Assembly: GCA_934647195.1 (NCBI GenBank)
Contig: CAKUFD010000003.1
Coordinates: 62,001 to 126,000 of the forward strand
Length of the DNA: 64,000 nucleotides
From: an uncultured Collinsella sp.
GTDB lineage: Bacteria > Actinomycetota > Coriobacteriia > Coriobacteriales > Coriobacteriaceae
Direction: 5' to 3'
The position numbers were made by a program, and so were the translations under genes. Positions 1 to 64,000 of the stretch are shown here, one piece after another. Every line of letters begins with the position of its first letter. Positions within the stretch are counted from its first letter, which is position 1. The notes beneath the pieces were generated by a model. It did not search any database. It was not told the origin of the DNA and was given only the letters and a program-made list of their open reading frames with translations.

Positions 1-46
1 CCCCGTGAATCTCTGTTAAGACACGTAATGTACATGGAGGAGTCAA

Positions 47-490
47 GTGATTCAGAAATCGACTCACTACGCCAAGCAGGGCGAGGTCCAGCGCAACTGG
101 GTTCTCGTCGATGCCGAGGGTGCTGTTCTGGGCCGTCTGGCCACTCAGGTCGCAATGATCCTGCGCGGTAAGAACAAGCCTCAGTTCACCCCCAACTCTG
201 ACTGCGGTGACTTCGTGGTTGTCATCAATGCCGACAAGGTCCAGCTTACCGGCAACAAGACCAACCAGAAGGTCTACTACCGTCACACCGGCTACAATGG
301 CGGCCTCAAGGCCGAGACCTTCGTTGAGGCCATGGAGAAGCACCCTGAGCAGGTCATCGAGCGCGCCGTCCGCGGCATGCTTCCCAAGACCACGCTTGGC
401 CGTCAGCAGCTCAAGAAGCTGAAGGTCTACGCTGGTGCCGAGCACCCGCATGCTGCTCAGAACCCGACCAAGATTGACCTGGAGGCTTAA
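47..490 (+). CDS. rplM: 50S ribosomal protein L13
   Basis: Large-subunit ribosomal protein L13, 147 residues, the usual length for the family. The core reads as L13 throughout: [16 protein letters not shown] near the N-terminus, the [10 protein letters not shown] segment, then [16 protein letters not shown] and the [10 protein letters not shown] loop that contacts 23S rRNA. The start is the GTG at 47, preceded by GGAGGAG about five bases upstream. An ATG at 34 is in another frame and is not the start. rpsI follows after two bases, the classic L13-S9 operon, and a terminator follows rpsI. Nothing unusual is seen. The promoter lies outside the window. Confidence 0.98.
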
Positions 491-492
491 AG

Positions 493-888
493 ATGGCTGA
501 GAACACCGTTGTTTATTACGGCACCGGCCGTCGTAAGAACGCCGTTGCCCGCGTCCGTCTCGTTCCCGGTACCGGCAAGGTCACCGTCAACAAGCGTGAT
601 GCCGAGGAGTACTTTGGCCGCAAGCAGCTGGTCGAGGACGCTCTCGCTCCCTTCAAGGTTACCGATACCCTCGGTTCCTTCGATGTCATCGCCCTTCTTG
701 ATGGCGGCGGCATCTCCGGCCAGTCCGGCGCCCTTCGTCTGGGCATCGCTCGCGCTCTTCTGAACGCTGGCGATTACCGTGCCGACCTCAAGAAGGCCGG
801 CTTCCTGACCCGCGATGCTCGCGTGGTCGAGCGCAAGAAGTACGGTCTGAAGAAGGCCCGTCGCGCTCCGCAGTTCTCCAAGCGCTAA
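493..888 (+). CDS. rpsI: 30S ribosomal protein S9
   Basis: Small-subunit ribosomal protein S9, 131 residues. It carries the [17 protein letters not shown]-terminal signature, the [19 protein letters not shown] segment and the basic C-terminus ending SKR, whose last residues reach the P-site tRNA in known ribosomes. It starts two bases after the rplM stop, so the two are co-transcribed and probably translationally coupled. The rplM-rpsI order is conserved across bacteria. Confidence 0.98.
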
Positions 889-912
889 GCATTTCGTCTG
901 GTATTTGGAATC

Positions 913-952
913 AAAACGGAGTCTGCCGCATGTTCGGCGGGCTCCGTTTTTT
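913..952 (+). terminator. Rho-independent terminator of rplM-rpsI
   Basis: A stem (AAAACGGAGTCTGCCGC against GGCGGGCTCCGTTTT with small mismatches) closes on a short loop and runs into a T tract. It sits 25 nt after the rpsI stop codon. Confidence 0.88.
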
Positions 953-1000
953 CATGCCGCTGGGTTGTGGTCAGCGCATTCGCATTAAATTGCTTTGTTA

Positions 1001-1028
1001 TTGACACTTTTTGATATTTTGTTTAAAT
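1001..1028 (+). promoter_or_regulatory. Candidate sigma-70 promoter for the EIIA-Glc gene
   Basis: A perfect -35 TTGACA at 1001-1006 is followed after 16 bases by TTAAAT at 1023-1028. The stretch is clearly more AT-rich than its surroundings and lies 61 nt upstream of the EIIA start codon. Motif reading only. Confidence 0.5.
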
Positions 1029-1088
1029 CGGACGTGCTTAGCGTTACGATAATGTCTGCGCGCTATAACGCGTACGACAAGGAGGATC

Positions 1089-1586
1089 ATGCTGAGTGGG
1101 CTTTTCAAGACTTTTGGCATGCGAGGCAAACGTAACACCTTGCTCTCGCCGCTTGCGGGTAAGGTGATTCCTCTTTCCGAGGTGAATGACCATACCTTTG
1201 CCGCCGGGCTTTTGGGTCAAGGCGTTGCCATCGAGCCCACGGGCAACCATGTGGTCGCTCCTTCCGATTCGAAAATCGAGGCGATTTTCCCCACCGGCCA
1301 TGCCGTGGCGCTTCATACCAATGAGGGCATGGATGTTCTCATTCATGTGGGTCTTGACACCGACCGTCTGGATGGGAAGTATTTTCGCGTCTGCACTTCT
1401 ATTGGGCAGAACGTGAAAAAGGGTCAGGTGCTTATCGAGTTTGACCGCCAAGCTATCAAAGATGCCGGCTTTGACGTCACTGCTCCGATCTTGATTTGCA
1501 ACTCCATTGAGTTTTCCAGCATCAAGGGTAACGTCGGAAGCACCGTTTCTGAGCTTGACGAGCTTATTACCGCTCGCGAGAGGTAA
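1089..1586 (+). CDS. crr: PTS glucose-family EIIA component
   Basis: Cytoplasmic phosphocarrier of the phosphotransferase system, 165 residues, a single-domain EIIA-Glc (PTS_EIIA_1). Visible family motifs are SPLAGKVIPLSEV near residue 20, the GVAIEP segment, the FPTGHA motif with His71 and the MDVLIHVGLDT motif with His86, which matches the phosphorylated active-site histidine (His90 in E. coli Crr). The start has GGAGG 4-8 bases upstream. It is monocistronic before nagB, with a separate leader between them. It probably serves glucose or N-acetylglucosamine EIIBC permeases encoded elsewhere. Its lack of fused EIIBC domains fits a Crr-like protein, but a specific sugar cannot be assigned. Confidence 0.93.
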   Translation: MLSGLFKTFGMRGKRNTLLSPLAGKVIPLSEVNDHTFAAGLLGQGVAIEPTGNHVVAPSDSKIEAIFPTGHAVALHTNEGMDVLIHVGLDTDRLDGKYFRVCTSIGQNVKKGQVLIEFDRQAIKDAGFDVTAPILICNSIEFSSIKGNVGSTVSELDELITARER

Positions 1587-1593
1587 CTCAAGA

Positions 1594-1651
1594 AAAGACC
1601 ACTACAGCCTCTATTTAGCGGTATGCTTTTGAGGGTTTGGTACTGGTCTTT
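1594..1651 (+). promoter_or_regulatory. Inverted dre-like half-sites upstream of nagB
   Basis: AGACCACT (1596-1603) and ACTGGTCT (1642-1649) are the two halves of the DasR/NagR (GntR-HutC family) operator consensus, here separated by about 38 bases and in everted order. The wider AAAGACCA/TGGTCTTT repeat is perfect. This may be a GlcNAc-responsive operator or a hairpin in the nagB leader. Inferred from consensus only. Confidence 0.35.
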
Positions 1652-1665
1652 GAAAGGGGCCTTTC

Positions 1666-2409
1666 ATGATTAAGATCGTTCGCGCTCGCGATTATAAGGA
1701 CATGAGCCGTAAGGCTGCTAACATCATTTCCGCTCAGGTTATCCTGAAGCCCGACTGCGTTTTGGGCCTTGCGACGGGCGATTCTCCCATTGGCACTTAC
1801 GATCAGCTCATCGACTGGTACAAGAAGGGCGATGTTGACTTCTCTCAGGTCAGCACCTATAACCTCGACGAGTACTTCGGCATCGCGGATGACGATCCCC
1901 AGAGCTATCACTACTTCATGAACAAGCACTTCTTCGATCACATCAACATCGATCCCAAGAACGTGCATGTTCCCGCTGGCTCCAACACCGATGTCGATGA
2001 GGTTTGCGCTTCTTACGACAAGATCGTTGCCGACGCTGGCTTCTGCGACTTGCAGCTTCTGGGCATTGGCCGCAACGGCCACATCGGTTTCAACGAGCCA
2101 GGTGACGTCTTCTCCAAGGGCACGCACTGCGTTAACCTGACCGAGAGCACCATCGAGGCCAACAGCCGTCTGTTCGAGCGCGAGGAGGACGTGCCGCGTC
2201 GTGCCTACACCATGGGTGTTCAAACCATCATGAACGCTCGTTCCATCCTGGTTGTTGCCAACGGCGAGAAGAAGGCTCAGGCCGTTCATGACATGTGCTT
2301 TGGCCCGGTCACCCCGCAGTGCCCCGCTTCCATCCTGCAGCTGCATACCAATGTCACGATTGTCGCCGACGAAGAGGCTCTCGCCCTGTGCAAGGATAAG
2401 CTCGCCTAG
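1666..2409 (+). CDS. nagB: Glucosamine-6-phosphate deaminase
   Basis: Converts glucosamine-6-phosphate to fructose-6-phosphate and ammonia, the last step of amino-sugar breakdown, in the cytoplasm. It has 247 residues, typical of the shorter Gram-positive NagB forms that lack the E. coli allosteric C-terminal tail. Motifs seen: GLATGDSPIGTY near residue 35, the NLDEYFGI substrate/catalytic segment near residue 65, and the GIGRNGHIGFNEPG active-site loop near residue 130 with its catalytic His and Glu. The ribosome site (AAAGGGG) lies inside a short GAAAG/CTTTC palindrome at 1652-1665 directly before the ATG, which could limit initiation. The upstream EIIA gene suggests PTS-linked sugar use. 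A terminator follows. Confidence 0.96.
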   Translation: MIKIVRARDYKDMSRKAANIISAQVILKPDCVLGLATGDSPIGTYDQLIDWYKKGDVDFSQVSTYNLDEYFGIADDDPQSYHYFMNKHFFDHINIDPKNVHVPAGSNTDVDEVCASYDKIVADAGFCDLQLLGIGRNGHIGFNEPGDVFSKGTHCVNLTESTIEANSRLFEREEDVPRRAYTMGVQTIMNARSILVVANGEKKAQAVHDMCFGPVTPQCPASILQLHTNVTIVADEEALALCKDKLA

Positions 2410-2454
2410 CTTTTGGTTGAATATGTGCCAAGGCGTGAAGAGCGCCGTGGCTTG

Positions 2455-2489
2455 AAGCGACCCCGAAGCGATTCGGGGTCGCTTTTTTA
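2455..2489 (+). terminator. Rho-independent terminator of nagB
   Basis: Perfect stem AAGCGACCCCGAA / TTCGGGGTCGCTT with a four-base loop, followed by a run of T. It lies 45 nt after the nagB stop. Confidence 0.93.
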
Positions 2490-2837
2490 TGCGGAGTTTT
2501 CAACAAAAAGACGGCAATCTAACCGATTTCTTACAGCAATCTCAAACAAATCAAACAGCTGCACTGCGTGTTTGCAAAAATAGCGACTATCACGTTTTAT
2601 TCAATTGGACAAATATGCAAAGTTAAGAGCCATAAAATGCTCCATAAGCGGTAATCAATGTATAGTTGCGTTGACAAATGCTACCGCTAAATTGCCAATA
2701 ATGCTGACAGATTCTAAGATAATAGCAGGTAGATACATATGTCTTGGGAAGTTGGCGGAGTGTGACGGCAGAAAGGAGAGATATGCCATATATCTCCCCT
2801 CAAATCTAACAAACAAGATTCCTTCACCGAATTTACT
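2490..2837 (+). other. AT-rich intergenic region before the SARP-type regulator
   Basis: About 350 bases with much lower GC than the rest of the window. Small open frames occur on both strands but have no convincing ribosome site or recognisable product, so no gene is called. It holds a TTGACA at 2671-2676 without a well-spaced -10, and an imperfect dyad GGAGAGATAT/ATATATCTCC at about 2775-2798 that could be an operator. It probably serves as leader or promoter of the next gene. Confidence 0.4.
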
Positions 2838-5800
2838 ATGCCCCACGGGCAACCAGCTCGTATCTTGAATCGACAAGGCTCACGTTGCGCGAGAGTGGGG
2901 GATGCGGTGAGTGTTGCCAAGACGTATGTGGGGGATCTAAAGGGCCAATCAGAATCGATGGAGTTCTGCCGGGTGCCGGCTGGGTTTTCTGCGCGCAGGG
3001 ACCGGTTGGTGCAAGACCTGGTGCGTAAGTGCCGAGATACTGGCATAGCTGTGGTGAGCGCGCCGGCTGGGTTTGGCAAAACCGCGCTGCTCCTTCAATA
3101 TGCGGACAGTATTAAAGAGGACATGACTCGTGGCGACGTGGGCCTTATCGACGCACAAGGGATGCGACCTGCTGAACTTGCGGAGCGTTTGCGGCGTTTG
3201 CAACGCGATATAGCGCCAATCGCTTCGCCCGTTGTGGTTGTGGATAACATGCCTCGCTTTGGAAGGGCGGGGCTGCAGCGCGTGGTCGATATGCTATTTG
3301 ATTTGCGCGATCAGGGTTTTGAAGTCGTTGTCTCCTGCCTTCCCGCCAATCGTGATTTCATCAAGGCCGTGGGGGAGAGTTCGCTTATTCCCGCTCGTTC
3401 CTTATTGGTCCAGCCGCGCGAATACGCTCAGTGGGCGCGTCTGTACTCGATTTCTGCCTCGCTCGACGTCTATCATCTGACGCAAGGCGTCCCAGCTCTT
3501 ATCGCCATGTTGCAAAGCGTGAGTTCCCAGGAGACTGACGGCTCTGCTCTCAACACGGGCATTCTTGGAATATATCAAGCAATTCTCAACGATTTGCAGC
3601 AGGCGCACGATAGCTTGTTCAGGATAGTGTGCTTCATGTTGGCGATGGGTTCGGGGACGATGGCCGATCTTGAGGCATGCGGGGTGCGCGTAAAGCCGAA
3701 TGTGCTGCTGCAGCTTTCACGTGATTGGCCTGTGTTTGGCTTCGCGGTCAATACCGGTGAGTTTAAGTGCTTGGGATTTGGCGGGCAGATTAAGCGCTCG
3801 CTTCAGCAAACGGTCGCGAAGCTCTCGAGCCAAATCGTCAGCCATGCGGGGCGAATGCTCGTCAAGGCCTCTCGCTTTGACGATGCGGTTGAGCTATGCG
3901 AGAACGTGCTGGAAGACAATGATGCGATTGCTTTGCTTGGGATGCGACCTACGGGTTTTGTCTTGAGTGGCCATGGTTTGTATATTAGCCGATTGCTGGG
4001 AAGGCATGAGGCCTCTACGGAGGAGCCGCTTGAGGCTGGCGCTCTGCTTGCGGCGTTTCTTGCGGCATTGACGCTCGGCGATCTTCGTCTTGCTCGCTCT
4101 GTGGCGCTCGAGCTGAGGCGGCGTGCCTATGATATGGAGCGCGATGTCGACCCGTTGGAATGGGCATGCGCATGCGCATTTGTGGCGCTGTGGGATTCGT
4201 GCACGGGAATATCGCTTCCAACGCTATCAGAGCAATTTGGCAGAGGCGTCAAGTCGTCGCGTATCAATCGGTTAAAGGCCTGTGTTGCTGCCTACGATCG
4301 GCTTATGGCAGGCGATGGGAACATCACAGCTTATGATGCCCCGGAGCCTTTGCCGCAAAGCAGGAGATGCAACGAAATCGACTTGCTGGAGATTCTGGAG
4401 TCTTCGGTGGGGGTGCTCAAGCAAGCCTTTTGCGGCTGTCCAGAAGACCTTGGTGAGGCGATGTCTCGTTTGAACGGCTTGCGCGATGTGCTTCTCGAGC
4501 GCAGGCTATTGCCGTGTGCCGCGCGAGTGCGTATGGCTCAGGCGGTGGGGCACTTGATGCGCCTTGAGCCGATTGCCGACGAGCGGGCATTTATCGATGC
4601 CAATACGATGGCGGTCCGACAATCCGATTTGCCAACTCAGCTGTTTTGCCTTGCAGCGGAGGGCTGGCAAGCATTGACGCTGGGACAGGTGATGAATGCG
4701 CAGTTTCGTGGGCAGCAAGTGGAGAAGCTCGCAGATACATCGAATACCTTTTTGCGTGGCTGGGCGCATTTGCTGGTGCAAAGCGCCCAGTTGAGAGATG
4801 CTTCGATGGTGGCCGTTCGAGAGCAGGCGGATCTTTTGGACCTTACGACACAGGCCAAAGATCCGGCATGGGCGTGGTCTACGGCGTTGCATCTTTCGGC
4901 TGCGCGTTTTGACGCCGAGCTTTCGGCCTGGTTTTCAATGCATCGGTCCTTATTGCTGAGCGCATCTTTCGCAACGCGTGCATGTCTTGCGATGTCTGTG
5001 TTGGGGGATAGATCTGATTCGGTGCGTCGTCTGGTTCCCCTTCGACACGCCCTGCAGTATCGAGGGGTAATCGATGAAGCAAAGGAGACTGAGCCATATG
5101 AAACGATGCTTTACCTGGGAACTCCCGATGTGGGCCAGGTGACTATCAACCTCTTTGGCGGCTTTCACGTATTGCGCAATGGCCACACTCTGACCGATGA
5201 GGTTTGGAAACGCAAAAAGGCGAGTGCGCTCGCTGCACGCCTGGTGCTCTCAATTGATACCTTTGTGGACCGCCGGGTGATTTCTGAGGAGATGTGGCCG
5301 GAGATGGACTACACCCATGCGCGCAAAAGCCTCTACACTGCGTTGTCCTCCCTACGAGCCGCGTTGAATCAGCGGAAGGACGGCCCTCAGTATGTGGTGA
5401 CACAGGCCGATGCTATATCGTTCAATGGCGATTACGTTACGTCTGACGTCCGACGTTTTGACGCACTGGCGCGTGAAGTCTTGCTGCGCAAGACGGGCAG
5501 AAGTGCGCAGGAGGTCATCGACGACTGCCTGAAACTCGAGGAAGTGTACGCGGGTCCGCTTTTTGTTCCAAATATCGGCAAAACGCAGTTTTTTGTGCGA
5601 ATGCGACGTATGTATCAGTCAAAATTCATCGACTGCATGCTGCGCGGGATTGATCTGTCTGTTGAGGCTGGTAATACTGCGTCGGCTACCTGGCTTGTTG
5701 AGGCTGCGCTAAGGCAAGAAGCGACGCGCGAAGACGTGATCAGACGGGCTATGGCGGTTTTCGACCTATGTGGGCGCCGACGCGAGGTAGTCGAGCTCTA

Positions 5801-5912
5801 CAACAGTCACCTGCACTATTTGCAGCATGAGGTGCATGCGCTCCCCGAGGAAAAGACGCGTATCGCTTACGAGCAAATCATTGGGAGATCCAAGGCTCCT
5901 GTGATGCTGTGA
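2838..5912 (+). CDS. ATPase/SARP-BTAD family transcriptional regulator
   Basis: Large multidomain regulator, up to 1,024 residues. An N-terminal MalT/STAND-like ATPase carries a Walker A (SAPAGFGKTALLLQY, about residues 74-88) and a hydrophobic Walker B-like strand (PVVVVDN, about 130). A long alpha-helical middle region follows. Near residue 765 begins an OmpR/SARP-type winged helix (INLFGGFHVLRNG, then WKRKKASALAARL and ARKSLYTALSSLR), and the last ~130 residues resemble a bacterial transcriptional activation domain (BTAD). The family couples nucleotide-dependent signalling to transcription activation. No target operon or sensor is adjacent. The start is uncertain: the ATG at 2838 has no ribosome site, whereas GTG 2907 follows a GGGGGATG and would give about 1,001 residues; ATG 2958 is also possible. 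Confidence 0.8.
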   Translation: MPHGQPARILNRQGSRCARVGDAVSVAKTYVGDLKGQSESMEFCRVPAGFSARRDRLVQDLVRKCRDTGIAVVSAPAGFGKTALLLQYADSIKEDMTRGDVGLIDAQGMRPAELAERLRRLQRDIAPIASPVVVVDNMPRFGRAGLQRVVDMLFDLRDQGFEVVVSCLPANRDFIKAVGESSLIPARSLLVQPREYAQWARLYSISASLDVYHLTQGVPALIAMLQSVSSQETDGSALNTGILGIYQAILNDLQQAHDSLFRIVCFMLAMGSGTMADLEACGVRVKPNVLLQLSRDWPVFGFAVNTGEFKCLGFGGQIKRSLQQTVAKLSSQIVSHAGRMLVKASRFDDAVELCENVLEDNDAIALLGMRPTGFVLSGHGLYISRLLGRHEASTEEPLEAGALLAAFLAALTLGDLRLARSVALELRRRAYDMERDVDPLEWACACAFVALWDSCTGISLPTLSEQFGRGVKSSRINRLKACVAAYDRLMAGDGNITAYDAPEPLPQSRRCNEIDLLEILESSVGVLKQAFCGCPEDLGEAMSRLNGLRDVLLERRLLPCAARVRMAQAVGHLMRLEPIADERAFIDANTMAVRQSDLPTQLFCLAAEGWQALTLGQVMNAQFRGQQVEKLADTSNTFLRGWAHLLVQSAQLRDASMVAVREQADLLDLTTQAKDPAWAWSTALHLSAARFDAELSAWFSMHRSLLLSASFATRACLAMSVLGDRSDSVRRLVPLRHALQYRGVIDEAKETEPYETMLYLGTPDVGQVTINLFGGFHVLRNGHTLTDEVWKRKKASALAARLVLSIDTFVDRRVISEEMWPEMDYTHARKSLYTALSSLRAALNQRKDGPQYVVTQADAISFNGDYVTSDVRRFDALAREVLLRKTGRSAQEVIDDCLKLEEVYAGPLFVPNIGKTQFFVRMRRMYQSKFIDCMLRGIDLSVEAGNTASATWLVEAALRQEATREDVIRRAMAVFDLCGRRREVVELYNSHLHYLQHEVHALPEEKTRIAYEQIIGRSKAPVML

Positions 5913-5922
5913 AGGTACGGCC

Positions 5923-5961
5923 GATATAAAAAGCGCGCTCCTCCAGATGGGGAACGCGCTT
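5923..5961 (-). terminator. Terminator downstream of yhbY
   Basis: On the minus strand AAGCGCG...CGCGCTT forms a stem with TCC/GGA extension and is followed by TTTTATA. It lies 24 nt after the yhbY stop and may also slow transcription from the plus-strand regulator. Confidence 0.75.
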
Positions 5962-5984
5962 GGGTATAGGCGTATGGATGCGTG

Positions 5985-6284
5985 CTAGTCGAGCTTGATG
6001 TGGTCGACGTCCTTGCGCGAGCTCATGCGATAGAGCGAAAAACGGTGGCCGATGACCTGAACCACGTCGGCACCGCAGCGCTCCGCAAGCTCGTTGGCGG
6101 CTTCGCGCGCCGTAAGATCGCTGCCGTCCTGAACATTGCATTTGATAAGCTCGTGCGCCTCGAGGCTTTCCTCCGTCTGTGCGACGACGCCGTCGTTGAT
6201 GTCCCCGCGACCGACGTTGACGACGGGGTTGAGGTGATGCGCCAGGGCGCGGAGCTGGCGAACCTGTTTACCGGTGAGGGCCAT
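5985..6284 (-). CDS. yhbY: YhbY/CRS1-type RNA-binding protein
   Basis: Small RNA-binding protein of the CRM (CRS1-YhbY) family, 99 residues, linked to 50S ribosome assembly in the family. The sequence begins MALTGKQVRQLRALAHHLNP and contains the VGRGDINDGV glycine turn near residue 25 and VVQVIGHRFSLYR near the C-terminus, both characteristic of the fold. The open frame extends upstream, but the ATG at 6284 gives the standard family length. The ribosome site is weak. It is divergent from the next hypothetical gene and has its own terminator. Confidence 0.9.
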   Translation of the reverse strand: MALTGKQVRQLRALAHHLNPVVNVGRGDINDGVVAQTEESLEAHELIKCNVQDGSDLTAREAANELAERCGADVVQVIGHRFSLYRMSSRKDVDHIKLD

Positions 6285-6404
6285 GGAAAGCTCACTTTCT
6301 GCTGCTACTCTGTATTCCGTGCAATACGATAACGTACCGCGGTGTCGCATGGGGGCGAAAACCTGTGCACACACAATTGCAGTATGCCTTGAGGGGGAGC
6401 GCGA

Positions 6405-7094
6405 ATGGCGATGGAGACCAAGCGGAGGGACGGCCGGACAAGCGGCAGGGCTATGCCTCATGCCCAGCTGCCCGTCAATGCGCTTGATGCTGCCAAAAGG
6501 GCGGCGCATGCTAAGCCGGTGGAGCGGGAGCGCCTGCGCGCTGCGGCGGCAGGTGCGCGACGTACGGTATCGCGCGGCGCCGCTGAACGCTCGAGCCGTG
6601 TCGTTTCGTTCGCGGCGGCACTGGTAGGAATCGCGCTGGCGGTTGTCGTTGTCTATCTGCTCGGTGGCGCCCTGACAGGCGTGGCTCACCACCGTGATGG
6701 CGCGGCGGCCGGGGAGGCGGAGCTTACGGTAGCTCGCACTTCCGAAGGTGCCGCAAAGAAGAGCATCGAGTACGGTGGATTTGTTTACCGTCTATCTGCA
6801 AAGGACGATGGCTGCGTTCTTCAGCGATACGCCCAGGGTTCAGAAGACGAACCGAGTGACCTTTGCGAGATAGATGGCTCCCCGGTGGGCATCGTTGAGT
6901 ATTCGGGCACGGTATATGCCATCTCGACAACCGATGTTAAGTATTGCCTGACAAGCCTCGCTTTGGGTGACGGCTGCGTGCCGGTTGAGTTTGCCCGAGG
7001 AGAGGGCAGCGTGCAGAAAGCAGAGCTTTCCGATGGCGTCTTGAAGCTCGATCTACGCGATGGGACAACGAAGGCTATCGAGCTCGGGGCGTAG
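6405..7094 (+). CDS. Hypothetical single-pass membrane protein
   Basis: 229 residues, not recognised. The N-terminal ~65 residues are rich in Arg, Ala and Lys and should be cytoplasmic. One strong transmembrane segment follows (about residues 67-89, VVSFAAALVGIALAVVVVYLLGG). The C-terminal ~135 residues look like an extracytoplasmic beta-rich domain with repeated short strands (GGFVYRL, GTVYAIS, GVLKLDL) and four cysteines that could form disulfides. The start has GAGGGGGAG upstream. It converges with the next gene, also a small membrane-anchored protein, with only five bases between the stop codons. The topology suggests an envelope protein, but no function can be given. Confidence 0.7.
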   Translation: MAMETKRRDGRTSGRAMPHAQLPVNALDAAKRAAHAKPVERERLRAAAAGARRTVSRGAAERSSRVVSFAAALVGIALAVVVVYLLGGALTGVAHHRDGAAAGEAELTVARTSEGAAKKSIEYGGFVYRLSAKDDGCVLQRYAQGSEDEPSDLCEIDGSPVGIVEYSGTVYAISTTDVKYCLTSLALGDGCVPVEFARGEGSVQKAELSDGVLKLDLRDGTTKAIELGA

Positions 7095-7099
7095 TTTCT

Positions 7100-7582
7100 C
7101 TACAGATACGAGAGATAGGACACGTAGCTTTGTGAGCTCTCGGGCACGGCGAGCGTGATGGTTTGACCCCAAGGGCTGATGGAGACATACGAGGGGTCGG
7201 TGTAGGTTGTAACCGTGACGTTTGTGCCTTGGTACGAGGTTTGGAAACTGCCCGCTACGGTGGCGTCGGCAGGAAGTGTCGTGACGCTCCAAGAAGAGAT
7301 GTCGATTTGGTTGATGATGTCCTCGACCTGGCCTTCAGAAAGACCGGTTGCAGCGGCGATATCGCCGGTATGGGAGCGAAGCTCGCTGTCGATCTTTCCC
7401 TTGATGCCCGAAGCATCGAGCGCGACGTTGGCGGCAGTTGTGCCGGCGCCTCCCCCAAGCTGTTGGAGCGCGGACGCCAACGGAGTTTCTGCAAGCAGCG
7501 TGTTGCACAGCACGGAAAGGACGCCAAAGACAACGACGATGCCCATGAGCACACCGCCAAAGGTCTTGAAAAACTTCTTCAT
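7100..7582 (-). CDS. Hypothetical membrane-anchored or secreted protein
   Basis: 160 residues, function not recognised. The N-terminus (MKKFFKTFGGVLMGIVVVFGVLSVLCNTLL) is a positively charged segment followed by one hydrophobic helix: a signal anchor or signal peptide. The rest is a Ser/Thr-rich, mostly beta extracytoplasmic region with a helical part (GLSEGQVEDIINQI). The longer frame starts further upstream, but the ATG at 7582 has GAGAGG in front and gives a clear signal sequence, so it was chosen. It is downstream of the UPF0210 gene on the same strand but separated from it by a strong hairpin. Confidence 0.65.
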   Translation of the reverse strand: MKKFFKTFGGVLMGIVVVFGVLSVLCNTLLAETPLASALQQLGGGAGTTAANVALDASGIKGKIDSELRSHTGDIAAATGLSEGQVEDIINQIDISSWSVTTLPADATVAGSFQTSYQGTNVTVTTYTDPSYVSISPWGQTITLAVPESSQSYVSYLSYL

Positions 7583-7635
7583 GTACAGCCTCTCTGCTGT
7601 GGGGTGACTGGTACGTAGCCTCAAACAATAGCAAA

Positions 7636-7667
7636 CGGGCCGGTTGGCACTAAGTCCAACCGGCCCG
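7636..7667 (-). terminator. Terminator downstream of the UPF0210 gene
   Basis: Perfect stem CGGGCCGGTTGG/CCAACCGGCCCG with a small loop, 24 nt after the UPF0210 stop, followed on the minus strand by TTTGCTATTG. The T tract is weak, so read-through into the next gene is possible. Confidence 0.7.
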
Positions 7668-7690
7668 CAACACACATCGAACAGGATGCG

Positions 7691-9055
7691 CTAGTTCTTG
7701 AGGGAATTGAGCGGAGCGGGGAAGCGGCCGCCGCGATGTGCGAGAACCGTGCCTGCGTTCGGGTTGACGGGCATAATCGGTGCGCGGCCGAACAATCCGC
7801 CGTAATCCACGCACTCGCCCAGGCCCTTGCCAATGGCAGGGATGATGCGAACGGCCGTGGTCTTATTGTTGATGACGCCGATGGCCATCTCGTCGGCGAT
7901 GATGCCGGCGATGGTTTCGACGGAGGTGTCGCCAGGGACGGCAATCATGTCGAGGCCGACAGAGCACACACAGGTCATAGCCTCGAGCTTCTCGAGCGAG
8001 AGCGCACCTGCCTCGACAGCGGCGATCATGCCGGCATCCTCGGAAACGGGGATGAAGGCGCCCGAAAGGCCGCCGACGCTGGAGCTTGCCATAACGCCGC
8101 CCTTCTTGACGGCATCGTTCAGCATAGCGAGGGCGCACGTGGTGCCAGGGCCACCGCAAGTGCCCACGCCGATGATCTCGAGGATGCGGGCCACGGAGTC
8201 GCCCACGGCAGGGGTGGGGGCGAGAGAAAGGTCTACGATGCCCTTTTCCACGCCCAGGCGGCGGGAAGCCTCGCGGCTCATGAGCTCGCCGGCGCGCGTG
8301 ATCTTGAAAGCGGTCTGCTTGATCTTCTCGGCCACTTCCATCATGGAAGCGGTATCGGGAAGCTTTTCCAGGGCTGCAGCCATAACGCCGGGGCCGGAGA
8401 CGCCGACGTTGATGACGGCATCTGCCTCACCGCCGCCATGTACGGCGCCCGCCATAAAGGGCGAGTCTTCCACCATGTTGGCAAAGCAGACGAACTTAGA
8501 GGCGCCTACGGACTCGCGGTCGGCGGTGAGCTTGGCCGAGTCGATGATGGTGTGGGCTGCCATGAGCACGGCGTCCATGTTGATGCCCGCGCGCAGGCTC
8601 GCCACGTTCATGGACGAGCAGACACGGCTCGTGCCGGCAAGTGCCTCGGGGATGGACTGGATCAGACGACGGTCGGCGTCGCCGATGCCCTTTTGGACGA
8701 CGGCGGAAAAGCCGCCCAGGTAGTCGATGCCGAGCGTCTCGGCGGCGCGGTCGAGTGCATGGGCAATCGGGGTGAGGTCCTCGTCCTTGCAGCATGCGGC
8801 GATCTTTGCCACGGGCGTGACGGAGACGCGCTTGTTGACGATGGGGATACCGTATTCACGCTCGAGGTCCTCGGCGGTCTGCACGAGATTCTCGGCAGTG
8901 CTGGTCACGTGGTCATAGACCTTGGTGCACATGCGGTCGAGGTTTTCGTCGGCGCATCCCATAAGGGAGATGCCCATGGTGATGGTGCGGATGTCGAGGT
9001 TTTGCTCCTCGACCATGCCGCGGGTCTCTGCGATTTCTTGAGGCGTGATCGCCAT
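7691..9055 (-). CDS. UPF0210 (DUF711) family protein
   Basis: 454 residues, the usual length of UPF0210/DUF711 proteins, a widely conserved bacterial and archaeal family related to pyruvate-formate-lyase-like folds, with no settled biochemical role. Recognisable features are the opening [26 protein letters not shown], the glycine-rich [20 protein letters not shown] segment, the [21 protein letters not shown] region and the conserved C-terminal APIMPVNP. The family is often encoded with a small ACT-domain protein (UPF0237), which is not adjacent here. ATG at 9055 was taken as the start; the ribosome site (AAGGAG) is good. Confidence 0.9.
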
Positions 9056-9195
9056 GCGCGCTCCTTATGCTTGGGTCCAGCTTGCGGACACTATTCTACC
9101 GTGCTTGCCTATAGGGGGCGATAGGGCGTCGTTCTCGTTACTCATTTGTCAAAAAACGAGGACAAATCCTGGGATGTCGCTTGGATTGCTCGGGT

Positions 9196-11751
9196 CTAGC
9201 TGCCAAAGACCTCTTCGGCGATGCGGGCGGATTCGGCGGCGTCTTTTGCATAGTAATCGGCGCCGATCTGTTTGGCGTATTCGGGAGTGAGGACGGCTCC
9301 GCCTACGATGATCTTGACGTCGGGCACCTCGGCGTGAAGCAGGCGGATGGTCTCTTCCATGCTGGTTACCGTGGTGGTCATGAGGGCAGAGAGGCCCACA
9401 AGCTTGACGTCGCGCTCGCGCACGGCATCGAGTACGGCCTGCGGATCTACGTCGCGGCCCAGGTCAAAGACGGTGTAGCCGTAGTTGTCGAGGAGCATCT
9501 TGACGATATTCTTGCCGATGTCGTGGATGTCGCCCTTGACGGTGGCGACGCAGATTTTGCCCTTGTCGGCAATTTCGCCAGCAGGCATGGATGCCTTGAT
9601 GGTGTCAAAGCCCACGCGTGCCGCCTCGGCCGACGCCATCAGCTGCGGCAGGAAGAACTTTCCCTGGTCAAACAGGACGCCAACTTCGTCAAGCGCAGGG
9701 ATGAAATGGTCGTTGATGAGCTCCATGGCAGGAATCGTTTCGAGGAGCTCTTTGGTTATGGCGGCAATCTCTCCCTTGCGTCCGCTGATGACCAGGCGAG
9801 CGATAGGATCCTCGTTTGCCTGGGGGTCTGCGGTTGCAGCGGGCGCGGCGGCGGCCGTCCCGGGTGCTAGCGCCAAGGCGGGATCGGCAGCGATCTTGTA
9901 CGGGTCGGTCCAGCTGGCATAGCGGCCGATGTAGTCGACCGATCCTTCGTCTTCGGCATTGATCACGCGATAGGCGCGGACGGCGTCCATAAAGCGCTCG
10001 GACCCTGGGTTCATGATGGGCGCGTCGAGTCCGGCGCCAAAGGCCGCAGCCAGGAAGGTCGAACCCAAAAGCGGGCGCGCAGGCAAGCCGAAGCTTACAT
10101 TGGAGACACCGAGGGCGCACTTCACGCCCAGGCGCTCCTTGACCATGCGCACGGCGCGCAGAATCTCGATTACCTGAGCCTGATTGGTGGAGGCTGTCAT
10201 GACCAGACAGTCGATGAGGATGCGATCGAGGCCGATGCCGTAGCGCGCGCATTCATCCACAATGCGCTCGGCGATGGCAAAGCGTTTCTCGGCTGTCTCG
10301 GCGATGCCGTCTTCGTCGAGCGCCAGACCGATCACGTTAGTGCCATAGTGGGCCACGATGGGCAAGATCTCGTCCATAATCTGGCGCTTGCCGTTGACCG
10401 AGTTGATGATGGGCTTGCCGGCATAGCGGCGCGTGGCGGCTTCGACGGCAGTGGGGTCGGTCGAGTCGATTTGCAGCGGCAGCAGCGTGGAGCCTTGGAG
10501 TTGCTCGCATGCCGCCTGGATCATCTTGACTTCATCGATCTCGGGCAGGCCCACATTGACGTCGAGGATGTCGGCACCCTGTTCCTGCTGGCTGATGCCC
10601 TGGGATACCACGTAGTCGAGGTCGCCGTCGCGCAGGGCTTGCTGCAGACGTTTTTTGCCGGTGGGATTGATGCGTTCGCCGATGACGGCGATGCGATGGC
10701 CCGCGACGGGCAGGGTGACGCAGCTCTGTGCGCTCGTGACGTACATGGCGGGGTCGTGATGGCGCGTCTGCGGCGCACGGCCCTCGATGAGCTGTTTGAG
10801 CAGGCGCATGTGCTCGGGCGTGGTGCCGCAGCATCCTCCCACAACGCCTACGCCGTCTTCGATCATGCCGGCAACTGCTTGGGCGTATTCGGGCGCATCG
10901 ATATCAAAGACGGTATTGCCTTCGTCGTCTACGTGCGGCAGACCGGCGTTTGCCTGCACGAGCACGGGCTTGTCGGTAACGTCGAGCATGCGTTTGGCAA
11001 AGGGGCGCAGGTCGGCGGGGCCCTGGCTACAGTTGATGCCAACAACGTCTGCTCCCAGGGAATCGAGGGTGATGGCGGCAATCTCGGGACTCGTGCCCAA
11101 AAACGTGCGGCCATCCTCTTCGAAGGTCATGGTGGCAAAGATGGGGAGGTCGGAGTTCTCCTTGGCAGCGAGGACTGCAGCCTTGGTCTCGGCGAGGTCG
11201 GTCATGGTCTCGATGATAAACAAGTCGACGCCCGCCTTGACGCCCGCTTCGACCTCTTCTTTGAACAGTAGGTAGGCCTCGTCAAAAGACATGGTGCCCA
11301 GGGGGCGCAACAAGGCTCCGATGGGGCCGATGTCACCTGCCACGTAGCGTGCTCCAGCGGCGCGGGCGCACGCTACGGCGGAGGCAAAGACGTTCTCTAC
11401 GCTGGCCGCCCCGTCGAGCTTGTGGGCATTGGCCCCAAACGTGTTGGAGGTGATTACATCGCATCCCGCCTCGACGTACTGGCGCTGGATGCCTGTGATC
11501 ACATCGGGGTCGGAGAAATTGAGAAGCTCCGGCAGGGCTCCTGCCTTCATGCCGGCAGCCTGCAACATGGTGCCCATCCCGCCATCGAATAGCAGATGCT
11601 CCTCGCCGCGCAGCACGGCGCGCAGGCGGTCGTCGCACCGCAAGGTCTCGATTGTGCGCTGCGTGTAGATTGCCCCCTCGCGTCGCGCGCTATCGATGGG
11701 CGCGGTGAGCGGATGACCGTTGATGTCGGTGGTTTTGAGCGTGTAGTTCAT
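9196..11751 (-). CDS. metH: Cobalamin-dependent methionine synthase, short form without reactivation domain
   Basis: Transfers a methyl group from methyltetrahydrofolate via B12 to homocysteine. It has 851 residues, against about 1,200 for E. coli MetH, because the C-terminal AdoMet reactivation domain is absent. Domains in order: homocysteine methyltransferase (about 35-310) with zinc-ligand cysteines in GINCSQG and GGCCGTTPEH; pterin-binding domain (about 350-600, with IGERINPTGKK); then cap and B12-binding domains (about 640-850) with the cobalt-ligand motif GDIHDIGKN. A Pro/Ala-rich linker (near residue 630) joins the halves. ATG 11751 is preferred over an in-frame upstream ATG because GAGG lies seven bases before it. 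The missing domain is supplied by the next upstream gene of the same operon (metF, reactivation protein, metH). Confidence 0.95.
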   Translation of the reverse strand: MNYTLKTTDINGHPLTAPIDSARREGAIYTQRTIETLRCDDRLRAVLRGEEHLLFDGGMGTMLQAAGMKAGALPELLNFSDPDVITGIQRQYVEAGCDVITSNTFGANAHKLDGAASVENVFASAVACARAAGARYVAGDIGPIGALLRPLGTMSFDEAYLLFKEEVEAGVKAGVDLFIIETMTDLAETKAAVLAAKENSDLPIFATMTFEEDGRTFLGTSPEIAAITLDSLGADVVGINCSQGPADLRPFAKRMLDVTDKPVLVQANAGLPHVDDEGNTVFDIDAPEYAQAVAGMIEDGVGVVGGCCGTTPEHMRLLKQLIEGRAPQTRHHDPAMYVTSAQSCVTLPVAGHRIAVIGERINPTGKKRLQQALRDGDLDYVVSQGISQQEQGADILDVNVGLPEIDEVKMIQAACEQLQGSTLLPLQIDSTDPTAVEAATRRYAGKPIINSVNGKRQIMDEILPIVAHYGTNVIGLALDEDGIAETAEKRFAIAERIVDECARYGIGLDRILIDCLVMTASTNQAQVIEILRAVRMVKERLGVKCALGVSNVSFGLPARPLLGSTFLAAAFGAGLDAPIMNPGSERFMDAVRAYRVINAEDEGSVDYIGRYASWTDPYKIAADPALALAPGTAAAAPAATADPQANEDPIARLVISGRKGEIAAITKELLETIPAMELINDHFIPALDEVGVLFDQGKFFLPQLMASAEAARVGFDTIKASMPAGEIADKGKICVATVKGDIHDIGKNIVKMLLDNYGYTVFDLGRDVDPQAVLDAVRERDVKLVGLSALMTTTVTSMEETIRLLHAEVPDVKIIVGGAVLTPEYAKQIGADYYAKDAAESARIAEEVFGS

Positions 11752-11820
11752 AAATAGGCCTCGCATGTTCAAAGGCGGGTATCGGAGTGGGATATTTATG
11801 CAGACGAGATGACGCGGAGG

Positions 11821-12585
11821 CTACCGCGGCATCTCGCCATAACAGGTTTCGCCCCGCGCGCGGAAGGCACAGGTGGGGCGTAGCCTGCAGATATTGCAGG
11901 TGGGACGCGTGTCGGCGTCGTGCACCGGGCCGTCGAATAGACCGATGAGGGCCGTCACACTCTTGGTGGGCATGAGCAGGTTCGTTGCCGTGGTGGTGAG
12001 ACCCAAAAGGCGGCTCGCGTTGAGCGCGCCGAGGATGCTTGGCTGGGCCGAAAGCGGGCAGTCCCCATAACCGGGGCTAAAGCGCCAGTTTGCGTTCAGG
12101 CCCGTCTCGGCTGCCTGCGCGCGAACGTCGCGATCCATCTGTTCCACGGCGGCTTCGATATACGAGGAGCACGCGGCATCGAAAAGAGCGGCGTCGAGCG
12201 CCTGCTGGCTTGCCAGGGTGCGCAGCTTGCGTTCGCAATTCATGCCGAGCGTGCAGGCGAGCACCGTGCAAAAGGCAGCGTCTTTGAGATGCCGGTAGAT
12301 ATCGCGTCCAGTGAGCATGATCTCGCTGCCCACAAGCTGAATGCAGGGCATCCCATCGTCGTCGGTGCCGCTGGCGTTCACGCGAAAAGAGCGGCGTACG
12401 CCCTTGGGCTCGATGGAGAGCTCAAGCTCCTCGACGCAACGTACGATTCGATGCTCGAGGTCGAGGTCTATCTCTTGGCCGCCATAGCCCAGGTAGCGCA
12501 ACATCTCCGCACGGTCCACGCGGGGTCGTGCAGAGACATCGGGCCGATAAAGCGCAGGTGTTGCAAGAGAAGCCGGGAGATCCAT
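11821..12585 (-). CDS. Stand-alone methionine synthase reactivation domain protein
   Basis: 254 residues resembling the vitamin B12-dependent methionine synthase activation domain (Met_synt_B12). Known versions bind AdoMet and reductively remethylate oxidised cob(II)alamin on MetH. The diagnostic RFSPGYGDCPLSAQ motif is at about residue 168, matching the RxSPGYxxCP signature. A C-terminal cysteine cluster (CNICRLRPTC ... C) could bind a metal or Fe-S centre. Its start overlaps the metF stop (TAATG), so the two are translationally coupled, and metH follows after about 70 bases. The arrangement splits MetH into two polypeptides, as documented for Thermotoga. Confidence 0.9.
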   Translation of the reverse strand: MDLPASLATPALYRPDVSARPRVDRAEMLRYLGYGGQEIDLDLEHRIVRCVEELELSIEPKGVRRSFRVNASGTDDDGMPCIQLVGSEIMLTGRDIYRHLKDAAFCTVLACTLGMNCERKLRTLASQQALDAALFDAACSSYIEAAVEQMDRDVRAQAAETGLNANWRFSPGYGDCPLSAQPSILGALNASRLLGLTTTATNLLMPTKSVTALIGLFDGPVHDADTRPTCNICRLRPTCAFRARGETCYGEMPR

Positions 12586-13460
12586 TATTTCCTGAGCGCC
12601 TCGACAGCAGCGCGGGCGACAGCCGGGCGGTTCATGGTATAGACATGCAAGCCATCGGCGCCGGCGTCACGTAGGCCCTCGAGCTGCTGACAGGCATATT
12701 CGATGCCGGCCTCGCGCAGGGCGTCCGGGTCGTCTTCGTACTTGGCCAGAAGCTTGATGACCGGAGAAGGCAGCGAAGCGCCGCACATGAAGACCATACG
12801 GCTGATCTGCTGCTTGCTCATGAACGGCATGATGCCTGCGGTGATGGGCACCGTGATTCCCGCACGGTCGGCCATCTCGCGAAAACGGAAGAAGCATTCG
12901 TTATCAAAAAAGAGCTGCGTCACGAAAAAGCTCGCACCGGCATCCTGCTTTTGCTTGAGATGTTCAACGGAAAGCTCAAGGTTTTCACAGGTGATGTGCC
13001 CCTCGGGGTAGGCAGCCGCACCCACGCAAAAACCGGCGTCCACAAGAGCGGGGATAAGGTCTTTGGCATAAGGGTATTCGGCACGAGCGGCTTCGGCAGC
13101 GCTGGCGCCCTGAGGTAAATCCCCACGCAGGGCAAGGACGTTTTCCACGCCTGCCTGGCGCATCTCGTCGATTTTGCGCTGCAGCTCATCGTGCGTAAGG
13201 GAGATACAGGTCAGGTGGGCGACGGACGTGATGCCAAAATCGTGCGTGAGCATAGAGGCGATCTTTGCCGTGGCGCCGGAATTGCCCGATCCGCCGGCAG
13301 AATAGGTGACGCTTACAAAGTCGGGGCGAAGGTCTTGGAACTGTTCGGAAACCTCGCGCGCGTGCTCGAGGGTGAGCTCGCCTTTGGGCGGAAACATCTC
13401 GAACGAGATGGGCTGTGCGCCCGTTGCCTTTGCGGAAGAAAAGATGTCGGCAACTTTCAT
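12585..13460 (-). CDS. metF: 5,10-methylenetetrahydrofolate reductase
   Basis: Flavoenzyme that reduces methylene-THF to methyl-THF, the methyl donor of MetH. 291 residues, standard length. Motifs: ISFEMFPPKGELT near residue 20, FVSVTYSAGGSG, the LRGDLP loop, FFVTQLFFDN and the PITAGIMPF segment. Start ATG 13460 has a perfect GGAGGT seven bases upstream; the longer frame was rejected. First gene of the metF / reactivation protein / metH operon. A perfect hairpin (TTTCTGCCA/TGGCAGAAA, 13489-13511) lies in its 5' leader about 28 bases before the ATG and may act in regulation. Confidence 0.96.
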   Translation of the reverse strand: MKVADIFSSAKATGAQPISFEMFPPKGELTLEHAREVSEQFQDLRPDFVSVTYSAGGSGNSGATAKIASMLTHDFGITSVAHLTCISLTHDELQRKIDEMRQAGVENVLALRGDLPQGASAAEAARAEYPYAKDLIPALVDAGFCVGAAAYPEGHITCENLELSVEHLKQKQDAGASFFVTQLFFDNECFFRFREMADRAGITVPITAGIMPFMSKQQISRMVFMCGASLPSPVIKLLAKYEDDPDALREAGIEYACQQLEGLRDAGADGLHVYTMNRPAVARAAVEALRK

Positions 13461-13844
13461 GGGACCTCCGAAGCGTATCGATGCGACGTTTCTGCCATCG
13501 CGTGGCAGAAATTTTACCGCAAGCTGCAGCGATAACATCCAAGCCGTTTCATTTGTTAACCATAGGTTTTTTCTATTGCAAGGCGGACTTGCTACAGATT
13601 CGTGACGGGCTCATTTCCTACACGTTGCGAGTTGGGGACGCGCATGTTTCGTGCTCCTTTTCCGTTCTTCTGAAAAAATCGTTTGACGTTGGGTTTTAGC
13701 TGCAGCTGCGGTATTCTCAACACGTTGGTTTCCGGCTGGCAACGTCTTGTTAATGCCGTCGAAACACGTCGTGCCTAACCTACGAATCGTTCGTTGGTAA
13801 CAAACGCCGGCCGCAATCCGGCGTGAACATGAAGGGAGTTCCGC
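13461..13844. promoter_or_regulatory. Divergent control region of metF and glnN
   Basis: About 385 bases without a gene. It holds the TTTCTGCCA hairpin near metF, an AT-rich middle section, a dyad at 13778-13798 (ACC and ACGAA arms around TCG, one mismatch pair) and a perfect GC hairpin CGCCGG/CCGGCG at 13805-13823 just before the glnN ribosome site. The dyad is a plausible operator and the hairpin may affect translation. No consensus promoter could be fixed with confidence. Confidence 0.4.
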
Positions 13845-15932
<2,088 letters not shown>

Positions 15933-15960
15933 TCTTGGCTGAGTTGCCGAGGTAGATGAT

Positions 15961-15994
15961 AAGGAGCCCCGTTTGACGCGGGGCTCCTTTTTTG
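15961..15994 (+). terminator. Rho-independent terminator of glnN
   Basis: Perfect stem AAGGAGCCCCG/CGGGGCTCCTT with a loop of a few bases and a T6 tail, 28 nt after glnN. It also lies 42 nt beyond the end of the convergent surface-protein gene, so it may serve both. Confidence 0.93.
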
Positions 15995-16036
15995 TGTTGC
16001 GGAGATGCTGATGGGGTTGCGGACGTTACCGCGTGA

Positions 16037-19000
16037 CTATCGTGCGCGCCTTTGCATGCGGAAGATGCCGAGCACGAGTACAATGATGCCAAGGGTGCCG
16101 ATCGCTATCCGTAGGGGCGAGTCGTCGCCGGTGCCGGGGAGGCCGTCGCGATGGCCTTTAGCTTGCGTGCCGTTTGGCTGCTGGGGCGTTTTCTGATCTG
16201 TGCCGCTGCTCGTGCCGGGGCTTGGGCTGGGATCGGGCTCGGGGGTCGGCGCCGGTGCGGGCTCGGGGTCGTTCCACTGCGCGTAAAGCGTGATTGAGGC
16301 GCCCTGTTCGGAGCAGAGGTTTATGACCTGCTGTGCATCTTTGTAGCTGTCGCCCGAGCCATCGCGCTGCGTGTTCCAGCCGGTAAACGTCGAGTCTGCC
16401 AGTCCGTCGTTATGGAAGACAAACGTGTTTTCTGGCAGTAAGAAGGCTTGTCCGTAGGTTGCCTCGATGGATTGCATAGCAGGGCCCTCGGCAAGATTGC
16501 CATCGAAATGCACGAAATAGGCAATGGGTTTCCACTGGGCAAAGAGCGTCAGGGCGCCCTCGGTAGCCATGAGATTCTTGACGGCAGCGCCGTTAGCAAA
16601 AGCGTCGCCGGTGCCGTCCGATTTTGTATTCCAACCGGCAAAGGTATATCCCGTGCGTGCAAAACCGCAGGTAAAGAGCTCTGCTTCAGCGTCGTAGACG
16701 AGTATCTGTTCGCCCATGGTGCCCGTAGCGTCGTCTGCGTTGGGGTCAAAGCGAACGCGATAATCGATGGGATGCGACGTGGCGTGCATCAAGAGCGCCC
16801 TGTCTACAACGATCATGGTCGGATTGGACACCCCAGATGAACCGTCGGTAAATCGCGCGGTTCCGTCGGGCGAGGTCCACTGGTCAAATACGTAGCCGCG
16901 CTCGGGGTTGCGCGCCGTTAGAGTCACGTGCGATCCCTCCAGGTACACCGTGTCGGCACCTTCCGTGATGGACCAGCTCGCTTGCATATCGACCTCTGCG
17001 AGCTTGCTATCGCAACCGGTGGTAAGTGAGTAGAAGCTGAGGGACACGACATCTGCGTCATTGCCCACCTCGACGGTCTTGCCCGTATCTTTGCTATCGA
17101 GCATGAGCGCGTACGTACCGGCGGGAAGTGTGCCTTCGCGTTTCAACGCATAGTATGTTATTCCCGATGCGTCGGTCTTCTCTTCAAAGGGAGCAAAGGT
17201 GGTCTCTCCGTCTACGAGCGTGAGTCTCGACGCAAAACCTTGCGCGGCGCAGTTGTCGATGCTGACGGTGACGGTAACATCATGTGCGGCGACGCTGTTG
17301 TCAACCCAGCGAGCCGTGAGGGTTAGGCCCATGGGTGAGCCATCCGCGTCGAGGACGATATTGCCATCGGCGTCTTTTGCACAGAGATTCGTGACCCACG
17401 CGCCGTCAGAGATAGCGCCGCCCACGGATGCGGAGGGCGCCCAGCCGGCAAAGGTATATCCCGGCTTGCTAAAGTGATTGGCGGGAAGCTGGGCAGCAAC
17501 ATCGATATCGAACAGCGCGTCATCCATATGGCCGACGGCGCCTTCTCCGCCTTCGAAATGAATCGTATAGGGCTTGCGCGTCCACTGGGCGTAGAGTGTG
17601 ACGGTTGCCCCATCGGTGTCGGAAAGATTGCTCGCCCTCTCTCCGGGGGCAAAGGCGGTGCCGCTCCCGTCTGCGGCGGTGTTCCAGCCATTGAGCGTGT
17701 AGCCCGGAATAAAGAGCGTGGAGCCCTCGTCGATTTTGTAAGTTTTGCCGTATTTGGCGACTATGTCATCGGGCACCGTGCCTGTTGCCGTAGCGCTTGA
17801 GCCCGCGGGTGCATTGGCATCGAAGTGGACCGTGTAGGAGACCGGTCGCATCTGAGCGTACAACGTATAGGAGCTATAGGATCCCGAGCCGTCGGTGCCA
17901 TCGCTGTAGACCCAGTTGCCTTGCGCATCGGTCAGGCGAGTGTCGTTTACCGTGACGTTTGGGGAGAGCTTTCCGCTGGCGTCCATCACCTGCTCGCTAT
18001 AGGGGTTGGGCGAGGCCGTATAGCGCTCGGCAACTTGACCCGTCGCGACGGCGGGCTGGATGGACTCGACGCCTTGTCCAAACAGCGCAAGGGCGTGTCC
18101 GTCTGTTCCCGTCCCATATGGGGAAAGGACAAGATTGCATGCCGGATGCAGCGTCCCGGTCTGTCCGGACGCGACAGAGCCCGTATAGGGAACGCTTTGC
18201 GACTGCACGCGTGCGTCGACGCGCAAAAGCGTTGTTTCTGCGGGCAGCCAGGGACAAAAGAGCACGTCTTTCTTGCCGTTGCCAAACTCGTCATCAAGAC
18301 TTATCGCGGTGACATCGTTCATGCCGTAGTTGCTGCCCAGGTCTTTGACGACGGTCTGGGATGAACCAAGGTCGAGCTGTTTGTTTTCCAGTGTGCCCAT
18401 GGTTGCCGCTGTGGGGGAAACCTTATTGTGGGCAGCGTCGGTGGGGGTTACCTGGAACGTGCCAAGGTTGGTTACGGAGCCGTCGGGGGCAATGAGGACG
18501 GAGCCTCCCGTGACGGTTGCTGCAAAGTATTTGTCTTTTTGGGTGTTGTATCCGTTGCCATTGGAGCCAAACGCGCTTGCTTTGCTGCCTCCTTTGGCAA
18601 TGATGGTTCCGCCGCTGATGTCGACCGTCACATGCGGATACGACCCGGGGCCGTTTGTGCCGCCTCCACCGATGGCGTGGGCGTGGTCGCTGGCCGCGTA
18701 GGCGCGGACGATGCCGCCTGTGATGGTAATAGCCTGGCGTCCGGTAGCCCTGCATTCATTGCCGATGGCGGCGCCTCGGGCCGAGTTTGCTTCGCCGCCA
18801 AAAGCAGTGACGTCTCCGCCAGAGATGGTGATTGACTTGCACCAGTGCTCGTTGGTCGTTCCGCCGCCGCTGCCGATGCCGCAGGCGTATTTACCAGCGA
18901 TTGCGTTGATGGTCCCGCTTTTGATCACAATGCTGGTGCCCTTCGAGCGGTACGATCCGCCGATGCCTGCGCCAAAGCCTCCACCCGTGGCATTGACGGT

Positions 19001-19852
19001 TCCGCCCTCGATTGTGATGGTGCCATGGGTATAGCCTTGTTCGTCGCGGCCGCATCCGATTCCGGCACCGTTATCGCCGCCCTTTGCCGTGACGTTGCCG
19101 CCTTTGATGGTGATGTTTCGCATGGTCCCGTGAAAGCCGCATCCGATTCCCGCGCCGCCCGCGCTGCCGTATGCTTCGATAGTTGCGGTGCCTTCAATCG
19201 CGATTCCGTCGACACTGCCGCCAGAGCCGCCGCCGATGCCTGCAGCATCGGTTCCGCCTTGAGCGATGACGTTGCCGCTTTTGAAGACGATGTTTCCGGT
19301 TGCCCCATCGGAGGAAAGCTTGTAGTTGGTGCCGATGCCGGCGGACATGCTACCAGAAGCTGCTGTCGCGTTGATCGTCCCCGGCTGCTTGGGGTCTGCG
19401 GTGGAGAACACGAGCTTGGTTCGCGTTCCCTCCTTTTGAATCGCAGGGCTCGTAAGGTAGCTCGACAGTCTTGCCTGGGCGTTCGCCTCGCTGATGATGT
19501 TGACGGTCCCGCCCGTGTTTTCGATCTTTATCGAAGGGCACGTCTTGCCCGTATTGGCCGAGATACCGGGATTGATGTTGAGGCCGTTGGCAAGATAGAG
19601 ATTCACGTCTCCCGTTTTGACATGAACCCACGTTGTGCTGCTGGAGCCGCAGAGGCGGTAGGAGCCCGGTCTATCGATAACGACGGTCGTGTTGGCGCCT
19701 TTGCTAGAGATGTCGATCGTGGTCATGGCGTTATTGGCAAAAGCGGGCGTTATGGCAAGGGTGAGTCCTAGGGTGCAGAACGCACCGAGCGCGAGCGCAC
19801 GTGAAAGATGGGTGCGCAGCGCATGAAGCATGCAGGATAGGGCGTCGATCAT
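16037..19852 (-). CDS. LPXTG cell-wall-anchored protein with InlB-type repeats
   Basis: Large surface protein, 1,271 residues. A signal peptide (residues 1 to about 38, ending TPAFA) precedes a beta-helix-like region to about residue 480 made of glycine-rich repeats: AGIG or AIGG motifs alternate with short ITIEGG/IVIKSG strands, as in right-handed beta-helix carbohydrate-binding proteins. Several Listeria-Bacteroides (InlB B-repeat) modules follow, each ending GYT(F/L)xGWNT...TLYAQW. The C-terminus has a Pro-rich spacer, LPGTG near residue 1238, a hydrophobic helix and the RRAR tail: a sortase signal. ATG 19852 has GAGGAGGT upstream and was chosen over the longer frame. It likely has an adhesin or host-glycan role. 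No sortase gene is nearby. Confidence 0.9.
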   Translation of the reverse strand: MIDALSCMLHALRTHLSRALALGAFCTLGLTLAITPAFANNAMTTIDISSKGANTTVVIDRPGSYRLCGSSSTTWVHVKTGDVNLYLANGLNINPGISANTGKTCPSIKIENTGGTVNIISEANAQARLSSYLTSPAIQKEGTRTKLVFSTADPKQPGTINATAASGSMSAGIGTNYKLSSDGATGNIVFKSGNVIAQGGTDAAGIGGGSGGSVDGIAIEGTATIEAYGSAGGAGIGCGFHGTMRNITIKGGNVTAKGGDNGAGIGCGRDEQGYTHGTITIEGGTVNATGGGFGAGIGGSYRSKGTSIVIKSGTINAIAGKYACGIGSGGGTTNEHWCKSITISGGDVTAFGGEANSARGAAIGNECRATGRQAITITGGIVRAYAASDHAHAIGGGGTNGPGSYPHVTVDISGGTIIAKGGSKASAFGSNGNGYNTQKDKYFAATVTGGSVLIAPDGSVTNLGTFQVTPTDAAHNKVSPTAATMGTLENKQLDLGSSQTVVKDLGSNYGMNDVTAISLDDEFGNGKKDVLFCPWLPAETTLLRVDARVQSQSVPYTGSVASGQTGTLHPACNLVLSPYGTGTDGHALALFGQGVESIQPAVATGQVAERYTASPNPYSEQVMDASGKLSPNVTVNDTRLTDAQGNWVYSDGTDGSGSYSSYTLYAQMRPVSYTVHFDANAPAGSSATATGTVPDDIVAKYGKTYKIDEGSTLFIPGYTLNGWNTAADGSGTAFAPGERASNLSDTDGATVTLYAQWTRKPYTIHFEGGEGAVGHMDDALFDIDVAAQLPANHFSKPGYTFAGWAPSASVGGAISDGAWVTNLCAKDADGNIVLDADGSPMGLTLTARWVDNSVAAHDVTVTVSIDNCAAQGFASRLTLVDGETTFAPFEEKTDASGITYYALKREGTLPAGTYALMLDSKDTGKTVEVGNDADVVSLSFYSLTTGCDSKLAEVDMQASWSITEGADTVYLEGSHVTLTARNPERGYVFDQWTSPDGTARFTDGSSGVSNPTMIVVDRALLMHATSHPIDYRVRFDPNADDATGTMGEQILVYDAEAELFTCGFARTGYTFAGWNTKSDGTGDAFANGAAVKNLMATEGALTLFAQWKPIAYFVHFDGNLAEGPAMQSIEATYGQAFLLPENTFVFHNDGLADSTFTGWNTQRDGSGDSYKDAQQVINLCSEQGASITLYAQWNDPEPAPAPTPEPDPSPSPGTSSGTDQKTPQQPNGTQAKGHRDGLPGTGDDSPLRIAIGTLGIIVLVLGIFRMQRRAR

Positions 19853-20046
19853 GGCGGTACCTCCTCGTGCGTTTGTTACTCCGATTTTATCATGGGGCTT
19901 TTGGAGGGGTGGTTTTGTATGGGGGAGGCAAAAGGTGGACGGCGGTGTAAGTCGAGTTCTGCGGCGATTTTGCGGCATTTCATTGCGGAGCAAGCCTCAA
20001 GAGAAAACAGGCCAAGACGAAAAACATGCATTGAACTGCTAAAACT

Positions 20047-20066
20047 CAATGGTGCCCCCAACGGGA
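20047..20066 (-). repeat. Duplicate of the tRNA-Glu 3' end
   Basis: Twenty bases identical to 20237-20256, covering the CCA end, acceptor strand and part of the T-arm of tRNA-Glu in the same orientation. The copy breaks off in the T-loop. It resembles an attachment-site-like direct repeat or a truncated tRNA copy, 190 bases from the intact gene. Confidence 0.75.
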
Positions 20067-20071
20067 TGTCC

Positions 20072-20181
20072 GCGTGCGGCTTCGCCGCCCGCCCCCGCCG
20101 CGGCGCTTCCGCGCCTTGCGCGCTGCGCTGGAAAACGCTTGCGCGTTTCCGCAGCTCCGTGCCCTGCCGGGTTCGAATCCC
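20072..20181 (+). repeat. GC-rich structured element, copy A, ending in a T-arm-like sequence
   Basis: About 110 bases, nearly identical to 55477-55588. It contains conserved hairpins GCGGC/GCCGC, GGCGC/GCGCC and GGAAAACGC/GCGTTTCC and ends in GGGTTCGAATCCC, a tRNA T-arm sequence in plus orientation, opposite to the neighbouring tRNA-Glu. The left edge joins the truncated tRNA-Glu 3' end. Class of element unknown. Confidence 0.7.
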
Positions 20182-20195
20182 GGCGTTTGGGCAGC

Positions 20196-20227
20196 AAAAA
20201 GCCCGCTACCGGGAGGGCAACGGGCTT
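20196..20227 (-). terminator. Terminator of tRNA-Glu
   Basis: On the minus strand GCCCGTTGCC...GGTAGCGGGC forms a stem followed by TTTTTGC, 12 nt after the tRNA CCA end. Confidence 0.8.
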
Positions 20228-20238
20228 CTCGATTCGAA

Positions 20239-20315
20239 TGGTGCCCCCAACGGGATTCGAACCCGTGATATCCACCTTGAAAGGGTGGCGTCCTTGGCCG
20301 CTAGACGATGGGGAC
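20239..20315 (-). tRNA. tRNA-Glu (anticodon UUC)
   Basis: The minus strand folds as a complete cloverleaf: acceptor GTCCCCA/TGGGGGC, anticodon stem CCACC/GGTGG around loop CTTTCAA (anticodon TTC), and T-arm ACGGGTTCGAATCCCGT. The 3' CCA is encoded. It is followed by a terminator and then a partial duplicate of its own 3' end. Confidence 0.96.
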
Positions 20316-20365
20316 AGCGCAGTTGAGTATACCAGATATCTCGTATGCGAAAAGCCTATCTTTCA

Positions 20366-20394
20366 TGTTAATTCTAGATGTTAATCAGTCAACT
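20366..20394 (+). promoter_or_regulatory. Possible BirA operator of bioY
   Basis: TGTTAAT and GTCAACT are spaced 15 bases apart, about 75 bases upstream of bioY; the layout recalls the biotin-repressor pattern GTTAAC-N14/15-GTTAAC with mismatches. ATGTTAAT is also directly repeated. Weak, consensus-based evidence. Confidence 0.3.
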
Positions 20395-20469
20395 TCTAGG
20401 AGATGGGACATGCAGCACATATACTGTCTCCTTGCTTGTTCGTTCGACTGCTCAGATCAAGGAGCTCAG

Positions 20470-21012
20470 ATGAAAACTCAGCAAATTGCTCGTGCCGGAC
20501 TGTGCGTGGCGCTCTTGGCCGTTTCCGCGTGGGTGAGCGTTCCCCTCGGCCCCATTCCCTTCACGCTGCAGACCATGGCCCTGGCGCTGATTCCTGCTGT
20601 TCTCGATAGACCCACGGCGATTCTCGCGGTTGCGGTGTACCTACTCTTGGGCGCTATCGGCCTGCCGGTGTTCTCCGGTTTCTCGGGCGGCGTGATGCGC
20701 CTCGTGGGCCCGACGGGCGGCTTTTTGTGGGGTTTCCTCGTGGGCATGATCGTCGCCACGACGCTGGTTCGCTTGCTGCCTCAGACCATGCCGCTCTTTA
20801 CCCGCGTGCTCGCGGGTGATGTTGTCCTGCTGGTCATCTCTTATGTGTGCGGAACGGCCCAGCTCATGGTTGTTGGCTCGATGGGTGTGGCGCCTGCTAT
20901 GGCAGCTGCCGTCTTGCCGTTCATCTTGCCCGATGCTGCGAAGCTCGCCATCGGTGCCGGCGTGGGCTGCGCTGTGGACAAGGCCCTCTCTTCGACGCTT
21001 AGCCGCGCATAG
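20470..21012 (+). CDS. bioY: Biotin ECF transporter substrate-binding protein BioY
   Basis: Integral membrane S component that captures biotin for an energy-coupling factor transporter. 180 residues with about six hydrophobic helices. Family motifs: ISVPLGPIPFTLQT-like stretch (VSVPLGPIPFTLQTMAL near residue 25), YLLLGAIGLPVFSGFSGG (near 60) and LVGPTGGFLWGF (near 80), the conserved BioY loop. ATG 20470 has AAGGAG seven bases upstream; the longer frame was rejected. No ecfA or ecfT is adjacent, so it probably uses the shared module encoded at 27.1-29.7 kb. A terminator follows. Confidence 0.95.
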   Translation: MKTQQIARAGLCVALLAVSAWVSVPLGPIPFTLQTMALALIPAVLDRPTAILAVAVYLLLGAIGLPVFSGFSGGVMRLVGPTGGFLWGFLVGMIVATTLVRLLPQTMPLFTRVLAGDVVLLVISYVCGTAQLMVVGSMGVAPAMAAAVLPFILPDAAKLAIGAGVGCAVDKALSSTLSRA

Positions 21013-21037
21013 CCCCAACGATATCGGCTAAAAACAT

Positions 21038-21087
21038 CGCCCCGGCAGGATGAGGCATGCATGCTTTATCCTGCCGGGGCGTTTTTG
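21038..21087 (+). terminator. Rho-independent terminator of bioY
   Basis: Long perfect stem CGCCCCGGCAGGAT/ATCCTGCCGGGGCG with T5 tail, 25 nt after bioY. Confidence 0.93.
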
Positions 21088-21123
21088 TTGTGGCGCGCGG
21101 CGGGTGCGCTGTCGGTGAGCGTC

Positions 21124-22143
21124 TTAGAATCCTTGGCGACGAGCGAACTCCTCAGAAAGCTCCTCCATGCCATCGATCGACTGGATCCAGGCAGGAAAAT
21201 CGGGGGTATCCACGATGATGCTGTCTGCTTCCCATACCGCTTGGTGCGTGAGGTTCCAGGGCTCCTGTGGCTCAGGCCTCGTGGGCAGGTACGGCGTGAG
21301 ATAGGTGGGGTTGAGCAGGAAGAACGCTCCGCCGTCACAGCGCTGGGCAAAATCGCGTGCGGCGCGACGGGCGTTTTTGCGTCGACCGAGTTTGTACAGC
21401 AATAGCGTACGTCCCAGCAGATACCAGGGAGATGCCTCCAGCTCCTCGCCTCCCTCGTGGGCCGTGGCGAAAAAGCCGTCCTCGTCTTCAAGGCGCGCCT
21501 GTGCCAGTAAAACGGTGCCAAAGGCGCGGTTGTCGTAACCGCGGGCGCGCATAACGCGCTTGGCATATGTGATGGCGGCGCGATAGCGAGCGCTTCCCAA
21601 GCAACCGGTCGAGAGGGCTTCGAGCGTGTGAAGCCAACCGATCATCATAGGGCATGAAAGCGTGCGACGAGCCATCTCGTCTTCGGAGAGCTCCTCATTC
21701 CAATAGTGCGGGGCGTTTGCATCAAAATCGGCAACCGTGGTGCTCAGATACTCCCGCGCCTGCTTTTCGAGCTGCATGATGTCGCCTAGGCAGTTGTCGA
21801 GGGGGACATCGGCAAGAAGGATGTTCAGCAGCTGCGCATCGATGCAGCTGCGATCGGTCTCGATAATCTTGAAGAGCGAGAGGCGTATATCGTTAAAAAG
21901 TGCCTCACGTTTCTTGTCGAATTCCTCGTCGGGGAGCTCTTCCAAGTGCTCGATGCCGTAAATGAGCTGCTCGCGAACGCGTGCGTACGAAATGAGCGTC
22001 TGCGCTTGCGCGGACGTGGCGTAGGAGCCGGGATCTTGTTCGATGCGCTCGCGCAGCAAATCCTCTGCCGCAGGGGTGAGGCCTGGGTGCTCTTGCTCAT
22101 ATTCATACTGCAAAAACGCCGGAATATATTTGCGCGGATTCAT
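21124..22143 (-). CDS. Hypothetical helical repeat protein (TPR-like)
   Basis: 339 residues, not assigned to a named family. The sequence is almost entirely alpha-helical, with TPR-like features such as ARYRAAITYAKRVMRARGYDNRAFGTVLLAQARL (about 195-230) and the LGRTLLLYKLGRRKNARRAAR segment (about 245-265). No signal peptide or membrane segment, so probably cytoplasmic. Its ATG overlaps the stop of the upstream gene (TAATG), so the two are co-translated and may form a complex. Both are acidic, similar in length and share a helical-repeat look, which suggests ancient duplication, though identity is low by eye. Confidence 0.65.
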   Translation of the reverse strand: MNPRKYIPAFLQYEYEQEHPGLTPAAEDLLRERIEQDPGSYATSAQAQTLISYARVREQLIYGIEHLEELPDEEFDKKREALFNDIRLSLFKIIETDRSCIDAQLLNILLADVPLDNCLGDIMQLEKQAREYLSTTVADFDANAPHYWNEELSEDEMARRTLSCPMMIGWLHTLEALSTGCLGSARYRAAITYAKRVMRARGYDNRAFGTVLLAQARLEDEDGFFATAHEGGEELEASPWYLLGRTLLLYKLGRRKNARRAARDFAQRCDGGAFFLLNPTYLTPYLPTRPEPQEPWNLTHQAVWEADSIIVDTPDFPAWIQSIDGMEELSEEFARRQGF

Positions 22144-23225
22144 TAGTTGTTACCCCGCTTTCGGGCGGCGTTTACCATTGCGGAAAACTGCGCCACATCC
22201 TCGTCAAGCGCCGACTGCACCAGCTCGTGATTGGCAAGCCAAACGGCGAAGCCGGCGTTCTCGGGCGCCCCAAGGCCCTCCTGGAGCAGCGGGGTCGCTT
22301 CGCTGATGGCAAGAATGAGCTCGTCTTGGCTACCGGGCATCACGTTTACGCGCGCATACAGGCCATCGGGAAATTCTGCCTGATAGAACAGTGCCTGCGA
22401 TGTGTGCGGATAGGTGCGCAGAAGGAGGCGGAGCACATGGCTCGCGCCTTCGAAGTCGAAAGCTCGGTACAAAACGTTGATCTGCGCAAGCAGGCTCCAG
22501 GCATCCTGACGCGGCTCGGACCTGTCTGAGCGGCGCGGCTGAATGGGAGGGGCAGCAAACGCGCGCGGGTGTTCGGCCTTAAAGCGCTTGAGATCGGCGA
22601 TATCGCACTCCAGCTTGGCGAGGGCGAGCATCGCGGTGTAGCGAACATCGGCGGGATCGTCGGGGGCGATCTCCAGAAGATCGCGTGCAGCGTCGAAGGA
22701 GAGCTTGTACTGGCCCGCTATGAGCGCGCGAGAAGAAAGGGCGGCAAGCCAGCGAAGATAGGGACGTTTTCCCAGGTCTTGAGCGTATTCTTCGTCATAG
22801 GGATTGTCGGCAGACTTGATGAGCTCCTCGATATCGTGCTCGACGGCCGCGCGATTATCCAAAAGGTAGGAGACGTACTCATCGTTAGAATTTGCGCAAA
22901 TAGCCGTGAGCATACGGCGAGCGTCCCAGTTCTTGGGGTCAAGCTCCACTGCTTCGCGCAAGATGGCCTCGGCGCGATCGTCCTCTTGATTGATCTGGTC
23001 TTCGTCGGTGAGAAATGGCACGCGGTAGTCGGCAAGCTCTGCTGCCTTTGCTACTAGGTGGAACGAACGATCGCGGTCGGTTTTGACCAGCGCGTCCGGG
23101 TCTTGTTGATATTGGGTCATGCCGCGCTCGATAACTGCGTTGTTTTCGAGCGGATAGATGTGCTCTCGACGTAAAAGTTCCAGGATGAGGCGCAGGCAGT
23201 CCTCCTGAATGGGATCGAATGCCAT
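22143..23225 (-). CDS. Hypothetical TPR-like protein
   Basis: 360 residues, no named family recognised. Helical repeats are evident: AILREAVELDPKNWDARRMLTAIC (about 105-130) matches a TPR consensus, followed by further TPR-like pairs (YKLSFDAARDLLEIAPDD, about 190-210; ALFYQAEFPDGLYAR, about 295). The N-terminal ILELLRREHIYPLENNAVIERG resembles the start of tetratricopeptide scaffold proteins. ATG 23225 has GGAGAGGAG upstream and was chosen over the longer frame. First gene of a two-gene operon coupled by a TAATG overlap. Function unknown; a scaffold or protein-interaction role is the best guess. Confidence 0.65.
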   Translation of the reverse strand: MAFDPIQEDCLRLILELLRREHIYPLENNAVIERGMTQYQQDPDALVKTDRDRSFHLVAKAAELADYRVPFLTDEDQINQEDDRAEAILREAVELDPKNWDARRMLTAICANSNDEYVSYLLDNRAAVEHDIEELIKSADNPYDEEYAQDLGKRPYLRWLAALSSRALIAGQYKLSFDAARDLLEIAPDDPADVRYTAMLALAKLECDIADLKRFKAEHPRAFAAPPIQPRRSDRSEPRQDAWSLLAQINVLYRAFDFEGASHVLRLLLRTYPHTSQALFYQAEFPDGLYARVNVMPGSQDELILAISEATPLLQEGLGAPENAGFAVWLANHELVQSALDEDVAQFSAMVNAARKRGNN

Positions 23226-23597
23226 GGGCCACTCCTCTCCGTGTGTAATAGTCAAAAGTATAGAGCAGCGGAGCTGCTGTGCCAAAGGGCTATGTACCCA
23301 AGATGGAGATGTGCAACACACCGAGAAAAACTTACGTTTACGGAAAAACGAAAGGCATAAATGGGCGCAAAACCTATAATCGCATCGTTGCGTGGAACGG
23401 ATCCGTTTCGAATGTCCTTTCGAAATCCTAACCGTAAGCGCAACCTACCATGAGACGGGAGTATTATCCTCTTGTGGTAAAGCGTTTGAGCACACCGTCG
23501 CCTGATGCGCTCGTCGCTGCTTTTGGTCCTTGCGGAGCCAACTAGGTGCTCCGTATTAATACAAGCCGAGAGGGGCTTGTCGATTTGGAGGCAAGGT
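23226..23597 (+). promoter_or_regulatory. Leader of the iron-dependent alcohol dehydrogenase
   Basis: Gene-free stretch of about 370 bases between divergent genes. Just before the ADH start are two perfect hairpins: CGGAGC/GCTCCG (23533-23553) and ACAAGCC/GGCTTGT (23561-23580), the second ending about seven bases before the GGAGG ribosome site. The T-rich portion upstream (23320-23480) probably holds promoters for both directions, but no consensus pair was found. Confidence 0.4.
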
Positions 23598-24821
23598 ATG
23601 GGACGTTTTACTAACCCGCGCGATCTGTATTTCGGTGAGGGCGCTCGTCACGAGGTGAAGAACCTCAAGGGCAAGAAGGCCATCATCGTTTCCGGTGGCA
23701 GCTCCATGCGCCGCGGTGGCTTCCTGCAGGACGTCGAGGCAGACCTTAAAGAGGCCGGCATGGAGGTCCAGCTCTTTGAGGGCGTCGAGTCCGACCCGTC
23801 CATCGAGACGGTCATGAAGGGCGCCGAGGCTATGCGCGAGTTCGAGCCCGACTGGATCGTCGCCATCGGTGGCGGTTCCCCGATCGACGCCGCTAAGGCT
23901 ATGTGGGTCTTCTACGAGTATCCCGAGGAGTCCTTCGAGAACATCATCCAGCCGTTCAGCTTCCCTGAGCTTCGCCAGAAGGCTCACTTCTGCGCCATCT
24001 CCTCTACCTCCGGTACCGCTACCGAGGTCACTGCCTTCTCCGTCATCACCGATTACGCCAAGGGCATCAAGTACCCGCTGGCCGACTTCAACATCACTCC
24101 GGATGTCGCCATCGTCGACCCCGAGCTCACCTACACCATGCCTGCTAAGCTCTGCGCTCACACCGGTATGGACGCTCTGACGCACTGCATGGAGGCCTAC
24201 GTTTCCACCTTCGCTTCCATGTTCACCGACGCCAACGCTCTGCACGGTATCCGCGAGATCGTCGAGTGGCTGCCCAAGTCCTATGCTGGCGATCATGAGG
24301 CCCGCCAGCACATGCATGAGGCTCAGTGCATCGCCGGTATCGCCTTCTCTTCGGGCCTGCTCGGCATCGTTCACTCCATGGCTCACAAGACCGGTGCTGC
24401 CTTTGAGAACGGCCACATCATCCATGGTGCAGCCAACGCTATGTACCTCGGCAAGGTCATCCAGTGGAACTCCAAGGATCCTCGTGCTGCCGAGCGCTAT
24501 GCCTATGTTGCCAAGGAGGTCCTGCACCTTCCCGGCGAGACCAACGAGGAGCTCGTCGCTGCGCTCGTCCAGAAGATTCGCGACCTCAACGACCAGCTCA
24601 ACATTCCGCAGTCCATCAAGGATTACGCAAATGGTGGCGTAAAGGTCGACGCCGAGAACCCGCAGATGGTTTCCGAGGAGGAGTTCCTCGCCAAGCTGCC
24701 CGAGATCGCCGCGAACGCCGAGACCGACGCCTGCACGCCCGAGAACCCGCGTGAGACCAAGGCTGCCGACTTCGAGAAGATCCTCAAGGCTTGCTACTAC
24801 GACACCGACATCGATTTCTAA
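23598..24821 (+). CDS. Iron-containing alcohol dehydrogenase
   Basis: NAD(P)-dependent, group III (Fe-ADH) dehydrogenase, 407 residues. Family signatures: GGGSPIDAAKAMW (nucleotide-binding, about residue 95), the FCAISSTSGTATEVTAFSVI loop, and metal-ligand regions HTGMDALTHCMEAYVS (about 190-205) and GIVHSMAHKTGAAFENGHIIHG (about 260-280), whose His residues would bind iron. It resembles butanol or 1,3-propanediol dehydrogenase types and probably disposes of NADH by reducing aldehydes. ATG 23598 has GGAGG upstream. Codon use is strongly biased to C-ending codons, like the ribosomal genes here, suggesting high expression. A structured leader precedes it and a terminator follows. Confidence 0.93.
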   Translation: MGRFTNPRDLYFGEGARHEVKNLKGKKAIIVSGGSSMRRGGFLQDVEADLKEAGMEVQLFEGVESDPSIETVMKGAEAMREFEPDWIVAIGGGSPIDAAKAMWVFYEYPEESFENIIQPFSFPELRQKAHFCAISSTSGTATEVTAFSVITDYAKGIKYPLADFNITPDVAIVDPELTYTMPAKLCAHTGMDALTHCMEAYVSTFASMFTDANALHGIREIVEWLPKSYAGDHEARQHMHEAQCIAGIAFSSGLLGIVHSMAHKTGAAFENGHIIHGAANAMYLGKVIQWNSKDPRAAERYAYVAKEVLHLPGETNEELVAALVQKIRDLNDQLNIPQSIKDYANGGVKVDAENPQMVSEEEFLAKLPEIAANAETDACTPENPRETKAADFEKILKACYYDTDIDF

Positions 24822-24850
24822 GATAAAATCTTGGGTGTTTAGCCATTGCG

Positions 24851-24886
24851 AGACCCTCGCGCCTTCGTGGTGCGGGGGTCTTTTTT
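24851..24886 (+). terminator. Terminator of the iron-containing ADH
   Basis: Stem AGACCC/GGGTCT with flanking CGC pairs, followed by T6. It abuts the start region of the next gene. Confidence 0.85.
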
Positions 24887-24904
24887 GTGGAAGCGGGGGA
24901 GAGC

Positions 24905-25993
24905 ATGCCGGTGGTATTTGGGGCTCCAGGACGGTATGTGCAGGGGCCGGGGGAGCTTGCGCATCTGGGCGCCTGCGTTGCGCATCTGGGCCGTCGTGCG
25001 TTCATCGTGCTTGATCCTGGGACCGATGGGCGCGTTGGGCAGACGGTTGACGATGGCTTTTTGGCTTGTGAAGGCATCTTGAAGCCGGTGTTTCGCGTGT
25101 ACGACGGACCGTGCTCCGAACGTGCGTGCCGAGGTTTGGCACGTGCTTGCGCACAGCTCAAGTGCGATTGCGTTGTGGGCATGGGCGGCGGCAAGATGCT
25201 CGATATCGCAAAGGCCGTGGCGCACTATGCGGGACTCCCTCTTTGCGTGGCGCCCACGGTGGCCTCAAGCGATGCGCCGTGCAGTGCGCTTTCGGTGCTC
25301 TACGACGACGGCGGCAGCTTTGACAGGTACTTGCATCTTGATCGGGCTCCCGATCTGGTGGTGGTCGATTCCGACGTTATCGCGCATGCGCCGGCGCATT
25401 TGCTCGTGGCGGGTATGGGCGACGCGCTCGCTACGTTTTTCGAGGCGCAGGCATGTAGGGAGTCGGGCGGCGAGAGCGAGCTGGCGGGAGCCTCCGGCGT
25501 TGCTGCTATGGCGCTTGCCCGGTCGTGTTTCGAGGTGCTCATGGTTGACGGACGGCAGGCCAAGGCCGACGTTGAGGCAAAGGTACTCTCGCCTGCGGTC
25601 GAGCGTGTGATTGAGTGCAATATCCTCTGCTCTGGTATCGGCTTTGAAAGCGGCGGATTGTCGCTTGCGCATGCTGTTGCCAATGGGCTGGCTGCACTTG
25701 AGGGCGTGCGTGTGGCGCATGGTCTTGCCGTGACGTACGGTCTATCGGTGCAGTTCGCTGCGGCGGCAACGTTGACGGGCAAGCCTCTGGGCGATGAAGA
25801 GACGCGTGCACTGGCATTTTGCCATGCCGTCGGTTTGCCTACCTGCCTTGTCGATCTGGGGCTGGATGCTTTGCCGGAAGAGGATTTACATTCGATTGCC
25901 GTGCGTGCGCTTTCGTGCACGAGGAATATCGGCAATGTGCCGTATCCGCTGGATGCAGGTATTTTGGAACGTTTTCTTCGCGCGGCGCATTAA
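24905..25993 (+). CDS. gldA: Glycerol dehydrogenase-family protein
   Basis: NAD-dependent dehydrogenase of the GldA branch of the iron/zinc ADH superfamily, 362 residues. Motifs: APGRYVQGPG at the N-terminus, VGMGGGKMLDIAKAVAHY (about 93-110), PTVASSDAPCSALSVLY (about 118-135), DLVVVDS, and the metal-binding GMGDALATFFEAQA (about 170) with later SLAHAVANGL and RVAHGLAVTYG histidines. The usual reaction is glycerol to dihydroxyacetone, which would feed the DhaKL/DhaM kinase encoded at 45.2-47.3 kb. GTG 24887 is in frame but inside the preceding terminator; ATG 24905 has GGGGGAG upstream and is preferred. Transcription probably starts anew or by read-through of the terminator. Confidence 0.88.
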   Translation: MPVVFGAPGRYVQGPGELAHLGACVAHLGRRAFIVLDPGTDGRVGQTVDDGFLACEGILKPVFRVYDGPCSERACRGLARACAQLKCDCVVGMGGGKMLDIAKAVAHYAGLPLCVAPTVASSDAPCSALSVLYDDGGSFDRYLHLDRAPDLVVVDSDVIAHAPAHLLVAGMGDALATFFEAQACRESGGESELAGASGVAAMALARSCFEVLMVDGRQAKADVEAKVLSPAVERVIECNILCSGIGFESGGLSLAHAVANGLAALEGVRVAHGLAVTYGLSVQFAAAATLTGKPLGDEETRALAFCHAVGLPTCLVDLGLDALPEEDLHSIAVRALSCTRNIGNVPYPLDAGILERFLRAAH

Positions 25994-26116
25994 GGGCGCG
26001 CGGCGCTCTTGGGGCAGCAGCCCTTTGTCTGTGGGCATCCGGCGCGGTGTTCGGGCGCCTTGGGCCTTGCTTGGATAATCGTGCGTTCGCGTTTGGATTG
26101 TGCTTTCTATCAATTA

Positions 26117-26159
26117 CGGGCGCCCTTCGTGTTCCATTTTGGGAGACGAAGGGCGCCCG
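26117..26159. terminator. Bidirectional terminator between convergent genes
   Basis: Perfect 14-bp stem CGGGCGCCCTTCGT/ACGAAGGGCGCCCG with a 15-base loop between the gldA-like gene (+) and the flavin-binding protein gene (-). T tracts are poor on both sides. Confidence 0.65.
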
Positions 26160-26193
26160 CTGCATTTGGGCGTTGACGATTGAGGAATTGAAC

Positions 26194-26625
26194 CTACGCG
26201 AGGTCGTCGAGCTTGACGGTGCGCTCGCTGCCGTCGATGTCGCAGAAGCGCGCAGTGCCGGCCTCTACGCTAAAGAAAGCGAGGCGTCCGTCGTTGGCAT
26301 TGTCGTGGTGCTCGCCAATGCCAACCATATGTTTGAATCCCGCCTCGCGCACGGCATCGCTTACCCGGGCATCGTCTGCCCGGTTAGCTGTGCCCGAAAG
26401 GACGATCCAGCACTCGCCGGGCTTCCAACCAGAGAGCTCGAACTTGGGATGAGCCTCGAGCTCGAACCAGACATCCTTGTCGCGCGAGGTGCAAAACCAA
26501 AGCTTGCCGGCATCTGCCATGGCAAACGAGAAGGGACGAACGCGCGGCTGGGTGGGGTCATTAACATCGATAGTGGCGAGGTACCATGCGGGCACGCGGC
26601 GCAGATACGAGACGATTTCGTCCAT
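26194..26625 (-). CDS. Pyridoxamine 5'-phosphate oxidase-like flavin-binding protein
   Basis: 143-residue split-barrel protein of the PNPOx-like superfamily. PAWYLATIDVNDPTQPRVRPFSFAM (residues 12-36) and the GKLWFCTSRDKDVWFELEAHPKFELSG stretch (40-66) are characteristic. These small proteins usually bind FMN or F420 and act as reductases. It lacks the catalytic extras of true PdxH and is likely not the B6 enzyme. A paralogue of similar length lies directly upstream on the same strand, with about 65 bases between them. Cytoplasmic; substrate unknown. Confidence 0.82.
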   Translation of the reverse strand: MDEIVSYLRRVPAWYLATIDVNDPTQPRVRPFSFAMADAGKLWFCTSRDKDVWFELEAHPKFELSGWKPGECWIVLSGTANRADDARVSDAVREAGFKHMVGIGEHHDNANDGRLAFFSVEAGTARFCDIDGSERTVKLDDLA

Positions 26626-26691
26626 GAACGGCTCCTTTTTGGCGGTGAATGACGGGATGTGACAAATTAAACCTGTCGACTTTTTGTCACG

Positions 26692-27120
26692 TTAGAGGGG
26701 GAGGGGTTTCCACTCGTCGTGGTTGCAGATCCAGGCTTGAGGGTCCTCGAGGCTAAAGAAGACGAGCGTGGGGTCGTTCGCTCCGTCGTAGTGCTCGCCT
26801 AGACTTTCGAGATGCTTCCAGCCGGCAGTGCGGATTTCGTCGGAGACGCAATCGTCCATGCCGGCGCGGCCACGTAAGATAAGCCAGCCGTGGCCTGGCC
26901 ACCAGGCAGTTGCCTCGAGCAAGGGGTTTTGCAGCAATTCCTGCCAAACGTCCTTTGTCGTTGCAGTGCAAAACCAGAGTTTTCCATCTTGCTTGGCGGC
27001 AAACGAGAAAGGGCGCACGTGGGGCTGGTTGTCGACGCTCGTTGCAAGGTACCAAGCGGGGATGGACGTAAGGTACGTAAGTGCGGTGTCGATACCGGAG
27101 GCGGCGGGGGAATCGTCCAT
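26692..27120 (-). CDS. Pyridoxamine 5'-phosphate oxidase-like flavin-binding protein, paralogue
   Basis: 142 residues; clearly paralogous to the downstream 143-residue protein (shared PAWYLAT, RPFSFA, GKLWFCT, KDVW, W-KHxxxxGEHxDxAND, FFS motifs). A split-barrel flavin-binding fold is expected. A GGAGA ribosome site lies upstream of ATG 27120. It follows ecfT by about 15 bases on the same strand, so it could be transcribed with the ribU-ecfA-ecfT flavin uptake operon. That would link a flavin-binding enzyme to riboflavin supply; this is inference from position. Confidence 0.82.
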   Translation of the reverse strand: MDDSPAASGIDTALTYLTSIPAWYLATSVDNQPHVRPFSFAAKQDGKLWFCTATTKDVWQELLQNPLLEATAWWPGHGWLILRGRAGMDDCVSDEIRTAGWKHLESLGEHYDGANDPTLVFFSLEDPQAWICNHDEWKPLPL

Positions 27121-27135
27121 GGGAATCTCCTTCTG

Positions 27136-27933
27136 TTAGAGCAGGATGATGACGGCTGCGGCGCAAAGGATGAGCGCGAGCATGAAGACGGCGGCTGCGG
27201 CGTCGGCACCGCAAAAGCGCAACGGGTGCAGGCGCGTGCGCCCCACCTCTCCGTGATAGCAGCGCGCATCCATGGCCGAGGCAAGCGTTTCTGCATGGCG
27301 AAAGACGCTGGCAAACAGTGGGATCGAGATGGAGGAAAGGAACTTCAAGCTGCCGATGGGACCGCTTGCCACCTTTGCCCCGCGGCTCACCTGTGCCTGA
27401 TAGGTTTGGGAAAGCTCGGTTGCAAACTGGGGCATAAAGCGCAGAGCGATGCCTAAGATCATGCCGATCTCATGCGCTGGAAAGCCTATGCGCGCAAGCG
27501 GCATGAGGAGCTTCTCGACTGCCTGCGTGAGGTCGAGCGTGGTGGTGGTCATGGTGACAAGGCTCATCCCGCACATCATCAAGAACATACGGCACGCGAT
27601 AAAGCAGCAGGAGTAGACGCTTCCCTCGCTAATCTGGATAAGGCCCAGATGAAAAAGGGTCCGGCCGCTCTGTTCGGTGAAGAGCGTAAGGACGGCAACG
27701 AGCGCTACGAGCACCATGAGCGGCGCCACAGAGCGCACGGCGTAATGCATGGGGATACGCGCCAGGGCATACGCAATGCCAATGCCGATGGCGAGCACGG
27801 CGAGCGCCGGGAAGGTGTGCGAGGCCAGAGCGATGAATAAGAAGCCAAAGCCGGCAAGCAGCTTAGTGCGAGGATCAAGGCGATGGACAAACGAGCGCCC
27901 GGCGTAGTAGCTACCAAAAGAGAACGCCTCCAT
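27136..27933 (-). CDS. ecfT: ECF transporter transmembrane protein EcfT
   Basis: Membrane scaffold subunit of the energy-coupling factor vitamin transporter, 265 residues with about five hydrophobic helices. The N-terminal SFVHRLDPRTKLL motif (residues 14-26) is diagnostic of EcfT/CbiQ. The coupling region contains AMDARCYHG (about 215), matching the conserved Ala-Arg-Gly coupling helix that contacts the ATPases. Its start overlaps the ecfA stop (TAATG), so translation is coupled. Last transporter gene of the riboswitch-led operon. Confidence 0.94.
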   Translation of the reverse strand: MEAFSFGSYYAGRSFVHRLDPRTKLLAGFGFLFIALASHTFPALAVLAIGIGIAYALARIPMHYAVRSVAPLMVLVALVAVLTLFTEQSGRTLFHLGLIQISEGSVYSCCFIACRMFLMMCGMSLVTMTTTTLDLTQAVEKLLMPLARIGFPAHEIGMILGIALRFMPQFATELSQTYQAQVSRGAKVASGPIGSLKFLSSISIPLFASVFRHAETLASAMDARCYHGEVGRTRLHPLRFCGADAAAAVFMLALILCAAAVIILL

Positions 27934-29738
27934 TACACGTCACCTCCGGTGGCAAGTGCGACGATGTCCTGGGCAAGCGTCTTGGTGGAATAGAGGCGAC
28001 CGCAGGGCAGGGGAACGCCGGCGGCGCGCAACAGCTGGGCCATGTGCTGCGGAGCGGGTAGGCCCAGGCCGATGGATTTGAGGTCGCGGTCGCTTGCAAA
28101 GACCTCGCACGGCGTGCCGAGCGAGACGATGCTGCCTTTGTTCATCACGAGAACGCGGTCACAGTGGGCGGCGATGTCTTCCATGCTGTGCGACACCATG
28201 ACGATGGTGAGTCCACGGGCATGAAGGTCGTCGATGAGTTGCAAGAATTCCGCGCGTGCAGCGGGATCGAGGCCGGCAACCGGCTCATCAAGCACGAGCA
28301 CACGGGGGCGCATGGCGAGTACGCCGGCAAAAGCGCAACGGCGCTGTTGACCTCCGGAGAGTTCGAAGGGGCTTTTCTGCGCAACCTCCTCGGCATCGAG
28401 GCCTACGAGCTGGAGGGCTTCGTGTACGCGTTCGGTAGTTTCCTCGGCGGATAGGCCAAGATTCTGGGGACCGAAGGCGACGTCTTCAAAAACGGTGTTG
28501 GCAAAGAGCTGATGCTCCGGATATTGGAACACCATACCGACGGTGGTCTTTGCCGCTTCGCTGACGTGCTTGTCTTCCATGCTGGCGCCCTGGAGCAGCA
28601 CGCGTCCCTGTGTGGGGTGGGCAAGGCCGTTCATGTGCTGGATGATGGTCGATTTGCCCGAACCGGTGTGACCCGCGATGCCGAGTATCTCGCCTTCGCG
28701 CACGTCAAAGGAGATGTCGCGCAAAGCCCAAACGGCATTGGGGTCGTTGCCCCAAGCGGCCGCCTGCGCCGCCGGCGCGTTCTTTTTGCGGCGGCGCGCA
28801 CGCTCACGCGTGGACTTTTCGTAGCTGTAATACACGTGTTCAAATTGGATGAGCGGGGCGCTGTTGCTTTGCGGCACCTCTTCGCCGGTCGTGGTTTCCT
28901 CGCATGGGGACGTTTCGATATGACGTCCTATGGCGGCGCGGATTTCGGTAACAACCGACTCTTCGTCAACATGGGGCGTGATATCCAGCCCGCGTCCTTT
29001 GAGTTCGAGCGCGAGCTGGCAGGCAAACGGTTCCTCGAGGTTGAGGGAATGCAGTTCGTCAGCGCGGGTGAGGACATCTGCCGGGGTACCTTCCAGGGCG
29101 ATGCGCCCACGGTCGAGAACCACGACGCGGTCGGCAAGGGCCGCCTCTTCCATAAAATGGGTGATCATCACGATGGTCATGCCCGCACGGTTGAGCTCTT
29201 GGCACACCTTGAGCAGACCGTGACGGCCGCGCGGATCGAGCATGGAAGATGCCTCGTCCAAAATGAGCACCTCAGGGTGCATGGCAAGCGCGCCGGCAAT
29301 GGCCACGCGTTGCTTTTGACCGCCAGAGAGAGCGTGGGTCTCATGATGCTCGAAGCCCATGAGGCCCACGCTTGCGAGGGCATCCGTCACGCGCTGCGAA
29401 AGCTCGCTTGTGGGGACGCCCAGGTTTTCCGGTCCAAAGGCAATGTCGTTTTCCACGAGGGTGGCGACCAGCTGGTCGTCGGGGTTTTGAAACACCATGC
29501 CCACGCGCGAGCGCACGTCGTAGACCAGCTGGGGGTCGGAGGTGTTCAGTCCGTCGACCTCGACGCTGCCGCTATCAGGCGTGAGCAAGGCGTTGAGATG
29601 CTTGGCGAGGGTCGACTTGCCAGAGCCGTTTCCGCCGAGGATGCACAGAAACTCGCCGTCGGCAATATCGAGCGTGATGCCCGAGAGCGTGGGCACCTTG
29701 CCGTCGTAGGAAAACGAAATGTCTTTGCACGAAATCAT
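27933..29738 (-). CDS. ecfA: Fused ECF transporter ATPase (EcfA1-EcfA2)
   Basis: Two ABC ATPase domains in one 601-residue chain, replacing the usual EcfA1/EcfA2 pair. Domain 1: Walker A GGNGSGKST at residues 35-43, Q-loop FQNPDDQL, signature LSGGQKQRV (about 140), Walker B VLILDEASSMLD. Domain 2 begins near residue 300: Walker A GHTGSGKST (about 355), FQYPEHQL, LSGGQQRRC, VLVLDEPVAGLDP. A basic linker (RERARRRKKN) joins them. Start ATG overlaps the ribU stop; the stop overlaps the ecfT ATG. It powers S components for riboflavin and probably biotin (bioY lies elsewhere without its own ATPase). Confidence 0.95.
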   Translation of the reverse strand: MISCKDISFSYDGKVPTLSGITLDIADGEFLCILGGNGSGKSTLAKHLNALLTPDSGSVEVDGLNTSDPQLVYDVRSRVGMVFQNPDDQLVATLVENDIAFGPENLGVPTSELSQRVTDALASVGLMGFEHHETHALSGGQKQRVAIAGALAMHPEVLILDEASSMLDPRGRHGLLKVCQELNRAGMTIVMITHFMEEAALADRVVVLDRGRIALEGTPADVLTRADELHSLNLEEPFACQLALELKGRGLDITPHVDEESVVTEIRAAIGRHIETSPCEETTTGEEVPQSNSAPLIQFEHVYYSYEKSTRERARRRKKNAPAAQAAAWGNDPNAVWALRDISFDVREGEILGIAGHTGSGKSTIIQHMNGLAHPTQGRVLLQGASMEDKHVSEAAKTTVGMVFQYPEHQLFANTVFEDVAFGPQNLGLSAEETTERVHEALQLVGLDAEEVAQKSPFELSGGQQRRCAFAGVLAMRPRVLVLDEPVAGLDPAARAEFLQLIDDLHARGLTIVMVSHSMEDIAAHCDRVLVMNKGSIVSLGTPCEVFASDRDLKSIGLGLPAPQHMAQLLRAAGVPLPCGRLYSTKTLAQDIVALATGGDV

Positions 29739-30325
29739 TACTTGCCTTTGACCTGCTGCTTTTCGGGCGTGATGAGGTTCGAGATCGCCTTGTACACGGC
29801 GAGCGTCAGCACGGAGTTGAGCGCGGTCTTAATGAGGTTGAAGGGGATGATCGCCGGGCCGATGAGCGGCAGGATGAAGTCCATCGAGGGATACCAGAAC
29901 CACACGCCGATGGTGAGGTTGGAGACGATGGAGGCTGCCGTGGCGCAGACGATGCCCAAGATAAGGCCGATAACGGCGCCGCGGAAGCTGTGGAGCTTCT
30001 TGTAGGTGAGCGCAGCGGGCAGGATGAAGAAGATCGCTGCCACGATGTTCATAAGGCCGCCGACCCAGTCGCCCGTGGTGAGCGCGTGGATGACCACAGC
30101 GAGCACGCCGACGGTGAGGCCCGATACGGGACCGTAGGCAAAGCCGCAGACCATGGCCGGCACCAGCGAGGGGTCATAGCTCAAAAATGGCGCCGAGGGG
30201 AGAATGGGGATCTGCACATACATGAAGATCGCACCGATGGCGCACATGAGTGCCATGGTGACCAATTGCTTGGTCCCCCACTTGTTGGTGTTCTGAAATT
30301 GGATATGCGTAGACTGCTCAGACAT
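29738..30325 (-). CDS. ribU: Riboflavin ECF transporter S component RibU-like
   Basis: Substrate-binding membrane protein for flavin uptake, 195 residues with about six hydrophobic helices (e.g. LVTMALMCAIGAIFMYVQIPILP near residue 20 and PAMVCGFAYGPVSGLTVGVLAVVIHALTTGDWVGGLMNIVAAIFF, about 58-100). Riboflavin specificity is inferred from the FMN riboswitch directly upstream. ATG 30325 was chosen because AGGTGA lies six bases upstream and the longer frame runs through the riboswitch. It leads ribU-ecfA-ecfT, with each junction overlapping by one base (TAATG), so subunit synthesis is tightly coupled. Confidence 0.93.
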   Translation of the reverse strand: MSEQSTHIQFQNTNKWGTKQLVTMALMCAIGAIFMYVQIPILPSAPFLSYDPSLVPAMVCGFAYGPVSGLTVGVLAVVIHALTTGDWVGGLMNIVAAIFFILPAALTYKKLHSFRGAVIGLILGIVCATAASIVSNLTIGVWFWYPSMDFILPLIGPAIIPFNLIKTALNSVLTLAVYKAISNLITPEKQQVKGK

Positions 30326-30339
30326 GAGATCACCTGCCT

Positions 30340-30522
30340 CTTCCATCCGGACTTTAACCGTTGGCACCGGAATCTCACCGGATCGGCCCGCAGACAACCC
30401 AATGCCTGGCAGGCTCGCGGGCTTATCGGATGTGCACCCGGCAACCGTTGCCGGGGACGCGACGCGGGATTGCGCCGGCCGACTTACCGCCAGTGGGGAA
30501 TTTCACCCCGCCCTGAAACAGC
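30340..30522 (-). ncRNA. FMN riboswitch (RFN element)
   Basis: On the minus strand all conserved RFN blocks occur in order: GGGGTGAAATTCCCC, ACTGGCGGTAAGTC, GCCCGCGAGCC, GATCCGGTGAGATTCCGG, and GCCAACGGTTAAAGTCCGGATG. The distal helix ends beside the AGGCAGGTGA ribosome region of ribU, so control of translation initiation is likely; no separate terminator hairpin is seen between it and the ATG. Known FMN riboswitches shut off riboflavin uptake when FMN is high. Confidence 0.95.
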
Positions 30523-30528
30523 GACTGC

Positions 30529-30558
30529 ATCGTAGCATCGTGGACGCGCGCATGGCAA
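30529..30558 (-). promoter_or_regulatory. Candidate promoter of the ribU operon
   Basis: Minus-strand TTGCCA (30553-30558) and TACGAT (30529-30534) are spaced 18 bases. The predicted start would be near 30522, right at the riboswitch 5' boundary, which supports the call. Confidence 0.5.
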
Positions 30559-31021
30559 CCCGGTTGCGTTCCGTTTGGGCAGCGGGAGTTTCCAAAAGAT
30601 GCATAACGCAAGGTGAACGGCGGTGTTTTTAAATGTTTCGGGCACGTTTTTACGGGGTCGGGGGCATGGAGCTGGATGTGCACGGAGGGGGCTTTGCTCC
30701 TTTGGAAGGGCTTTTCTGTTCGCAAAAGGGCGGGTTGATAGCAAAGTTCCTGATTTCAGTAGCAGTCTGGTTCTTTCTCGAGTAGAGGCTGCGTTTCTTG
30801 GATAAAACACCAGGAAACGATGCTTCCATAACCCGGTCTACTTTGGAAAACCGAATATTGCTACTGAAATCAGAAAGTTCGTGTTGCACATGGCGCAGTT
30901 TTTGCGTTCTGCACGTCTTTGCGCCATGGATTTGCCGCGTCATGGGGCTCATGGTTTGAAGATAGCGAAGGAGTTCGGTCGCGCGGTGTGTCCCTATATG
31001 GAAAACGCTCGCGAACGGCCG
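30559..31021. other. Gene-free stretch with nested inverted repeats
   Basis: About 460 bases with no credible protein gene on either strand. It contains a nested palindrome at 30750-30873 (listed separately) and a perfect 9-bp inverted repeat CATGGCGCA/TGCGCCATG at 30889-30928. It lies between the upstream side of the ribU operon and the downstream side of the oxidoreductase operon. Confidence 0.5.
30750..30873. repeat. Nested palindromic element, possible structured RNA or MITE-like repeat
   Basis: Outer arms CTGATTTCAGTAGCA (30750-30764) and their exact complement (30859-30873), middle arms AGTAGA/TCTACT (30781-30786 and 30837-30842), and an inner hairpin CGTTTC-TGG/CCA-GAAACG (30792-30819). 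The whole folds as one imperfect 124-base hairpin. No T tract follows, so it is not a terminator. Class unknown. Confidence 0.6.
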
Positions 31022-31069
31022 TCAAAAGAAAGCGGACGCGCCCGGGCGTGAAAGCACGGGTGCGTCCGC
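31022..31069 (-). terminator. Terminator of the FAD oxidoreductase operon
   Basis: Minus-strand stem GCGGACGC/GCGTCCGC with additional CCG/CGG pairs, followed by TTTCTTTTGAC. It lies about 70 nt after the DUF1667 gene. Confidence 0.8.
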
Positions 31070-31138
31070 ATGCATCTGGGGCGAGGGGAGAAAAGAGGGA
31101 AGAAAGGGCCCCCGCATGCCAGATGGCTAGATCTTGAA

Positions 31139-31516
31139 TTAGCGTGCGCTGCAGGAAGCGATCACGTCTACTCCAGTATCGCATACGTTTGCAAGTACGA
31201 TGTCGCCCATCTTGACGGGAGCCGTCACGCGAGCCTCGCGAATGGCGTCCATTGTCTGCGCTTGCAGCGATAGGGGGATGGCTTCGCGCGTGCGCACGGG
31301 GATGAGGGGCTCGCCGGTCTGCGCTCCTTCAAGGCGGGCGGTCGATGCAAGGACGCGCATGGGGCACGTTGCCTCCTGGCGTCCAAAGCGTTCTCCACGG
31401 GGGCAGTTATTGCCTGCGACGGAGACCACGGAGCCGGCTTCGTCGAGCGTTACGGTAAGGTGGCACTCGGATGGGCACACCGTGCAGTAGAAGTCTTTGA
31501 CCGTGCAGCTACTCAT
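31139..31516 (-). CDS. DUF1667 domain-containing cysteine-rich protein
   Basis: 125 residues. The N-terminus has the spacing C-x2-C-x3-C (FYCTVCPSECHL, Cys11/14/18) and further cysteines in NNCPRGERF and the C-terminal region, consistent with Fe-S or metal binding. DUF1667 proteins are found with FAD oxidoreductases of the GlpA/LhgO type, as here, but have no established function; an electron-transfer subunit is likely. It overlaps the end of the oxidoreductase gene. Of two in-frame ATGs, 31516 lies nine bases after GAGGAGG and is better spaced than 31522. Confidence 0.85.
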   Translation of the reverse strand: MSSCTVKDFYCTVCPSECHLTVTLDEAGSVVSVAGNNCPRGERFGRQEATCPMRVLASTARLEGAQTGEPLIPVRTREAIPLSLQAQTMDAIREARVTAPVKMGDIVLANVCDTGVDVIASCSAR

Positions 31517-32786
31517 GGTCATCGTCCTCCTCAATAACGCTGATCTCGATGGATTCTTTTGCCGTGGCGGCAAGTTTTGCCGGAAGCGGGAAGGACTCCA
31601 TGATGCTGGGGATAAACGAACGCGGCTTGCCCTCGAGCGCCGTGACGCCATCGATGGTGATGCGCACGTGCGCATGCTCGACGGGGCGGCGAACGCGGAA
31701 GAACAGCTTTGCTGCATCTCCGCGCGTGAGGCGGGCGGGTACTACGTAGTTTGCAACGCCGCCGGCGCTGATGGAGACATCCTCGCTGGTGGCGGCAAGG
31801 GTGCCTGCAGCATATGCGGCTGCCGCAGCACCTGCACGCTCGGCCTCGCGTGTCACGTTATCGGCAAGGTCGTGCACGTGCAGCACGTTGCCGCACGAGA
31901 AGATGCCCGGCACGGTGGTCTCGAGTGATTCATCTACAATAGCGCCGCGCGTGCGCGGGTTGAGCTCGACGCCCGCTGCGGCCGAGACCTCGTTTTCGGG
32001 GATGAGGCCTACGGAAAGAAGGAGCGCGTCGCAGGGGATCGTGCGCTGTGTTCCCCCGATGGGCTGCAGCTGCTCGTCGACCTGAGAAACTTCAACCGCT
32101 TCCACGCGGTTCTTGCCAATCACGCGCGTAACCGTGGTGGAGAGATGCAGGGGGATACCAAAATCCTCAAGGCAGTTTTTCACGTTGCGATGCAGGCCGT
32201 TGGCGTAGGGCATGAGCTCGTAGACGCCCTCGACTTCAAAGCCTTCGAGCGCCAGGCGGCGTGCCATGATAAGGCCGATGTCGCCGGAGCCCAGGATGAC
32301 AAAACGGCTGCCCGGCTTGAGGTTCTCGATGTTGATGTAGCGCTGCGCGAGGCCTGCGGTAAAGACGCCCGCCGGACGGCTGCCGGGGATCTTGATCTCG
32401 GAGCGTGTGCGCTCGCGGCAACCCATGGCAAGGACGACTGCGCGGGCGGTGAGGGTGACCATGCCCGTTTCGCTCATGAAGACGACGTCGGAGGTGCCGG
32501 CTTCGTCGTCATGGTGAATGGAGAGGACCATAGAGCCCAGATAGACCTTAATGGGGGAGGCCTCCACGCGGTCGATGAAGCGCTGGGCGTACTCGGGGCC
32601 GGTGAGCTCCTCTTTAAAGTAGGTGAGGCCAAAGCCGGAGTGGATGCATTGGCGCAAGATGCCGCCAAGCTGGGCGTTGCGTTCGATGATGGCGGTGGAG
32701 GATCCGGCGTCGGCAGCCTTGAGTGCCGCTGCCATACCGGCGGGGCCGCCGCCGATAACGACAACGTCGTAGGTGATTTTGTTCAT
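31509..32786 (-). CDS. NAD(P)/FAD-dependent oxidoreductase
   Basis: 425-residue flavoprotein disulfide-reductase-like enzyme. FAD site VVVIGGGPAGMAAALKAADAG (residues 7-27), a second Rossmann site FVILGSGDIGLIMARRLALEG (about 162-182), and the C-terminal FAD motif GIFSCGNVLHVHDL (about 290). HSGFGLTYFKEELTGPEYAQRF is typical of partners of GlpA-like dehydrogenases. It follows the GlpA-like gene with no gap and overlaps the DUF1667 gene by eight bases. The three probably form one complex passing electrons from a 2-hydroxyacid or glycerol-3-phosphate-like substrate to NAD or a quinone. Substrate not determined. Confidence 0.88.
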   Translation of the reverse strand: MNKITYDVVVIGGGPAGMAAALKAADAGSSTAIIERNAQLGGILRQCIHSGFGLTYFKEELTGPEYAQRFIDRVEASPIKVYLGSMVLSIHHDDEAGTSDVVFMSETGMVTLTARAVVLAMGCRERTRSEIKIPGSRPAGVFTAGLAQRYINIENLKPGSRFVILGSGDIGLIMARRLALEGFEVEGVYELMPYANGLHRNVKNCLEDFGIPLHLSTTVTRVIGKNRVEAVEVSQVDEQLQPIGGTQRTIPCDALLLSVGLIPENEVSAAAGVELNPRTRGAIVDESLETTVPGIFSCGNVLHVHDLADNVTREAERAGAAAAAYAAGTLAATSEDVSISAGGVANYVVPARLTRGDAAKLFFRVRRPVEHAHVRITIDGVTALEGKPRSFIPSIMESFPLPAKLAATAKESIEISVIEEDDDHE

Positions 32787-34232
32787 TTAATCATCGCCCT
32801 TCACGGGACCGAGGACTATTTCGGAGCCAGGGTTCTCTAAGAGAACCTTAGCAGGGGCTATACCCAACTCGCGGGACAAAATGTCCACGACGCGGCTTTG
32901 GCAAAAACCGCTTTGGCAACGGCCCATTCCGGCCCGGCAACGGCGCTTGACGCCTTCGACGGAGGTGGCGCCAGGCGTGCGATGGATAGCGGCGACGATT
33001 TCTGCTTCGGGAACGGTTTCGCAGCGGCAGACGATGCGCCCCCATGCGGGATCGTCGTTGATAAGTTCGTCTTGATGCTCGGTGGTCGCGATGTCGAAAT
33101 CTTCTGGCGCGCGGCGGATGGGGTTGAAATTCGGATTTGGGGACAGGGGGACTCCTGCGTCGCGGAGGCATTCAACCATATATTCTGCGATTGCTGGAGC
33201 GCTGGCGACGCCGGGAGACTGGATGCCCGCTGCTTGGAACAGGCGGGGCTGAACTTTTGATTGACCGATAAAGAAATCGTTCGTGTCGGTGATGACGGCG
33301 CGGCCGCCGGCGAATTGTCGAATGGATGAGCGCGCGTCGAGAGAGGGAACAAGTTTGGCGGCGCCTGCCATGAGCTCGTTGATGTCCGCGGCGTAGCAGG
33401 AGAGGTCTCCCTTTTCGCGCATGATGGCGGTGGAGCCGATGAGGACATTGCCGTGCACCGTTCCCATTACGACAACACCCTTTGTTGTAGGGGTGGGGAC
33501 GGGGTAGATGGGCATGATCGATTTGGCTGCGGCATTCTTATCGAGGACAAGCAGATTGCCCTGGCGCCAGCCGATTTCAAAATGCTCTCCGCCGGCCATG
33601 TCGGAGATGGCGTCTGCGTAGCAGCCGGCTGCGTTGACAATCCAATGCGCGGAGATGTCTTGTCTGGGTGTGGAAAGAATAAAGGAATCGCCATTATGCT
33701 CAATGTCATGAACAGGGGCATTGAAGAGGAATTCAACGCCGTTTGTGGCGGCGTTTTCCGCAGCTGCGATAGCGACCTCGAATGGGTCTACGATGCCAGT
33801 GTGGGGACAGTAAAGCGCCTGAATGGCGTCGGGCGATGCCTGGGGTTCGAGCTCATGGATTCGCTCGCGACCGATGATTTCCAGACCGTCTACGCCATTC
33901 GCACGGCCGTTTTCGAGAAGCGTTTGCAGATGCACACAGTCGTTCTGGCTGAATGCCAGCACCATCGAACCAGTGCGCTTGAACTCAAAACCAAGCTCTT
34001 TTGACCAAACGCTGTAGAGATTGTTGCCGCGGGCATTTACCTTGCTTTTCATGGTTCCGGGCGCGGGGTCGTATCCAGAGTGGATGAGACCTCCATTCGC
34101 TTTTGTGGTTCCGCAGGCAATGTCGTTGGCTGCTTCGACTACGAGTGCCCGAAGCGAATAGCGCGATAATTCTCGCGCTATGGTGCAGCCTATGATGCCT
34201 CCACCTACGATGGCGATGTCGCATGCGATCAT
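32787..34232 (-). CDS. GlpA/LhgO-like FAD dehydrogenase with [2Fe-2S] BFD domain
   Basis: 481 residues. An N-terminal DAO-type FAD dehydrogenase domain (IAIVGGGIIGCTIARELSRYSL, residues 5-26; later GGRAVITDTNDFFIG) is followed by a C-terminal BFD-like [2Fe-2S] domain from about residue 390: IVCRCETVPEAEIVAAI then RRCRAGMGRCQSGFCQ, giving the CxC...C...C ligand set. This architecture is seen in anaerobic glycerol-3-phosphate dehydrogenase GlpA-like and L-2-hydroxyglutarate oxidase-like proteins. ATG 34232 has GGAGG just upstream; the 5' extension was rejected. First gene of the three-gene operon. The nearby DeoR regulator and C3-producing aldolase/PTS genes suggest glycerol-3-phosphate or a related triose as substrate, an inference only. 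Confidence 0.88.
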   Translation of the reverse strand: MIACDIAIVGGGIIGCTIARELSRYSLRALVVEAANDIACGTTKANGGLIHSGYDPAPGTMKSKVNARGNNLYSVWSKELGFEFKRTGSMVLAFSQNDCVHLQTLLENGRANGVDGLEIIGRERIHELEPQASPDAIQALYCPHTGIVDPFEVAIAAAENAATNGVEFLFNAPVHDIEHNGDSFILSTPRQDISAHWIVNAAGCYADAISDMAGGEHFEIGWRQGNLLVLDKNAAAKSIMPIYPVPTPTTKGVVVMGTVHGNVLIGSTAIMREKGDLSCYAADINELMAGAAKLVPSLDARSSIRQFAGGRAVITDTNDFFIGQSKVQPRLFQAAGIQSPGVASAPAIAEYMVECLRDAGVPLSPNPNFNPIRRAPEDFDIATTEHQDELINDDPAWGRIVCRCETVPEAEIVAAIHRTPGATSVEGVKRRCRAGMGRCQSGFCQSRVVDILSRELGIAPAKVLLENPGSEIVLGPVKGDD

Positions 34233-34289
34233 ATGGCCTCCAAGGTCTCCTTTGGAAGAATGTGGACGTATTGTCTCACTAGCCACAAT

Positions 34290-34297
34290 AATCAACA
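34290..34297 (+). promoter_or_regulatory. AATCAACA word upstream of the FAD operon (possible DeoR site)
   Basis: One of three AATCAACA words in the promoter regions around the DeoR gene (others at 35287-35294, minus, and 35463-35470, plus). Possible operator; statistical support not tested. Confidence 0.25.
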
Positions 34298-34390
34298 TAA
34301 ATCAAAAAATAGCAATGATGGACCGCTTGTCATCGGTGAGCGGAAGGGTGAATGAGGACTGATAAAACGTGAAGAGGGGAGATTGAATCA

Positions 34391-34454
34391 AGAAAAAAGA
34401 AGCTGCAACACTATTCAACAGAAACAAAAGGGGTGTTGAATAATCTTGCAGCTT
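34391..34454 (-). terminator. Terminator of the DeoR-family gene
   Basis: On the minus strand AAGCTGCAAGATTATTCAAC pairs with GTTGAATAGTGTTGCAGCTT (two mismatched positions), followed by CTTTTTTCTTG. 26 nt after the stop. Confidence 0.92.
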
Positions 34455-34480
34455 AAAGCGGGTGTTTGGGGTGAGCGGTA

Positions 34481-35281
34481 TTAACCCAGGAGTTCTGGAA
34501 TAGGGGTCTTCTCATCGCTATCGATAATACTGCAGCCCTTGCTTCGCAGGGCTTCGTGCCATTTGGCATCAAGCGGGTGGTCAGTGACAACTGCGGTGAT
34601 TTCGTCAAAATCGCAGATGCGCACGAAGGATGTTTGACCAAACTTGGTGTGGTCGACCACGAGATACTGCTTATCGGAGCGCCCGATCATCAGATGACGG
34701 ATGGACGCCCATTGGTCGGTGGATTCGGTGATGCCATTATTGATCGAGACGGTTCGACAGGAGATAAATGCCTTGTCGACGTAGTATTCGGCAAGCGCGC
34801 GCTGTGCGATGGTGCCGAAAAACGCCCGTTCTTTAATGGAGAACTCGCCACCCACGCTGACCAGGCGGATGTTCTCGCTTTGGGCAAAGAGGTTCATGAT
34901 CATCAGGTTGTTGGTGACCACGGTGATATTGAGGTCGCTGAGCGCTTTGGCAACGTGGTAGCACGTGGTTGAGTTGTCCAAGAAAATAGCATCGCCGTTG
35001 TTTACCAAGCCGTAGCAGCGCTTGGCGATAAGCTCCTTTTCATCGATGTAGACGGTTTTGCGCAAATCGATATCGATAAGGTTCTCTACGCCGCTTTGAA
35101 TAAAGGCACCGCCATGCGTTCGCATGAGTACACCCTCTTTTTCCAGGGCTTTAAGGTCGCGCCGAATCGTTTCACCAGTGACGCCAAATTGTTTGGAAAG
35201 GGCGGCCACCGAAGCGCTCTTCTTGGCAATGATGATTTCTTTGATTTGTTGTTTGCGTTCTGCAGCGAGCATCGGTTTCAC
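34481..35281 (-). CDS. DeoR-family sugar-responsive transcriptional regulator
   Basis: 266 residues. N-terminal DeoR winged helix (ERKQQIKEIIIAKKSASVAALSKQFGVTGETIRRDLKALEKEGVLMRTHGGA, about 8-58) with the canonical ETIRRDL recognition helix, then the DeoR C-terminal sugar-phosphate sensor domain (GDAIFLDNSTTCYHVAKAL ... VVTNNL ... FFG ... DKAFIS). Members usually sense phosphorylated sugars and repress neighbouring catabolic operons. It lies between the FAD operon (same strand, downstream) and the first PTS/aldolase operon (divergent), which it probably controls. Start: ATG 35281, or the in-frame ATG 35272; a GAGGTGA precedes the first. Confidence 0.93.
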   Translation of the reverse strand: MKPMLAAERKQQIKEIIIAKKSASVAALSKQFGVTGETIRRDLKALEKEGVLMRTHGGAFIQSGVENLIDIDLRKTVYIDEKELIAKRCYGLVNNGDAIFLDNSTTCYHVAKALSDLNITVVTNNLMIMNLFAQSENIRLVSVGGEFSIKERAFFGTIAQRALAEYYVDKAFISCRTVSINNGITESTDQWASIRHLMIGRSDKQYLVVDHTKFGQTSFVRICDFDEITAVVTDHPLDAKWHEALRSKGCSIIDSDEKTPIPELLG

Positions 35282-35427
35282 CTCGATGTTGATTTACGTG
35301 TTTACCAATCAATATAGCAAGCACAAAACAAAATGCTACGTTTAAGTTCATCGATATGGGCTTTTACCACTTAACTTGCAATAGCTACCGTTCGGATAGT
35401 TGACCAAAACGCATAGACTTAAACATG

Positions 35428-35455
35428 TTGACAGTGTGGACTCAGGTCATAGAAT
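35428..35455 (+). promoter_or_regulatory. Sigma-70-type promoter of the first PTS/aldolase operon
   Basis: TTGACA (35428-35433) and TAGAAT (35450-35455) are separated by 16 bases. The region is AT-rich and lies just over 50 bases before the aldolase start. Downstream of it is one copy of the AATCAACA word. Confidence 0.65.
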
Positions 35456-35506
35456 CAAATCAAATCAACACGAACCAACACAGAGCCATGGAGAGGAGTT
35501 GAAGAA

Positions 35507-36226
35507 ATGGGTCTTATGAATGAGGTACAGGCACGCCAAGCTATCGTCGACGCCGGCATGGTGCTCTATAAGCAGGGCTACGTTGTATCCAACGACGGCA
35601 ACATCAGCGTGCGCATCTCGCCCGACACCATCGTCGTTACGCCTACGGGTGTTTCGAAGGGCGATATGAACCCCGACATGATGGTTGTCATGGATCTTGA
35701 CGGCAACGTGATCTCGAAAGGCCCTCGTGGTCCTTCGAGCGAGGTGAAGATGCATCTGCGCGTCTATCGAGAGAATCCCGACGTCACCGCCGTAGTTCAC
35801 GCGCATCCCATCTATGCAACGTCGTTTGCAATCGCAGGAGTGCCGTTGGACAAGCCGATTCTCTCCGAGGCGATGCTGCAGGTTGGCGTCGTACCCGTCG
35901 CGCACTACGCAAAGCCCGGCACGACCGATGTTCCCGATAGCATCGCCCCGTTCGTTAAAGACTATGCGGCGGTCATGCTTTCCAACCACGGCGTGCTTAC
36001 CTGGGGCACCGACCTCGAGCAGGCGCTCGCGCGTATGGAAGTGGTCGAGAACTACGCCAAGGTCACCCTTGTGGTGAATCAGATCGGTTCTGAGCGCGGG
36101 CTATCTCAAGACCAGGTAGACGGTCTTGCTGGCATTCGCCAGAACATGGGGCTTTCGCCCATCGTGATGCCCCAAGGCAACGCAGAAGTAATCAACGGGA
36201 CCGATGTGATCCCGCAAGGCAACTAA
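35507..36226 (+). CDS. Class II aldolase/adducin-family protein (fuculose-phosphate aldolase-like)
   Basis: 239-residue zinc aldolase. Catalytic Glu79 (GPSSEVKMH) and zinc-ligand histidines His98/His100 (VVHAHPIYAT) and His161 (LSNHGVLTWG) are all present, with the phosphate-binding SNDGNISVR and TPTGVSKG loops near residues 28 and 45. Family members split ketose-1-phosphates such as L-fuculose-1-phosphate into dihydroxyacetone phosphate and an aldehyde. Start ATG 35507 has GGAGTTG upstream. First gene of the EIIA-EIIB-EIIC-aldolase operon, so its substrate is likely the phosphorylated product of that PTS after isomerisation or oxidation. Confidence 0.93.
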   Translation: MGLMNEVQARQAIVDAGMVLYKQGYVVSNDGNISVRISPDTIVVTPTGVSKGDMNPDMMVVMDLDGNVISKGPRGPSSEVKMHLRVYRENPDVTAVVHAHPIYATSFAIAGVPLDKPILSEAMLQVGVVPVAHYAKPGTTDVPDSIAPFVKDYAAVMLSNHGVLTWGTDLEQALARMEVVENYAKVTLVVNQIGSERGLSQDQVDGLAGIRQNMGLSPIVMPQGNAEVINGTDVIPQGN

Positions 36227-36244
36227 AAGTAAGGAAGATATCGC

Positions 36245-36703
36245 ATGGTTCTGAGGAAAGAACTCGTTCAGGTTCATCAGAAGTACGCCTCCCAGGAAGA
36301 AGCACTTCGTTCGATTGCGCAGACGTTTGTTGATTTGGGCGTCGTTAAGGAAAGCTTCCCACAGGCGATTATCGACCGCGAGGCGGTCTATCCTACGGGT
36401 CTTCCCGCGTCCGAGTTCGATATCGCTATCTCGCACTGCGACAGCGATCACGTGAACGAGAGCGCTATCGGCGCCGTTGTTCTCGATGAGCCGGTCGAGT
36501 TCGAGATGATGGGCGGCATGGGCGATGGCCCGCTGAGCGTTCGCCTGATTTTCATGCTCGCTATCAAGGACCCCAAAGCACAGGTTCCTACGCTGCAGAA
36601 GATGATGGCAATCATCCAGAATCAGCAGCTTTTGAAGGATATTCGCGAAGCCGATACCGCAGAAGAGGCCTTTGACCTCATCGCTCCGGCACTCGCTGAA
36701 TAG
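36245..36703 (+). CDS. PTS galactitol/fructose-family EIIA component
   Basis: 152-residue cytoplasmic EIIA of the PTS_EIIA_2 type. REAVYPTGLPASEFDIAISHCDSDHV (about 46-70) matches the galactitol EIIA pattern, with the phosphorylated His probably His64. The residue before it is Ser rather than the common Pro (compare IPH in the second cluster). It precedes EIIB by 56 bases with its own ribosome site (GGAAGAT). It accepts phosphate from HPr and passes it to EIIB. Confidence 0.9.
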   Translation: MVLRKELVQVHQKYASQEEALRSIAQTFVDLGVVKESFPQAIIDREAVYPTGLPASEFDIAISHCDSDHVNESAIGAVVLDEPVEFEMMGGMGDGPLSVRLIFMLAIKDPKAQVPTLQKMMAIIQNQQLLKDIREADTAEEAFDLIAPALAE

Positions 36704-36759
36704 AAAGTCATCATGGTCGCGCCTGAAAGTGGGCGATCGAAAGGGAGAAAGGACGAAAG

Positions 36760-37062
36760 ATGGCTGAGATTAGTATCCTCTCTGTTTGCGGTTCGGGAGT
36801 TGTAACCTCCCACATGGTCGCGAACAAGCTTGTCGAGATGTTTGAGGATGAGGGCTACGACGTCACCACCGACGAGTGCAACCCCTCCGAGCTCGACGGC
36901 TATCTGACCCGTGGCAGCTACGACTTCATCGCTTACTCGAGCCCCATCGGTGACGACACCCACGGCGTGCCCGCTTTTAGCGCTATGGGTCTGATCACCG
37001 GTCTTGGCGAGGACGAGTTCAAAGAGGAGGCCCTTGAGGCCCTTCACGCTGCCGGCAAGTAA
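36760..37062 (+). CDS. PTS galactitol-family EIIB component
   Basis: 100 residues. The phosphorylation site is Cys10 in the N-terminal ISILSVCGSGVVTSHMVANKL P-loop-like motif typical of GatB. It receives phosphate from EIIA and transfers it to the incoming sugar bound to EIIC. Ribosome site GGGAGAAAGG. The strong bias to C-ending codons resembles other highly expressed genes in the window. Confidence 0.93.
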   Translation: MAEISILSVCGSGVVTSHMVANKLVEMFEDEGYDVTTDECNPSELDGYLTRGSYDFIAYSSPIGDDTHGVPAFSAMGLITGLGEDEFKEEALEALHAAGK

Positions 37063-37099
37063 TCGCCCGCACTGATTTGCATTTACGAATGCTGCTTAC

Positions 37100-38536
37100 A
37101 TGAAAGGGGATGGCATGGACGCATTCCTGAGTGCCTTGAACATGTTCTTTACGACATTTAAGGCTGCCGTATTTGTTCCTGTCTTTATTTTTGTTATTGC
37201 TTTGGCAATGGGCGTTAAGCCCAAGAAGGCCTTCTTCTCGGCCCTGTCTGCAGGCGTTGGCCTTGAGGGCTTCTCTCTGGTCATTGGCTCTTACAGCCCG
37301 ATCCTGTCGCCGATCATCGATAACATGATCAACGCTGTGGGCATCAACCTGCCGATCGTTGACCTTGGCTGGCAGACCACCTCGATCATCGCTTACTCCT
37401 ATCAGGTTGGCATGATCTACATCGCGGTCGCCATTGCCCTTCAGGTCATCCTGTACCTCGTACACTACACCACGGTCTTCCAGGCCGGCGACCTTTGGAA
37501 CAACTATTCCTACTTTGCATGGGGTTCCTGCCTGTTCGTTCTGACCGGCAACTTCTGGCTCGCCATGGCTTGCATGGTTGTCCAGCAGCTCTACACCCTG
37601 CTCTGCACTGAGGTTATCGCTAAGCGTTGGTCCAACTACTATGGTTATCCCAACTGCACCATTGCCTCCCTGCACACTGCGACCGTGGGTATCTTCGCCG
37701 TGCCGCTGAACCTGCTGCTCGACAAGCTCGGTCTGTACAAGATCAACGCCGACCCCACCGTCCTGCGCAAGAAGCTCGGCTTCATCGGTGAGCCCATGAC
37801 CTTGGGTCTCTTCCTCGGCCTGTTCATCGGTATCGTCGGTGACTTCAACAAGCTCGGTGAGCTTGCTACCTGGGGCGAGATCACGACCTGCGGCATCGCA
37901 ACCGCCGCCGTCATGGCTGTCTTCCCCAAGGTCTCCGGCATCTTCGCTGGCTCCTTCTCGCCGATCACCGAGGCCGGCAAGAAGAAGATGAAGGCCGCTG
38001 GTCATGCTGACCGCGAGTGGTACCTGGCCGTCAACGACGCTACCGGCTATGGCGAGGCTGCAACCCTCATCACCGGTATCCTCCTGATGCCCACCACGCT
38101 TGTCGTGTCCTTCATCCTTCCTGGCAACCTGGTTCTGCCCATGCTCGACCTCGTCGCCATCCCCTACATCATCCAGCCCTTCATCGCTTGCTCTAATGGC
38201 AACATCCTGAAGTCCTTCATTGGCGGCCTGATCTTCATGATCGCCAACCTGTACTTCTGCACCCTTACCGGTCCTGCGTTCACCGATGTCGCCATCTCCA
38301 CGGGCATCGACCTGCAGGGCGCCACGATGGTTACCTCGCTCGTCATCCTTGGCCAGCCTGTCGGCGCCATCATCTTCCTCGCTTTCCTGACTCAGAACCC
38401 GATCATCATCGGTGCTGTTGTCGTGGTCTACGTCGTCTGCTACGTCCTGGTTCACAAGAACATGACCGCTATTCACGAGTTCATCGAGAACAGCGCTCTG
38501 AACCACACGACCAAGAAGGTCGAGACTGCTGCCTAA
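37100..38536 (+). CDS. PTS galactitol-family EIIC permease
   Basis: 478-residue integral membrane permease of the EIIC-Gat family, with about ten hydrophobic helices. It starts FLSALNMFFTTFKAAVFVPVFIFVIALAMGVKPKKAFFSAL, the conserved N-terminus of GatC/SgcC proteins, and shows the family NCTIASLHTATVGI and LGFIGEPMTLGLFLG segments. It translocates and phosphorylates its substrate with EIIA and EIIB just upstream. Galactitol itself is not established; relatives transport various pentitols, tetritols and hexitols. Ribosome site AAAGGGGATGG. A terminator-like hairpin follows. Confidence 0.94.
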   Translation: MKGDGMDAFLSALNMFFTTFKAAVFVPVFIFVIALAMGVKPKKAFFSALSAGVGLEGFSLVIGSYSPILSPIIDNMINAVGINLPIVDLGWQTTSIIAYSYQVGMIYIAVAIALQVILYLVHYTTVFQAGDLWNNYSYFAWGSCLFVLTGNFWLAMACMVVQQLYTLLCTEVIAKRWSNYYGYPNCTIASLHTATVGIFAVPLNLLLDKLGLYKINADPTVLRKKLGFIGEPMTLGLFLGLFIGIVGDFNKLGELATWGEITTCGIATAAVMAVFPKVSGIFAGSFSPITEAGKKKMKAAGHADREWYLAVNDATGYGEAATLITGILLMPTTLVVSFILPGNLVLPMLDLVAIPYIIQPFIACSNGNILKSFIGGLIFMIANLYFCTLTGPAFTDVAISTGIDLQGATMVTSLVILGQPVGAIIFLAFLTQNPIIIGAVVVVYVVCYVLVHKNMTAIHEFIENSALNHTTKKVETAA

Positions 38537-38571
38537 TTCAGCCTGCTTGCTGAAGTAGCAATGCTCTTGCG

Positions 38572-38605
38572 GCGGGCCGGACATAATCGCCGGCCCGCTT
38601 TTTTT
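38572..38605 (+). terminator. Hairpin terminator after the first EIIC gene
   Basis: Perfect stem GCGGGCCGG/CCGGCCCGC with a run of T, only about 30 bases before the next aldolase. It probably reduces rather than abolishes downstream expression, since the next gene has no obvious separate promoter. Confidence 0.8.
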
Positions 38606-38635
38606 AAACCGCTAATGTTAGAGAGAGGACAACAT

Positions 38636-39307
38636 ATGGCAACCGCTGCCGATGTTAAAGTCGAGTACAAGACGCTTGTGAAGGAGTCTGGCCTGCGTAT
38701 GCTCGAGAGCGGCCTTACCGTGGCCACGTGGGGCAACGTGAGCTATTGCGACCGCGAGACGGGTCTGGTCTACATCACGCCGAGCGGCATGGACTACACC
38801 ACCATCACCGAGGACGATATTTGCGTTTACGATTTGGATGGCAATCATATCGAAGGCGATCGTCGTCCCTCTATCGAGCTCCATCTGCATATCGGCATGT
38901 TTAACGCTCGTTCCGAAGCCTGTGCCTGCATTCACACGCATCCGATCTTCTCGACGGTCTTCTCCTCGATGGGCGAGGATATCCCCATCGATATCCACGA
39001 CGAGGCAGCCCAGGCCCTCGGCGATTCGGTGCGCTGCTGCGAATATCAGCTTCCGGGCACCCAGGCTCTGGCCGATGAGGCCATGAAGACCATTGGCGAT
39101 AAGGCAAACGCCTGCATGCTGCGTAGCCACGGCCTCGTGTGCATCGGTGCCGATATGGATGCCGCTTTCAAGGTTTCCACTGTTGTCGAGATGGTCGCCG
39201 AGATTTATTGGCGCATCCGCGCAACCGGTGGTGCGTACGTGCCCATTGCGCCCGAGAACGTCTCTGCTATGCAGGAGTTCGTGAAGACCAAGTACGGCCA
39301 GTACTAA
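38636..39307 (+). CDS. Class II aldolase/adducin-family protein, second in the cluster
   Basis: 223 residues. Zinc/catalytic residues are intact: Glu81 (RPSIELHLH), His100 and His102 (CIHTHPIFST) and His165 (LRSHGLVCIG); the WGNVSYCDR and ITPSGMDY loops fit L-fuculose- or L-ribulose-phosphate aldolases/epimerases. It differs clearly from the 239-residue aldolase at the operon head, so a different step (another aldol cleavage or a 4-epimerisation) is likely. ATG 38636 has GAGAGAGGAC upstream; the longer frame runs through the terminator and was rejected. Confidence 0.92.
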   Translation: MATAADVKVEYKTLVKESGLRMLESGLTVATWGNVSYCDRETGLVYITPSGMDYTTITEDDICVYDLDGNHIEGDRRPSIELHLHIGMFNARSEACACIHTHPIFSTVFSSMGEDIPIDIHDEAAQALGDSVRCCEYQLPGTQALADEAMKTIGDKANACMLRSHGLVCIGADMDAAFKVSTVVEMVAEIYWRIRATGGAYVPIAPENVSAMQEFVKTKYGQY

Positions 39308-39373
39308 AAGAGCCGCGCGAAAGTGTGGGGACGCTATCGCGTGAGTTAAAGACAGTAACCGAGGGAGAACATC

Positions 39374-39922
39374 ATGGCAGCATCGCCTACTTATACCTAT
39401 ACGTTTAAGGTCGAACCTCAGATGTTTCGACGCGCCCTGTATTTCAACACGTTCGGTAAGCAGCGCATTCAATCGGTCATCATTGCCGCTATGGCGGTGA
39501 TGGGAGTGGGAATGCTGCTGGCAAATCTCATCTTCCATGTTGAGATGACGAGCGTGATGCAGCTGTGCTACATCGTTATCATCGCTGCGATTCCTCTGCT
39601 GCTGTTCTCCTGCGAGCATAGCTATCGCGACTACAAGAAGTCGCCTTTGGCCGATGCCGTTCGTTCGGTGTCTATTAACGAAGACTGGCTTAAGTTCAAG
39701 GTCGCCGGTGGCGCCGACTCAGAGAAGATCGAGTGGCGTCAAGTCTCGGCAGTCTTTGAGCTCGCGGAGTTTTTCATTATCTATCGCGATGCCAACCTCA
39801 TGGTGCTTTTGCCCAAGAGTGCTGTTGCGGCAGATGATCTGCCCAAGATTCGCGCCGTCATGCGTCACAATCTTGGCCGCGGCTTCCATCTGCGTCGTAT
39901 TGGACAGGTTGCTGCGGCATAG
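39374..39922 (+). CDS. YcxB-like membrane protein
   Basis: 182 residues. Two hydrophobic helices (IIAAMAVMGVGMLLANLIF, about 35-55, and LCYIVIIAAIPLLLFSC, about 62-80) are followed by a PH-like C-terminal domain (VRSVSINEDWLKFKVAGGADSEKIEWRQVSAVFEL...FIIYRDANLMVLLPKSAV), as in the YcxB family. It follows the aldolase by about 65 bases with a GAGGGAG ribosome site and ends before a terminator, so it is probably the last gene of the first PTS operon. Function unknown; not a usual partner of PTS genes. Confidence 0.72.
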   Translation: MAASPTYTYTFKVEPQMFRRALYFNTFGKQRIQSVIIAAMAVMGVGMLLANLIFHVEMTSVMQLCYIVIIAAIPLLLFSCEHSYRDYKKSPLADAVRSVSINEDWLKFKVAGGADSEKIEWRQVSAVFELAEFFIIYRDANLMVLLPKSAVAADDLPKIRAVMRHNLGRGFHLRRIGQVAAA

Positions 39923-40020
39923 CCTGTTGCGCACATAGCGCGTTGCGGCAACGTTATTCATCAACTCTGCCGTTCAGAATCAAACCCGTCGTTATTCTCC
40001 CTCTGATAGGAAGATTTTGG

Positions 40021-40071
40021 ACGGCGTCTTGAACCTGGCCCCGCCGGTCCCCACCGGCGGGGCCTTTTTGT
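40021..40071 (+). repeat. 51-nt direct repeat, copy 1 (contains a terminator)
   Basis: Identical over 51 bases to 48275-48325, 8,254 bases away, and still similar for the next nine. The repeat holds the GGCCCCGCCGG/CCGGCGGGGCC terminator plus about 16 bases upstream of it. Confidence 0.9.
40037..40068 (+). terminator. Terminator of the first PTS operon
   Basis: Perfect stem GGCCCCGCCGG/CCGGCGGGGCC with loop TCCCCA-like and T5 tail. Confidence 0.95.
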
Positions 40072-40383
40072 GTGTGGCGACGAGGTCGAATCTCGGCGAG
40101 ATCCGGCACGAATCATGCCTCCCGCCTCCTTCGCTGTGAATTCCCAAGGAGATCCTTCTCATCAATCCCATGTGCAAGCTTATCTCGCTTTCGAACGAAT
40201 AGGGCGCGGTCAATCTCCTTTATACTGCCGTTCACCCTCTGATTAGCTCCGTTCATCTTCGAATATCTCGTTTAGCTTCAATTTGAGAAAAAGAAGATAA
40301 AAATAGGTGCTGTCAAAAGAAAAAGTAGATAAACAGAGATTCGTTTACCGGCTTTTTCACTTTTGGAAAGAGGGAGGACCTGT
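40072..40383 (+). promoter_or_regulatory. Leader region of the second PTS/Dha operon
   Basis: About 310 bases without a gene. The first 100 are moderately GC-rich, and the last 130 become A-rich (40270-40350). A promoter is expected in the A-rich part, but no well-spaced -35/-10 pair could be fixed. No strong operator dyad seen. Confidence 0.35.
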
Positions 40384-41181
40384 ATGAGCTCGATTTTGGA
40401 TACGCCGCTTCTTAAAGAGGCTGTCGCATCGTGCCATTACTTCTGGGAGGCCGGCTGGGGCGAATTCCACGCTGGTAATCTGAGCTATCTTCTGTCTCAA
40501 GAAGAGCTGGCTGATTTGAAGTCATTCTTCCGCGACGATCCTATTCGCGTTCCCGTGGTCTTCGATACGTGCGGGCTTGAGGGCCGTTACTTTTTGGCTA
40601 CGCGTTCTGGCGGCCAGTTCCGCACGCTGCCCGATCGTGTTGAGCGCGACATGGGAATCATCCGCGTGGTCGAGGGCGCTTACGAGATCGTGTGGGGTTA
40701 CGAGAATGGTACCGGCCGTCCTACGAGCGAGACTCCGGCTCACCTGCTGTGTCACGCAGCGCGTCTGTCGCAGAATCCCGATAACCGTATTGTCATGCAC
40801 TGCCATCCCACGTACCTCAACGCCATGAGCACGATTGCCGATATGAGCGAAGAGGCACTGACCAAGACGCTTTGGTCGCTTAACTCCGAGTGCGTGCTCG
40901 TGTTCCCCGACGGCGTTGGCGTGCTCCCGTGGATGAAATGCGGCGAAGGCCCCATTGGTCCGGCAACCGCCGAGAAGATGAAGGCCTATCGCGTGGTCGT
41001 ATGGCCCTATCACGGCATCTTCGCTTCGGGTTCTTCTTTTGACGAGACGATCGGTCTTATCGAAACCATCGACAAGAACGCTCATGTTTACGTTTCGGTT
41101 GGCGGAAACATCAAGCAGTGCATTACCGACGAGCAGGTGCACGAGCTGGCCGAACACTTTGGTCTTGAGACTGCTTTTTAA
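40384..41181 (+). CDS. rhaD: Rhamnulose-1-phosphate aldolase-like class II aldolase
   Basis: 265 residues. Zinc/catalytic residues fall almost exactly where E. coli RhaD has them: Glu116 (PTSETPAHLL), His139/His141 (VMHCHPTYL) and His210 (WPYHGIF). The N-terminal GWGEFHAGNLSYLL corresponds to the RhaD phosphate-binding GWDERNGGNLT-like loop. RhaD cleaves L-rhamnulose-1-phosphate to DHAP and L-lactaldehyde. No rhamnose isomerase or kinase is present, so the physiological substrate here is probably another ketose-1-phosphate made through the adjacent PTS and zinc dehydrogenase. ATG 40384 has GAGGGAGGAC upstream. First gene of the second cluster. Confidence 0.88.
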   Translation: MSSILDTPLLKEAVASCHYFWEAGWGEFHAGNLSYLLSQEELADLKSFFRDDPIRVPVVFDTCGLEGRYFLATRSGGQFRTLPDRVERDMGIIRVVEGAYEIVWGYENGTGRPTSETPAHLLCHAARLSQNPDNRIVMHCHPTYLNAMSTIADMSEEALTKTLWSLNSECVLVFPDGVGVLPWMKCGEGPIGPATAEKMKAYRVVVWPYHGIFASGSSFDETIGLIETIDKNAHVYVSVGGNIKQCITDEQVHELAEHFGLETAF

Positions 41182-41210
41182 TAACCCCTGTATCTGATTT
41201 GGAGCGTTGT

Positions 41211-41705
41211 ATGTCACAGGACGCAGTATCGCTTGGTTCGCTTATCCACGAGGACATGGTCTATTTCGATGTTGAGGCCGAGACGTGGCAAGACGTTGTG
41301 CGAATCCTGGCGGGTCATGCCATTGAGCACGGATATGCCGTCGAGGGCTATGCCGAGGATGTCATCGAGCGCGAAGAGCTTTATCCCACGGGCCTGCCCA
41401 CCGATGTCATGAAGGTGGCCATTCCGCACGCCATGGTCCAAGACCACGTGAAAGAGGCCGCGATTGTCGTCGGTAAGCTCGCACACCCCGTCGACTTCAA
41501 GGAAATGGGCGACGGCGAGAACGATGTTCCCGTCGAGATGGTCTACATGCTCGTTGCCAAGGGCGACAAGCATCATCTGGCCGTGCTCCAGCAGCTTATC
41601 AGCGTGTTTGCAACGCCTGAATTCATGGCCGAGCTTAAAACCGTCGAGGACCCGGCTTCGCTCAAAGCAACCTTGATTGACCTGGCAGGAAAAGTAGTCC
41701 TTTAA
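41211..41705 (+). CDS. PTS galactitol-family EIIA component (second cluster)
   Basis: 164 residues of the PTS_EIIA_2 type. REELYPTGLPTDVMKVAIPHAMVQDHV (about 54-80) carries the phosphorylatable His73 in a regular IPH context. Related to the 152-residue EIIA of the first cluster but not a recent copy. ATG 41211 has GGAGCG upstream. It follows the aldolase by about 30 bases. Confidence 0.92.
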   Translation: MSQDAVSLGSLIHEDMVYFDVEAETWQDVVRILAGHAIEHGYAVEGYAEDVIEREELYPTGLPTDVMKVAIPHAMVQDHVKEAAIVVGKLAHPVDFKEMGDGENDVPVEMVYMLVAKGDKHHLAVLQQLISVFATPEFMAELKTVEDPASLKATLIDLAGKVVL

Positions 41706-41790
41706 CTTCGGGATTTTGTTCATGTGCAGCAAAGAGCAAATGAACGTTCCATAGATACTCAGATTTGTCTCATAAGGAAGGGAGGAAACA

Positions 41791-42087
41791 ATGAAGAGGA
41801 TCATCGTTGCCTGTGGAGGTGGAATCGCGACATCTGCGACCGTAGCCACCAAGATCAACAGCAGGCTTAAGGATGCGCGTTTGGCGAACATGGCCAAGTG
41901 CGATGCGGTCGACATCAAGTCGCTTGACCGCGAGTTTTCCGGTTCGGACCTATACGTTTCGATCACTCCGGTTCGCGGCAAGGTCATCGAGGCCCCGATT
42001 CCCGTCATCAACGGTATGCCGTTTTTGACCGGCGTGGGCGCCGACGCGTGCTTCGACAAGATCGTGGAAACGCTGGGCCTCAAGTAA
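41791..42087 (+). CDS. PTS galactitol-family EIIB component (second cluster)
   Basis: 98 residues; RIIVACGGGIATSATVATKI at the N-terminus places the active-site cysteine at Cys8. Fits GatB. Strong ribosome site (GGAAGGGAGG). It lies about 85 bases after EIIA and 55 before EIIC. Confidence 0.93.
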   Translation: MKRIIVACGGGIATSATVATKINSRLKDARLANMAKCDAVDIKSLDREFSGSDLYVSITPVRGKVIEAPIPVINGMPFLTGVGADACFDKIVETLGLK

Positions 42088-42142
42088 TGCATCTAGCAAC
42101 GCATCAACAGGAATGTTGGATTTAGCAAAGGGAGTGTAATAC

Positions 42143-43507
42143 ATGGAACTCCTCGCATCATTCTTCCAGGCCGTCTTGGATCTGGGATCGTCCGTTTTCA
42201 TGCCTTTGGTCGTTATGATCATCGGTTTGATCGTAGGCCTCAAGCCTTCTAAGGCTTTCGGTGCAGGCCTGACCCTCGGCGTCGCTATCGTGGGTATCAA
42301 CCTCGTTGTGACCTACATGTCGACCTCTATCGGCGAGCCCGTCCAGGGCTTTGTCGAGACGCTCGGTCTGCAGCTTTCCGGCCTCGACATGGGTTGGTCG
42401 CCGGCACTCGGCCTCGTGTGGTCTTGGCGCTACGTCTTCTTGATGTTCGTTATCCAGATCGCGATCAACGTCGTTATGCTGCTGCTTAACCAGACCGACA
42501 CCCTCAACGTCGATATGTGGAACGTCGCCAACCAGGGCTTCACCGCTTTCTTGATCTACTGCGTGACCGGTTCCGTGGTCGCAGGCTTCATTGCTGGCGG
42601 CATCCAGGTCATCCTCGAGCTCAAGAGCTCCGACGCCACCAAGTACCAGATCCAGGAGCTCACGGGCTGCCCGGGCATCGGTATGCCGCACCCCATGTTC
42701 CTTTCGAACATCATCTTCTATCCCGTCGCTTGCGCACTGGACAAGGTATTCCCCGCTGAGACCAAGCTCGACTGCGCTGCTCTGCAGGACAAGATCGGCA
42801 TCTTTGGAGAGAACCACGTCATTGGCTTCATCCTCGGTACCGTAATCGGTCTCATCGCAGGCCAGGGCGAGCGGGCATTTGCAACCGGCGTTATGGCTGC
42901 AACCGCTCTTACCCTGTTCCCGATGGTTTCCAAGCTGTTCATGACCGCTCTGACCCCCATCTCCGAGGCTGCTTCCGCTTGGGTTCAGAAGCGCTTCCCC
43001 GGCCGTCAGATGGTCGTCGGTCTGGACTGGCCGATTCTCGCTGGCAACTCCGAGATCTGGGTTGCCATCATCCTGACCATCCCCGTTGCTCTGGCCGTTT
43101 CCCTCGTACTTCCTGGCAACACCGTTCTGCCCTTCGGCAACCTCATGAATGTCTGCGTCTGCGCTGCTGCCTTCGTTTCCTGCAAGGGCGACCTGCGCAA
43201 GATGATCGTCATCTCCTGGCTCATGGTTCCCATCCTGTGCTGGTCTGCTTCCGACTTTGCTCCGATGCTCACCCAGCTTGCTCAGGAAGTGGGCGGCACC
43301 CTGCCCGAGGGCGGCTTGCAGCTTGCTTGGTGGGGCATGGACATCGCCGAGGTCCGCTGGGCAGCCGTCGAGGCCTGCCGCGGCAACATCGGTGGCATCG
43401 CAGCCATCATCGGCTACTTGGCTCTCTGCATCCCCTATTTCAAGGCTCAGCGCAAGGAAGAGCGCGCCGCAGCCGAGCGCATGGGTGTCGAGTACATCGG
43501 CAAGTAA
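42143..43507 (+). CDS. PTS galactitol-family EIIC permease (second cluster)
   Basis: 454-residue polytopic membrane permease of the EIIC-Gat family. LGSSVFMPLVVMIIGLIVGLKPSKAFGAGLTLGVAIVGINLVVTY (about 15-58) is the family N-terminal region; GCPGIGMPHPMFLSN and FGENHVIGFILG are conserved internal loops. Paralogous to the 478-residue EIIC of the first cluster. The two permeases sit in tandem systems with different aldolases and so probably carry different substrates. Confidence 0.94.
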   Translation: MELLASFFQAVLDLGSSVFMPLVVMIIGLIVGLKPSKAFGAGLTLGVAIVGINLVVTYMSTSIGEPVQGFVETLGLQLSGLDMGWSPALGLVWSWRYVFLMFVIQIAINVVMLLLNQTDTLNVDMWNVANQGFTAFLIYCVTGSVVAGFIAGGIQVILELKSSDATKYQIQELTGCPGIGMPHPMFLSNIIFYPVACALDKVFPAETKLDCAALQDKIGIFGENHVIGFILGTVIGLIAGQGERAFATGVMAATALTLFPMVSKLFMTALTPISEAASAWVQKRFPGRQMVVGLDWPILAGNSEIWVAIILTIPVALAVSLVLPGNTVLPFGNLMNVCVCAAAFVSCKGDLRKMIVISWLMVPILCWSASDFAPMLTQLAQEVGGTLPEGGLQLAWWGMDIAEVRWAAVEACRGNIGGIAAIIGYLALCIPYFKAQRKEERAAAERMGVEYIGK

Positions 43508-43547
43508 GCTCATCGCTTCAAGTTTTTAGCTCTAGGAGGTCATTGGA

Positions 43548-43790
43548 ATGTCCAAGAAAGCATCGAACCTGCTCAAGACGATCGCATGGTGCGTCATGGT
43601 TGTGCTTGCCGTCTACTACTTGGTATGCGCATTTACGACCGGAAACCTCGTTGCTACCGCAATCGCTGCTTTCTTGGCATTCATCGCGGTCAAGACGTCT
43701 GCGATGGTCCCTATTCCAGAGATTTATCGCAAACAAGGCGTGACCGAGGAGATGTTCTCCGGCAAGCGTAAGAAGAAGTCCGCGAATTAA
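43548..43790 (+). CDS. Small hypothetical membrane protein in the PTS operon
   Basis: 80 residues, no family recognised. Two hydrophobic segments (about 11-30 and 34-50) and a basic C-terminal tail ending KRKKKSAN. An excellent ribosome site (AGGAGGTCATTGG then ATG) and its position 40 bases after EIIC and before the dehydrogenase support a real gene. It could be an accessory or regulatory subunit of the permease, similar in idea to small transporter-associated proteins; this is speculation from position. Confidence 0.7.
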   Translation: MSKKASNLLKTIAWCVMVVLAVYYLVCAFTTGNLVATAIAAFLAFIAVKTSAMVPIPEIYRKQGVTEEMFSGKRKKKSAN

Positions 43791-43817
43791 TCGCCCCTTC
43801 TCTCGACTTGTGCTTTT

Positions 43818-43851
43818 GCCCGCGCTGCATGCTTCGAGTGAATGCGCGGGC
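43818..43851 (+). other. Intercistronic hairpin
   Basis: Stem GCCCGCGC/GCGCGGGC about 45 bases before the zinc dehydrogenase, without a T tract. It may be an mRNA-processing or stability element rather than a terminator. Confidence 0.4.
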
Positions 43852-43895
43852 CACCAACGACAAAAGTTCTGAAACGATTCGAAAGGAATTCGATT

Positions 43896-44945
43896 ATGAG
43901 CGACCAGACCATGAAGGTAGTACGTTTCTATGCCCCCGGCGACATCCGTGTTGAGGAGATCCCTGTTCCGCAGCCTGGTCCCGGCGAGGTCGTCATCAAG
44001 AACAAAGTCACGCTGACCTGCGGTACCGATGTCAAGACCTATAAGCGCGGTTATCGCTATGAGCCTCCCTTCGGCTTTGGCCATGAGGCATCCGGCGTCG
44101 TCGCGGCCGTGGGCGAGGGCGTTACCAACTTCAAGGTTGGCGATCGTGTAGTGGCTCACAACTCCGCGCCCTGCGGTCACTGCTACTACTGCAAGCGTGG
44201 CGACGAGTCCATGTGCGAGAGCCTGATTCAGAATCAGTTTGATAATGGCGCTTATGCCGAGTATCAGCTCATTCCCGCTCCCATTGTCAACATGAACATG
44301 TTCCACATGCCCGACGAGATGAGCTACAAGCAGGCCGCTCTTCTGGAGCCTATGGCTTGCTCCGTCTACGGTACGGCCAACTGCCCGATTGAGATTGGCG
44401 ACTACGTGGTCGTTAACGGCTGCGGTCCCATCGGCCTGGGCTTCGTGCGCATGTGCGTCCTGCGCGGTGCCCATGTCATCGCTTGCGATATGTCCGCTGC
44501 TCGTCTTGAGGCTGCCAAGAAACTCGGCGCTGTCGACACCGTCAAGGTCGACGAGGTCGAGGATCAGGCTCAAGCGGTCAAGGATCTTACCGAGGACGGC
44601 CGCGGCGTAGACGTGGCCATCGAGGCAACGGGTGTGCCTTCGGTTTGGGAGAGCGCCATGCACATGGCTCGCCCGGGTGGCTTCGTCCTGCTGTTCGGCG
44701 GTCTGAAGAAGGGTTCCGAGGTTTCTCTCGACGCTAACCTCATGCACTACAGCCAGCTTACGGTCAAGGGCGTGTTCCACACCACTCCGATGTATGTCCA
44801 CAGCACCTTTGAGATGATCAAGATGGGCCAGTTCCCCGAGGAGATCTTCGTCCAGAACGAGTACTCCATCGATGACACCGAGAAGGCAATTCTCGAGCAT
44901 GCCTCCGGCGCGGTCATCAAGAACGCGATCGTCTATCCGGACTAA
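43896..44945 (+). CDS. Zinc-binding medium-chain alcohol dehydrogenase
   Basis: 349 residues of the sorbitol/threonine dehydrogenase branch. Catalytic zinc ligands: Cys in TLTCGTDVKTY (about 41) and His-Glu in GFGHEASG (about 60); structural-zinc cysteines in NSAPCGHCYYCKRGDESMC (about 86-105); Rossmann motif VVVNGCGPIGLGFVRMCVLRGA (about 166-187). The likely role is oxidation of a polyol or polyol phosphate from the adjacent PTS to a ketose for aldol cleavage. ATG 43896 has GAAAGGAA upstream. Confidence 0.93.
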   Translation: MSDQTMKVVRFYAPGDIRVEEIPVPQPGPGEVVIKNKVTLTCGTDVKTYKRGYRYEPPFGFGHEASGVVAAVGEGVTNFKVGDRVVAHNSAPCGHCYYCKRGDESMCESLIQNQFDNGAYAEYQLIPAPIVNMNMFHMPDEMSYKQAALLEPMACSVYGTANCPIEIGDYVVVNGCGPIGLGFVRMCVLRGAHVIACDMSAARLEAAKKLGAVDTVKVDEVEDQAQAVKDLTEDGRGVDVAIEATGVPSVWESAMHMARPGGFVLLFGGLKKGSEVSLDANLMHYSQLTVKGVFHTTPMYVHSTFEMIKMGQFPEEIFVQNEYSIDDTEKAILEHASGAVIKNAIVYPD

Positions 44946-45134
44946 TCGTTTACCCATTGCTTCCGAGCTGGTTCGAGCGGCACCAACGACTGATATTCAG
45001 CCGGCTCGGAAGCGTTTTCGCGGGCACGCAATGCGGGATCGTCTTGCCTGCGCGCCTGCGCGAACATGGATGAGCGTCACCTCGCTTTTCCATCTTCGCG
45101 CATGCACATGCTTGTTACGTTGTCCCCCAATCGA

Positions 45135-45170
45135 ATCCCGCGCTGGCCTCGAGTCATCGCGGGATTTTTT
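45135..45170 (+). terminator. Terminator-like hairpin 15 bases before dhaKL
   Basis: Stem AATCCCGCG/CGCGGGATT followed by T5-6. It lies immediately upstream of the dhaKL ribosome site rather than right after the preceding gene (190 bases away), so it may act as an attenuator. Confidence 0.7.
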
Positions 45171-45185
45171 ACGAGAGGATTTGCT

Positions 45186-46892
45186 ATGAAAAAGTTCATC
45201 AATGATCCGGCCGATGTCGAGCGCCAAGTGGTCGATGGTTACGTGAAGGCATATCCATCGCTTATCGCAAAGGCAGCAGACGATATCGTCGTGCGCGCAC
45301 ACGCCAAGCGCGATAAGGTCGCCCTTGTTTCCGGCGGTGGCATGGGCCATGAGCCTGCACACCTGGGATTCGTGGGCTCGGGCATGCTCGATGCCGCAGT
45401 GGGCGGTGCGGTGTTCACCTCCCCCGCAGTGGACAGAGTTGCCGCCGGCATTGGGGCGGTGGCCCCTGGCAACAGGGGTGTCCTGTTGGTTATCAAGAAC
45501 TACACGGGCGATGCCGTGAACTTTAAGATGGCCGAGCAGGCGGCCAAAGAAGACGGCTTTAACGTCGATCATGTAATCGTGGACGACGACGTGGCAGTTC
45601 AGGATTCAACGTTTACCGTTGGGCGCCGCGGCGTGGCGGGCACCGTTTTTGTCCACAAGTGCGCTGGCGCAGCGGCTGAGGCCGGGGCCGACCTGCCCGA
45701 GGTGAAGCGCGTTGCCGAGAAGGTTATCGCCAATGTTCGCACTATGGGTGTCGCTATCGAGCCCTGCACCGTACCGGCTGCGGGAAAGCCTGGTTTCGAG
45801 CTTGCGGATGACGAGATGGAGATGGGCGTTGGCATTCATGGCGAGCCCGGTGTGCGCCGTGCTGCCATGGAGCCCGTTGATGCCATGGTCGACGAGATGC
45901 TTGAGAAGATCTTGGGCGACATCGATTATTCCGACCACGAGGTCGCAGTGATGGTCAATAGCTCGGGCGCTACTCCGCCCTATGAGCTCGCTATTGTGAA
46001 CAACCGCGTACATGATCTCTTGACCTCCCACGCCATCCCCGTTTGGCGTACCTATATGGGTCCGTATATGACGTCTCTCGAGATGCGCGGATTCTCGATT
46101 TCGATTCTGCGCCTGGATGATGAGCTCAAGGAGTTCTTGGCTGCCCCCGCTCAGGCTCCTGCGTGGGCCGAGGGGTTCGTGGTGCAGGAGACGGCTGATG
46201 CCGCTCCGGCTGCAGCAAAGGTCCGTGAACAAAAGGCCGAGGTTACCGATGGCGGCGTTGCCGACGAGACGACGGGTCTTGTGTGCCGTGTGCTATCGGA
46301 GGTCGCGGACGTGCTCAGCACCCATAAAGATGAGCTCACCGAGCTCGATATGCCTATTGGCGACTCCGACCATGGCATCAACATGGCCCGTGGCTTCGAA
46401 GCTGTTCGTGAGCAGCTGTCCGTTCTTGAAAAGGGCGGTGTACCCGCAGCTCTTCGCACGGCCGGGATGACGGTTGTTTCGAAGGTTGGCGGATCATCGG
46501 GCCCGCTGTACGGAACCATTTTGCGCAAGCTGGGAATTACCGCAAAGAAGATGGGCGGGTTGACGCTCGATTCGTTTACCGCGGGTCTTGATACCGGGTT
46601 CAAGGGAATTCAGGAGCTCGCTGGTGCCAAAGAAGGCGATAAGACCATGCTCGATGCGATGGCTCCTGCCATCAGGTCGCTCGAGCGCAGCGTCGAGGAG
46701 CGCCAAGACATTGCCGAGGCACTCGACGCGGCTGCTGCAGCTGCCGCCGAAGGAGCGGAGGCTACGATTCCGCTAATTGCGCGTAAGGGTCGTGCCAGCT
46801 ATCTGGGCGAGCGCTCTGTGGGTCACAAGGATCCCGGCGCGGCTTCGTTCGCTTACTGCATGGCAGCGATCGCGAAAGCATATAAGAACTAA
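45186..46892 (+). CDS. Dihydroxyacetone kinase, fused DhaK-DhaL
   Basis: 568 residues in two domains. DhaK domain (1 to about 330): GGGMGHEPAHLGFVG near residue 50 and GVGIHGEPG with His218, the residue that covalently binds dihydroxyacetone and has the same number in E. coli DhaK. DhaL domain (about 375-568): MPIGDSDHGINMARGF with the magnesium-ligand aspartates, and GGSSGPLYGTILR. An Ala-rich linker joins them. Fused K-L forms are usually ATP-dependent, but a separate DhaM follows, as in PTS-dependent systems. Homologues can phosphorylate erythrulose instead. ATG 45186 has GAGAGGA upstream. Product: DHAP for glycolysis. Confidence 0.93.
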   Translation: MKKFINDPADVERQVVDGYVKAYPSLIAKAADDIVVRAHAKRDKVALVSGGGMGHEPAHLGFVGSGMLDAAVGGAVFTSPAVDRVAAGIGAVAPGNRGVLLVIKNYTGDAVNFKMAEQAAKEDGFNVDHVIVDDDVAVQDSTFTVGRRGVAGTVFVHKCAGAAAEAGADLPEVKRVAEKVIANVRTMGVAIEPCTVPAAGKPGFELADDEMEMGVGIHGEPGVRRAAMEPVDAMVDEMLEKILGDIDYSDHEVAVMVNSSGATPPYELAIVNNRVHDLLTSHAIPVWRTYMGPYMTSLEMRGFSISILRLDDELKEFLAAPAQAPAWAEGFVVQETADAAPAAAKVREQKAEVTDGGVADETTGLVCRVLSEVADVLSTHKDELTELDMPIGDSDHGINMARGFEAVREQLSVLEKGGVPAALRTAGMTVVSKVGGSSGPLYGTILRKLGITAKKMGGLTLDSFTAGLDTGFKGIQELAGAKEGDKTMLDAMAPAIRSLERSVEERQDIAEALDAAAAAAAEGAEATIPLIARKGRASYLGERSVGHKDPGAASFAYCMAAIAKAYKN

Positions 46893-46948
46893 GGACACGG
46901 GCGGGCTCGATCGATGTGACCGGGCCCGATTTATTGAAGGGGACTCTT

Positions 46949-47329
46949 ATGGTTGGAACCGTTCTTGTTTCTCATTCTCAGGCTTTGGCCGAGGCAATGG
47001 TGGACTACGCGCATATGATGGCGCCTCAGGCTGTTGTGGTCGCCGCCGGTGGCCTGGAGGATGGCTCTTTTGGGACGAGCTACGAGAAGATTGAGGCTGC
47101 GATCGGACAGGCGCAACAAGGCGACGGCGTCGTGGTGCTCATGGATATGGGCAGCGCGGTCATGACCGTCAAGATGGTGTTTGAGGATATGGAAGACGAT
47201 GCCGTTGCTATGGCGGACTGTCCTTTTGTTGAAGGCGCCGTCGAGGGAACCGTGCTGGCCCAATCCGGTGCTGCGCTCACCGAGATTGTTCAGGCATTGA
47301 ACAACGTTGGCGCTGTTCATAAGCTATGA
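46949..47329 (+). CDS. dhaM: Dihydroxyacetone kinase phosphotransfer subunit DhaM (EIIA-Man-like)
   Basis: 126 residues, single EIIA(mannose)-like domain. VGTVLVSHSQALAEAM carries the phosphorylated His9; GVVVLMDMGSAVMTVKMV (about 64-80) is the second family motif. In PTS-dependent kinases DhaM takes phosphate from HPr and phosphorylates ADP bound to DhaL. E. coli DhaM has extra HPr- and EI-like domains that are absent here, as in Lactococcus. It follows dhaKL by about 55 bases; ATG 46949 has GAAGGGGA upstream. Confidence 0.93.
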   Translation: MVGTVLVSHSQALAEAMVDYAHMMAPQAVVVAAGGLEDGSFGTSYEKIEAAIGQAQQGDGVVVLMDMGSAVMTVKMVFEDMEDDAVAMADCPFVEGAVEGTVLAQSGAALTEIVQALNNVGAVHKL

Positions 47330-47438
47330 TTTCATTTGTGTAATTGAGGGAAGCATATCGGTGAGAGACAGGTTCAAGGGATGCTTCTTTGTTTGGCGCC
47401 ACAGCATTTAATACTCGCGGCGCAAAGGGGTGGACGTT

Positions 47439-48248
47439 ATGACTACGGCGACAGAAAAGGCTGGTGAGCGGAAGCTCTTTCCCGAAGAGCGCCGTGCTGC
47501 CATTTTGGGCATTCTTTCGCGGCAGCCTAAGGTGATGGTAAACGACCTTGCTAGCAAATTTGGGGTTTCGACCTTTACGGTTCGTGCAGATCTCGATGAG
47601 CTTGAGAGCGAAGGCAAGCTGCGTCGCTGCCATGGCGGAGCAATGTCTGTGGCAAAAACCATGAAGGTGGAAGACTATCAAAAGCGACGCTCTCATGCGA
47701 GCGTCGCAAAGAGCGCCATCGGTGCCGCTGCCGTTCAGTTTGTCGAGGCGGGCGATTCGATCATTATCGACACGGGCACCACAACCTTGGAACTCGCAAA
47801 GCATCTGGTGGGAATTCCCGATCTTACGATTGTGACAAACGATTTTGAAGTGGCCGCTTTTGTTGAGGCAAAAATGCCTGAGGCCGATTTGCTGTTTTTG
47901 GGCGGATGGGTGCGCTCGGGATATCGCTACGCCTATTCGCTCGAATCTCTGCGTTCCGTTGAGCATCTGCATGTTGATAAGGCATTTCTTTCTGCAAACG
48001 GCATGACGGTCGAAGACGGTTTTACGTCAGAAAGCTATGAGCAAGCTCAGCTTAAGGCTGCGTACGCGCATGCGGCGTCTGAAACCATCATGCTGATCGA
48101 CACCGGCAAGTACGGCAAAGTGACCTTCTCCGGTTTTATCGATTTCGACCAGGTGGACGCTGTGGTTACAGAGGAGACGCTTGAGCCTGCTGTTGCCGAG
48201 GCTATCCAGAAGAAACATCCCGGTATCGAGCTTATCAGCGCACGATGA
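47439..48248 (+). CDS. DeoR-family transcriptional regulator of the second cluster
   Basis: 269 residues. Winged-helix region (FPEERRAAILGILSRQPKVMVNDLASKFGVSTFTVRADLDELESEGKLRRCHGGAM, about 14-70) where the recognition helix reads TVRADLDEL instead of the usual TIRRDL. The C-terminal sensor domain is present (DSIIIDTGTTTLELAKHL, IVTNDFEVAAFV, LFLGGWVRSGYRYAYSLES, DKAFLSANG). Probable local regulator of the second PTS/aldolase/Dha operon, encoded at its end. ATG 47439 is preceded by AAGGGGTGG; GTG 47430 in frame is an alternative start. A terminator follows. Confidence 0.9.
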   Translation: MTTATEKAGERKLFPEERRAAILGILSRQPKVMVNDLASKFGVSTFTVRADLDELESEGKLRRCHGGAMSVAKTMKVEDYQKRRSHASVAKSAIGAAAVQFVEAGDSIIIDTGTTTLELAKHLVGIPDLTIVTNDFEVAAFVEAKMPEADLLFLGGWVRSGYRYAYSLESLRSVEHLHVDKAFLSANGMTVEDGFTSESYEQAQLKAAYAHAASETIMLIDTGKYGKVTFSGFIDFDQVDAVVTEETLEPAVAEAIQKKHPGIELISAR

Positions 48249-48274
48249 CTGCCCGCGTTTTCGGGTGAATTGAA

Positions 48275-48325
48275 ACGGCGTCTTGAACCTGGCCCCGCCG
48301 GTCCCCACCGGCGGGGCCTTTTTGT
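48275..48325 (+). repeat. 51-nt direct repeat, copy 2 (contains a terminator)
   Basis: Identical to 40021-40071. It ends the second cluster, so the two copies bracket the rhaD-like aldolase through the second DeoR gene. Confidence 0.9.
48291..48323 (+). terminator. Terminator of the second PTS/Dha operon
   Basis: Same GGCCCCGCCGG/CCGGCGGGGCC stem and T5 tail as the terminator at 40037, 42 nt after the DeoR gene. Confidence 0.95.
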
Positions 48326-48341
48326 ATATGGCGAGGTTGCG

Positions 48342-48647
48342 CTACAGCAACTTCTTCAGGTAATCGCTTTTTGCGTAAAGGATGCGGTCAATGTAGATTG
48401 CGTCTGACAGGCGGTAAAACGCAAGATAGTTACCTGAACGAACGTAGCGATATTCGCTCTTGACTGCGTAGATCGAAGATAAGGGAGTGCCGGATTGAGG
48501 AAACTGAGCAAGGAGGCCAATTCGATCCAGAATCTCGCCAACGGTTGTTTTCGCTGCTCTTGGACTTGAGAGTTCGTCGGAGATATAGCTATAGATGCCC
48601 TCAAGGTCGTCTTGAGCAAGAGGAGAGAATTTGACGTCTAGGGACAC
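48342..48647 (-). CDS. RelE/ParE-family toxin
   Basis: 101 residues. LDVKFSPLAQDDLEGIYSYISDEL at the N-terminus and GTPLSSIYAVKSEYRYVRSGNYLAFYRLSDAIYIDRILYAKSDYLKKLL at the C-terminus match the ParE/RelE toxin fold, with the strand-Arg-Y region typical of the family. The start is GTG 48647, with AGGAGCAGCG in front that overlaps the antitoxin stop. It lies nine bases downstream of the antitoxin gene. Target (gyrase or ribosome) cannot be told from sequence alone. Confidence 0.85.
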   Translation of the reverse strand: MSLDVKFSPLAQDDLEGIYSYISDELSSPRAAKTTVGEILDRIGLLAQFPQSGTPLSSIYAVKSEYRYVRSGNYLAFYRLSDAIYIDRILYAKSDYLKKLL

Positions 48648-48656
48648 CGCTGCTCC

Positions 48657-48902
48657 TTAAAGCGAAAAATGCGCCCTTACGGACTCTTCGGATAGCCAAC
48701 CGGACTGCTCTCCTGACGTTTTACCGGCTTCAAGTTGCGACATTAGCATCCCCGCAGCATTGAGACGATCGAAGTCTTTCATATCCAAAATCGCATAGCA
48801 TCCGCGCCCGTTTTTAGTTAAAAAGACGGGGGACCCTTCGTGCACATCGGAAAGGACTTCGTTATAGCTACGCAGGTCGGAAACAGGTTTGATCGCAGGC
48901 AT
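48657..48902 (-). CDS. Phd/YefM-family antitoxin
   Basis: 81 residues. The N-terminal VSDLRSYNEVLSDVHEGSPVFLTKNGRGCYAILDMKDFDRL (about 6-46) is the Phd/YefM fold that binds DNA and dimerises; the C-terminal tail should wrap the toxin. ATG 48902 with GGAG CGGACA upstream was chosen over an in-frame TTG at 48914. A dyad AATCA-CA-TGATT (48913-48924) lies immediately upstream and is a candidate autoregulatory operator. Order antitoxin-toxin as usual. Confidence 0.85.
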   Translation of the reverse strand: MPAIKPVSDLRSYNEVLSDVHEGSPVFLTKNGRGCYAILDMKDFDRLNAAGMLMSQLEAGKTSGEQSGWLSEESVRAHFSL

Positions 48903-48912
48903 TGTCCGCTCC

Positions 48913-48924
48913 AATCACATGATT
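48913..48924. promoter_or_regulatory. Candidate autoregulatory operator of the toxin-antitoxin pair
   Basis: Short dyad AATCA/TGATT around a two-base centre, about ten bases before the antitoxin ATG. Confidence 0.35.
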
Positions 48925-49084
48925 ATTCGAAAGATATTACGTAAAACATTTTGACATATTTTAAATGCCATACGGCTCTCCATGCCCTTTTTGTTTCCAA
49001 ACGGTCACACGGAGACATCTCAAAAACCATTTCATATTGGAGTGCTATCCTTTCGAACTATTCGATAAGCGATGGGCGCTGATG

Positions 49085-49118
49085 CGTAAATATGCATGAA
49101 TGGCCCTAAAATATGCAT
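49085..49118 (+). promoter_or_regulatory. Paired ArgR boxes upstream of argC
   Basis: AAATATGCAT occurs at 49088-49097 and again at 49109-49118, exactly 21 bases apart, two helical turns as for tandem ARG boxes. The second overlaps the leader just before argC. Arginine-ArgR repression is inferred. Confidence 0.55.
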
Positions 49119-49136
49119 TTGGAGATGAGCGAATCG

Positions 49137-50207
49137 ATGGCTATCAAGGTTGGTGTCGTTGGAGCGGCGGGCTACGCAGGGGTCGAGCTGGTGCGCCTAC
49201 TCAGCTTCCATCCCGATTTCGAGCTCGTTGCCATCACGTCCAACGCCGACGCTGGGCAGTCGCTCGCAAGTGTGTACCCTGCGTTTGCCGGTGTCTCCGA
49301 CCTTGCCTTTACCACGCATGACGACCCCGTCCTCAAGACGTGCGACGCCGTATTCCTCGCCGTCCCGCACACGGCCGCGCTCGCTGCCGTGCCTGGACTT
49401 CTCGCTGCTGGTGTTTCGGTCTTCGACCTTTCGGCCGATTACCGCCTGTCTGATCCTGCCGTCTACGAGCAGTGGTACGCCACGCCCCATACGAGCCCCG
49501 AGCTCTTGGCTACGCGCACCTTTGGCTTGCCCGAGATTTTTGCCGAAGACCTTGCAGGCGCCGCTGCACGCCATGCGGCGGGGGAGGCCACGCTCGTGGC
49601 CTGTGCCGGCTGCTATCCCACGGCAACCTCGCTGGGTGCATACCCCGCCATCGATGCCGGCTGGCTGGCTGAAGACGCGGTGGTTATCGTCGATGCCATC
49701 TCGGGCGTGACGGGCGCCGGCAAATCTGCCAACGCGCGTACGCACTATTGCAGTGCCGACGAATGCGTCGAGGCCTATGGCGTATGCAAGCATCGCCACA
49801 CACCCGAGATCGAGCAGATTCTCGGCCTGCCGGGCCATGTGGTATTCACCCCGCATCTGGCGCCCCTCAAGCGCGGTTTGCTCTCGACCGTTAATATCCC
49901 CCTGGGCGAGGTGCCTTCGCAGGAGCTGACGCTCGATATGGTGGTCGAGCGCTATCGCGAGTTCTACGAGGGACGTCCCTTTGTGCGCGTGCTCGACGCC
50001 GGACAGATGCCCAAGACGTCTTCGGTCGCCGGCAGCAACGCCTGCCAGATTGGCCTTGCCCTCAATAAAACCGCCCGTATGCTTGTAGTGACCTCCGCAA
50101 TCGACAATCTGTGCAAGGGCGCCGCAGGTCAGGCCATTCAATGTGCGAATGTGGTCTTTGGCTTGGACGAGCGACGAGGCCTCCCGCTTATTGCCATGCC
50201 TGTGTAA
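49137..50207 (+). CDS. argC: N-acetyl-gamma-glutamyl-phosphate reductase
   Basis: NADPH-dependent reduction of N-acetylglutamyl-phosphate in arginine synthesis, 356 residues. NADP site VGVVGAAGYAGVELVRLL (4-21), active-site cysteine in LVACAGCYPTATSLG (about 155-169), and HRHTPEIEQIL and FTPHLAPLKRGLLSTV motifs. ATG 49137 gives the standard N-terminus; ATGs at 49113 and 49125 have poorer spacing to the GGAG. First gene of argCJBD, downstream of two ArgR-like boxes. Confidence 0.96.
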   Translation: MAIKVGVVGAAGYAGVELVRLLSFHPDFELVAITSNADAGQSLASVYPAFAGVSDLAFTTHDDPVLKTCDAVFLAVPHTAALAAVPGLLAAGVSVFDLSADYRLSDPAVYEQWYATPHTSPELLATRTFGLPEIFAEDLAGAAARHAAGEATLVACAGCYPTATSLGAYPAIDAGWLAEDAVVIVDAISGVTGAGKSANARTHYCSADECVEAYGVCKHRHTPEIEQILGLPGHVVFTPHLAPLKRGLLSTVNIPLGEVPSQELTLDMVVERYREFYEGRPFVRVLDAGQMPKTSSVAGSNACQIGLALNKTARMLVVTSAIDNLCKGAAGQAIQCANVVFGLDERRGLPLIAMPV

Positions 50208-50276
50208 ACGTTGTTTGCACGACGTTGGCTGGCTACACTGGTACGCAAAACAAATGCCATCGTTGGGGAGTTTCTC

Positions 50277-51551
50277 GTGTTTGATATCGATTCGTTTGAT
50301 CTTCGCTTGCGCGCTGTGCCGGAAGGCGGCGTGACAAGCGCCCAGGGCTTCAAGGCCGCGGGCATCCATGCCGGCTTCCGCAAGAACCCGGAGCGCTTGG
50401 ATTTTGCCATGGTCGCGGCAGATGCACCCGTTGCCGCTGCCGGCGTCTTTACCACCAACCGTTTTTGTGCGGCTCCGGTCCAGGTGTGCCGCGAGCACCT
50501 TGGCGGCCGCGATTGCGGCTACGGCCAGGTGCAGGGCGTCATCGTCAACTCGGGCAACGCCAACGCGGCTACGGGAGAGCCCGGTCTGGCGCTTGCACGT
50601 GAGAGCTGCGAGATTGCCTCGCAGGTTATGGGATGCGCACCCGAGCAGGTGCTTGTTTCCTCGACGGGCGTGATTGGCCAGCAGTTGGGCATCGAGTGCT
50701 TTGAAACCGGTATCCCGGTGGTCTTCGACGGGCTTTCCGAGCAGGGCGGCGCCGATGCTGCCCGTGCCATCATGACCACCGACACGCATCCCAAGGAGTA
50801 CGCCGTTACTTATACGAGCGGCGAGCTCGAATATGCCGATTGCCAGTTCACGGTGGGCGGCATGTGCAAGGGCTCTGGCATGATCATGCCCAACATGGCG
50901 ACGATGATCTGCATCATCACCACCGATGCTCCTGTGGCACCCGCGACGCTCCATACGCTTCTTACCAGCTGCGTTAACAAGACCTTCAACAAGGTAACGG
51001 TCGATTCCGACACCTCCACCAACGATACCTGCATCATGCTTGCCTCCGGCACCGCAGGTGTCGACGTTCCTCTTATCGAAGAGGGAGGCGACGCCTATGA
51101 GGAGCTTCGCTATGCCCTGTATTCGGTATGCGAGGCCTTGGCGCGCGGTATCGCTTCTGATGGCGAGGGCGCGTCGAAGCTCGTGACCGTCAATGTGACG
51201 GGTGCCGCAAACGATGAGGATGCCGATACCGCCGCTCGTGCCGTGGCGAACTCCCCGCTGGTCAAGACCGCTATTGCCGGTCACGACTGCAATTGGGGCC
51301 GCATCGCCATGGCACTCGGCAAATGCGGCGTGGTCTTTGAGCAGACTGACGTCTCCATCGACATCATGGGCATGCCCGTGTGCCGTGAGGGCCTGACCGT
51401 CCCCTTCGACGAGGACGAGGCGCTGCGACGATTTGAGGCGCCCGAGATTGTGATCGATGCCGATCTGGGCGCAGGAGAGTGCTCTACGACGGTTTGGACT
51501 TGCGATCTTACGCACGAGTACATCACCATCAACGGTGATTACCGCACGTAA
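50277..51551 (+). CDS. argJ: Bifunctional ornithine acetyltransferase/N-acetylglutamate synthase
   Basis: Recycles the acetyl group from acetylornithine to glutamate, 424 residues. The precursor self-cleaves at the Thr of the MIMPNMATMI motif (about residue 205), here intact. Other motifs: GFKAAGIHAGFRK, VNSGNANAATG, SSTGVIGQQLG, VDSDTSTNDTC and the C-terminal DLTHEYITINGDYRT. The GTG start at 50277 has GGGGAG six bases upstream; the longer frame reading into the argC spacer was rejected. Confidence 0.96.
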   Translation: MFDIDSFDLRLRAVPEGGVTSAQGFKAAGIHAGFRKNPERLDFAMVAADAPVAAAGVFTTNRFCAAPVQVCREHLGGRDCGYGQVQGVIVNSGNANAATGEPGLALARESCEIASQVMGCAPEQVLVSSTGVIGQQLGIECFETGIPVVFDGLSEQGGADAARAIMTTDTHPKEYAVTYTSGELEYADCQFTVGGMCKGSGMIMPNMATMICIITTDAPVAPATLHTLLTSCVNKTFNKVTVDSDTSTNDTCIMLASGTAGVDVPLIEEGGDAYEELRYALYSVCEALARGIASDGEGASKLVTVNVTGAANDEDADTAARAVANSPLVKTAIAGHDCNWGRIAMALGKCGVVFEQTDVSIDIMGMPVCREGLTVPFDEDEALRRFEAPEIVIDADLGAGECSTTVWTCDLTHEYITINGDYRT

Positions 51552-51620
51552 TCGCACGTCGAATAATGCCCCCATTCCGCGGGGCGGGTGCCCCGCGACC
51601 AACTCCATAAGGATGTAGCC

Positions 51621-52604
51621 ATGAAATACGCACGCGATGCGAAGCCTTCGTTGCTCAACGAACAGACCGCCCAGGTGCTCTTCGAGACCCTGCCGTGGAT
51701 TAAGAACCTGACGGGAAAGGTGGTCGTCATCAAGTACGGTGGCGCGGCTATGGTCGATGCCAAGCTGCGCGAAGATGTGATGAGCGACATCGTCCTGCTT
51801 AAGATCATGGGCATGCAGCCGGTGATCGTCCACGGTGGCGGCAAAGCCATCAATGAGGCGTTTTCGCACTATGACCTGCCTGTCGAATTTAAGAACGGGC
51901 AGCGCGTGACAACGCCTGCTGCCATGGATATCGTGCGCGAGGTTCTGGGCGGCAAGGTTAACCAGGAGCTCGTGGCTGCACTCAACCAGCACGGCAACCT
52001 GGCTGTAGGCGTTTCGGGCAGCGATGCTGGCACGCTTATCGCCTCTACGCTCGATCCCGAGCTTCAGCGCGTGGGCAAGATCGAGAGCGTGAATGTCGAC
52101 TACATCGAGCGTCTTATCGACGGCGAGTACATTCCCGTTATCGCCACTATCGCCAAGGGCGAGGACGGCGGCTTCTACAACATCAATGCCGATATCGCTG
52201 CCGGTGCCATTGCGGGTGCCTTACGTGCGCACAAGGTGATTTTCCTTACCGATGTCGACGGCCTGTACGAAGATTTCTCGGACAAGGGCTCGCTCATCTC
52301 CAACCTCACCATGGAGGAGTGTCAGACCATGCTGGACCGCGGAGAGATTGATTCTGGCATGATCCCCAAGCTCAACGCCTGTATCGAGGCGGTCAAGGCT
52401 GGCGTGTTCCGCGCGCATATCATCAACGGCACCACGCCGCATTCGCTCCTGCTCGAGCTGCTTACCGACGCCGGTGTGGGCACCGTGCTCCATTCCAGCG
52501 AGACGGCGTATGAGTACGATACGCATCCGCATCCGCTTTCGACGTTCGCGGCGCGTCTGTTCGAGAATCTCGATGAGGTTTCCAAGTTGCAGGCCCTTTC
52601 GTAG
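51621..52604 (+). CDS. argB: Acetylglutamate kinase
   Basis: Phosphorylates N-acetylglutamate, 327 residues including an unusual ~35-residue C-terminal extension (HSSETAYEYDTHPHPLSTFAARLFENLDE) compared with typical ~300. VIKYGGAAM (about 36-44), PVIVHGGGKAIN (about 69-80) and GGFYNINADIAAGAIAGAL (about 182-200) are the amino-acid kinase motifs. The N-terminal helix and KYGGAAM form suggest the hexameric, arginine-inhibited type. ATG 51621 has AAGGATG upstream. Confidence 0.96.
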   Translation: MKYARDAKPSLLNEQTAQVLFETLPWIKNLTGKVVVIKYGGAAMVDAKLREDVMSDIVLLKIMGMQPVIVHGGGKAINEAFSHYDLPVEFKNGQRVTTPAAMDIVREVLGGKVNQELVAALNQHGNLAVGVSGSDAGTLIASTLDPELQRVGKIESVNVDYIERLIDGEYIPVIATIAKGEDGGFYNINADIAAGAIAGALRAHKVIFLTDVDGLYEDFSDKGSLISNLTMEECQTMLDRGEIDSGMIPKLNACIEAVKAGVFRAHIINGTTPHSLLLELLTDAGVGTVLHSSETAYEYDTHPHPLSTFAARLFENLDEVSKLQALS

Positions 52605-52667
52605 CATCTGCTTTGGCGGCGCTGCGTACTCTGTTGTAGACATTCTTTCCGACCGAAAGGCTAGACC

Positions 52668-53951
52668 ATGTCCCTTTCCGTACAAAAGGCTCTTGAATCC
52701 AACTACGTGATGCATACGTTCGGCCGTTCCGAGGTCGAGTTCACGGGCGGACACGGCATGACGCTCGTGGGCGACGATGGCCGCGAGTATCTCGACTTCC
52801 TGGCGGGCATCGGCGTATGCTGCCTGGGCCACGGCGCCCCTGCCATGGTTGATGCCGTGGACGCACAGGTACATGACCTCACCCACGTGTCCAATTACTT
52901 CTACATCGAGCATCGCGGACAGGTGGCGGCGCTGCTCTCCAAGCTCGCCAATGACGATCTTGCTGGTGCCGCCGCAATTGTCGAAGCCATCGATGCCAAG
53001 GACGACGAGGCCCTTCTGGCTGCCGCCGCACCCGCCGAGGGCGAACAGGTTTGGCAGGCGTTCTTCTCCAACTCGGGTGCCGAGGCTAACGAGGGCTCGA
53101 TGAAGCTTGCGCGCCTGTATGCCAAGCGCGTGGGCAATGGCGGCAACACGATTGTGGCGCTGCGCGGTGGCTTCCATGGCCGAACGCTCGAGACGATCGC
53201 CGCAACTATGCAGGATTGGCTGCAGGATAGCTTCAAGCCGTTGCCGGGCGGTTTTGTGGCTTGCGACCCCAACGATGTCGAGCAGCTCAAGGGCATTTTC
53301 GATACGTATGGATCCGAAATTTGTGCCGTGATGATCGAGCCGATTCAGGGCGAGTCTGGCGTGCATCCGCTTACGCAGGAGTTTGTCGAGGCCGCACGCG
53401 ACTTGGCCCATGCCCACGGTGGCCTGCTCATCGCCGACGAGGTTCAGACCGGTATCTTCCGCTCCGGTAAGCCGTTTGCCATGCAGACCTATGGCGTGGA
53501 GGCAGACATTATGAGCCTTGCCAAGGGCGTCGCCGGCGGTATGCCGATGGGTGCCGTGCTTGCTAAGCAGGAGGTCGCGAGCGCGTTCCGTCCGGGTGAC
53601 CATGGTTCGACCTTTGGTGGCAGCAACCTCGCGGTGGCTGCTTCGGCTTCCGTTTTGTCCGAGCTCGTCCGTGGTAACTATGCCGCCCATGCAGCCGAGG
53701 TTGGCGCATACTTTGCTGAGCAGCTGGCCCAGGTGCCCCACGTTACCGAGGTGCGCGGCTGTGGCCTGATGCTTGGTTGCGATTTGGATGACACCGTGGG
53801 TGACGCACACGATGTTGTTGCCGCAGCGCTGGCCGCCGGCTTTGTGATCAACGCGACCGGTGCGCACACTCTGCGCTTCTTGCCGCCGCTTGTCTGCGAA
53901 AAGGCCGATGTCGATGCGCTCATCGCTGCTTTGACGAAGATTATGGGGTAG
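52668..53951 (+). CDS. argD: Acetylornithine aminotransferase
   Basis: PLP-dependent class III aminotransferase, 427 residues. FFSNSGAEANEGSMKLAR (about 125-142), GGFHGRT, LLIADEVQTGIFRSG (about 255-269), and SLAKGVAGGMPMGA with the PLP lysine (about 284). The region around residues 85-115 has an insert (DDLAGAAAIVEAIDAKDDEALLAAAAPAEG) not usual in short ArgD forms. Last gene of argCJBD; a terminator follows. The remaining arginine genes (argF, argG, argH) are not in the window. Confidence 0.95.
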   Translation: MSLSVQKALESNYVMHTFGRSEVEFTGGHGMTLVGDDGREYLDFLAGIGVCCLGHGAPAMVDAVDAQVHDLTHVSNYFYIEHRGQVAALLSKLANDDLAGAAAIVEAIDAKDDEALLAAAAPAEGEQVWQAFFSNSGAEANEGSMKLARLYAKRVGNGGNTIVALRGGFHGRTLETIAATMQDWLQDSFKPLPGGFVACDPNDVEQLKGIFDTYGSEICAVMIEPIQGESGVHPLTQEFVEAARDLAHAHGGLLIADEVQTGIFRSGKPFAMQTYGVEADIMSLAKGVAGGMPMGAVLAKQEVASAFRPGDHGSTFGGSNLAVAASASVLSELVRGNYAAHAAEVGAYFAEQLAQVPHVTEVRGCGLMLGCDLDDTVGDAHDVVAAALAAGFVINATGAHTLRFLPPLVCEKADVDALIAALTKIMG

Positions 53952-53993
53952 GCGGCGGATTTTTCGCGCGTGCAAGCATGTCTTGTCCTGGGT

Positions 53994-54027
53994 GGGGTGG
54001 TTGCCTTTTACGGCCACCCCGCCTTTC
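53994..54027 (+). terminator. Terminator of argCJBD
   Basis: Stem GGGGTGG/CCACCCC, followed by GCCTTTCTTGTTT. Moderately strong, 43 nt after argD. Confidence 0.7.
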
Positions 54028-54119
54028 TTGTTTCAAGGCCCACGTATAATGCGACCGCCCTTGAGCTGCGTTCACCTTAAAACCCATGCGCAATGTGGCT
54101 GCTCTCGAGCTGTCTTTCC

Positions 54120-54187
54120 AAAACCATCGCACAAACGTTCACTTTTCCTTATTTTTCGGAAATAGTTGCCGTTTGTGCGATGGTTTT
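54120..54187. repeat. 68-nt palindromic repeat, copy 1
   Basis: Arms AAAACCATCGCACAAACG and their exact complement enclose a 32-base centre that has its own TTTTCC/GGAAA arms. Identical to 55365-55432 over all 68 bases. It lies downstream of both argD and the nuclease-like gene and could fold as a strong hairpin in either transcript. Confidence 0.9.
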
Positions 54188-54207
54188 ATAATCGAGGGCG
54201 CACCCAT

Positions 54208-55257
54208 CTACGATGCCGATGCTTCTGCGCGGGGATTATTCTGCGTCGAGGGTGCTCCTTCTGCGTTCGCGTCATCGTCTTCCGGTGTTTCCCATTTTCG
54301 GATTACGAACTTTCGCAGCTCGTTTTGTGCCTTTTGGAACTCAGCAGACGAGTTGATGCTGAGGCCGAGGGTTTGACATATGGCATTGAGAGAACGATTC
54401 AAGCTGAGCTGCGAGGAGAATTGCGCCGCTGTAATCGTTTGGGTTTGATAGCCCATTAGGCGCAAGACGCTCAAGCGCTCGGCATCGTGTGCTCGTCGAA
54501 GAAATTCATTGTGATACTGCCCGTCGTATTCGATAGCAAAACGCTGCGTTTGGGTCAAAATATCGATTTCAAAGTAACCATTCGCAGAGCATTTCTTGTG
54601 TTTGAGGGGAATATCAACGCGCTTGTTAAGGTCGAACGACTTGAAACCGAGGCCCCCGCGCGTTCGATCTTCCGCAAGCATCATCGCGAGTGCGGTTTCC
54701 ATGGGCGATCTTGAGTTGTTTTTCGCCATGCGTAGGACTCTGCGGGTTTGCTTTATTCCCTTCGTGCTCGGATGGCTTTTGGCGGCTTCGCGCAGGTGTT
54801 GGACGTTGTCTAATGAGACGAGCTTGGTGTAGCCAGATTGATTTTGCTGCGGGCCTAGGTAATTTCCGCAGAGCTCGTAGGCAAATTCAAGTTGTTCATA
54901 TTCATTCATCCATGAAGCGCTTTGGAGGAAGCATAAAGAAGGGTGGACAACTAGGAGTCCGGGTGCGATGGAGACGAGCTCGTTTGCCGGGATGATTGCG
55001 CCGTAGGAATGGGGGCGGAAAGCGGACGAGCGGGTTCGCTCGGATGGAAAAGAGATGAGGATGTCGAGCTTATCGAGCTGATTATCGTTAACTCCGCACA
55101 TAGTGAGCGTTTGCCGAATGGATTTTGCGAAAGACATGGGTGTTCTTCGCGCGGGAGCGAGCGCGGGGAGATCTCGATCCTCGCCTAGAGCATTCGGGCC
55201 GGAGACCTGGTAATACAGCCATGCCGTCTTATGTGAAAGGACGATAGGTGCATCCAT
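54208..55257 (-). CDS. DUF559-like PD-(D/E)XK nuclease-domain protein
   Basis: 349 residues. The N-terminal ~170 residues are unassigned (MDAPIVLSHKTAWLYYQV, reminiscent of AbiEi-like proteins in Actinobacteria). The C-terminal part has a Vsr/DUF559-type nuclease core: Glu187 (SPMETALAMML), Asp232 (GYFEIDIL) and Glu243-x-Asp245 (RFAIEYDGQYH), with a final helix-strand unit (LMGYQTQTI). ATG 55257 has AGGAGG upstream. Its base composition looks more AT-rich than its neighbours. It stands alone between two identical 68-nt palindromes, a layout like a mobile or phase-variable cassette. No methylase or partner toxin is adjacent. A defence or housekeeping role is unproven. Confidence 0.75.
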   Translation of the reverse strand: MDAPIVLSHKTAWLYYQVSGPNALGEDRDLPALAPARRTPMSFAKSIRQTLTMCGVNDNQLDKLDILISFPSERTRSSAFRPHSYGAIIPANELVSIAPGLLVVHPSLCFLQSASWMNEYEQLEFAYELCGNYLGPQQNQSGYTKLVSLDNVQHLREAAKSHPSTKGIKQTRRVLRMAKNNSRSPMETALAMMLAEDRTRGGLGFKSFDLNKRVDIPLKHKKCSANGYFEIDILTQTQRFAIEYDGQYHNEFLRRAHDAERLSVLRLMGYQTQTITAAQFSSQLSLNRSLNAICQTLGLSINSSAEFQKAQNELRKFVIRKWETPEDDDANAEGAPSTQNNPRAEASAS

Positions 55258-55364
55258 GGGGCCTCCTGTAGTTTTACTGCAATTATCTCTTATTTGGTGG
55301 CACAAATGGTGCGCGGAGCGCCCGTGGAATGCTACTGACTGGCTTGCTGGGTGTTCGGTAATTC

Positions 55365-55432
55365 AAAACCATCGCACAAACGTTCACTTTTCCTTATTTT
55401 TCGGAAATAGTTGCCGTTTGTGCGATGGTTTT
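55365..55432. repeat. 68-nt palindromic repeat, copy 2
   Basis: Identical to copy 1 at 54120-54187. It lies about 110 bases upstream of the nuclease-like gene start and just before the GC-rich element next to tRNA-Val. Not at the end of any transcription unit except possibly on the tRNA side, so it is unlikely to be only a terminator. Confidence 0.9.
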
Positions 55433-55476
55433 GAACAGGGGAGGGACTTGGGCTTTATGTGGAGGGGACGAGGATG

Positions 55477-55588
55477 GCGTGCGGCTGCGCCGCCCGCGCC
55501 CCGCTGCGGCGCGTCCCGCGCCTTGCGCGCTGCGCCGGAAAACGCCTGCGCGTTTTCCCGGCTCCGCGCCCTCCCGGGTTCGAATCCC
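55477..55588 (+). repeat. GC-rich structured element, copy B, ending in a T-arm-like sequence
   Basis: About 112 bases, close to 90% identical by eye to 20072-20181. Same three hairpins (GCGGC/GCCGC, GGCGCG/CGCGCC, GGAAAACGC/GCGTTTTCC) and the same terminal GGGTTCGAATCCC. It lies beyond the terminator of tRNA-Val, mirroring copy A and tRNA-Glu. Confidence 0.7.
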
Positions 55589-55606
55589 CAGCACCCGGCA
55601 CAGATG

Positions 55607-55633
55607 AAAAACGGCCCCGTTGCCGGAGCCGTC
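55607..55633 (-). terminator. Terminator of tRNA-Val
   Basis: Minus-strand stem GACGGCTCC/GGGGCCGT followed by TTTTTC, about 11 nt after the tRNA 3' end. Confidence 0.75.
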
Positions 55634-55643
55634 TCAAATTCAA

Positions 55644-55719
55644 TGGTGGGCGATGAGGGATTCGAACCCCCAGCCTTGTGCGTGTAAAGCACCTGCGCTA
55701 ACCGTTGCGCCAATCGCCC
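55644..55719 (-). tRNA. tRNA-Val (anticodon UAC)
   Basis: Minus-strand cloverleaf: acceptor GGGCGAT/ATCGCCC, anticodon loop TTTACAC between GTGC/GCAC (anticodon TAC), T-arm GGGGGTTCGAATCCCTC and encoded CCA. Followed by a terminator. Confidence 0.94.
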
Positions 55720-55801
55720 GTGGGAACACAGTATATCGAAACCTTTGGCTAGAAGCTACAATGGGATTCGTTTTTTATTCGACCAGCAAAAAGGAGCACC
55801 A

Positions 55802-56707
55802 ATGACCTCCTCTGTGTTGCCCGTCGTACCCGAGGGCGAGCTCAAGGAGCGCCTGGCGGGCGTTCGCTATGTTTTCACCGATCTTGACGGCACCATGCTC
55901 GCACCCGGTTCGCGCGTGCTGGCAGACGCTGCGGGAAACCCCAGCGTCGCCTGCGTACAGGCGCTTCTCGATCTGCGTGCCGCCGGCGTCGAGGTGATTC
56001 CCTGCTCCGGCCGCAACCGCTCCATGCTGCACGAGGATGCGCGCATCCTGGGCTTCAACGCTTATATTGGCGAGATGGGCGGCCTGCTCATGCTCGACCA
56101 CGGCAAGGACGACTGGTGCTATTTCACCGCAGATATGGAGTACGACCCCTCGTGCGGCCTCACTCCCCATCAGGTGATCGAGCGTGCGGGTGTATGCGAC
56201 AAGCTCGTCAACTCCTGGCCGCATCTGCTCGAGTACCACAACGATATGCAGCAGGGCTACAAATACCGCGAGGTCACCGTTGCCATGCGCGGCGAGATTC
56301 CCGACGAGGAGGCGCGTGCCATGCTCGATGCCTCGGGCGTCAACCTCGATTGGGGCGATAACGGTTTTCTCAACCACATCTCCAAGCCTACGACGCTCGA
56401 GCTCCCCGAGGGCGTGCCCGGACGTGCCTTTAACGTGAGCCCCCGTGGCCTTAACAAGGGCCGTGCCGTCGCCAAATTCTGCGAGCTGCGCGGCATCGAT
56501 CCCGCACAGGCGCTGGCAATTGGCGACGCGTCCTCCGATTTCTTGATGGCGGATTCGGTGGGGACCTTCGTTTTGGTGGAGAATGGACTGGCGAACCCCG
56601 GTGCCGACGAGTTCTTGGCTACGCACGACAATGCGTTTGTGAGCCAGGGCTGCATCGTCGACGGCTGGGTCATGACCATGAAATGCCTGCTGGCAGCCAA
56701 GGAATAG
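55802..56707 (+). CDS. HAD-superfamily (Cof-type) phosphatase
   Basis: 301 residues. The nucleophile motif is YVFTDLDGTML (Asp27 and Asp29), motif II is VIPCSGRNRSML (about 62), and the GLNKGRAVAKFC and LAIGDASSDFLM segments (about 218 and 240) complete the HAD-IIB core. The family dephosphorylates sugar phosphates or cofactors; substrate unknown. ATG 55802 has AAGGAG upstream; the longer frame was rejected. It heads the run HAD-murI-rph-rdgB-dtd. Confidence 0.88.
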   Translation: MTSSVLPVVPEGELKERLAGVRYVFTDLDGTMLAPGSRVLADAAGNPSVACVQALLDLRAAGVEVIPCSGRNRSMLHEDARILGFNAYIGEMGGLLMLDHGKDDWCYFTADMEYDPSCGLTPHQVIERAGVCDKLVNSWPHLLEYHNDMQQGYKYREVTVAMRGEIPDEEARAMLDASGVNLDWGDNGFLNHISKPTTLELPEGVPGRAFNVSPRGLNKGRAVAKFCELRGIDPAQALAIGDASSDFLMADSVGTFVLVENGLANPGADEFLATHDNAFVSQGCIVDGWVMTMKCLLAAKE

Positions 56708-56716
56708 GATTTGATG

Positions 56717-57586
56717 ATGGCGCAGAAAAACACCTGCCCTATCGGTGTGTTCGACTCGGGCCTCGGCGGCTTGACCGTGGCTCGCTCCATTGCCACCGCT
56801 CTGCCTCACGAGTCGGTGTACTACTTTGGCGACACCAAGCGATGCCCCTATGGCACGCGTGGCGAAAACGAGGTCCGCTCCTTTGCTCTCCAAGCGGGAC
56901 GCTGGCTCTCGCGTCATGACGTCAAGATCATCGTCATCGCCTGCAACACGGCAACGGCGGCCGCGCTGCGCTTGTGCCAGCAGACGCTCGATGTCCCTGT
57001 GATTGGCGTGATCGTGCCCGGCGCACGCGCTGCCATCAACAGCACGCGCACGCGCGAGGTGGGCGTGCTCGCCACGAACCTCACTACACGCTCCGGTGCG
57101 TACACCCGCGCTATCCAAGACTTGGACGCGGGCGTGGACGTGTACGGCTGCCCCGCTTCGAGTTTTGTGGAGATCGTCGAGCGCGAGCTCGCGACCGGTG
57201 CCCACCTGCAGGAGCGTTGGCTTGAGGACGAGGATATCTTCGACACGCCCGAGGTGCGTGCCACGGTGCGCCAGGTGGTCTCGCCCCTCAAGGGCCACAA
57301 TATCGATACAGTCGTTTTGGGCTGCACGCACTTCCCGCTGCTCGTTGGTCCCATTCGCCATGAGCTGGGGCCAAACATCCGCGTTGTCTCGTCTGCCGAG
57401 GAAACCACGCGCGAGCTTGTGGACATCCTGCAGCGTCGTGAGCAGCTGGCGCCAGACGACGCCCTGCCCCAGCACCGTTTTGCCACAACATCCGATAACC
57501 TGGCGGAGTTTGCCGCCGCGGGCAGCTTTATCTTCGGCCAGCCGCTCAAGAGCATCGAACACGTATCGCTCGACGAGCTTGCCTAG
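56717..57586 (+). CDS. murI: Glutamate racemase
   Basis: Makes D-glutamate for peptidoglycan, 289 residues. GVFDSGLGGLTVARSI (9-24), catalytic cysteines in VIACNTATAAALR (about 75) and VLGCTHFPLL (about 205), and YFGDTKRCPYG. The Asp-Ser and Cys pairs of the family are intact. Two ATGs three bases apart and a TTG precede; 56717 best fits the AGGA spacing. It follows the HAD gene by nine bases. Confidence 0.95.
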   Translation: MAQKNTCPIGVFDSGLGGLTVARSIATALPHESVYYFGDTKRCPYGTRGENEVRSFALQAGRWLSRHDVKIIVIACNTATAAALRLCQQTLDVPVIGVIVPGARAAINSTRTREVGVLATNLTTRSGAYTRAIQDLDAGVDVYGCPASSFVEIVERELATGAHLQERWLEDEDIFDTPEVRATVRQVVSPLKGHNIDTVVLGCTHFPLLVGPIRHELGPNIRVVSSAEETTRELVDILQRREQLAPDDALPQHRFATTSDNLAEFAAAGSFIFGQPLKSIEHVSLDELA

Positions 57587-57617
57587 GGCCGTGCCGCGCA
57601 AATAGAGAGGAATACCA

Positions 57618-58358
57618 ATGGAACTGAACGAGATTCGCCGCTCCGGCGGCCGTGCCGCTAACCAGATGCGCCCCGTGACGCTCAAGCGCGAGGTCATGAA
57701 GAATGCTCTGGGCTCTTGCCTGGTTGAGTTTGGCGACACGCGTGTGCTGTGTGCCGCTACGATCGAGGACGGCCTGCCGCCTTGGCGCCGCGCCTCCAAG
57801 TTGGGCTGGGTCACGGCCGAATACGCCATGCTTCCCGCCGCCACCTCTAAGCGCACCAAGCGCGAGACGAACACGCGCAAGGGTCGTAGCATGGAGATTG
57901 AGCGTCTGATCGGCCGCAGCCTGCGCACCGTTTGCAACATGCGTGCCCTGGGCGAGTACACCGTCACCATCGACTGCGATGTTTTGCAGGCAGACGGCGG
58001 CACGCGTACGGCAAGCGTGACCGGTGCGTGGGTGGCACTCCACGATGCCCTTATGGTCTGGGTCGAGGCGGGCAAGATTCCGCGCCTGCCCCTGACGGGC
58101 CAGGTGGCTGCCGTGTCCATGGGCGTTGTCGACGGCAACGAGCTGTTGGACCTCGATTATGCCGAGGACAGCCACGCCGAGATCGATATGAACCTCGTTG
58201 CCACCGATACTGGCGAGATCGTCGAGATCCAAGGCACGGGCGAGCAGACGCCGTTTGACCGCAAGCGCCTGAACAATTTGCTTGACCTGGGCGACCTGGG
58301 CATCAAGCAGCTGATTGACCTTCAAAACGAGGTCACGGCGTTTCGCGACGACGACTAG
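57618..58358 (+). CDS. rph: Ribonuclease PH
   Basis: Phosphorolytic 3'-5' exoribonuclease for tRNA 3' trimming, 246 residues. NEIRRSGGRAANQMRPV at the N-terminus, GRSMEIERLIGRSLR (about 95), TIDCDVLQADGGTRTASVTGAWVAL (about 118-142) and the C-terminal NLVATDTGEIVEIQGTGE are diagnostic. rdgB follows at 45 bases, a common pairing. Confidence 0.96.
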   Translation: MELNEIRRSGGRAANQMRPVTLKREVMKNALGSCLVEFGDTRVLCAATIEDGLPPWRRASKLGWVTAEYAMLPAATSKRTKRETNTRKGRSMEIERLIGRSLRTVCNMRALGEYTVTIDCDVLQADGGTRTASVTGAWVALHDALMVWVEAGKIPRLPLTGQVAAVSMGVVDGNELLDLDYAEDSHAEIDMNLVATDTGEIVEIQGTGEQTPFDRKRLNNLLDLGDLGIKQLIDLQNEVTAFRDDD

Positions 58359-58403
58359 CCTCTCGCGTGCATCTATCCGCTAAACGTTAAGGAGCAGGCG
58401 ACC

Positions 58404-59048
58404 ATGGCCCTGAATAGCATCGATATCGAAACCCTCGATCCCGCTCGCACCATCGTGGTGGCTACGGGTAACGCTCATAAGCTCGTAGAGATCGAGGACA
58501 TCCTTTCGCGCGTGCTGCCCGACGTGACCTTTGTTGCGCTGGGCCAGCTGGGCGATTTCGAGGATCCAGAGGAGACGGGCACCACTTTCTTGGAGAATGC
58601 CCTTATCAAGGCCGAGGCAGCTGTGGAGCAGACGGGCATGTCTGCCATTGCGGACGATTCTGGCCTTGTGGTCGATGCCCTCGATGGCGAGCCCGGCGTG
58701 TACTCGGCACGCTATGCAGGCGTTCACGGCGATGACGCTGCGAACAATGCAAAGCTGCTTGAAAACCTGGCCGAGGTGCCCGAAGCCGAGCGCACCGCTC
58801 GTTTTATGAGCGTCGTGGCGCTTGTTGACGCTTCGGGCATGGTGCTTACCGGCACAGGCGCTTGTGAGGGCACGATTGGTTTCGAGGGTCGCGGTGAGAA
58901 CGGCTTTGGTTACGACCCGCTGTTCCTGCCTGCCGATACGCCGGGCAAGACCATGGCGGAGCTTACTCCGGCGGAGAAAAACGCCATCAGCCATCGCTTT
59001 CACGCGCTGCAGGACCTGTCCTCCCAGATTGCGGGAGACGAGGCATGA
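58404..59048 (+). CDS. rdgB: XTP/dITP diphosphatase (RdgB/HAM1)
   Basis: Removes non-canonical purine nucleotides from the pool, 214 residues. [18 protein letters not shown] (about 13-30), [43 protein letters not shown] (about 70-112), and the [17 protein letters not shown] motif (about 158) are the HAM1 signatures. Its stop overlaps the dtd start by four bases (ATGA). Confidence 0.95.
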
Positions 59049-59491
59049 GGGCCGTCGTCCAGCGCGTGATGAGCGCGTCGGTTGTCGTCGAAGAAAAGAC
59101 CATCGGTAACATCGGCCAGGGCTACCTCATCTTGTTGGGCGTGGGCGAGGGCGATACACGCGAGATGGCGCAAAAGCTCTGGGCCAAGATTCGCGACCTG
59201 CGCATCATGCCCGACGATGCGGGAAAGACCAACCGCTCGCTCGCAGACGTCTCGGGCGAGGTGCTCGTGGTGTCGCAGTTTACGCTGTATGCCGATTGCC
59301 GCCATGGGCGCAGGCCCTCGTTTACCGCAGCAGGTGCTCCTGGCTTGGCAAACGAGCTCTACGAGTATTTTTGCGAGCTGGTTCGCGCGGATATAGGCGA
59401 TGTCCAGACCGGCAGCTTTGGCGCCGACATGAGCGTTTCGCTCGTAAACGACGGCCCCTTCACCATCGTGCTCGATACCGACGAGCTGTAG
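59045..59491 (+). CDS. dtd: D-aminoacyl-tRNA deacylase
   Basis: Hydrolyses D-amino acids from mischarged tRNAs, 148 residues, standard length. [21 protein letters not shown] start, the catalytic SQFTLYAD motif (about 78) and the cross-subunit [12 protein letters not shown]-terminus (GxPxx loop region in full). Overlaps rdgB by four bases, so translationally coupled. Confidence 0.95.
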
Positions 59492-59654
59492 GGGAGTGCG
59501 GATACCCGAGGGGTGCTGCCATGCGTTTGGCAGTACCTCTCTTCGCAGCATCTCCATAAGATGTGCAATCTCCATCTGAGCCTGCTACAATTTATACGTT
59601 TGTAGATATATTGGGGCAAGTCTGCCGCATGCGCGCTTGCCTTCAGGAGGCCTA

Positions 59655-59951
59655 ATGGAAGAGCTGGAAGTCAATCACGTCGACGATATCCACGAGAAGC
59701 TGACGAGCATGATCGGCCAGCGCGTCAAGGTGCGCGCCAACATGGGCCGCACGCGCGTTGTCGAGCGCATGGGTACCATCAAGACGGTTCACCCCGCCGT
59801 GTTCATCGTGGAGGTCGACGAGCGCCGCGGTCGCAAGTCGCGTCAGTCGTATCAGTATGTTGACGTGCTTACCGGCACGGTCGAGCTGTTTGATCCCGAG
59901 TCGGGCGAGCACCTGTTCACCCCGCTGGGCAATCAGCTCGAGGAGCACTAA
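59655..59951 (+). CDS. veg: Veg-family protein
   Basis: 98 residues with the Veg fold (SH3-like): VDDIHEKLTSMIGQRVKVRANMGRTRVVERMGTIKTVHPAVFIVEV. In Bacillus subtilis Veg affects biofilm formation. It sits directly before ispE, the arrangement seen in many Gram-positive bacteria. ATG 59655 is seven bases after CAGGAGG. Confidence 0.9.
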   Translation: MEELEVNHVDDIHEKLTSMIGQRVKVRANMGRTRVVERMGTIKTVHPAVFIVEVDERRGRKSRQSYQYVDVLTGTVELFDPESGEHLFTPLGNQLEEH

Positions 59952-59953
59952 TC

Positions 59954-60847
59954 ATGCCTTTTCTTTCGTTCACCGTGTCCGCGCTCGCAAAGGTCAACCT
60001 GTACCTGGGCGTGTACGCAACGAAAGATGAACGCGGCTATCATCGCGTCGATTCGATCATGGCGGCTGTCGGCCTGGGCGATACGGTGACGATCGCGCCT
60101 GCAAAGGAGCTCTCGGTCACCATGGATCCTGCGGTGGATTTCCCCATGGAGCAAAACAGTGCCTGGCGCGCCGCTGTCGAGCTTGGTCGCGCGTGCGATC
60201 GTGATCCTCTGTTCGATATCCATATCGATAAGCGCATCCCCATTCGCGCGGGTCTCGGCGGCCCCTCCACCGATGCCGCAGCCACCCTGCGCGGCCTGTG
60301 TGCGGCATGGGATATCGACATCCATGATGAGCGCGTGGCCGCCGTTGCGCGAAGCATCGGTGCCGACGTGCCGTTTTTCCTCTACGAATCGCCTGCGTAC
60401 CTTAGCGGTGCGGGTGACGTGATGGAGGAGACGTTCGATGCGCTCGAGGGCATGCCCGTGGCGCTTATCCGCGCTTCTTCAAAGGGCGTTACGGCACAGG
60501 AGGCCTATCGTATCTTCGATGCCGATCCGCAGCATGTGGCTCCCATCGAGCCCATGCTCGAGGCGCTGCGCGCTAACGATGAACAGGGCGTAGTCGATGC
60601 GCTGGCCAATAACCTGGCGCCTGCTGCGATGTCCATCGCACCCGAAATCGTCGACGTGCTGGCGTGGATGCGCGAGCAACCGGGTGTGCGCGTGGCCGAG
60701 GTTTCGGGTTCGGGATCTTGCTGCTTTGCTCTGTGCGAGAGCGAAGAGGCTGCTCAGGACCTTGCGAGCGCGGCTGCAAACGAGCACGGATGGTGGTCGT
60801 GTGCGACTCAGATGGAAAAGTCTGGATCGAATCTTATTGATTGCTAG
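59954..60847 (+). CDS. ispE: 4-diphosphocytidyl-2-C-methyl-D-erythritol kinase
   Basis: GHMP kinase of the MEP isoprenoid pathway, 297 residues. ALAKVNLYLGVYATKDERGYHRVDSIMAAV (about 9-38) and the ATP-binding PIRAGLGGPSTDAAATLRGL (about 96-115; family form P-x3-GLGGGS/PS) are present, with VSGSGSCCFAL near the C-terminus. Start is two bases after veg. Confidence 0.95.
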   Translation: MPFLSFTVSALAKVNLYLGVYATKDERGYHRVDSIMAAVGLGDTVTIAPAKELSVTMDPAVDFPMEQNSAWRAAVELGRACDRDPLFDIHIDKRIPIRAGLGGPSTDAAATLRGLCAAWDIDIHDERVAAVARSIGADVPFFLYESPAYLSGAGDVMEETFDALEGMPVALIRASSKGVTAQEAYRIFDADPQHVAPIEPMLEALRANDEQGVVDALANNLAPAAMSIAPEIVDVLAWMREQPGVRVAEVSGSGSCCFALCESEEAAQDLASAAANEHGWWSCATQMEKSGSNLIDC

Positions 60848-60884
60848 CATTTCGCTCAATCTTTTGTTACTATAGCTTGGCTAT

Positions 60885-60961
60885 CGGGTTGTGGCTCAGT
60901 TTGGTAGAGCACTGCGTTCGGGACGCAGGGGTCGCTGGTTCAAATCCAGTCAACCCGACCA
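60885..60961 (+). tRNA. tRNA-Pro (anticodon CGG)
   Basis: Acceptor CGGGTTG/CAACCCG, D-loop GCTCAGTTTGGTAGAGC, anticodon arm CTGCG-TTCGGGA-CGCAG, T-arm GCTGGTTCAAATCCAGT and encoded ACCA. Terminator-like hairpin follows. Confidence 0.97.
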
Positions 60962-60972
60962 TTGCATTGATT

Positions 60973-60998
60973 AAGGGTCGCTTTCGGGCGGCCCTTTT
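60973..60998 (+). terminator. Terminator of tRNA-Pro
   Basis: Stem AAGGGTCGC/GGGCGGCCCTT-type (imperfect) with T4 tail, 12 nt after the tRNA. Confidence 0.65.
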
Positions 60999-61117
60999 CC
61001 GTATGCGCGTTCATGCTTTGATTCCAGCTCCTTTGGAATCGCTGCAAGATGCTCGCCACTTTGCTTGCATGGAGTGCTAGCATATGACCGTTTGCAAGCG
61101 GAGTGTAAGGAATGCGT

Positions 61118-62479
61118 ATGGCGCTGGGCGTAAAGGTCGATATGACGCAGGGGTCCCTTTGGGACAAGATCGTTCTCTTCGCCATACCCGTCGCGCTTAT
61201 GGCTTTTCTCCAACAGCTATTCAACGCCGCCGACGTTGCCGTGGTGGGGCAGTTTGCGGGTACCAATGCCATGGCTGCTGTGGGTAGCTGTGGTGCCATG
61301 TGCAGTTTTGTGGTGAGCTTGGGCACAGGCATGAGCCTTGGTGCCAACGTGACCATCGCAACTAACATCGGCTCGGGCAGGATGGACGCCGTACGCCGCG
61401 CTGTGCACACTGCGATGCTTGCCGCAATAGGCGGGGGTATTATCTTGGGCCTTACCGGCGAGCTGGTGATTGGGCCCATCATGGCGGCGATGGGTATCAA
61501 AGATCCCGAGGTTGAGGCCATGGCTCTTCTCTACATGCGCATCTATCTGGCGGGTCTTCCCATTTTGTTCTTGTATGACTTCGAGGCCGCCATCATGCGC
61601 AGCCAGGGTGATACGCGCACGCCGCTTATCGCGCTCACCATCTCCGGTATGGTCAATATTGGGCTCAACCTGCTTTTCGTGTTGGGGCTTGGCATGGATG
61701 TCGATGGTGTTGCGTCGGCAACGGTCATTTCGAGTGCGGTGAGTTCGGCTGTGCTCTTGTGGTGCCTGACGCACAGCGACTCCGTCATCCGCGTGAACCT
61801 GCGCGAGCTGGCAATCGACTGGCCCTCGCTCAAACGCATCCTTATCGTCGGCCTTCCTGCGGGTATTCAGGGTGCCTTGTTCTCGGTGTCGAACGTCATT
61901 GTCCAGGCAGCCGTGAACAGCCTGGACACCGCTGTTATGGCGGGCAACTCCGCCGCAAACAACATCGACGCTTTCTCGTGGTACAGCCTCAATGCCTTTG
62001 GCCAAGCTTGCACCACGTTTGTGGGTCAAAACAACGGCGCTCGTCGTCACGACCGCTGTATGCGAACCCTCAAGATATGCTTCATCGAGGGCTATACGGC
62101 ATACGCGATCCTCACGACGATCCTGTTGCTCTTTAACAGACAGCTGCTCTCTATCTTTAGCTCCGACCCCGCAGTGATTGATGCCGGGTCGCTGCGCGTC
62201 AAGTTCATTTTGGCTACGCACCTGTTTACGATGGTGGTCGAGATCATGTCCGGCTACCTGCGCGGATATGGTTGCTCGCTGCCGCCGACAATCATCGCCC
62301 TCATTTCCATCTGCGTCTTGCGCGTGCTGTGGGTGGCGTTTGTCTTCTCTGCCGACCATACCCTGTTTACGCTGCTGATGGTCTATCCCGTAAGCGTTGC
62401 CGTCAACGCGCTGCTCACCATGGTGTTCACGTTCTTTATGCGCAATCACCTGGCGCGACCGGCGATTGCGGCCGCCTAG
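61118..62479 (+). CDS. MATE-family efflux transporter
   Basis: 453 residues with twelve predicted transmembrane helices in two MatE halves (about 10-170 and 240-400). FAIPVALMAFLQQLFNAADVAVVGQFAG near the N-terminus and QACTTFVGQNNGARRHDR near the middle (about 298) are typical of the NorM/DinF-like superfamily. Probable Na+ or H+ drug/metabolite antiporter; substrate unknown. ATG 61118 is six bases after AAGGA; the ATG at 61112 overlaps that site. Confidence 0.92.
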   Translation: MALGVKVDMTQGSLWDKIVLFAIPVALMAFLQQLFNAADVAVVGQFAGTNAMAAVGSCGAMCSFVVSLGTGMSLGANVTIATNIGSGRMDAVRRAVHTAMLAAIGGGIILGLTGELVIGPIMAAMGIKDPEVEAMALLYMRIYLAGLPILFLYDFEAAIMRSQGDTRTPLIALTISGMVNIGLNLLFVLGLGMDVDGVASATVISSAVSSAVLLWCLTHSDSVIRVNLRELAIDWPSLKRILIVGLPAGIQGALFSVSNVIVQAAVNSLDTAVMAGNSAANNIDAFSWYSLNAFGQACTTFVGQNNGARRHDRCMRTLKICFIEGYTAYAILTTILLLFNRQLLSIFSSDPAVIDAGSLRVKFILATHLFTMVVEIMSGYLRGYGCSLPPTIIALISICVLRVLWVAFVFSADHTLFTLLMVYPVSVAVNALLTMVFTFFMRNHLARPAIAAA

Positions 62480-62644
62480 CGCGAACACCGTCTCGTTTCC
62501 TTTGCTCGGTTTCAAAGGTGATTGTTGATGCATGCGTAATGTAGCGTGAAGAATCTGGTAGGGGAAATATGGGGCTGTTGTTCCGCAACGCCAAGCGCGG
62601 TATACTTCCATCTGCTTGTTTGCAAAACACTGGGAGGAAACCAT

Positions 62645-62905
62645 ATGTTCCCTAAGGGTATGGAATGGATCGTCATTCTCATCGTTGCACTGCTGATCTT
62701 TGGGCCTAAGAACCTCCCGAAGCTCGGCAAGTCCCTCGGCTCCACGGTCAAGAACATCCGTGAGGGTATGGAGAGCGACGAGGCCTCCAAGGACGACGAG
62801 CCTGTTGTCGCCGAGGAAGACGCGGATGACGACGCCGAGATTCGCGAGCTCGAGGCCAAGCTCGCTGCCGCCAAGAAGAAGAAGGAAGACGGCGACGCTG
62901 AGTAA
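62645..62905 (+). CDS. tatA: Sec-independent translocase TatA-like protein
   Basis: 86 residues: short N-terminus, one hydrophobic helix (WIVILIVALLIFG, residues 7-19), the FGPKNLPKLGKSLGS hinge and amphipathic helix, then a long acidic and lysine-rich tail (DDDAEIRELEAKLAAAKKKKED). Start ATG has GGAGG upstream. No tatC is next to it. Could also be TatB-type; the FG hinge fits both. Confidence 0.9.
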   Translation: MFPKGMEWIVILIVALLIFGPKNLPKLGKSLGSTVKNIREGMESDEASKDDEPVVAEEDADDDAEIRELEAKLAAAKKKKEDGDAE

Positions 62906-62935
62906 TTTCCGCCCTGTTGTTGCGGGGTGATCTTC

Positions 62936-62968
62936 GACCGGCTTACCCCTAGGGCCAGCCGGTCTTTT
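62936..62968 (+). terminator. Terminator of tatA
   Basis: Stem GACCGGCT/AGCCGGTC with T4 tail. Confidence 0.85.
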
Positions 62969-63020
62969 CTGTGTATAGGTGGCGGATTCGCCACACGTGA
63001 GATGCAAGGAGTTTGTGCGC

Positions 63021-63494
63021 ATGGATGCAAGCGAGATCGTACTGACAGCCGAAGGCCGCCAGAAGCTCATGGAGGAGCTCGCCTGGCGCGAGGGCGATAA
63101 GAGCAAGGAGATCATCGAGCACATCAAGGAAGCGCGCGCCTTTGGCGACCTTTCCGAGAACTCCGAGTACGATGCCGCTAAGGAAGAGCAGGCCAAGAAC
63201 GCCGCCCGTATCGCCGAGATTCAAGCCATTCTTGCCAACGCTCAGGACGCCGGCACCTCCCTGCACGGTCTGACCGTTTCCATTGGCTGCACCGTCGCCC
63301 TGGTTGATGCCGATGGCGTTGCCACCGATGTCACCCTCGTGGGTACCACCGAGACCAACGTGCTGGAGCACAAGATTTCCAACGAGTCTCCCGTGGGCCG
63401 TGCGATCATCGGTCATGCCGAGGGCGAGACCGTCGAGGTCGTGACCCCGTCCGGCAAGACCCGCACCTACACCATCACCAAGATTTCCCGCTAA
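63021..63494 (+). CDS. greA: Transcription elongation factor GreA
   Basis: 157 residues. The N-terminal coiled coil contains LTAEGRQKLMEELAWREGDKSKEIIEHIKEARAFGDLSENSEYDAAKEEQ (residues 8-58), with the tip acidic residues that stimulate RNA cleavage; the C-terminal FKBP-like domain ends with AEGETVEVVTPSGKTRTYTI. ATG 63021 has AAGGAG upstream. Order greA-lysS is conserved in many Gram-positives. Confidence 0.97.
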   Translation: MDASEIVLTAEGRQKLMEELAWREGDKSKEIIEHIKEARAFGDLSENSEYDAAKEEQAKNAARIAEIQAILANAQDAGTSLHGLTVSIGCTVALVDADGVATDVTLVGTTETNVLEHKISNESPVGRAIIGHAEGETVEVVTPSGKTRTYTITKISR

Positions 63495-63517
63495 ACCGCG
63501 GGCATCAGTATGTAATG

Positions 63518-63552
63518 GCTCCCGGGGGATACCGATCCTACGGGAGCTTTTT
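63518..63552 (+). terminator. Hairpin terminator between greA and lysS
   Basis: Stem GCTCCCG/CGGGAGC with T5 tail, between the greA stop and lysS; it probably partly separates the two genes. Confidence 0.8.
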
Positions 63553-63575
63553 CGCGTTATATAGGAGTGCAGCCG

Positions 63576-64000
63576 ATGTCAGAGAATCAGACCGAAACCC
63601 CCGTTGCCGACACGCTCAACGACGAGCGTGCCCGCCGCCTTGCCGACCGTGAGGCCCTGTATGCCGCCGGTCAGAACCCGTATCCTGAGCATTCCGATGT
63701 CGAGGATTACGTTGCCGATATCGAGGCCAAGTATGCTGACCTTGCCGACGGCGAGGACACGACCGACGTCGTGAAGATCGGTGGCCGCGTGGTTGCCAAG
63801 CGTGGCCAGGGCAAGATCATGTTCATCGTGCTGCGCGACCCGACGGGCGATATCCAGCTCTTCTGCCGTATCAACGACATGAACGAGGACGACTGGAAGC
63901 TCCTGCGCAAGCTCGACCTGGGCGACATCGTGGGCGTTGAGGGCGTTGTGGTGCGCACCCAGCGTGGCCAGCTTTCCGTGGCCCCTCGCTCCCTTACACT
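63576..64000 (+). CDS. lysS: Lysine--tRNA ligase (partial, runs off the window)
   Basis: The first ~141 residues of a class II lysyl-tRNA synthetase. The N-terminal anticodon-binding OB fold is visible: RRLADREALYAAGQNPYPEHSDV, VVKIGGRVVAKRGQGKIMFIVLRDPTGDIQLFCRIN and LDLGDIVGVEGVVVRTQRGQLSV. The catalytic domain lies beyond the window end. ATG 63576 has AGGAG upstream. Confidence 0.95.
   Translation, partial: MSENQTETPVADTLNDERARRLADREALYAAGQNPYPEHSDVEDYVADIEAKYADLADGEDTTDVVKIGGRVVAKRGQGKIMFIVLRDPTGDIQLFCRINDMNEDDWKLLRKLDLGDIVGVEGVVVRTQRGQLSVAPRSLT

What the first reader, a model, noticed from the sequence alone, without database searches (positions are those of the whole stretch)
54120..55432. 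Nuclease-like gene bracketed by two identical 68-nt palindromes
A solitary PD-(D/E)XK (DUF559-like) gene sits inside a 1.18-kb segment flanked by direct repeats that are identical over 68 bases. Each repeat is an 18-bp perfect inverted repeat (AAAACCATCGCACAAACG) with an inner stem. Copy 1 is downstream of the gene and copy 2 is upstream of its promoter side, so termination cannot explain both. Direct repeats around a nuclease gene of AT-richer composition could mark a self-mobile or recombination-deletable cassette, a nuclease recognition/homing site, or an autoregulatory hairpin pair.
Basis: partly seen in the sequence, partly recalled or inferred. Interest (0 to 1): 0.75.

Follow-up and report, generated by a model that had tools for sequence, protein, structure and literature searches.

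The report
Nuclease gene between twin DNA palindromes
A lone gene for a probable DNA-cutting enzyme in a gut bacterium lies between two identical hairpin-forming repeats, and many related genes in the same bacterial class lie between their own, differently spelled repeat pairs that can be found deleted, inverted or scattered singly, so enzyme and hairpin may form one little-known selfish genetic unit.

Summary
In detail: two identical 69-nt palindromes (54119-54187, 55364-55432) bracket one DUF559/Vsr-fold nuclease gene (54208-55257, minus). It is not a local oddity. Paired repeats flank the gene in 22 of 24 homologous loci found in species-level genomes (one pair partial), and in 37 of 92 non-redundant families against 3 of 64 control ORFs. 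The palindrome differs between subfamilies but is shared within a pair, and stems show compensatory changes. At one site of related genomes, 11 have the cassette, one has it with an inserted IS, and one has a single palindrome and no gene. Another subfamily's cassette lies one way round in five genomes and inverted in situ in four. Solo palindromes lie elsewhere.

Best reading: a REPtron-like unit in which a Vsr-fold nuclease, not an HUH transposase, is paired with a private palindrome that serves as a recombination point. That the nuclease cuts the palindrome, and that the unit moves itself, is inferred; host recombination could explain deletion and inversion. I found no description in the open-access searches made.

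The parts
54208..55257 (-). nuclease gene, 349 aa, DUF559/Vsr-like domain at about residues 182-299; the only long gene of the cassette
   Evidence: ORF, Pfam, AlphaFold2 model and VIA-align, dN/dS 0.105 against L001
54119..54187 (.). palindrome copy downstream of the gene; outer stems 54120-54137 and 54170-54187
55364..55432 (.). palindrome copy upstream of the gene; outer stems 55365-55382 and 55415-55432
55258..55363 (-). 106-nt leader between upstream palindrome and ATG, with an AGGAGG motif at 55262-55267; presumed to hold the promoter (none was found by the sigma-70 consensus scan)
   Evidence: sequence, comparison with L001, scan

Best explanation
A single-gene, palindrome-bounded cassette that works like a REPtron but with an unrelated enzyme: a Vsr-fold (DUF559/MTES_1575) nuclease paired with its own palindrome. 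SHOWN by sequence: the gene-between-two-repeats anatomy recurs across part of the gene family with a different palindrome in each subfamily; stems are kept by compensatory change; in several lineages the two copies of a locus change together; full, single-palindrome and inverted alleles exist among relatives; solo palindromes occur elsewhere in related genomes. INFERRED: the nuclease recognises its palindrome (as duplex or as an extruded hairpin or cruciform) and nicks or cuts it; repair from the other copy homogenises the pair, deletes or inverts the cassette and, rarely, copies the cassette or the palindrome to a new place.
For: Paired repeats in 22 of 24 loci. 37 of 92 non-redundant families exceed the 99.9th percentile of 8372 cross-locus pairs, 22 of those 37 palindromic at p<=0.005; 3 of 64 control ORFs, Fisher p 1.8e-7. 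Compensatory stem changes: 13 cells against 3.5 in shuffles, 0 of 500 as high. Pair changing together in window against L001 and in L006. Single-palindrome allele in G040, gene absent. In-situ inversion, 5 against 4 genomes. Solo copies. Window-site element found only in window and L001 while tRNA-Val and argD-like flanks lie close together without it in others, e.g. G009 and G006. Vsr/homing-endonuclease fold, catalytic-type residues conserved, purifying selection.
Against: No cutting or binding is shown. 55 of 92 families lack such repeats at the threshold, and 15 of the 37 that have them are not palindromic by my test. In L008 the two copies are only 83% alike. The cassette keeps one site within the aerofaciens-like group, so movement is not seen directly. 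Host recombination between near-identical repeats would give the same deletion, inversion and homogenisation. Solo copies are few and at conserved sites; no clean empty site for a solo copy was found. Two of the five covariation measures were not exceptional (pairs with two-sided change 37 of 500 shuffles, further pair types 175 of 500).
Confidence: 0.5

Rival explanations
1. Passive repeats: the palindromes serve the gene otherwise (two-sided insulation, transcript ends, protection of mRNA) and the rearrangements come from the host's ordinary homologous recombination; the nuclease does not act on them.
For: Homologous recombination between repeats suffices for the single-palindrome allele of G040, the inversions (the palindromes are in opposite orientation in 7 of 9 genomes) and pair homogenisation; solo copies, more distant and 77-89% alike, do not follow the pair in G006.
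Against: Does not explain why repeats of unrelated sequence bracket this gene family (37 of 92 against 3 of 64) or why each close subfamily has its own palindrome; no terminator-like T tract.
Confidence: 0.22
2. Domesticated house-keeping pair: the nuclease binds or trims its palindromes around the genome for regulation or DNA repair and is no longer, or never was, mobile, as proposed for REP transposases.
For: One close-subfamily gene per genome; purifying selection; solo copies at conserved sites; stable site within species groups.
Against: Broken genes in G017 and G026 and loss in G040, G025, G032 and G041 with solo copies kept argue against an essential role.
Confidence: 0.2
3. Defence or toxin-antitoxin-like cargo (AbiEi/DUF559 kind) carried between recombination hot-spot repeats.
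For: B-type palindromes also flank a variable stretch with a small antitoxin-like ORF (my reading by eye) in six of six regions whose ORFs were listed.
Against: No PADLOC hit; no AbiEi model among the Pfam hits; a general hot spot would not predict a private palindrome for each subfamily.
Confidence: 0.08

Closest known systems
REPtron: RAYT/TnpA-REP gene with cognate REP palindromes (PMC8266576 abstract and introduction; PMC3733652 passages)
   Same: One gene, usually single-copy, beside or between its cognate palindromes; solo palindromes elsewhere; enzyme and palindrome thought to co-evolve; gene mobility not seen directly.
   Different: RAYTs are HUH tyrosine transposases acting on single-stranded 20-50-nt REPs, most with a GTAG tag, in hundreds to thousands of copies. 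Here: Vsr-fold nuclease, 62-77-nt palindromes, no GTAG foot, a few solo copies.
Homing endonuclease I-Bth0305I (EDxHD, Vsr-like; PDB 3r3p)
   Different: No detectable sequence relation (one search lists only 3hrl, E 0.28). Here the gene is free-standing between palindromes; homing is not shown.
Vsr-like DUF559 protein VsrA of Caulobacter (PMC12907096 passages)
   Same: DUF559 domain and predicted Vsr likeness.
   Different: Proposed there as a mismatch-repair endonuclease tied to cytosine methylation; no palindromes in the passages I saw.
TIRtrons: tyrosine transposase genes between terminal inverted repeats (PMC3733652 passages)
   Same: Some DUF559 genes of the wider family lie between long inverted repeats (L045 361 bp, L021 187 bp).
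   Different: Different enzyme class.

Membership tests
REPtron / RAYT | HUH (Y1) tyrosine transposase | tested here: not met
   Pfam hits are DUF559 and MTES_1575 only for the window protein; no transposase model among hits of 43 members
REPtron / RAYT | gene flanked by cognate palindromes | tested here: met
REPtron / RAYT | GTAG tag at the foot of the palindrome | tested here: not met
   read from the sequence at both copies
REPtron / RAYT | high copy number of dispersed palindromes (hundreds or more) | tested here: not met
DUF559 / Vsr-like nucleases | family model over its curated cut-off | tested here: met
   DUF559 23.3 bits, cut-off 20.6; MTES_1575 20.8 bits is under its cut-off of 38.2
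DUF559 / Vsr-like nucleases | Vsr-like fold | tested here: met
Homing endonuclease gene | cleaves the allele that lacks the gene and is copied into it | not testable with these tools
   a single-palindrome allele exists; cutting untested
Homing endonuclease gene | insertion disrupts its own target | tested here: not met
   if the palindrome is the target, both copies are intact around the gene
Intrinsic terminator pair | T tract after a GC-rich stem | tested here: not met
   neither palindrome is reported
AbiEi-type antitoxin proteins | AbiEi domain | tested here: inconclusive
   no AbiEi model among Pfam hits at E<=0.1 for 43 members; the likeness of the N-terminal SHxTA motif is recalled

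The most novel reading that the evidence does not exclude
A class of selfish elements, widespread in Coriobacteriia, made of one Vsr-fold nuclease and one private palindrome, in which the nuclease acts on the palindrome to move, delete, invert and seed it: a route to REP-like repeats without an HUH transposase, and a diversified natural set of nuclease/target pairs.
Probability: 0.35. Interest if true: 0.85.

Novelty: new variant of a known kind. Interest (0 to 1): 0.7.

Why it matters
DUF559 is still a domain of unknown function in Pfam. A recurring tie to a private, fast-changing palindrome gives many of these proteins a testable substrate. If confirmed, REP-like palindromes can arise with an enzyme unrelated to RAYT transposases, and the family offers natural enzyme/target pairs for studying how a nuclease and its DNA site evolve together.

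Tried and rejected
A pattern with the window palindrome's 13-bp arms (loop 15-45) had no exact match in genome contigs or viral contigs: the sequence is private to the window and close kin. A pattern-based scan of viral contigs found no relative of the gene. At the site of window and L001 the insertion could not be defined to the base, because flanks have diverged. Joined flanks of solo site D2 gave no clean empty site: genomes listed with both flanks side by side have about 66 nt between them (the palindrome), G018 has 4.4 kb. Homologues on metagenome contigs of 1.23-1.28 kb first suggested many copies; rejected, since assembly breaks at near-identical repeats explain that length. A DUF559 search over 119 genomes drawn from the phylum met 8 and was not followed. 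NCBIfam and PADLOC gave nothing useful. The class-level script held duplicate loci, so its control is unsafe; one search replaces it. Among the 37 families, L233 and L236 are not palindromic and may owe their repeats to tandem copies; I did not check. The loci clustered were the window, L001-L074 and L218-L246, L258-L297; L075-L217 (other flanks, solo copies, extra copies of the same subfamilies) were left out. Control ORFs were long ORFs chosen by script from the window and from L117, L122 and L125, which are orthologous to each other and so not independent.

Papers: PMC3733652 passages, PMC8266576 abstract, outline and introduction, PMC12907096 passages; all others search listings only. That the system is not in print rests, of an open-access library only.

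Full report
1. What is there. Two identical 69-nt copies of a long palindrome lie at 54119-54187 and 55364-55432. Both are predicted to form very stable hairpins on either strand (z -9.5 to -10.7, 0 of 200 shuffles as stable in each of four foldings). Between them is one gene, minus strand 54208-55257, 349 aa, with AGGAGG just upstream. The palindromes lie 20 nt beyond its stop codon and 106 nt before its ATG. The segment is AT-richer than its surroundings. Neighbours are an aminotransferase-like gene (52668-53951; the name argD is recalled) and a tRNA-Val at 55644-55719. No second copy of palindrome or gene was found in the window.

3. The anatomy recurs. A scan of species-level genomes returned 24 loci, all from Coriobacteriia. 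In 22 of 24 the gene is flanked by a pair of repeats: L001-L020 and L024, at 37-84% identity to the window protein, with pairs of 62-77 nt and start-to-start spacing 1239-1451 (L007 shows only 24 nt, at a contig edge), and the more distant L021 with 51 nt. L022 and L023 show none. The palindrome sequence differs between subfamilies. In 92 non-redundant families (75% aa clusters), 37 have flanking repeats, direct or inverted, above the 99.9th percentile of 8372 cross-locus pairs, and 22 of the 37 are palindromic at p<=0.005; 55 of 92 do not pass. Among 64 control ORFs 3 pass, all at one orthologous place beside a solo palindrome; Fisher p 1.8e-7, approximate because controls are partly orthologous. 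Some relatives have long inverted repeats instead (L045 361 bp, L021 187 bp). In a sample of the class, 46 of 119 genomes hold a family member at E<=1e-25.

4. The stem is kept as a stem. In 20 palindromes of the A-type (the subfamily of L009), picked by me for variety, 96.5% of cells pair, 13 cells have changes on both sides (3.5 in shuffles, 0 of 500 as high), and slid structures pair in 29-49% of cells. Two further measures are unremarkable: pairs with two-sided change (4 against 2.2, 37 of 500) and further pair types (8 against 7.2, 175 of 500). Related rows inflate such counts.

5. The pair changes together, in part. The window copies are identical to each other and 87-90% alike to those of L001. 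The copies of L006 (G006) are 91% alike but 73% and 65% alike to their counterparts in L009, while gene and flanks there are 83% and 88-89%. The three solo copies of G006 examined keep stems of the common type. L008 is a counter-example: its copies are 83% alike, each with its own matched stem change.

6. Alleles. Joined flanks of the A-type site were searched in 43 genomes of that genus. Thirteen have both flanks on one contig in the listing: 11 with 1305-1311 nt between them (the cassette), G035 with 2820 (cassette plus an IS) and G040 with 69 (one palindrome, flanks intact). Others show only one flank or a different context, for instance G025 and G032. G040 has no A-type gene at E<=1e-40 other than a distant paralogue. 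A flank tree of 11 tips puts G040 beside L014 (support 0.97) among cassette-bearing tips; unrooted, it does not prove loss. The A-type gene is in two frames in G017 and has a stop in G026. For the B-type subfamily (L051), flanks of nine genomes show the whole cassette one way round in G006, G017, G011, G026 and G027 and inverted in G009, G025, G023 and G015, flanks matching at 89-99%. The two palindromes there are in opposite orientation in 7 of 9, so recombination between them suffices.

7. Sites and solo copies. A-type cassettes share one site in the aerofaciens-like genomes; window and L001 (Collinsella bouchesdurhonensis) share another. The two sides of the window's site lie close together in other Collinsella, for example 41 nt apart in G009 and 462 nt in G006, genomes in which the window palindrome has no match at E<=1. 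So among the genomes held this insertion is specific to the lineage of window and L001. Solo palindromes exist: A-type at two sites a few to 20 kb from the cassette and one or two elsewhere, 77-89% alike; window-type, two in G001 at 81-84%; B-type, several. G025, G032, G040 and G041 keep A-type solo copies without the A-type gene.

8. Reading. The nearest working model is the REPtron, a mostly single-copy REP transposase gene with cognate palindromes, proposed to be domesticated and without evidence of gene mobility (PMC8266576 introduction; PMC3733652 passages). Here the enzyme is of another fold class, the palindromes are longer, the GTAG foot is absent and solo copies are few, so it is not a member. 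Most likely the nuclease acts on its palindrome and repair of the break yields the alleles seen. That step is inference. Host recombination explains deletion, inversion and homogenisation as well, but not why such pairs go with this gene family or why each close subfamily has its own palindrome.

Noticed in passing
L125 1249-2767, L170 3163-4596, L105 2775-4285, L007 start: Near-identical IS copies (98-99% alike; Transposase_mut family in L105) sit inside solo palindromes of G023 and G009, each with an 8-bp duplication, and about 10 nt from a cassette palindrome in G035; in G007 the upstream palindrome meets what looks like the same IS end at a contig edge. The IS may favour palindromes.
   Followed up: partly
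L171-L175, L180: Two B-type palindromes flank a stretch of variable length with a small antitoxin-like ORF at one conserved place, in six of six regions whose ORFs were listed.
   Followed up: partly
window 55477-55588: A tRNA-3'-end-like stretch with GC-rich hairpin arms just beyond the upstream palindrome matches many places per genome in other Collinsella (query 245-356), so it seems to be a dispersed repeat family.
   Followed up: no
L122 beside solo sites A and B (about 5600 and 15900-16030): A second, short REP-like palindrome with a GGGGACAGG core recurs beside solo copies.
   Followed up: no
L045, L021, L235: Related DUF559 genes lie between long inverted repeats (361, 187 and 137 bp), more like classical terminal inverted repeats.
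   Followed up: no
L056 (G009), 121-nt repeats: A distant family member has 121-nt flanking repeats whose end sequence is scattered elsewhere in aerofaciens-like genomes.
   Followed up: partly
P0002-P0004, P0039 and others: At least ten of 99 homologues have a longest contig of 1.23-1.28 kb, about the cassette's length, as expected if assemblers break at the repeats; one cluster has 28274 member sequences.
   Followed up: no
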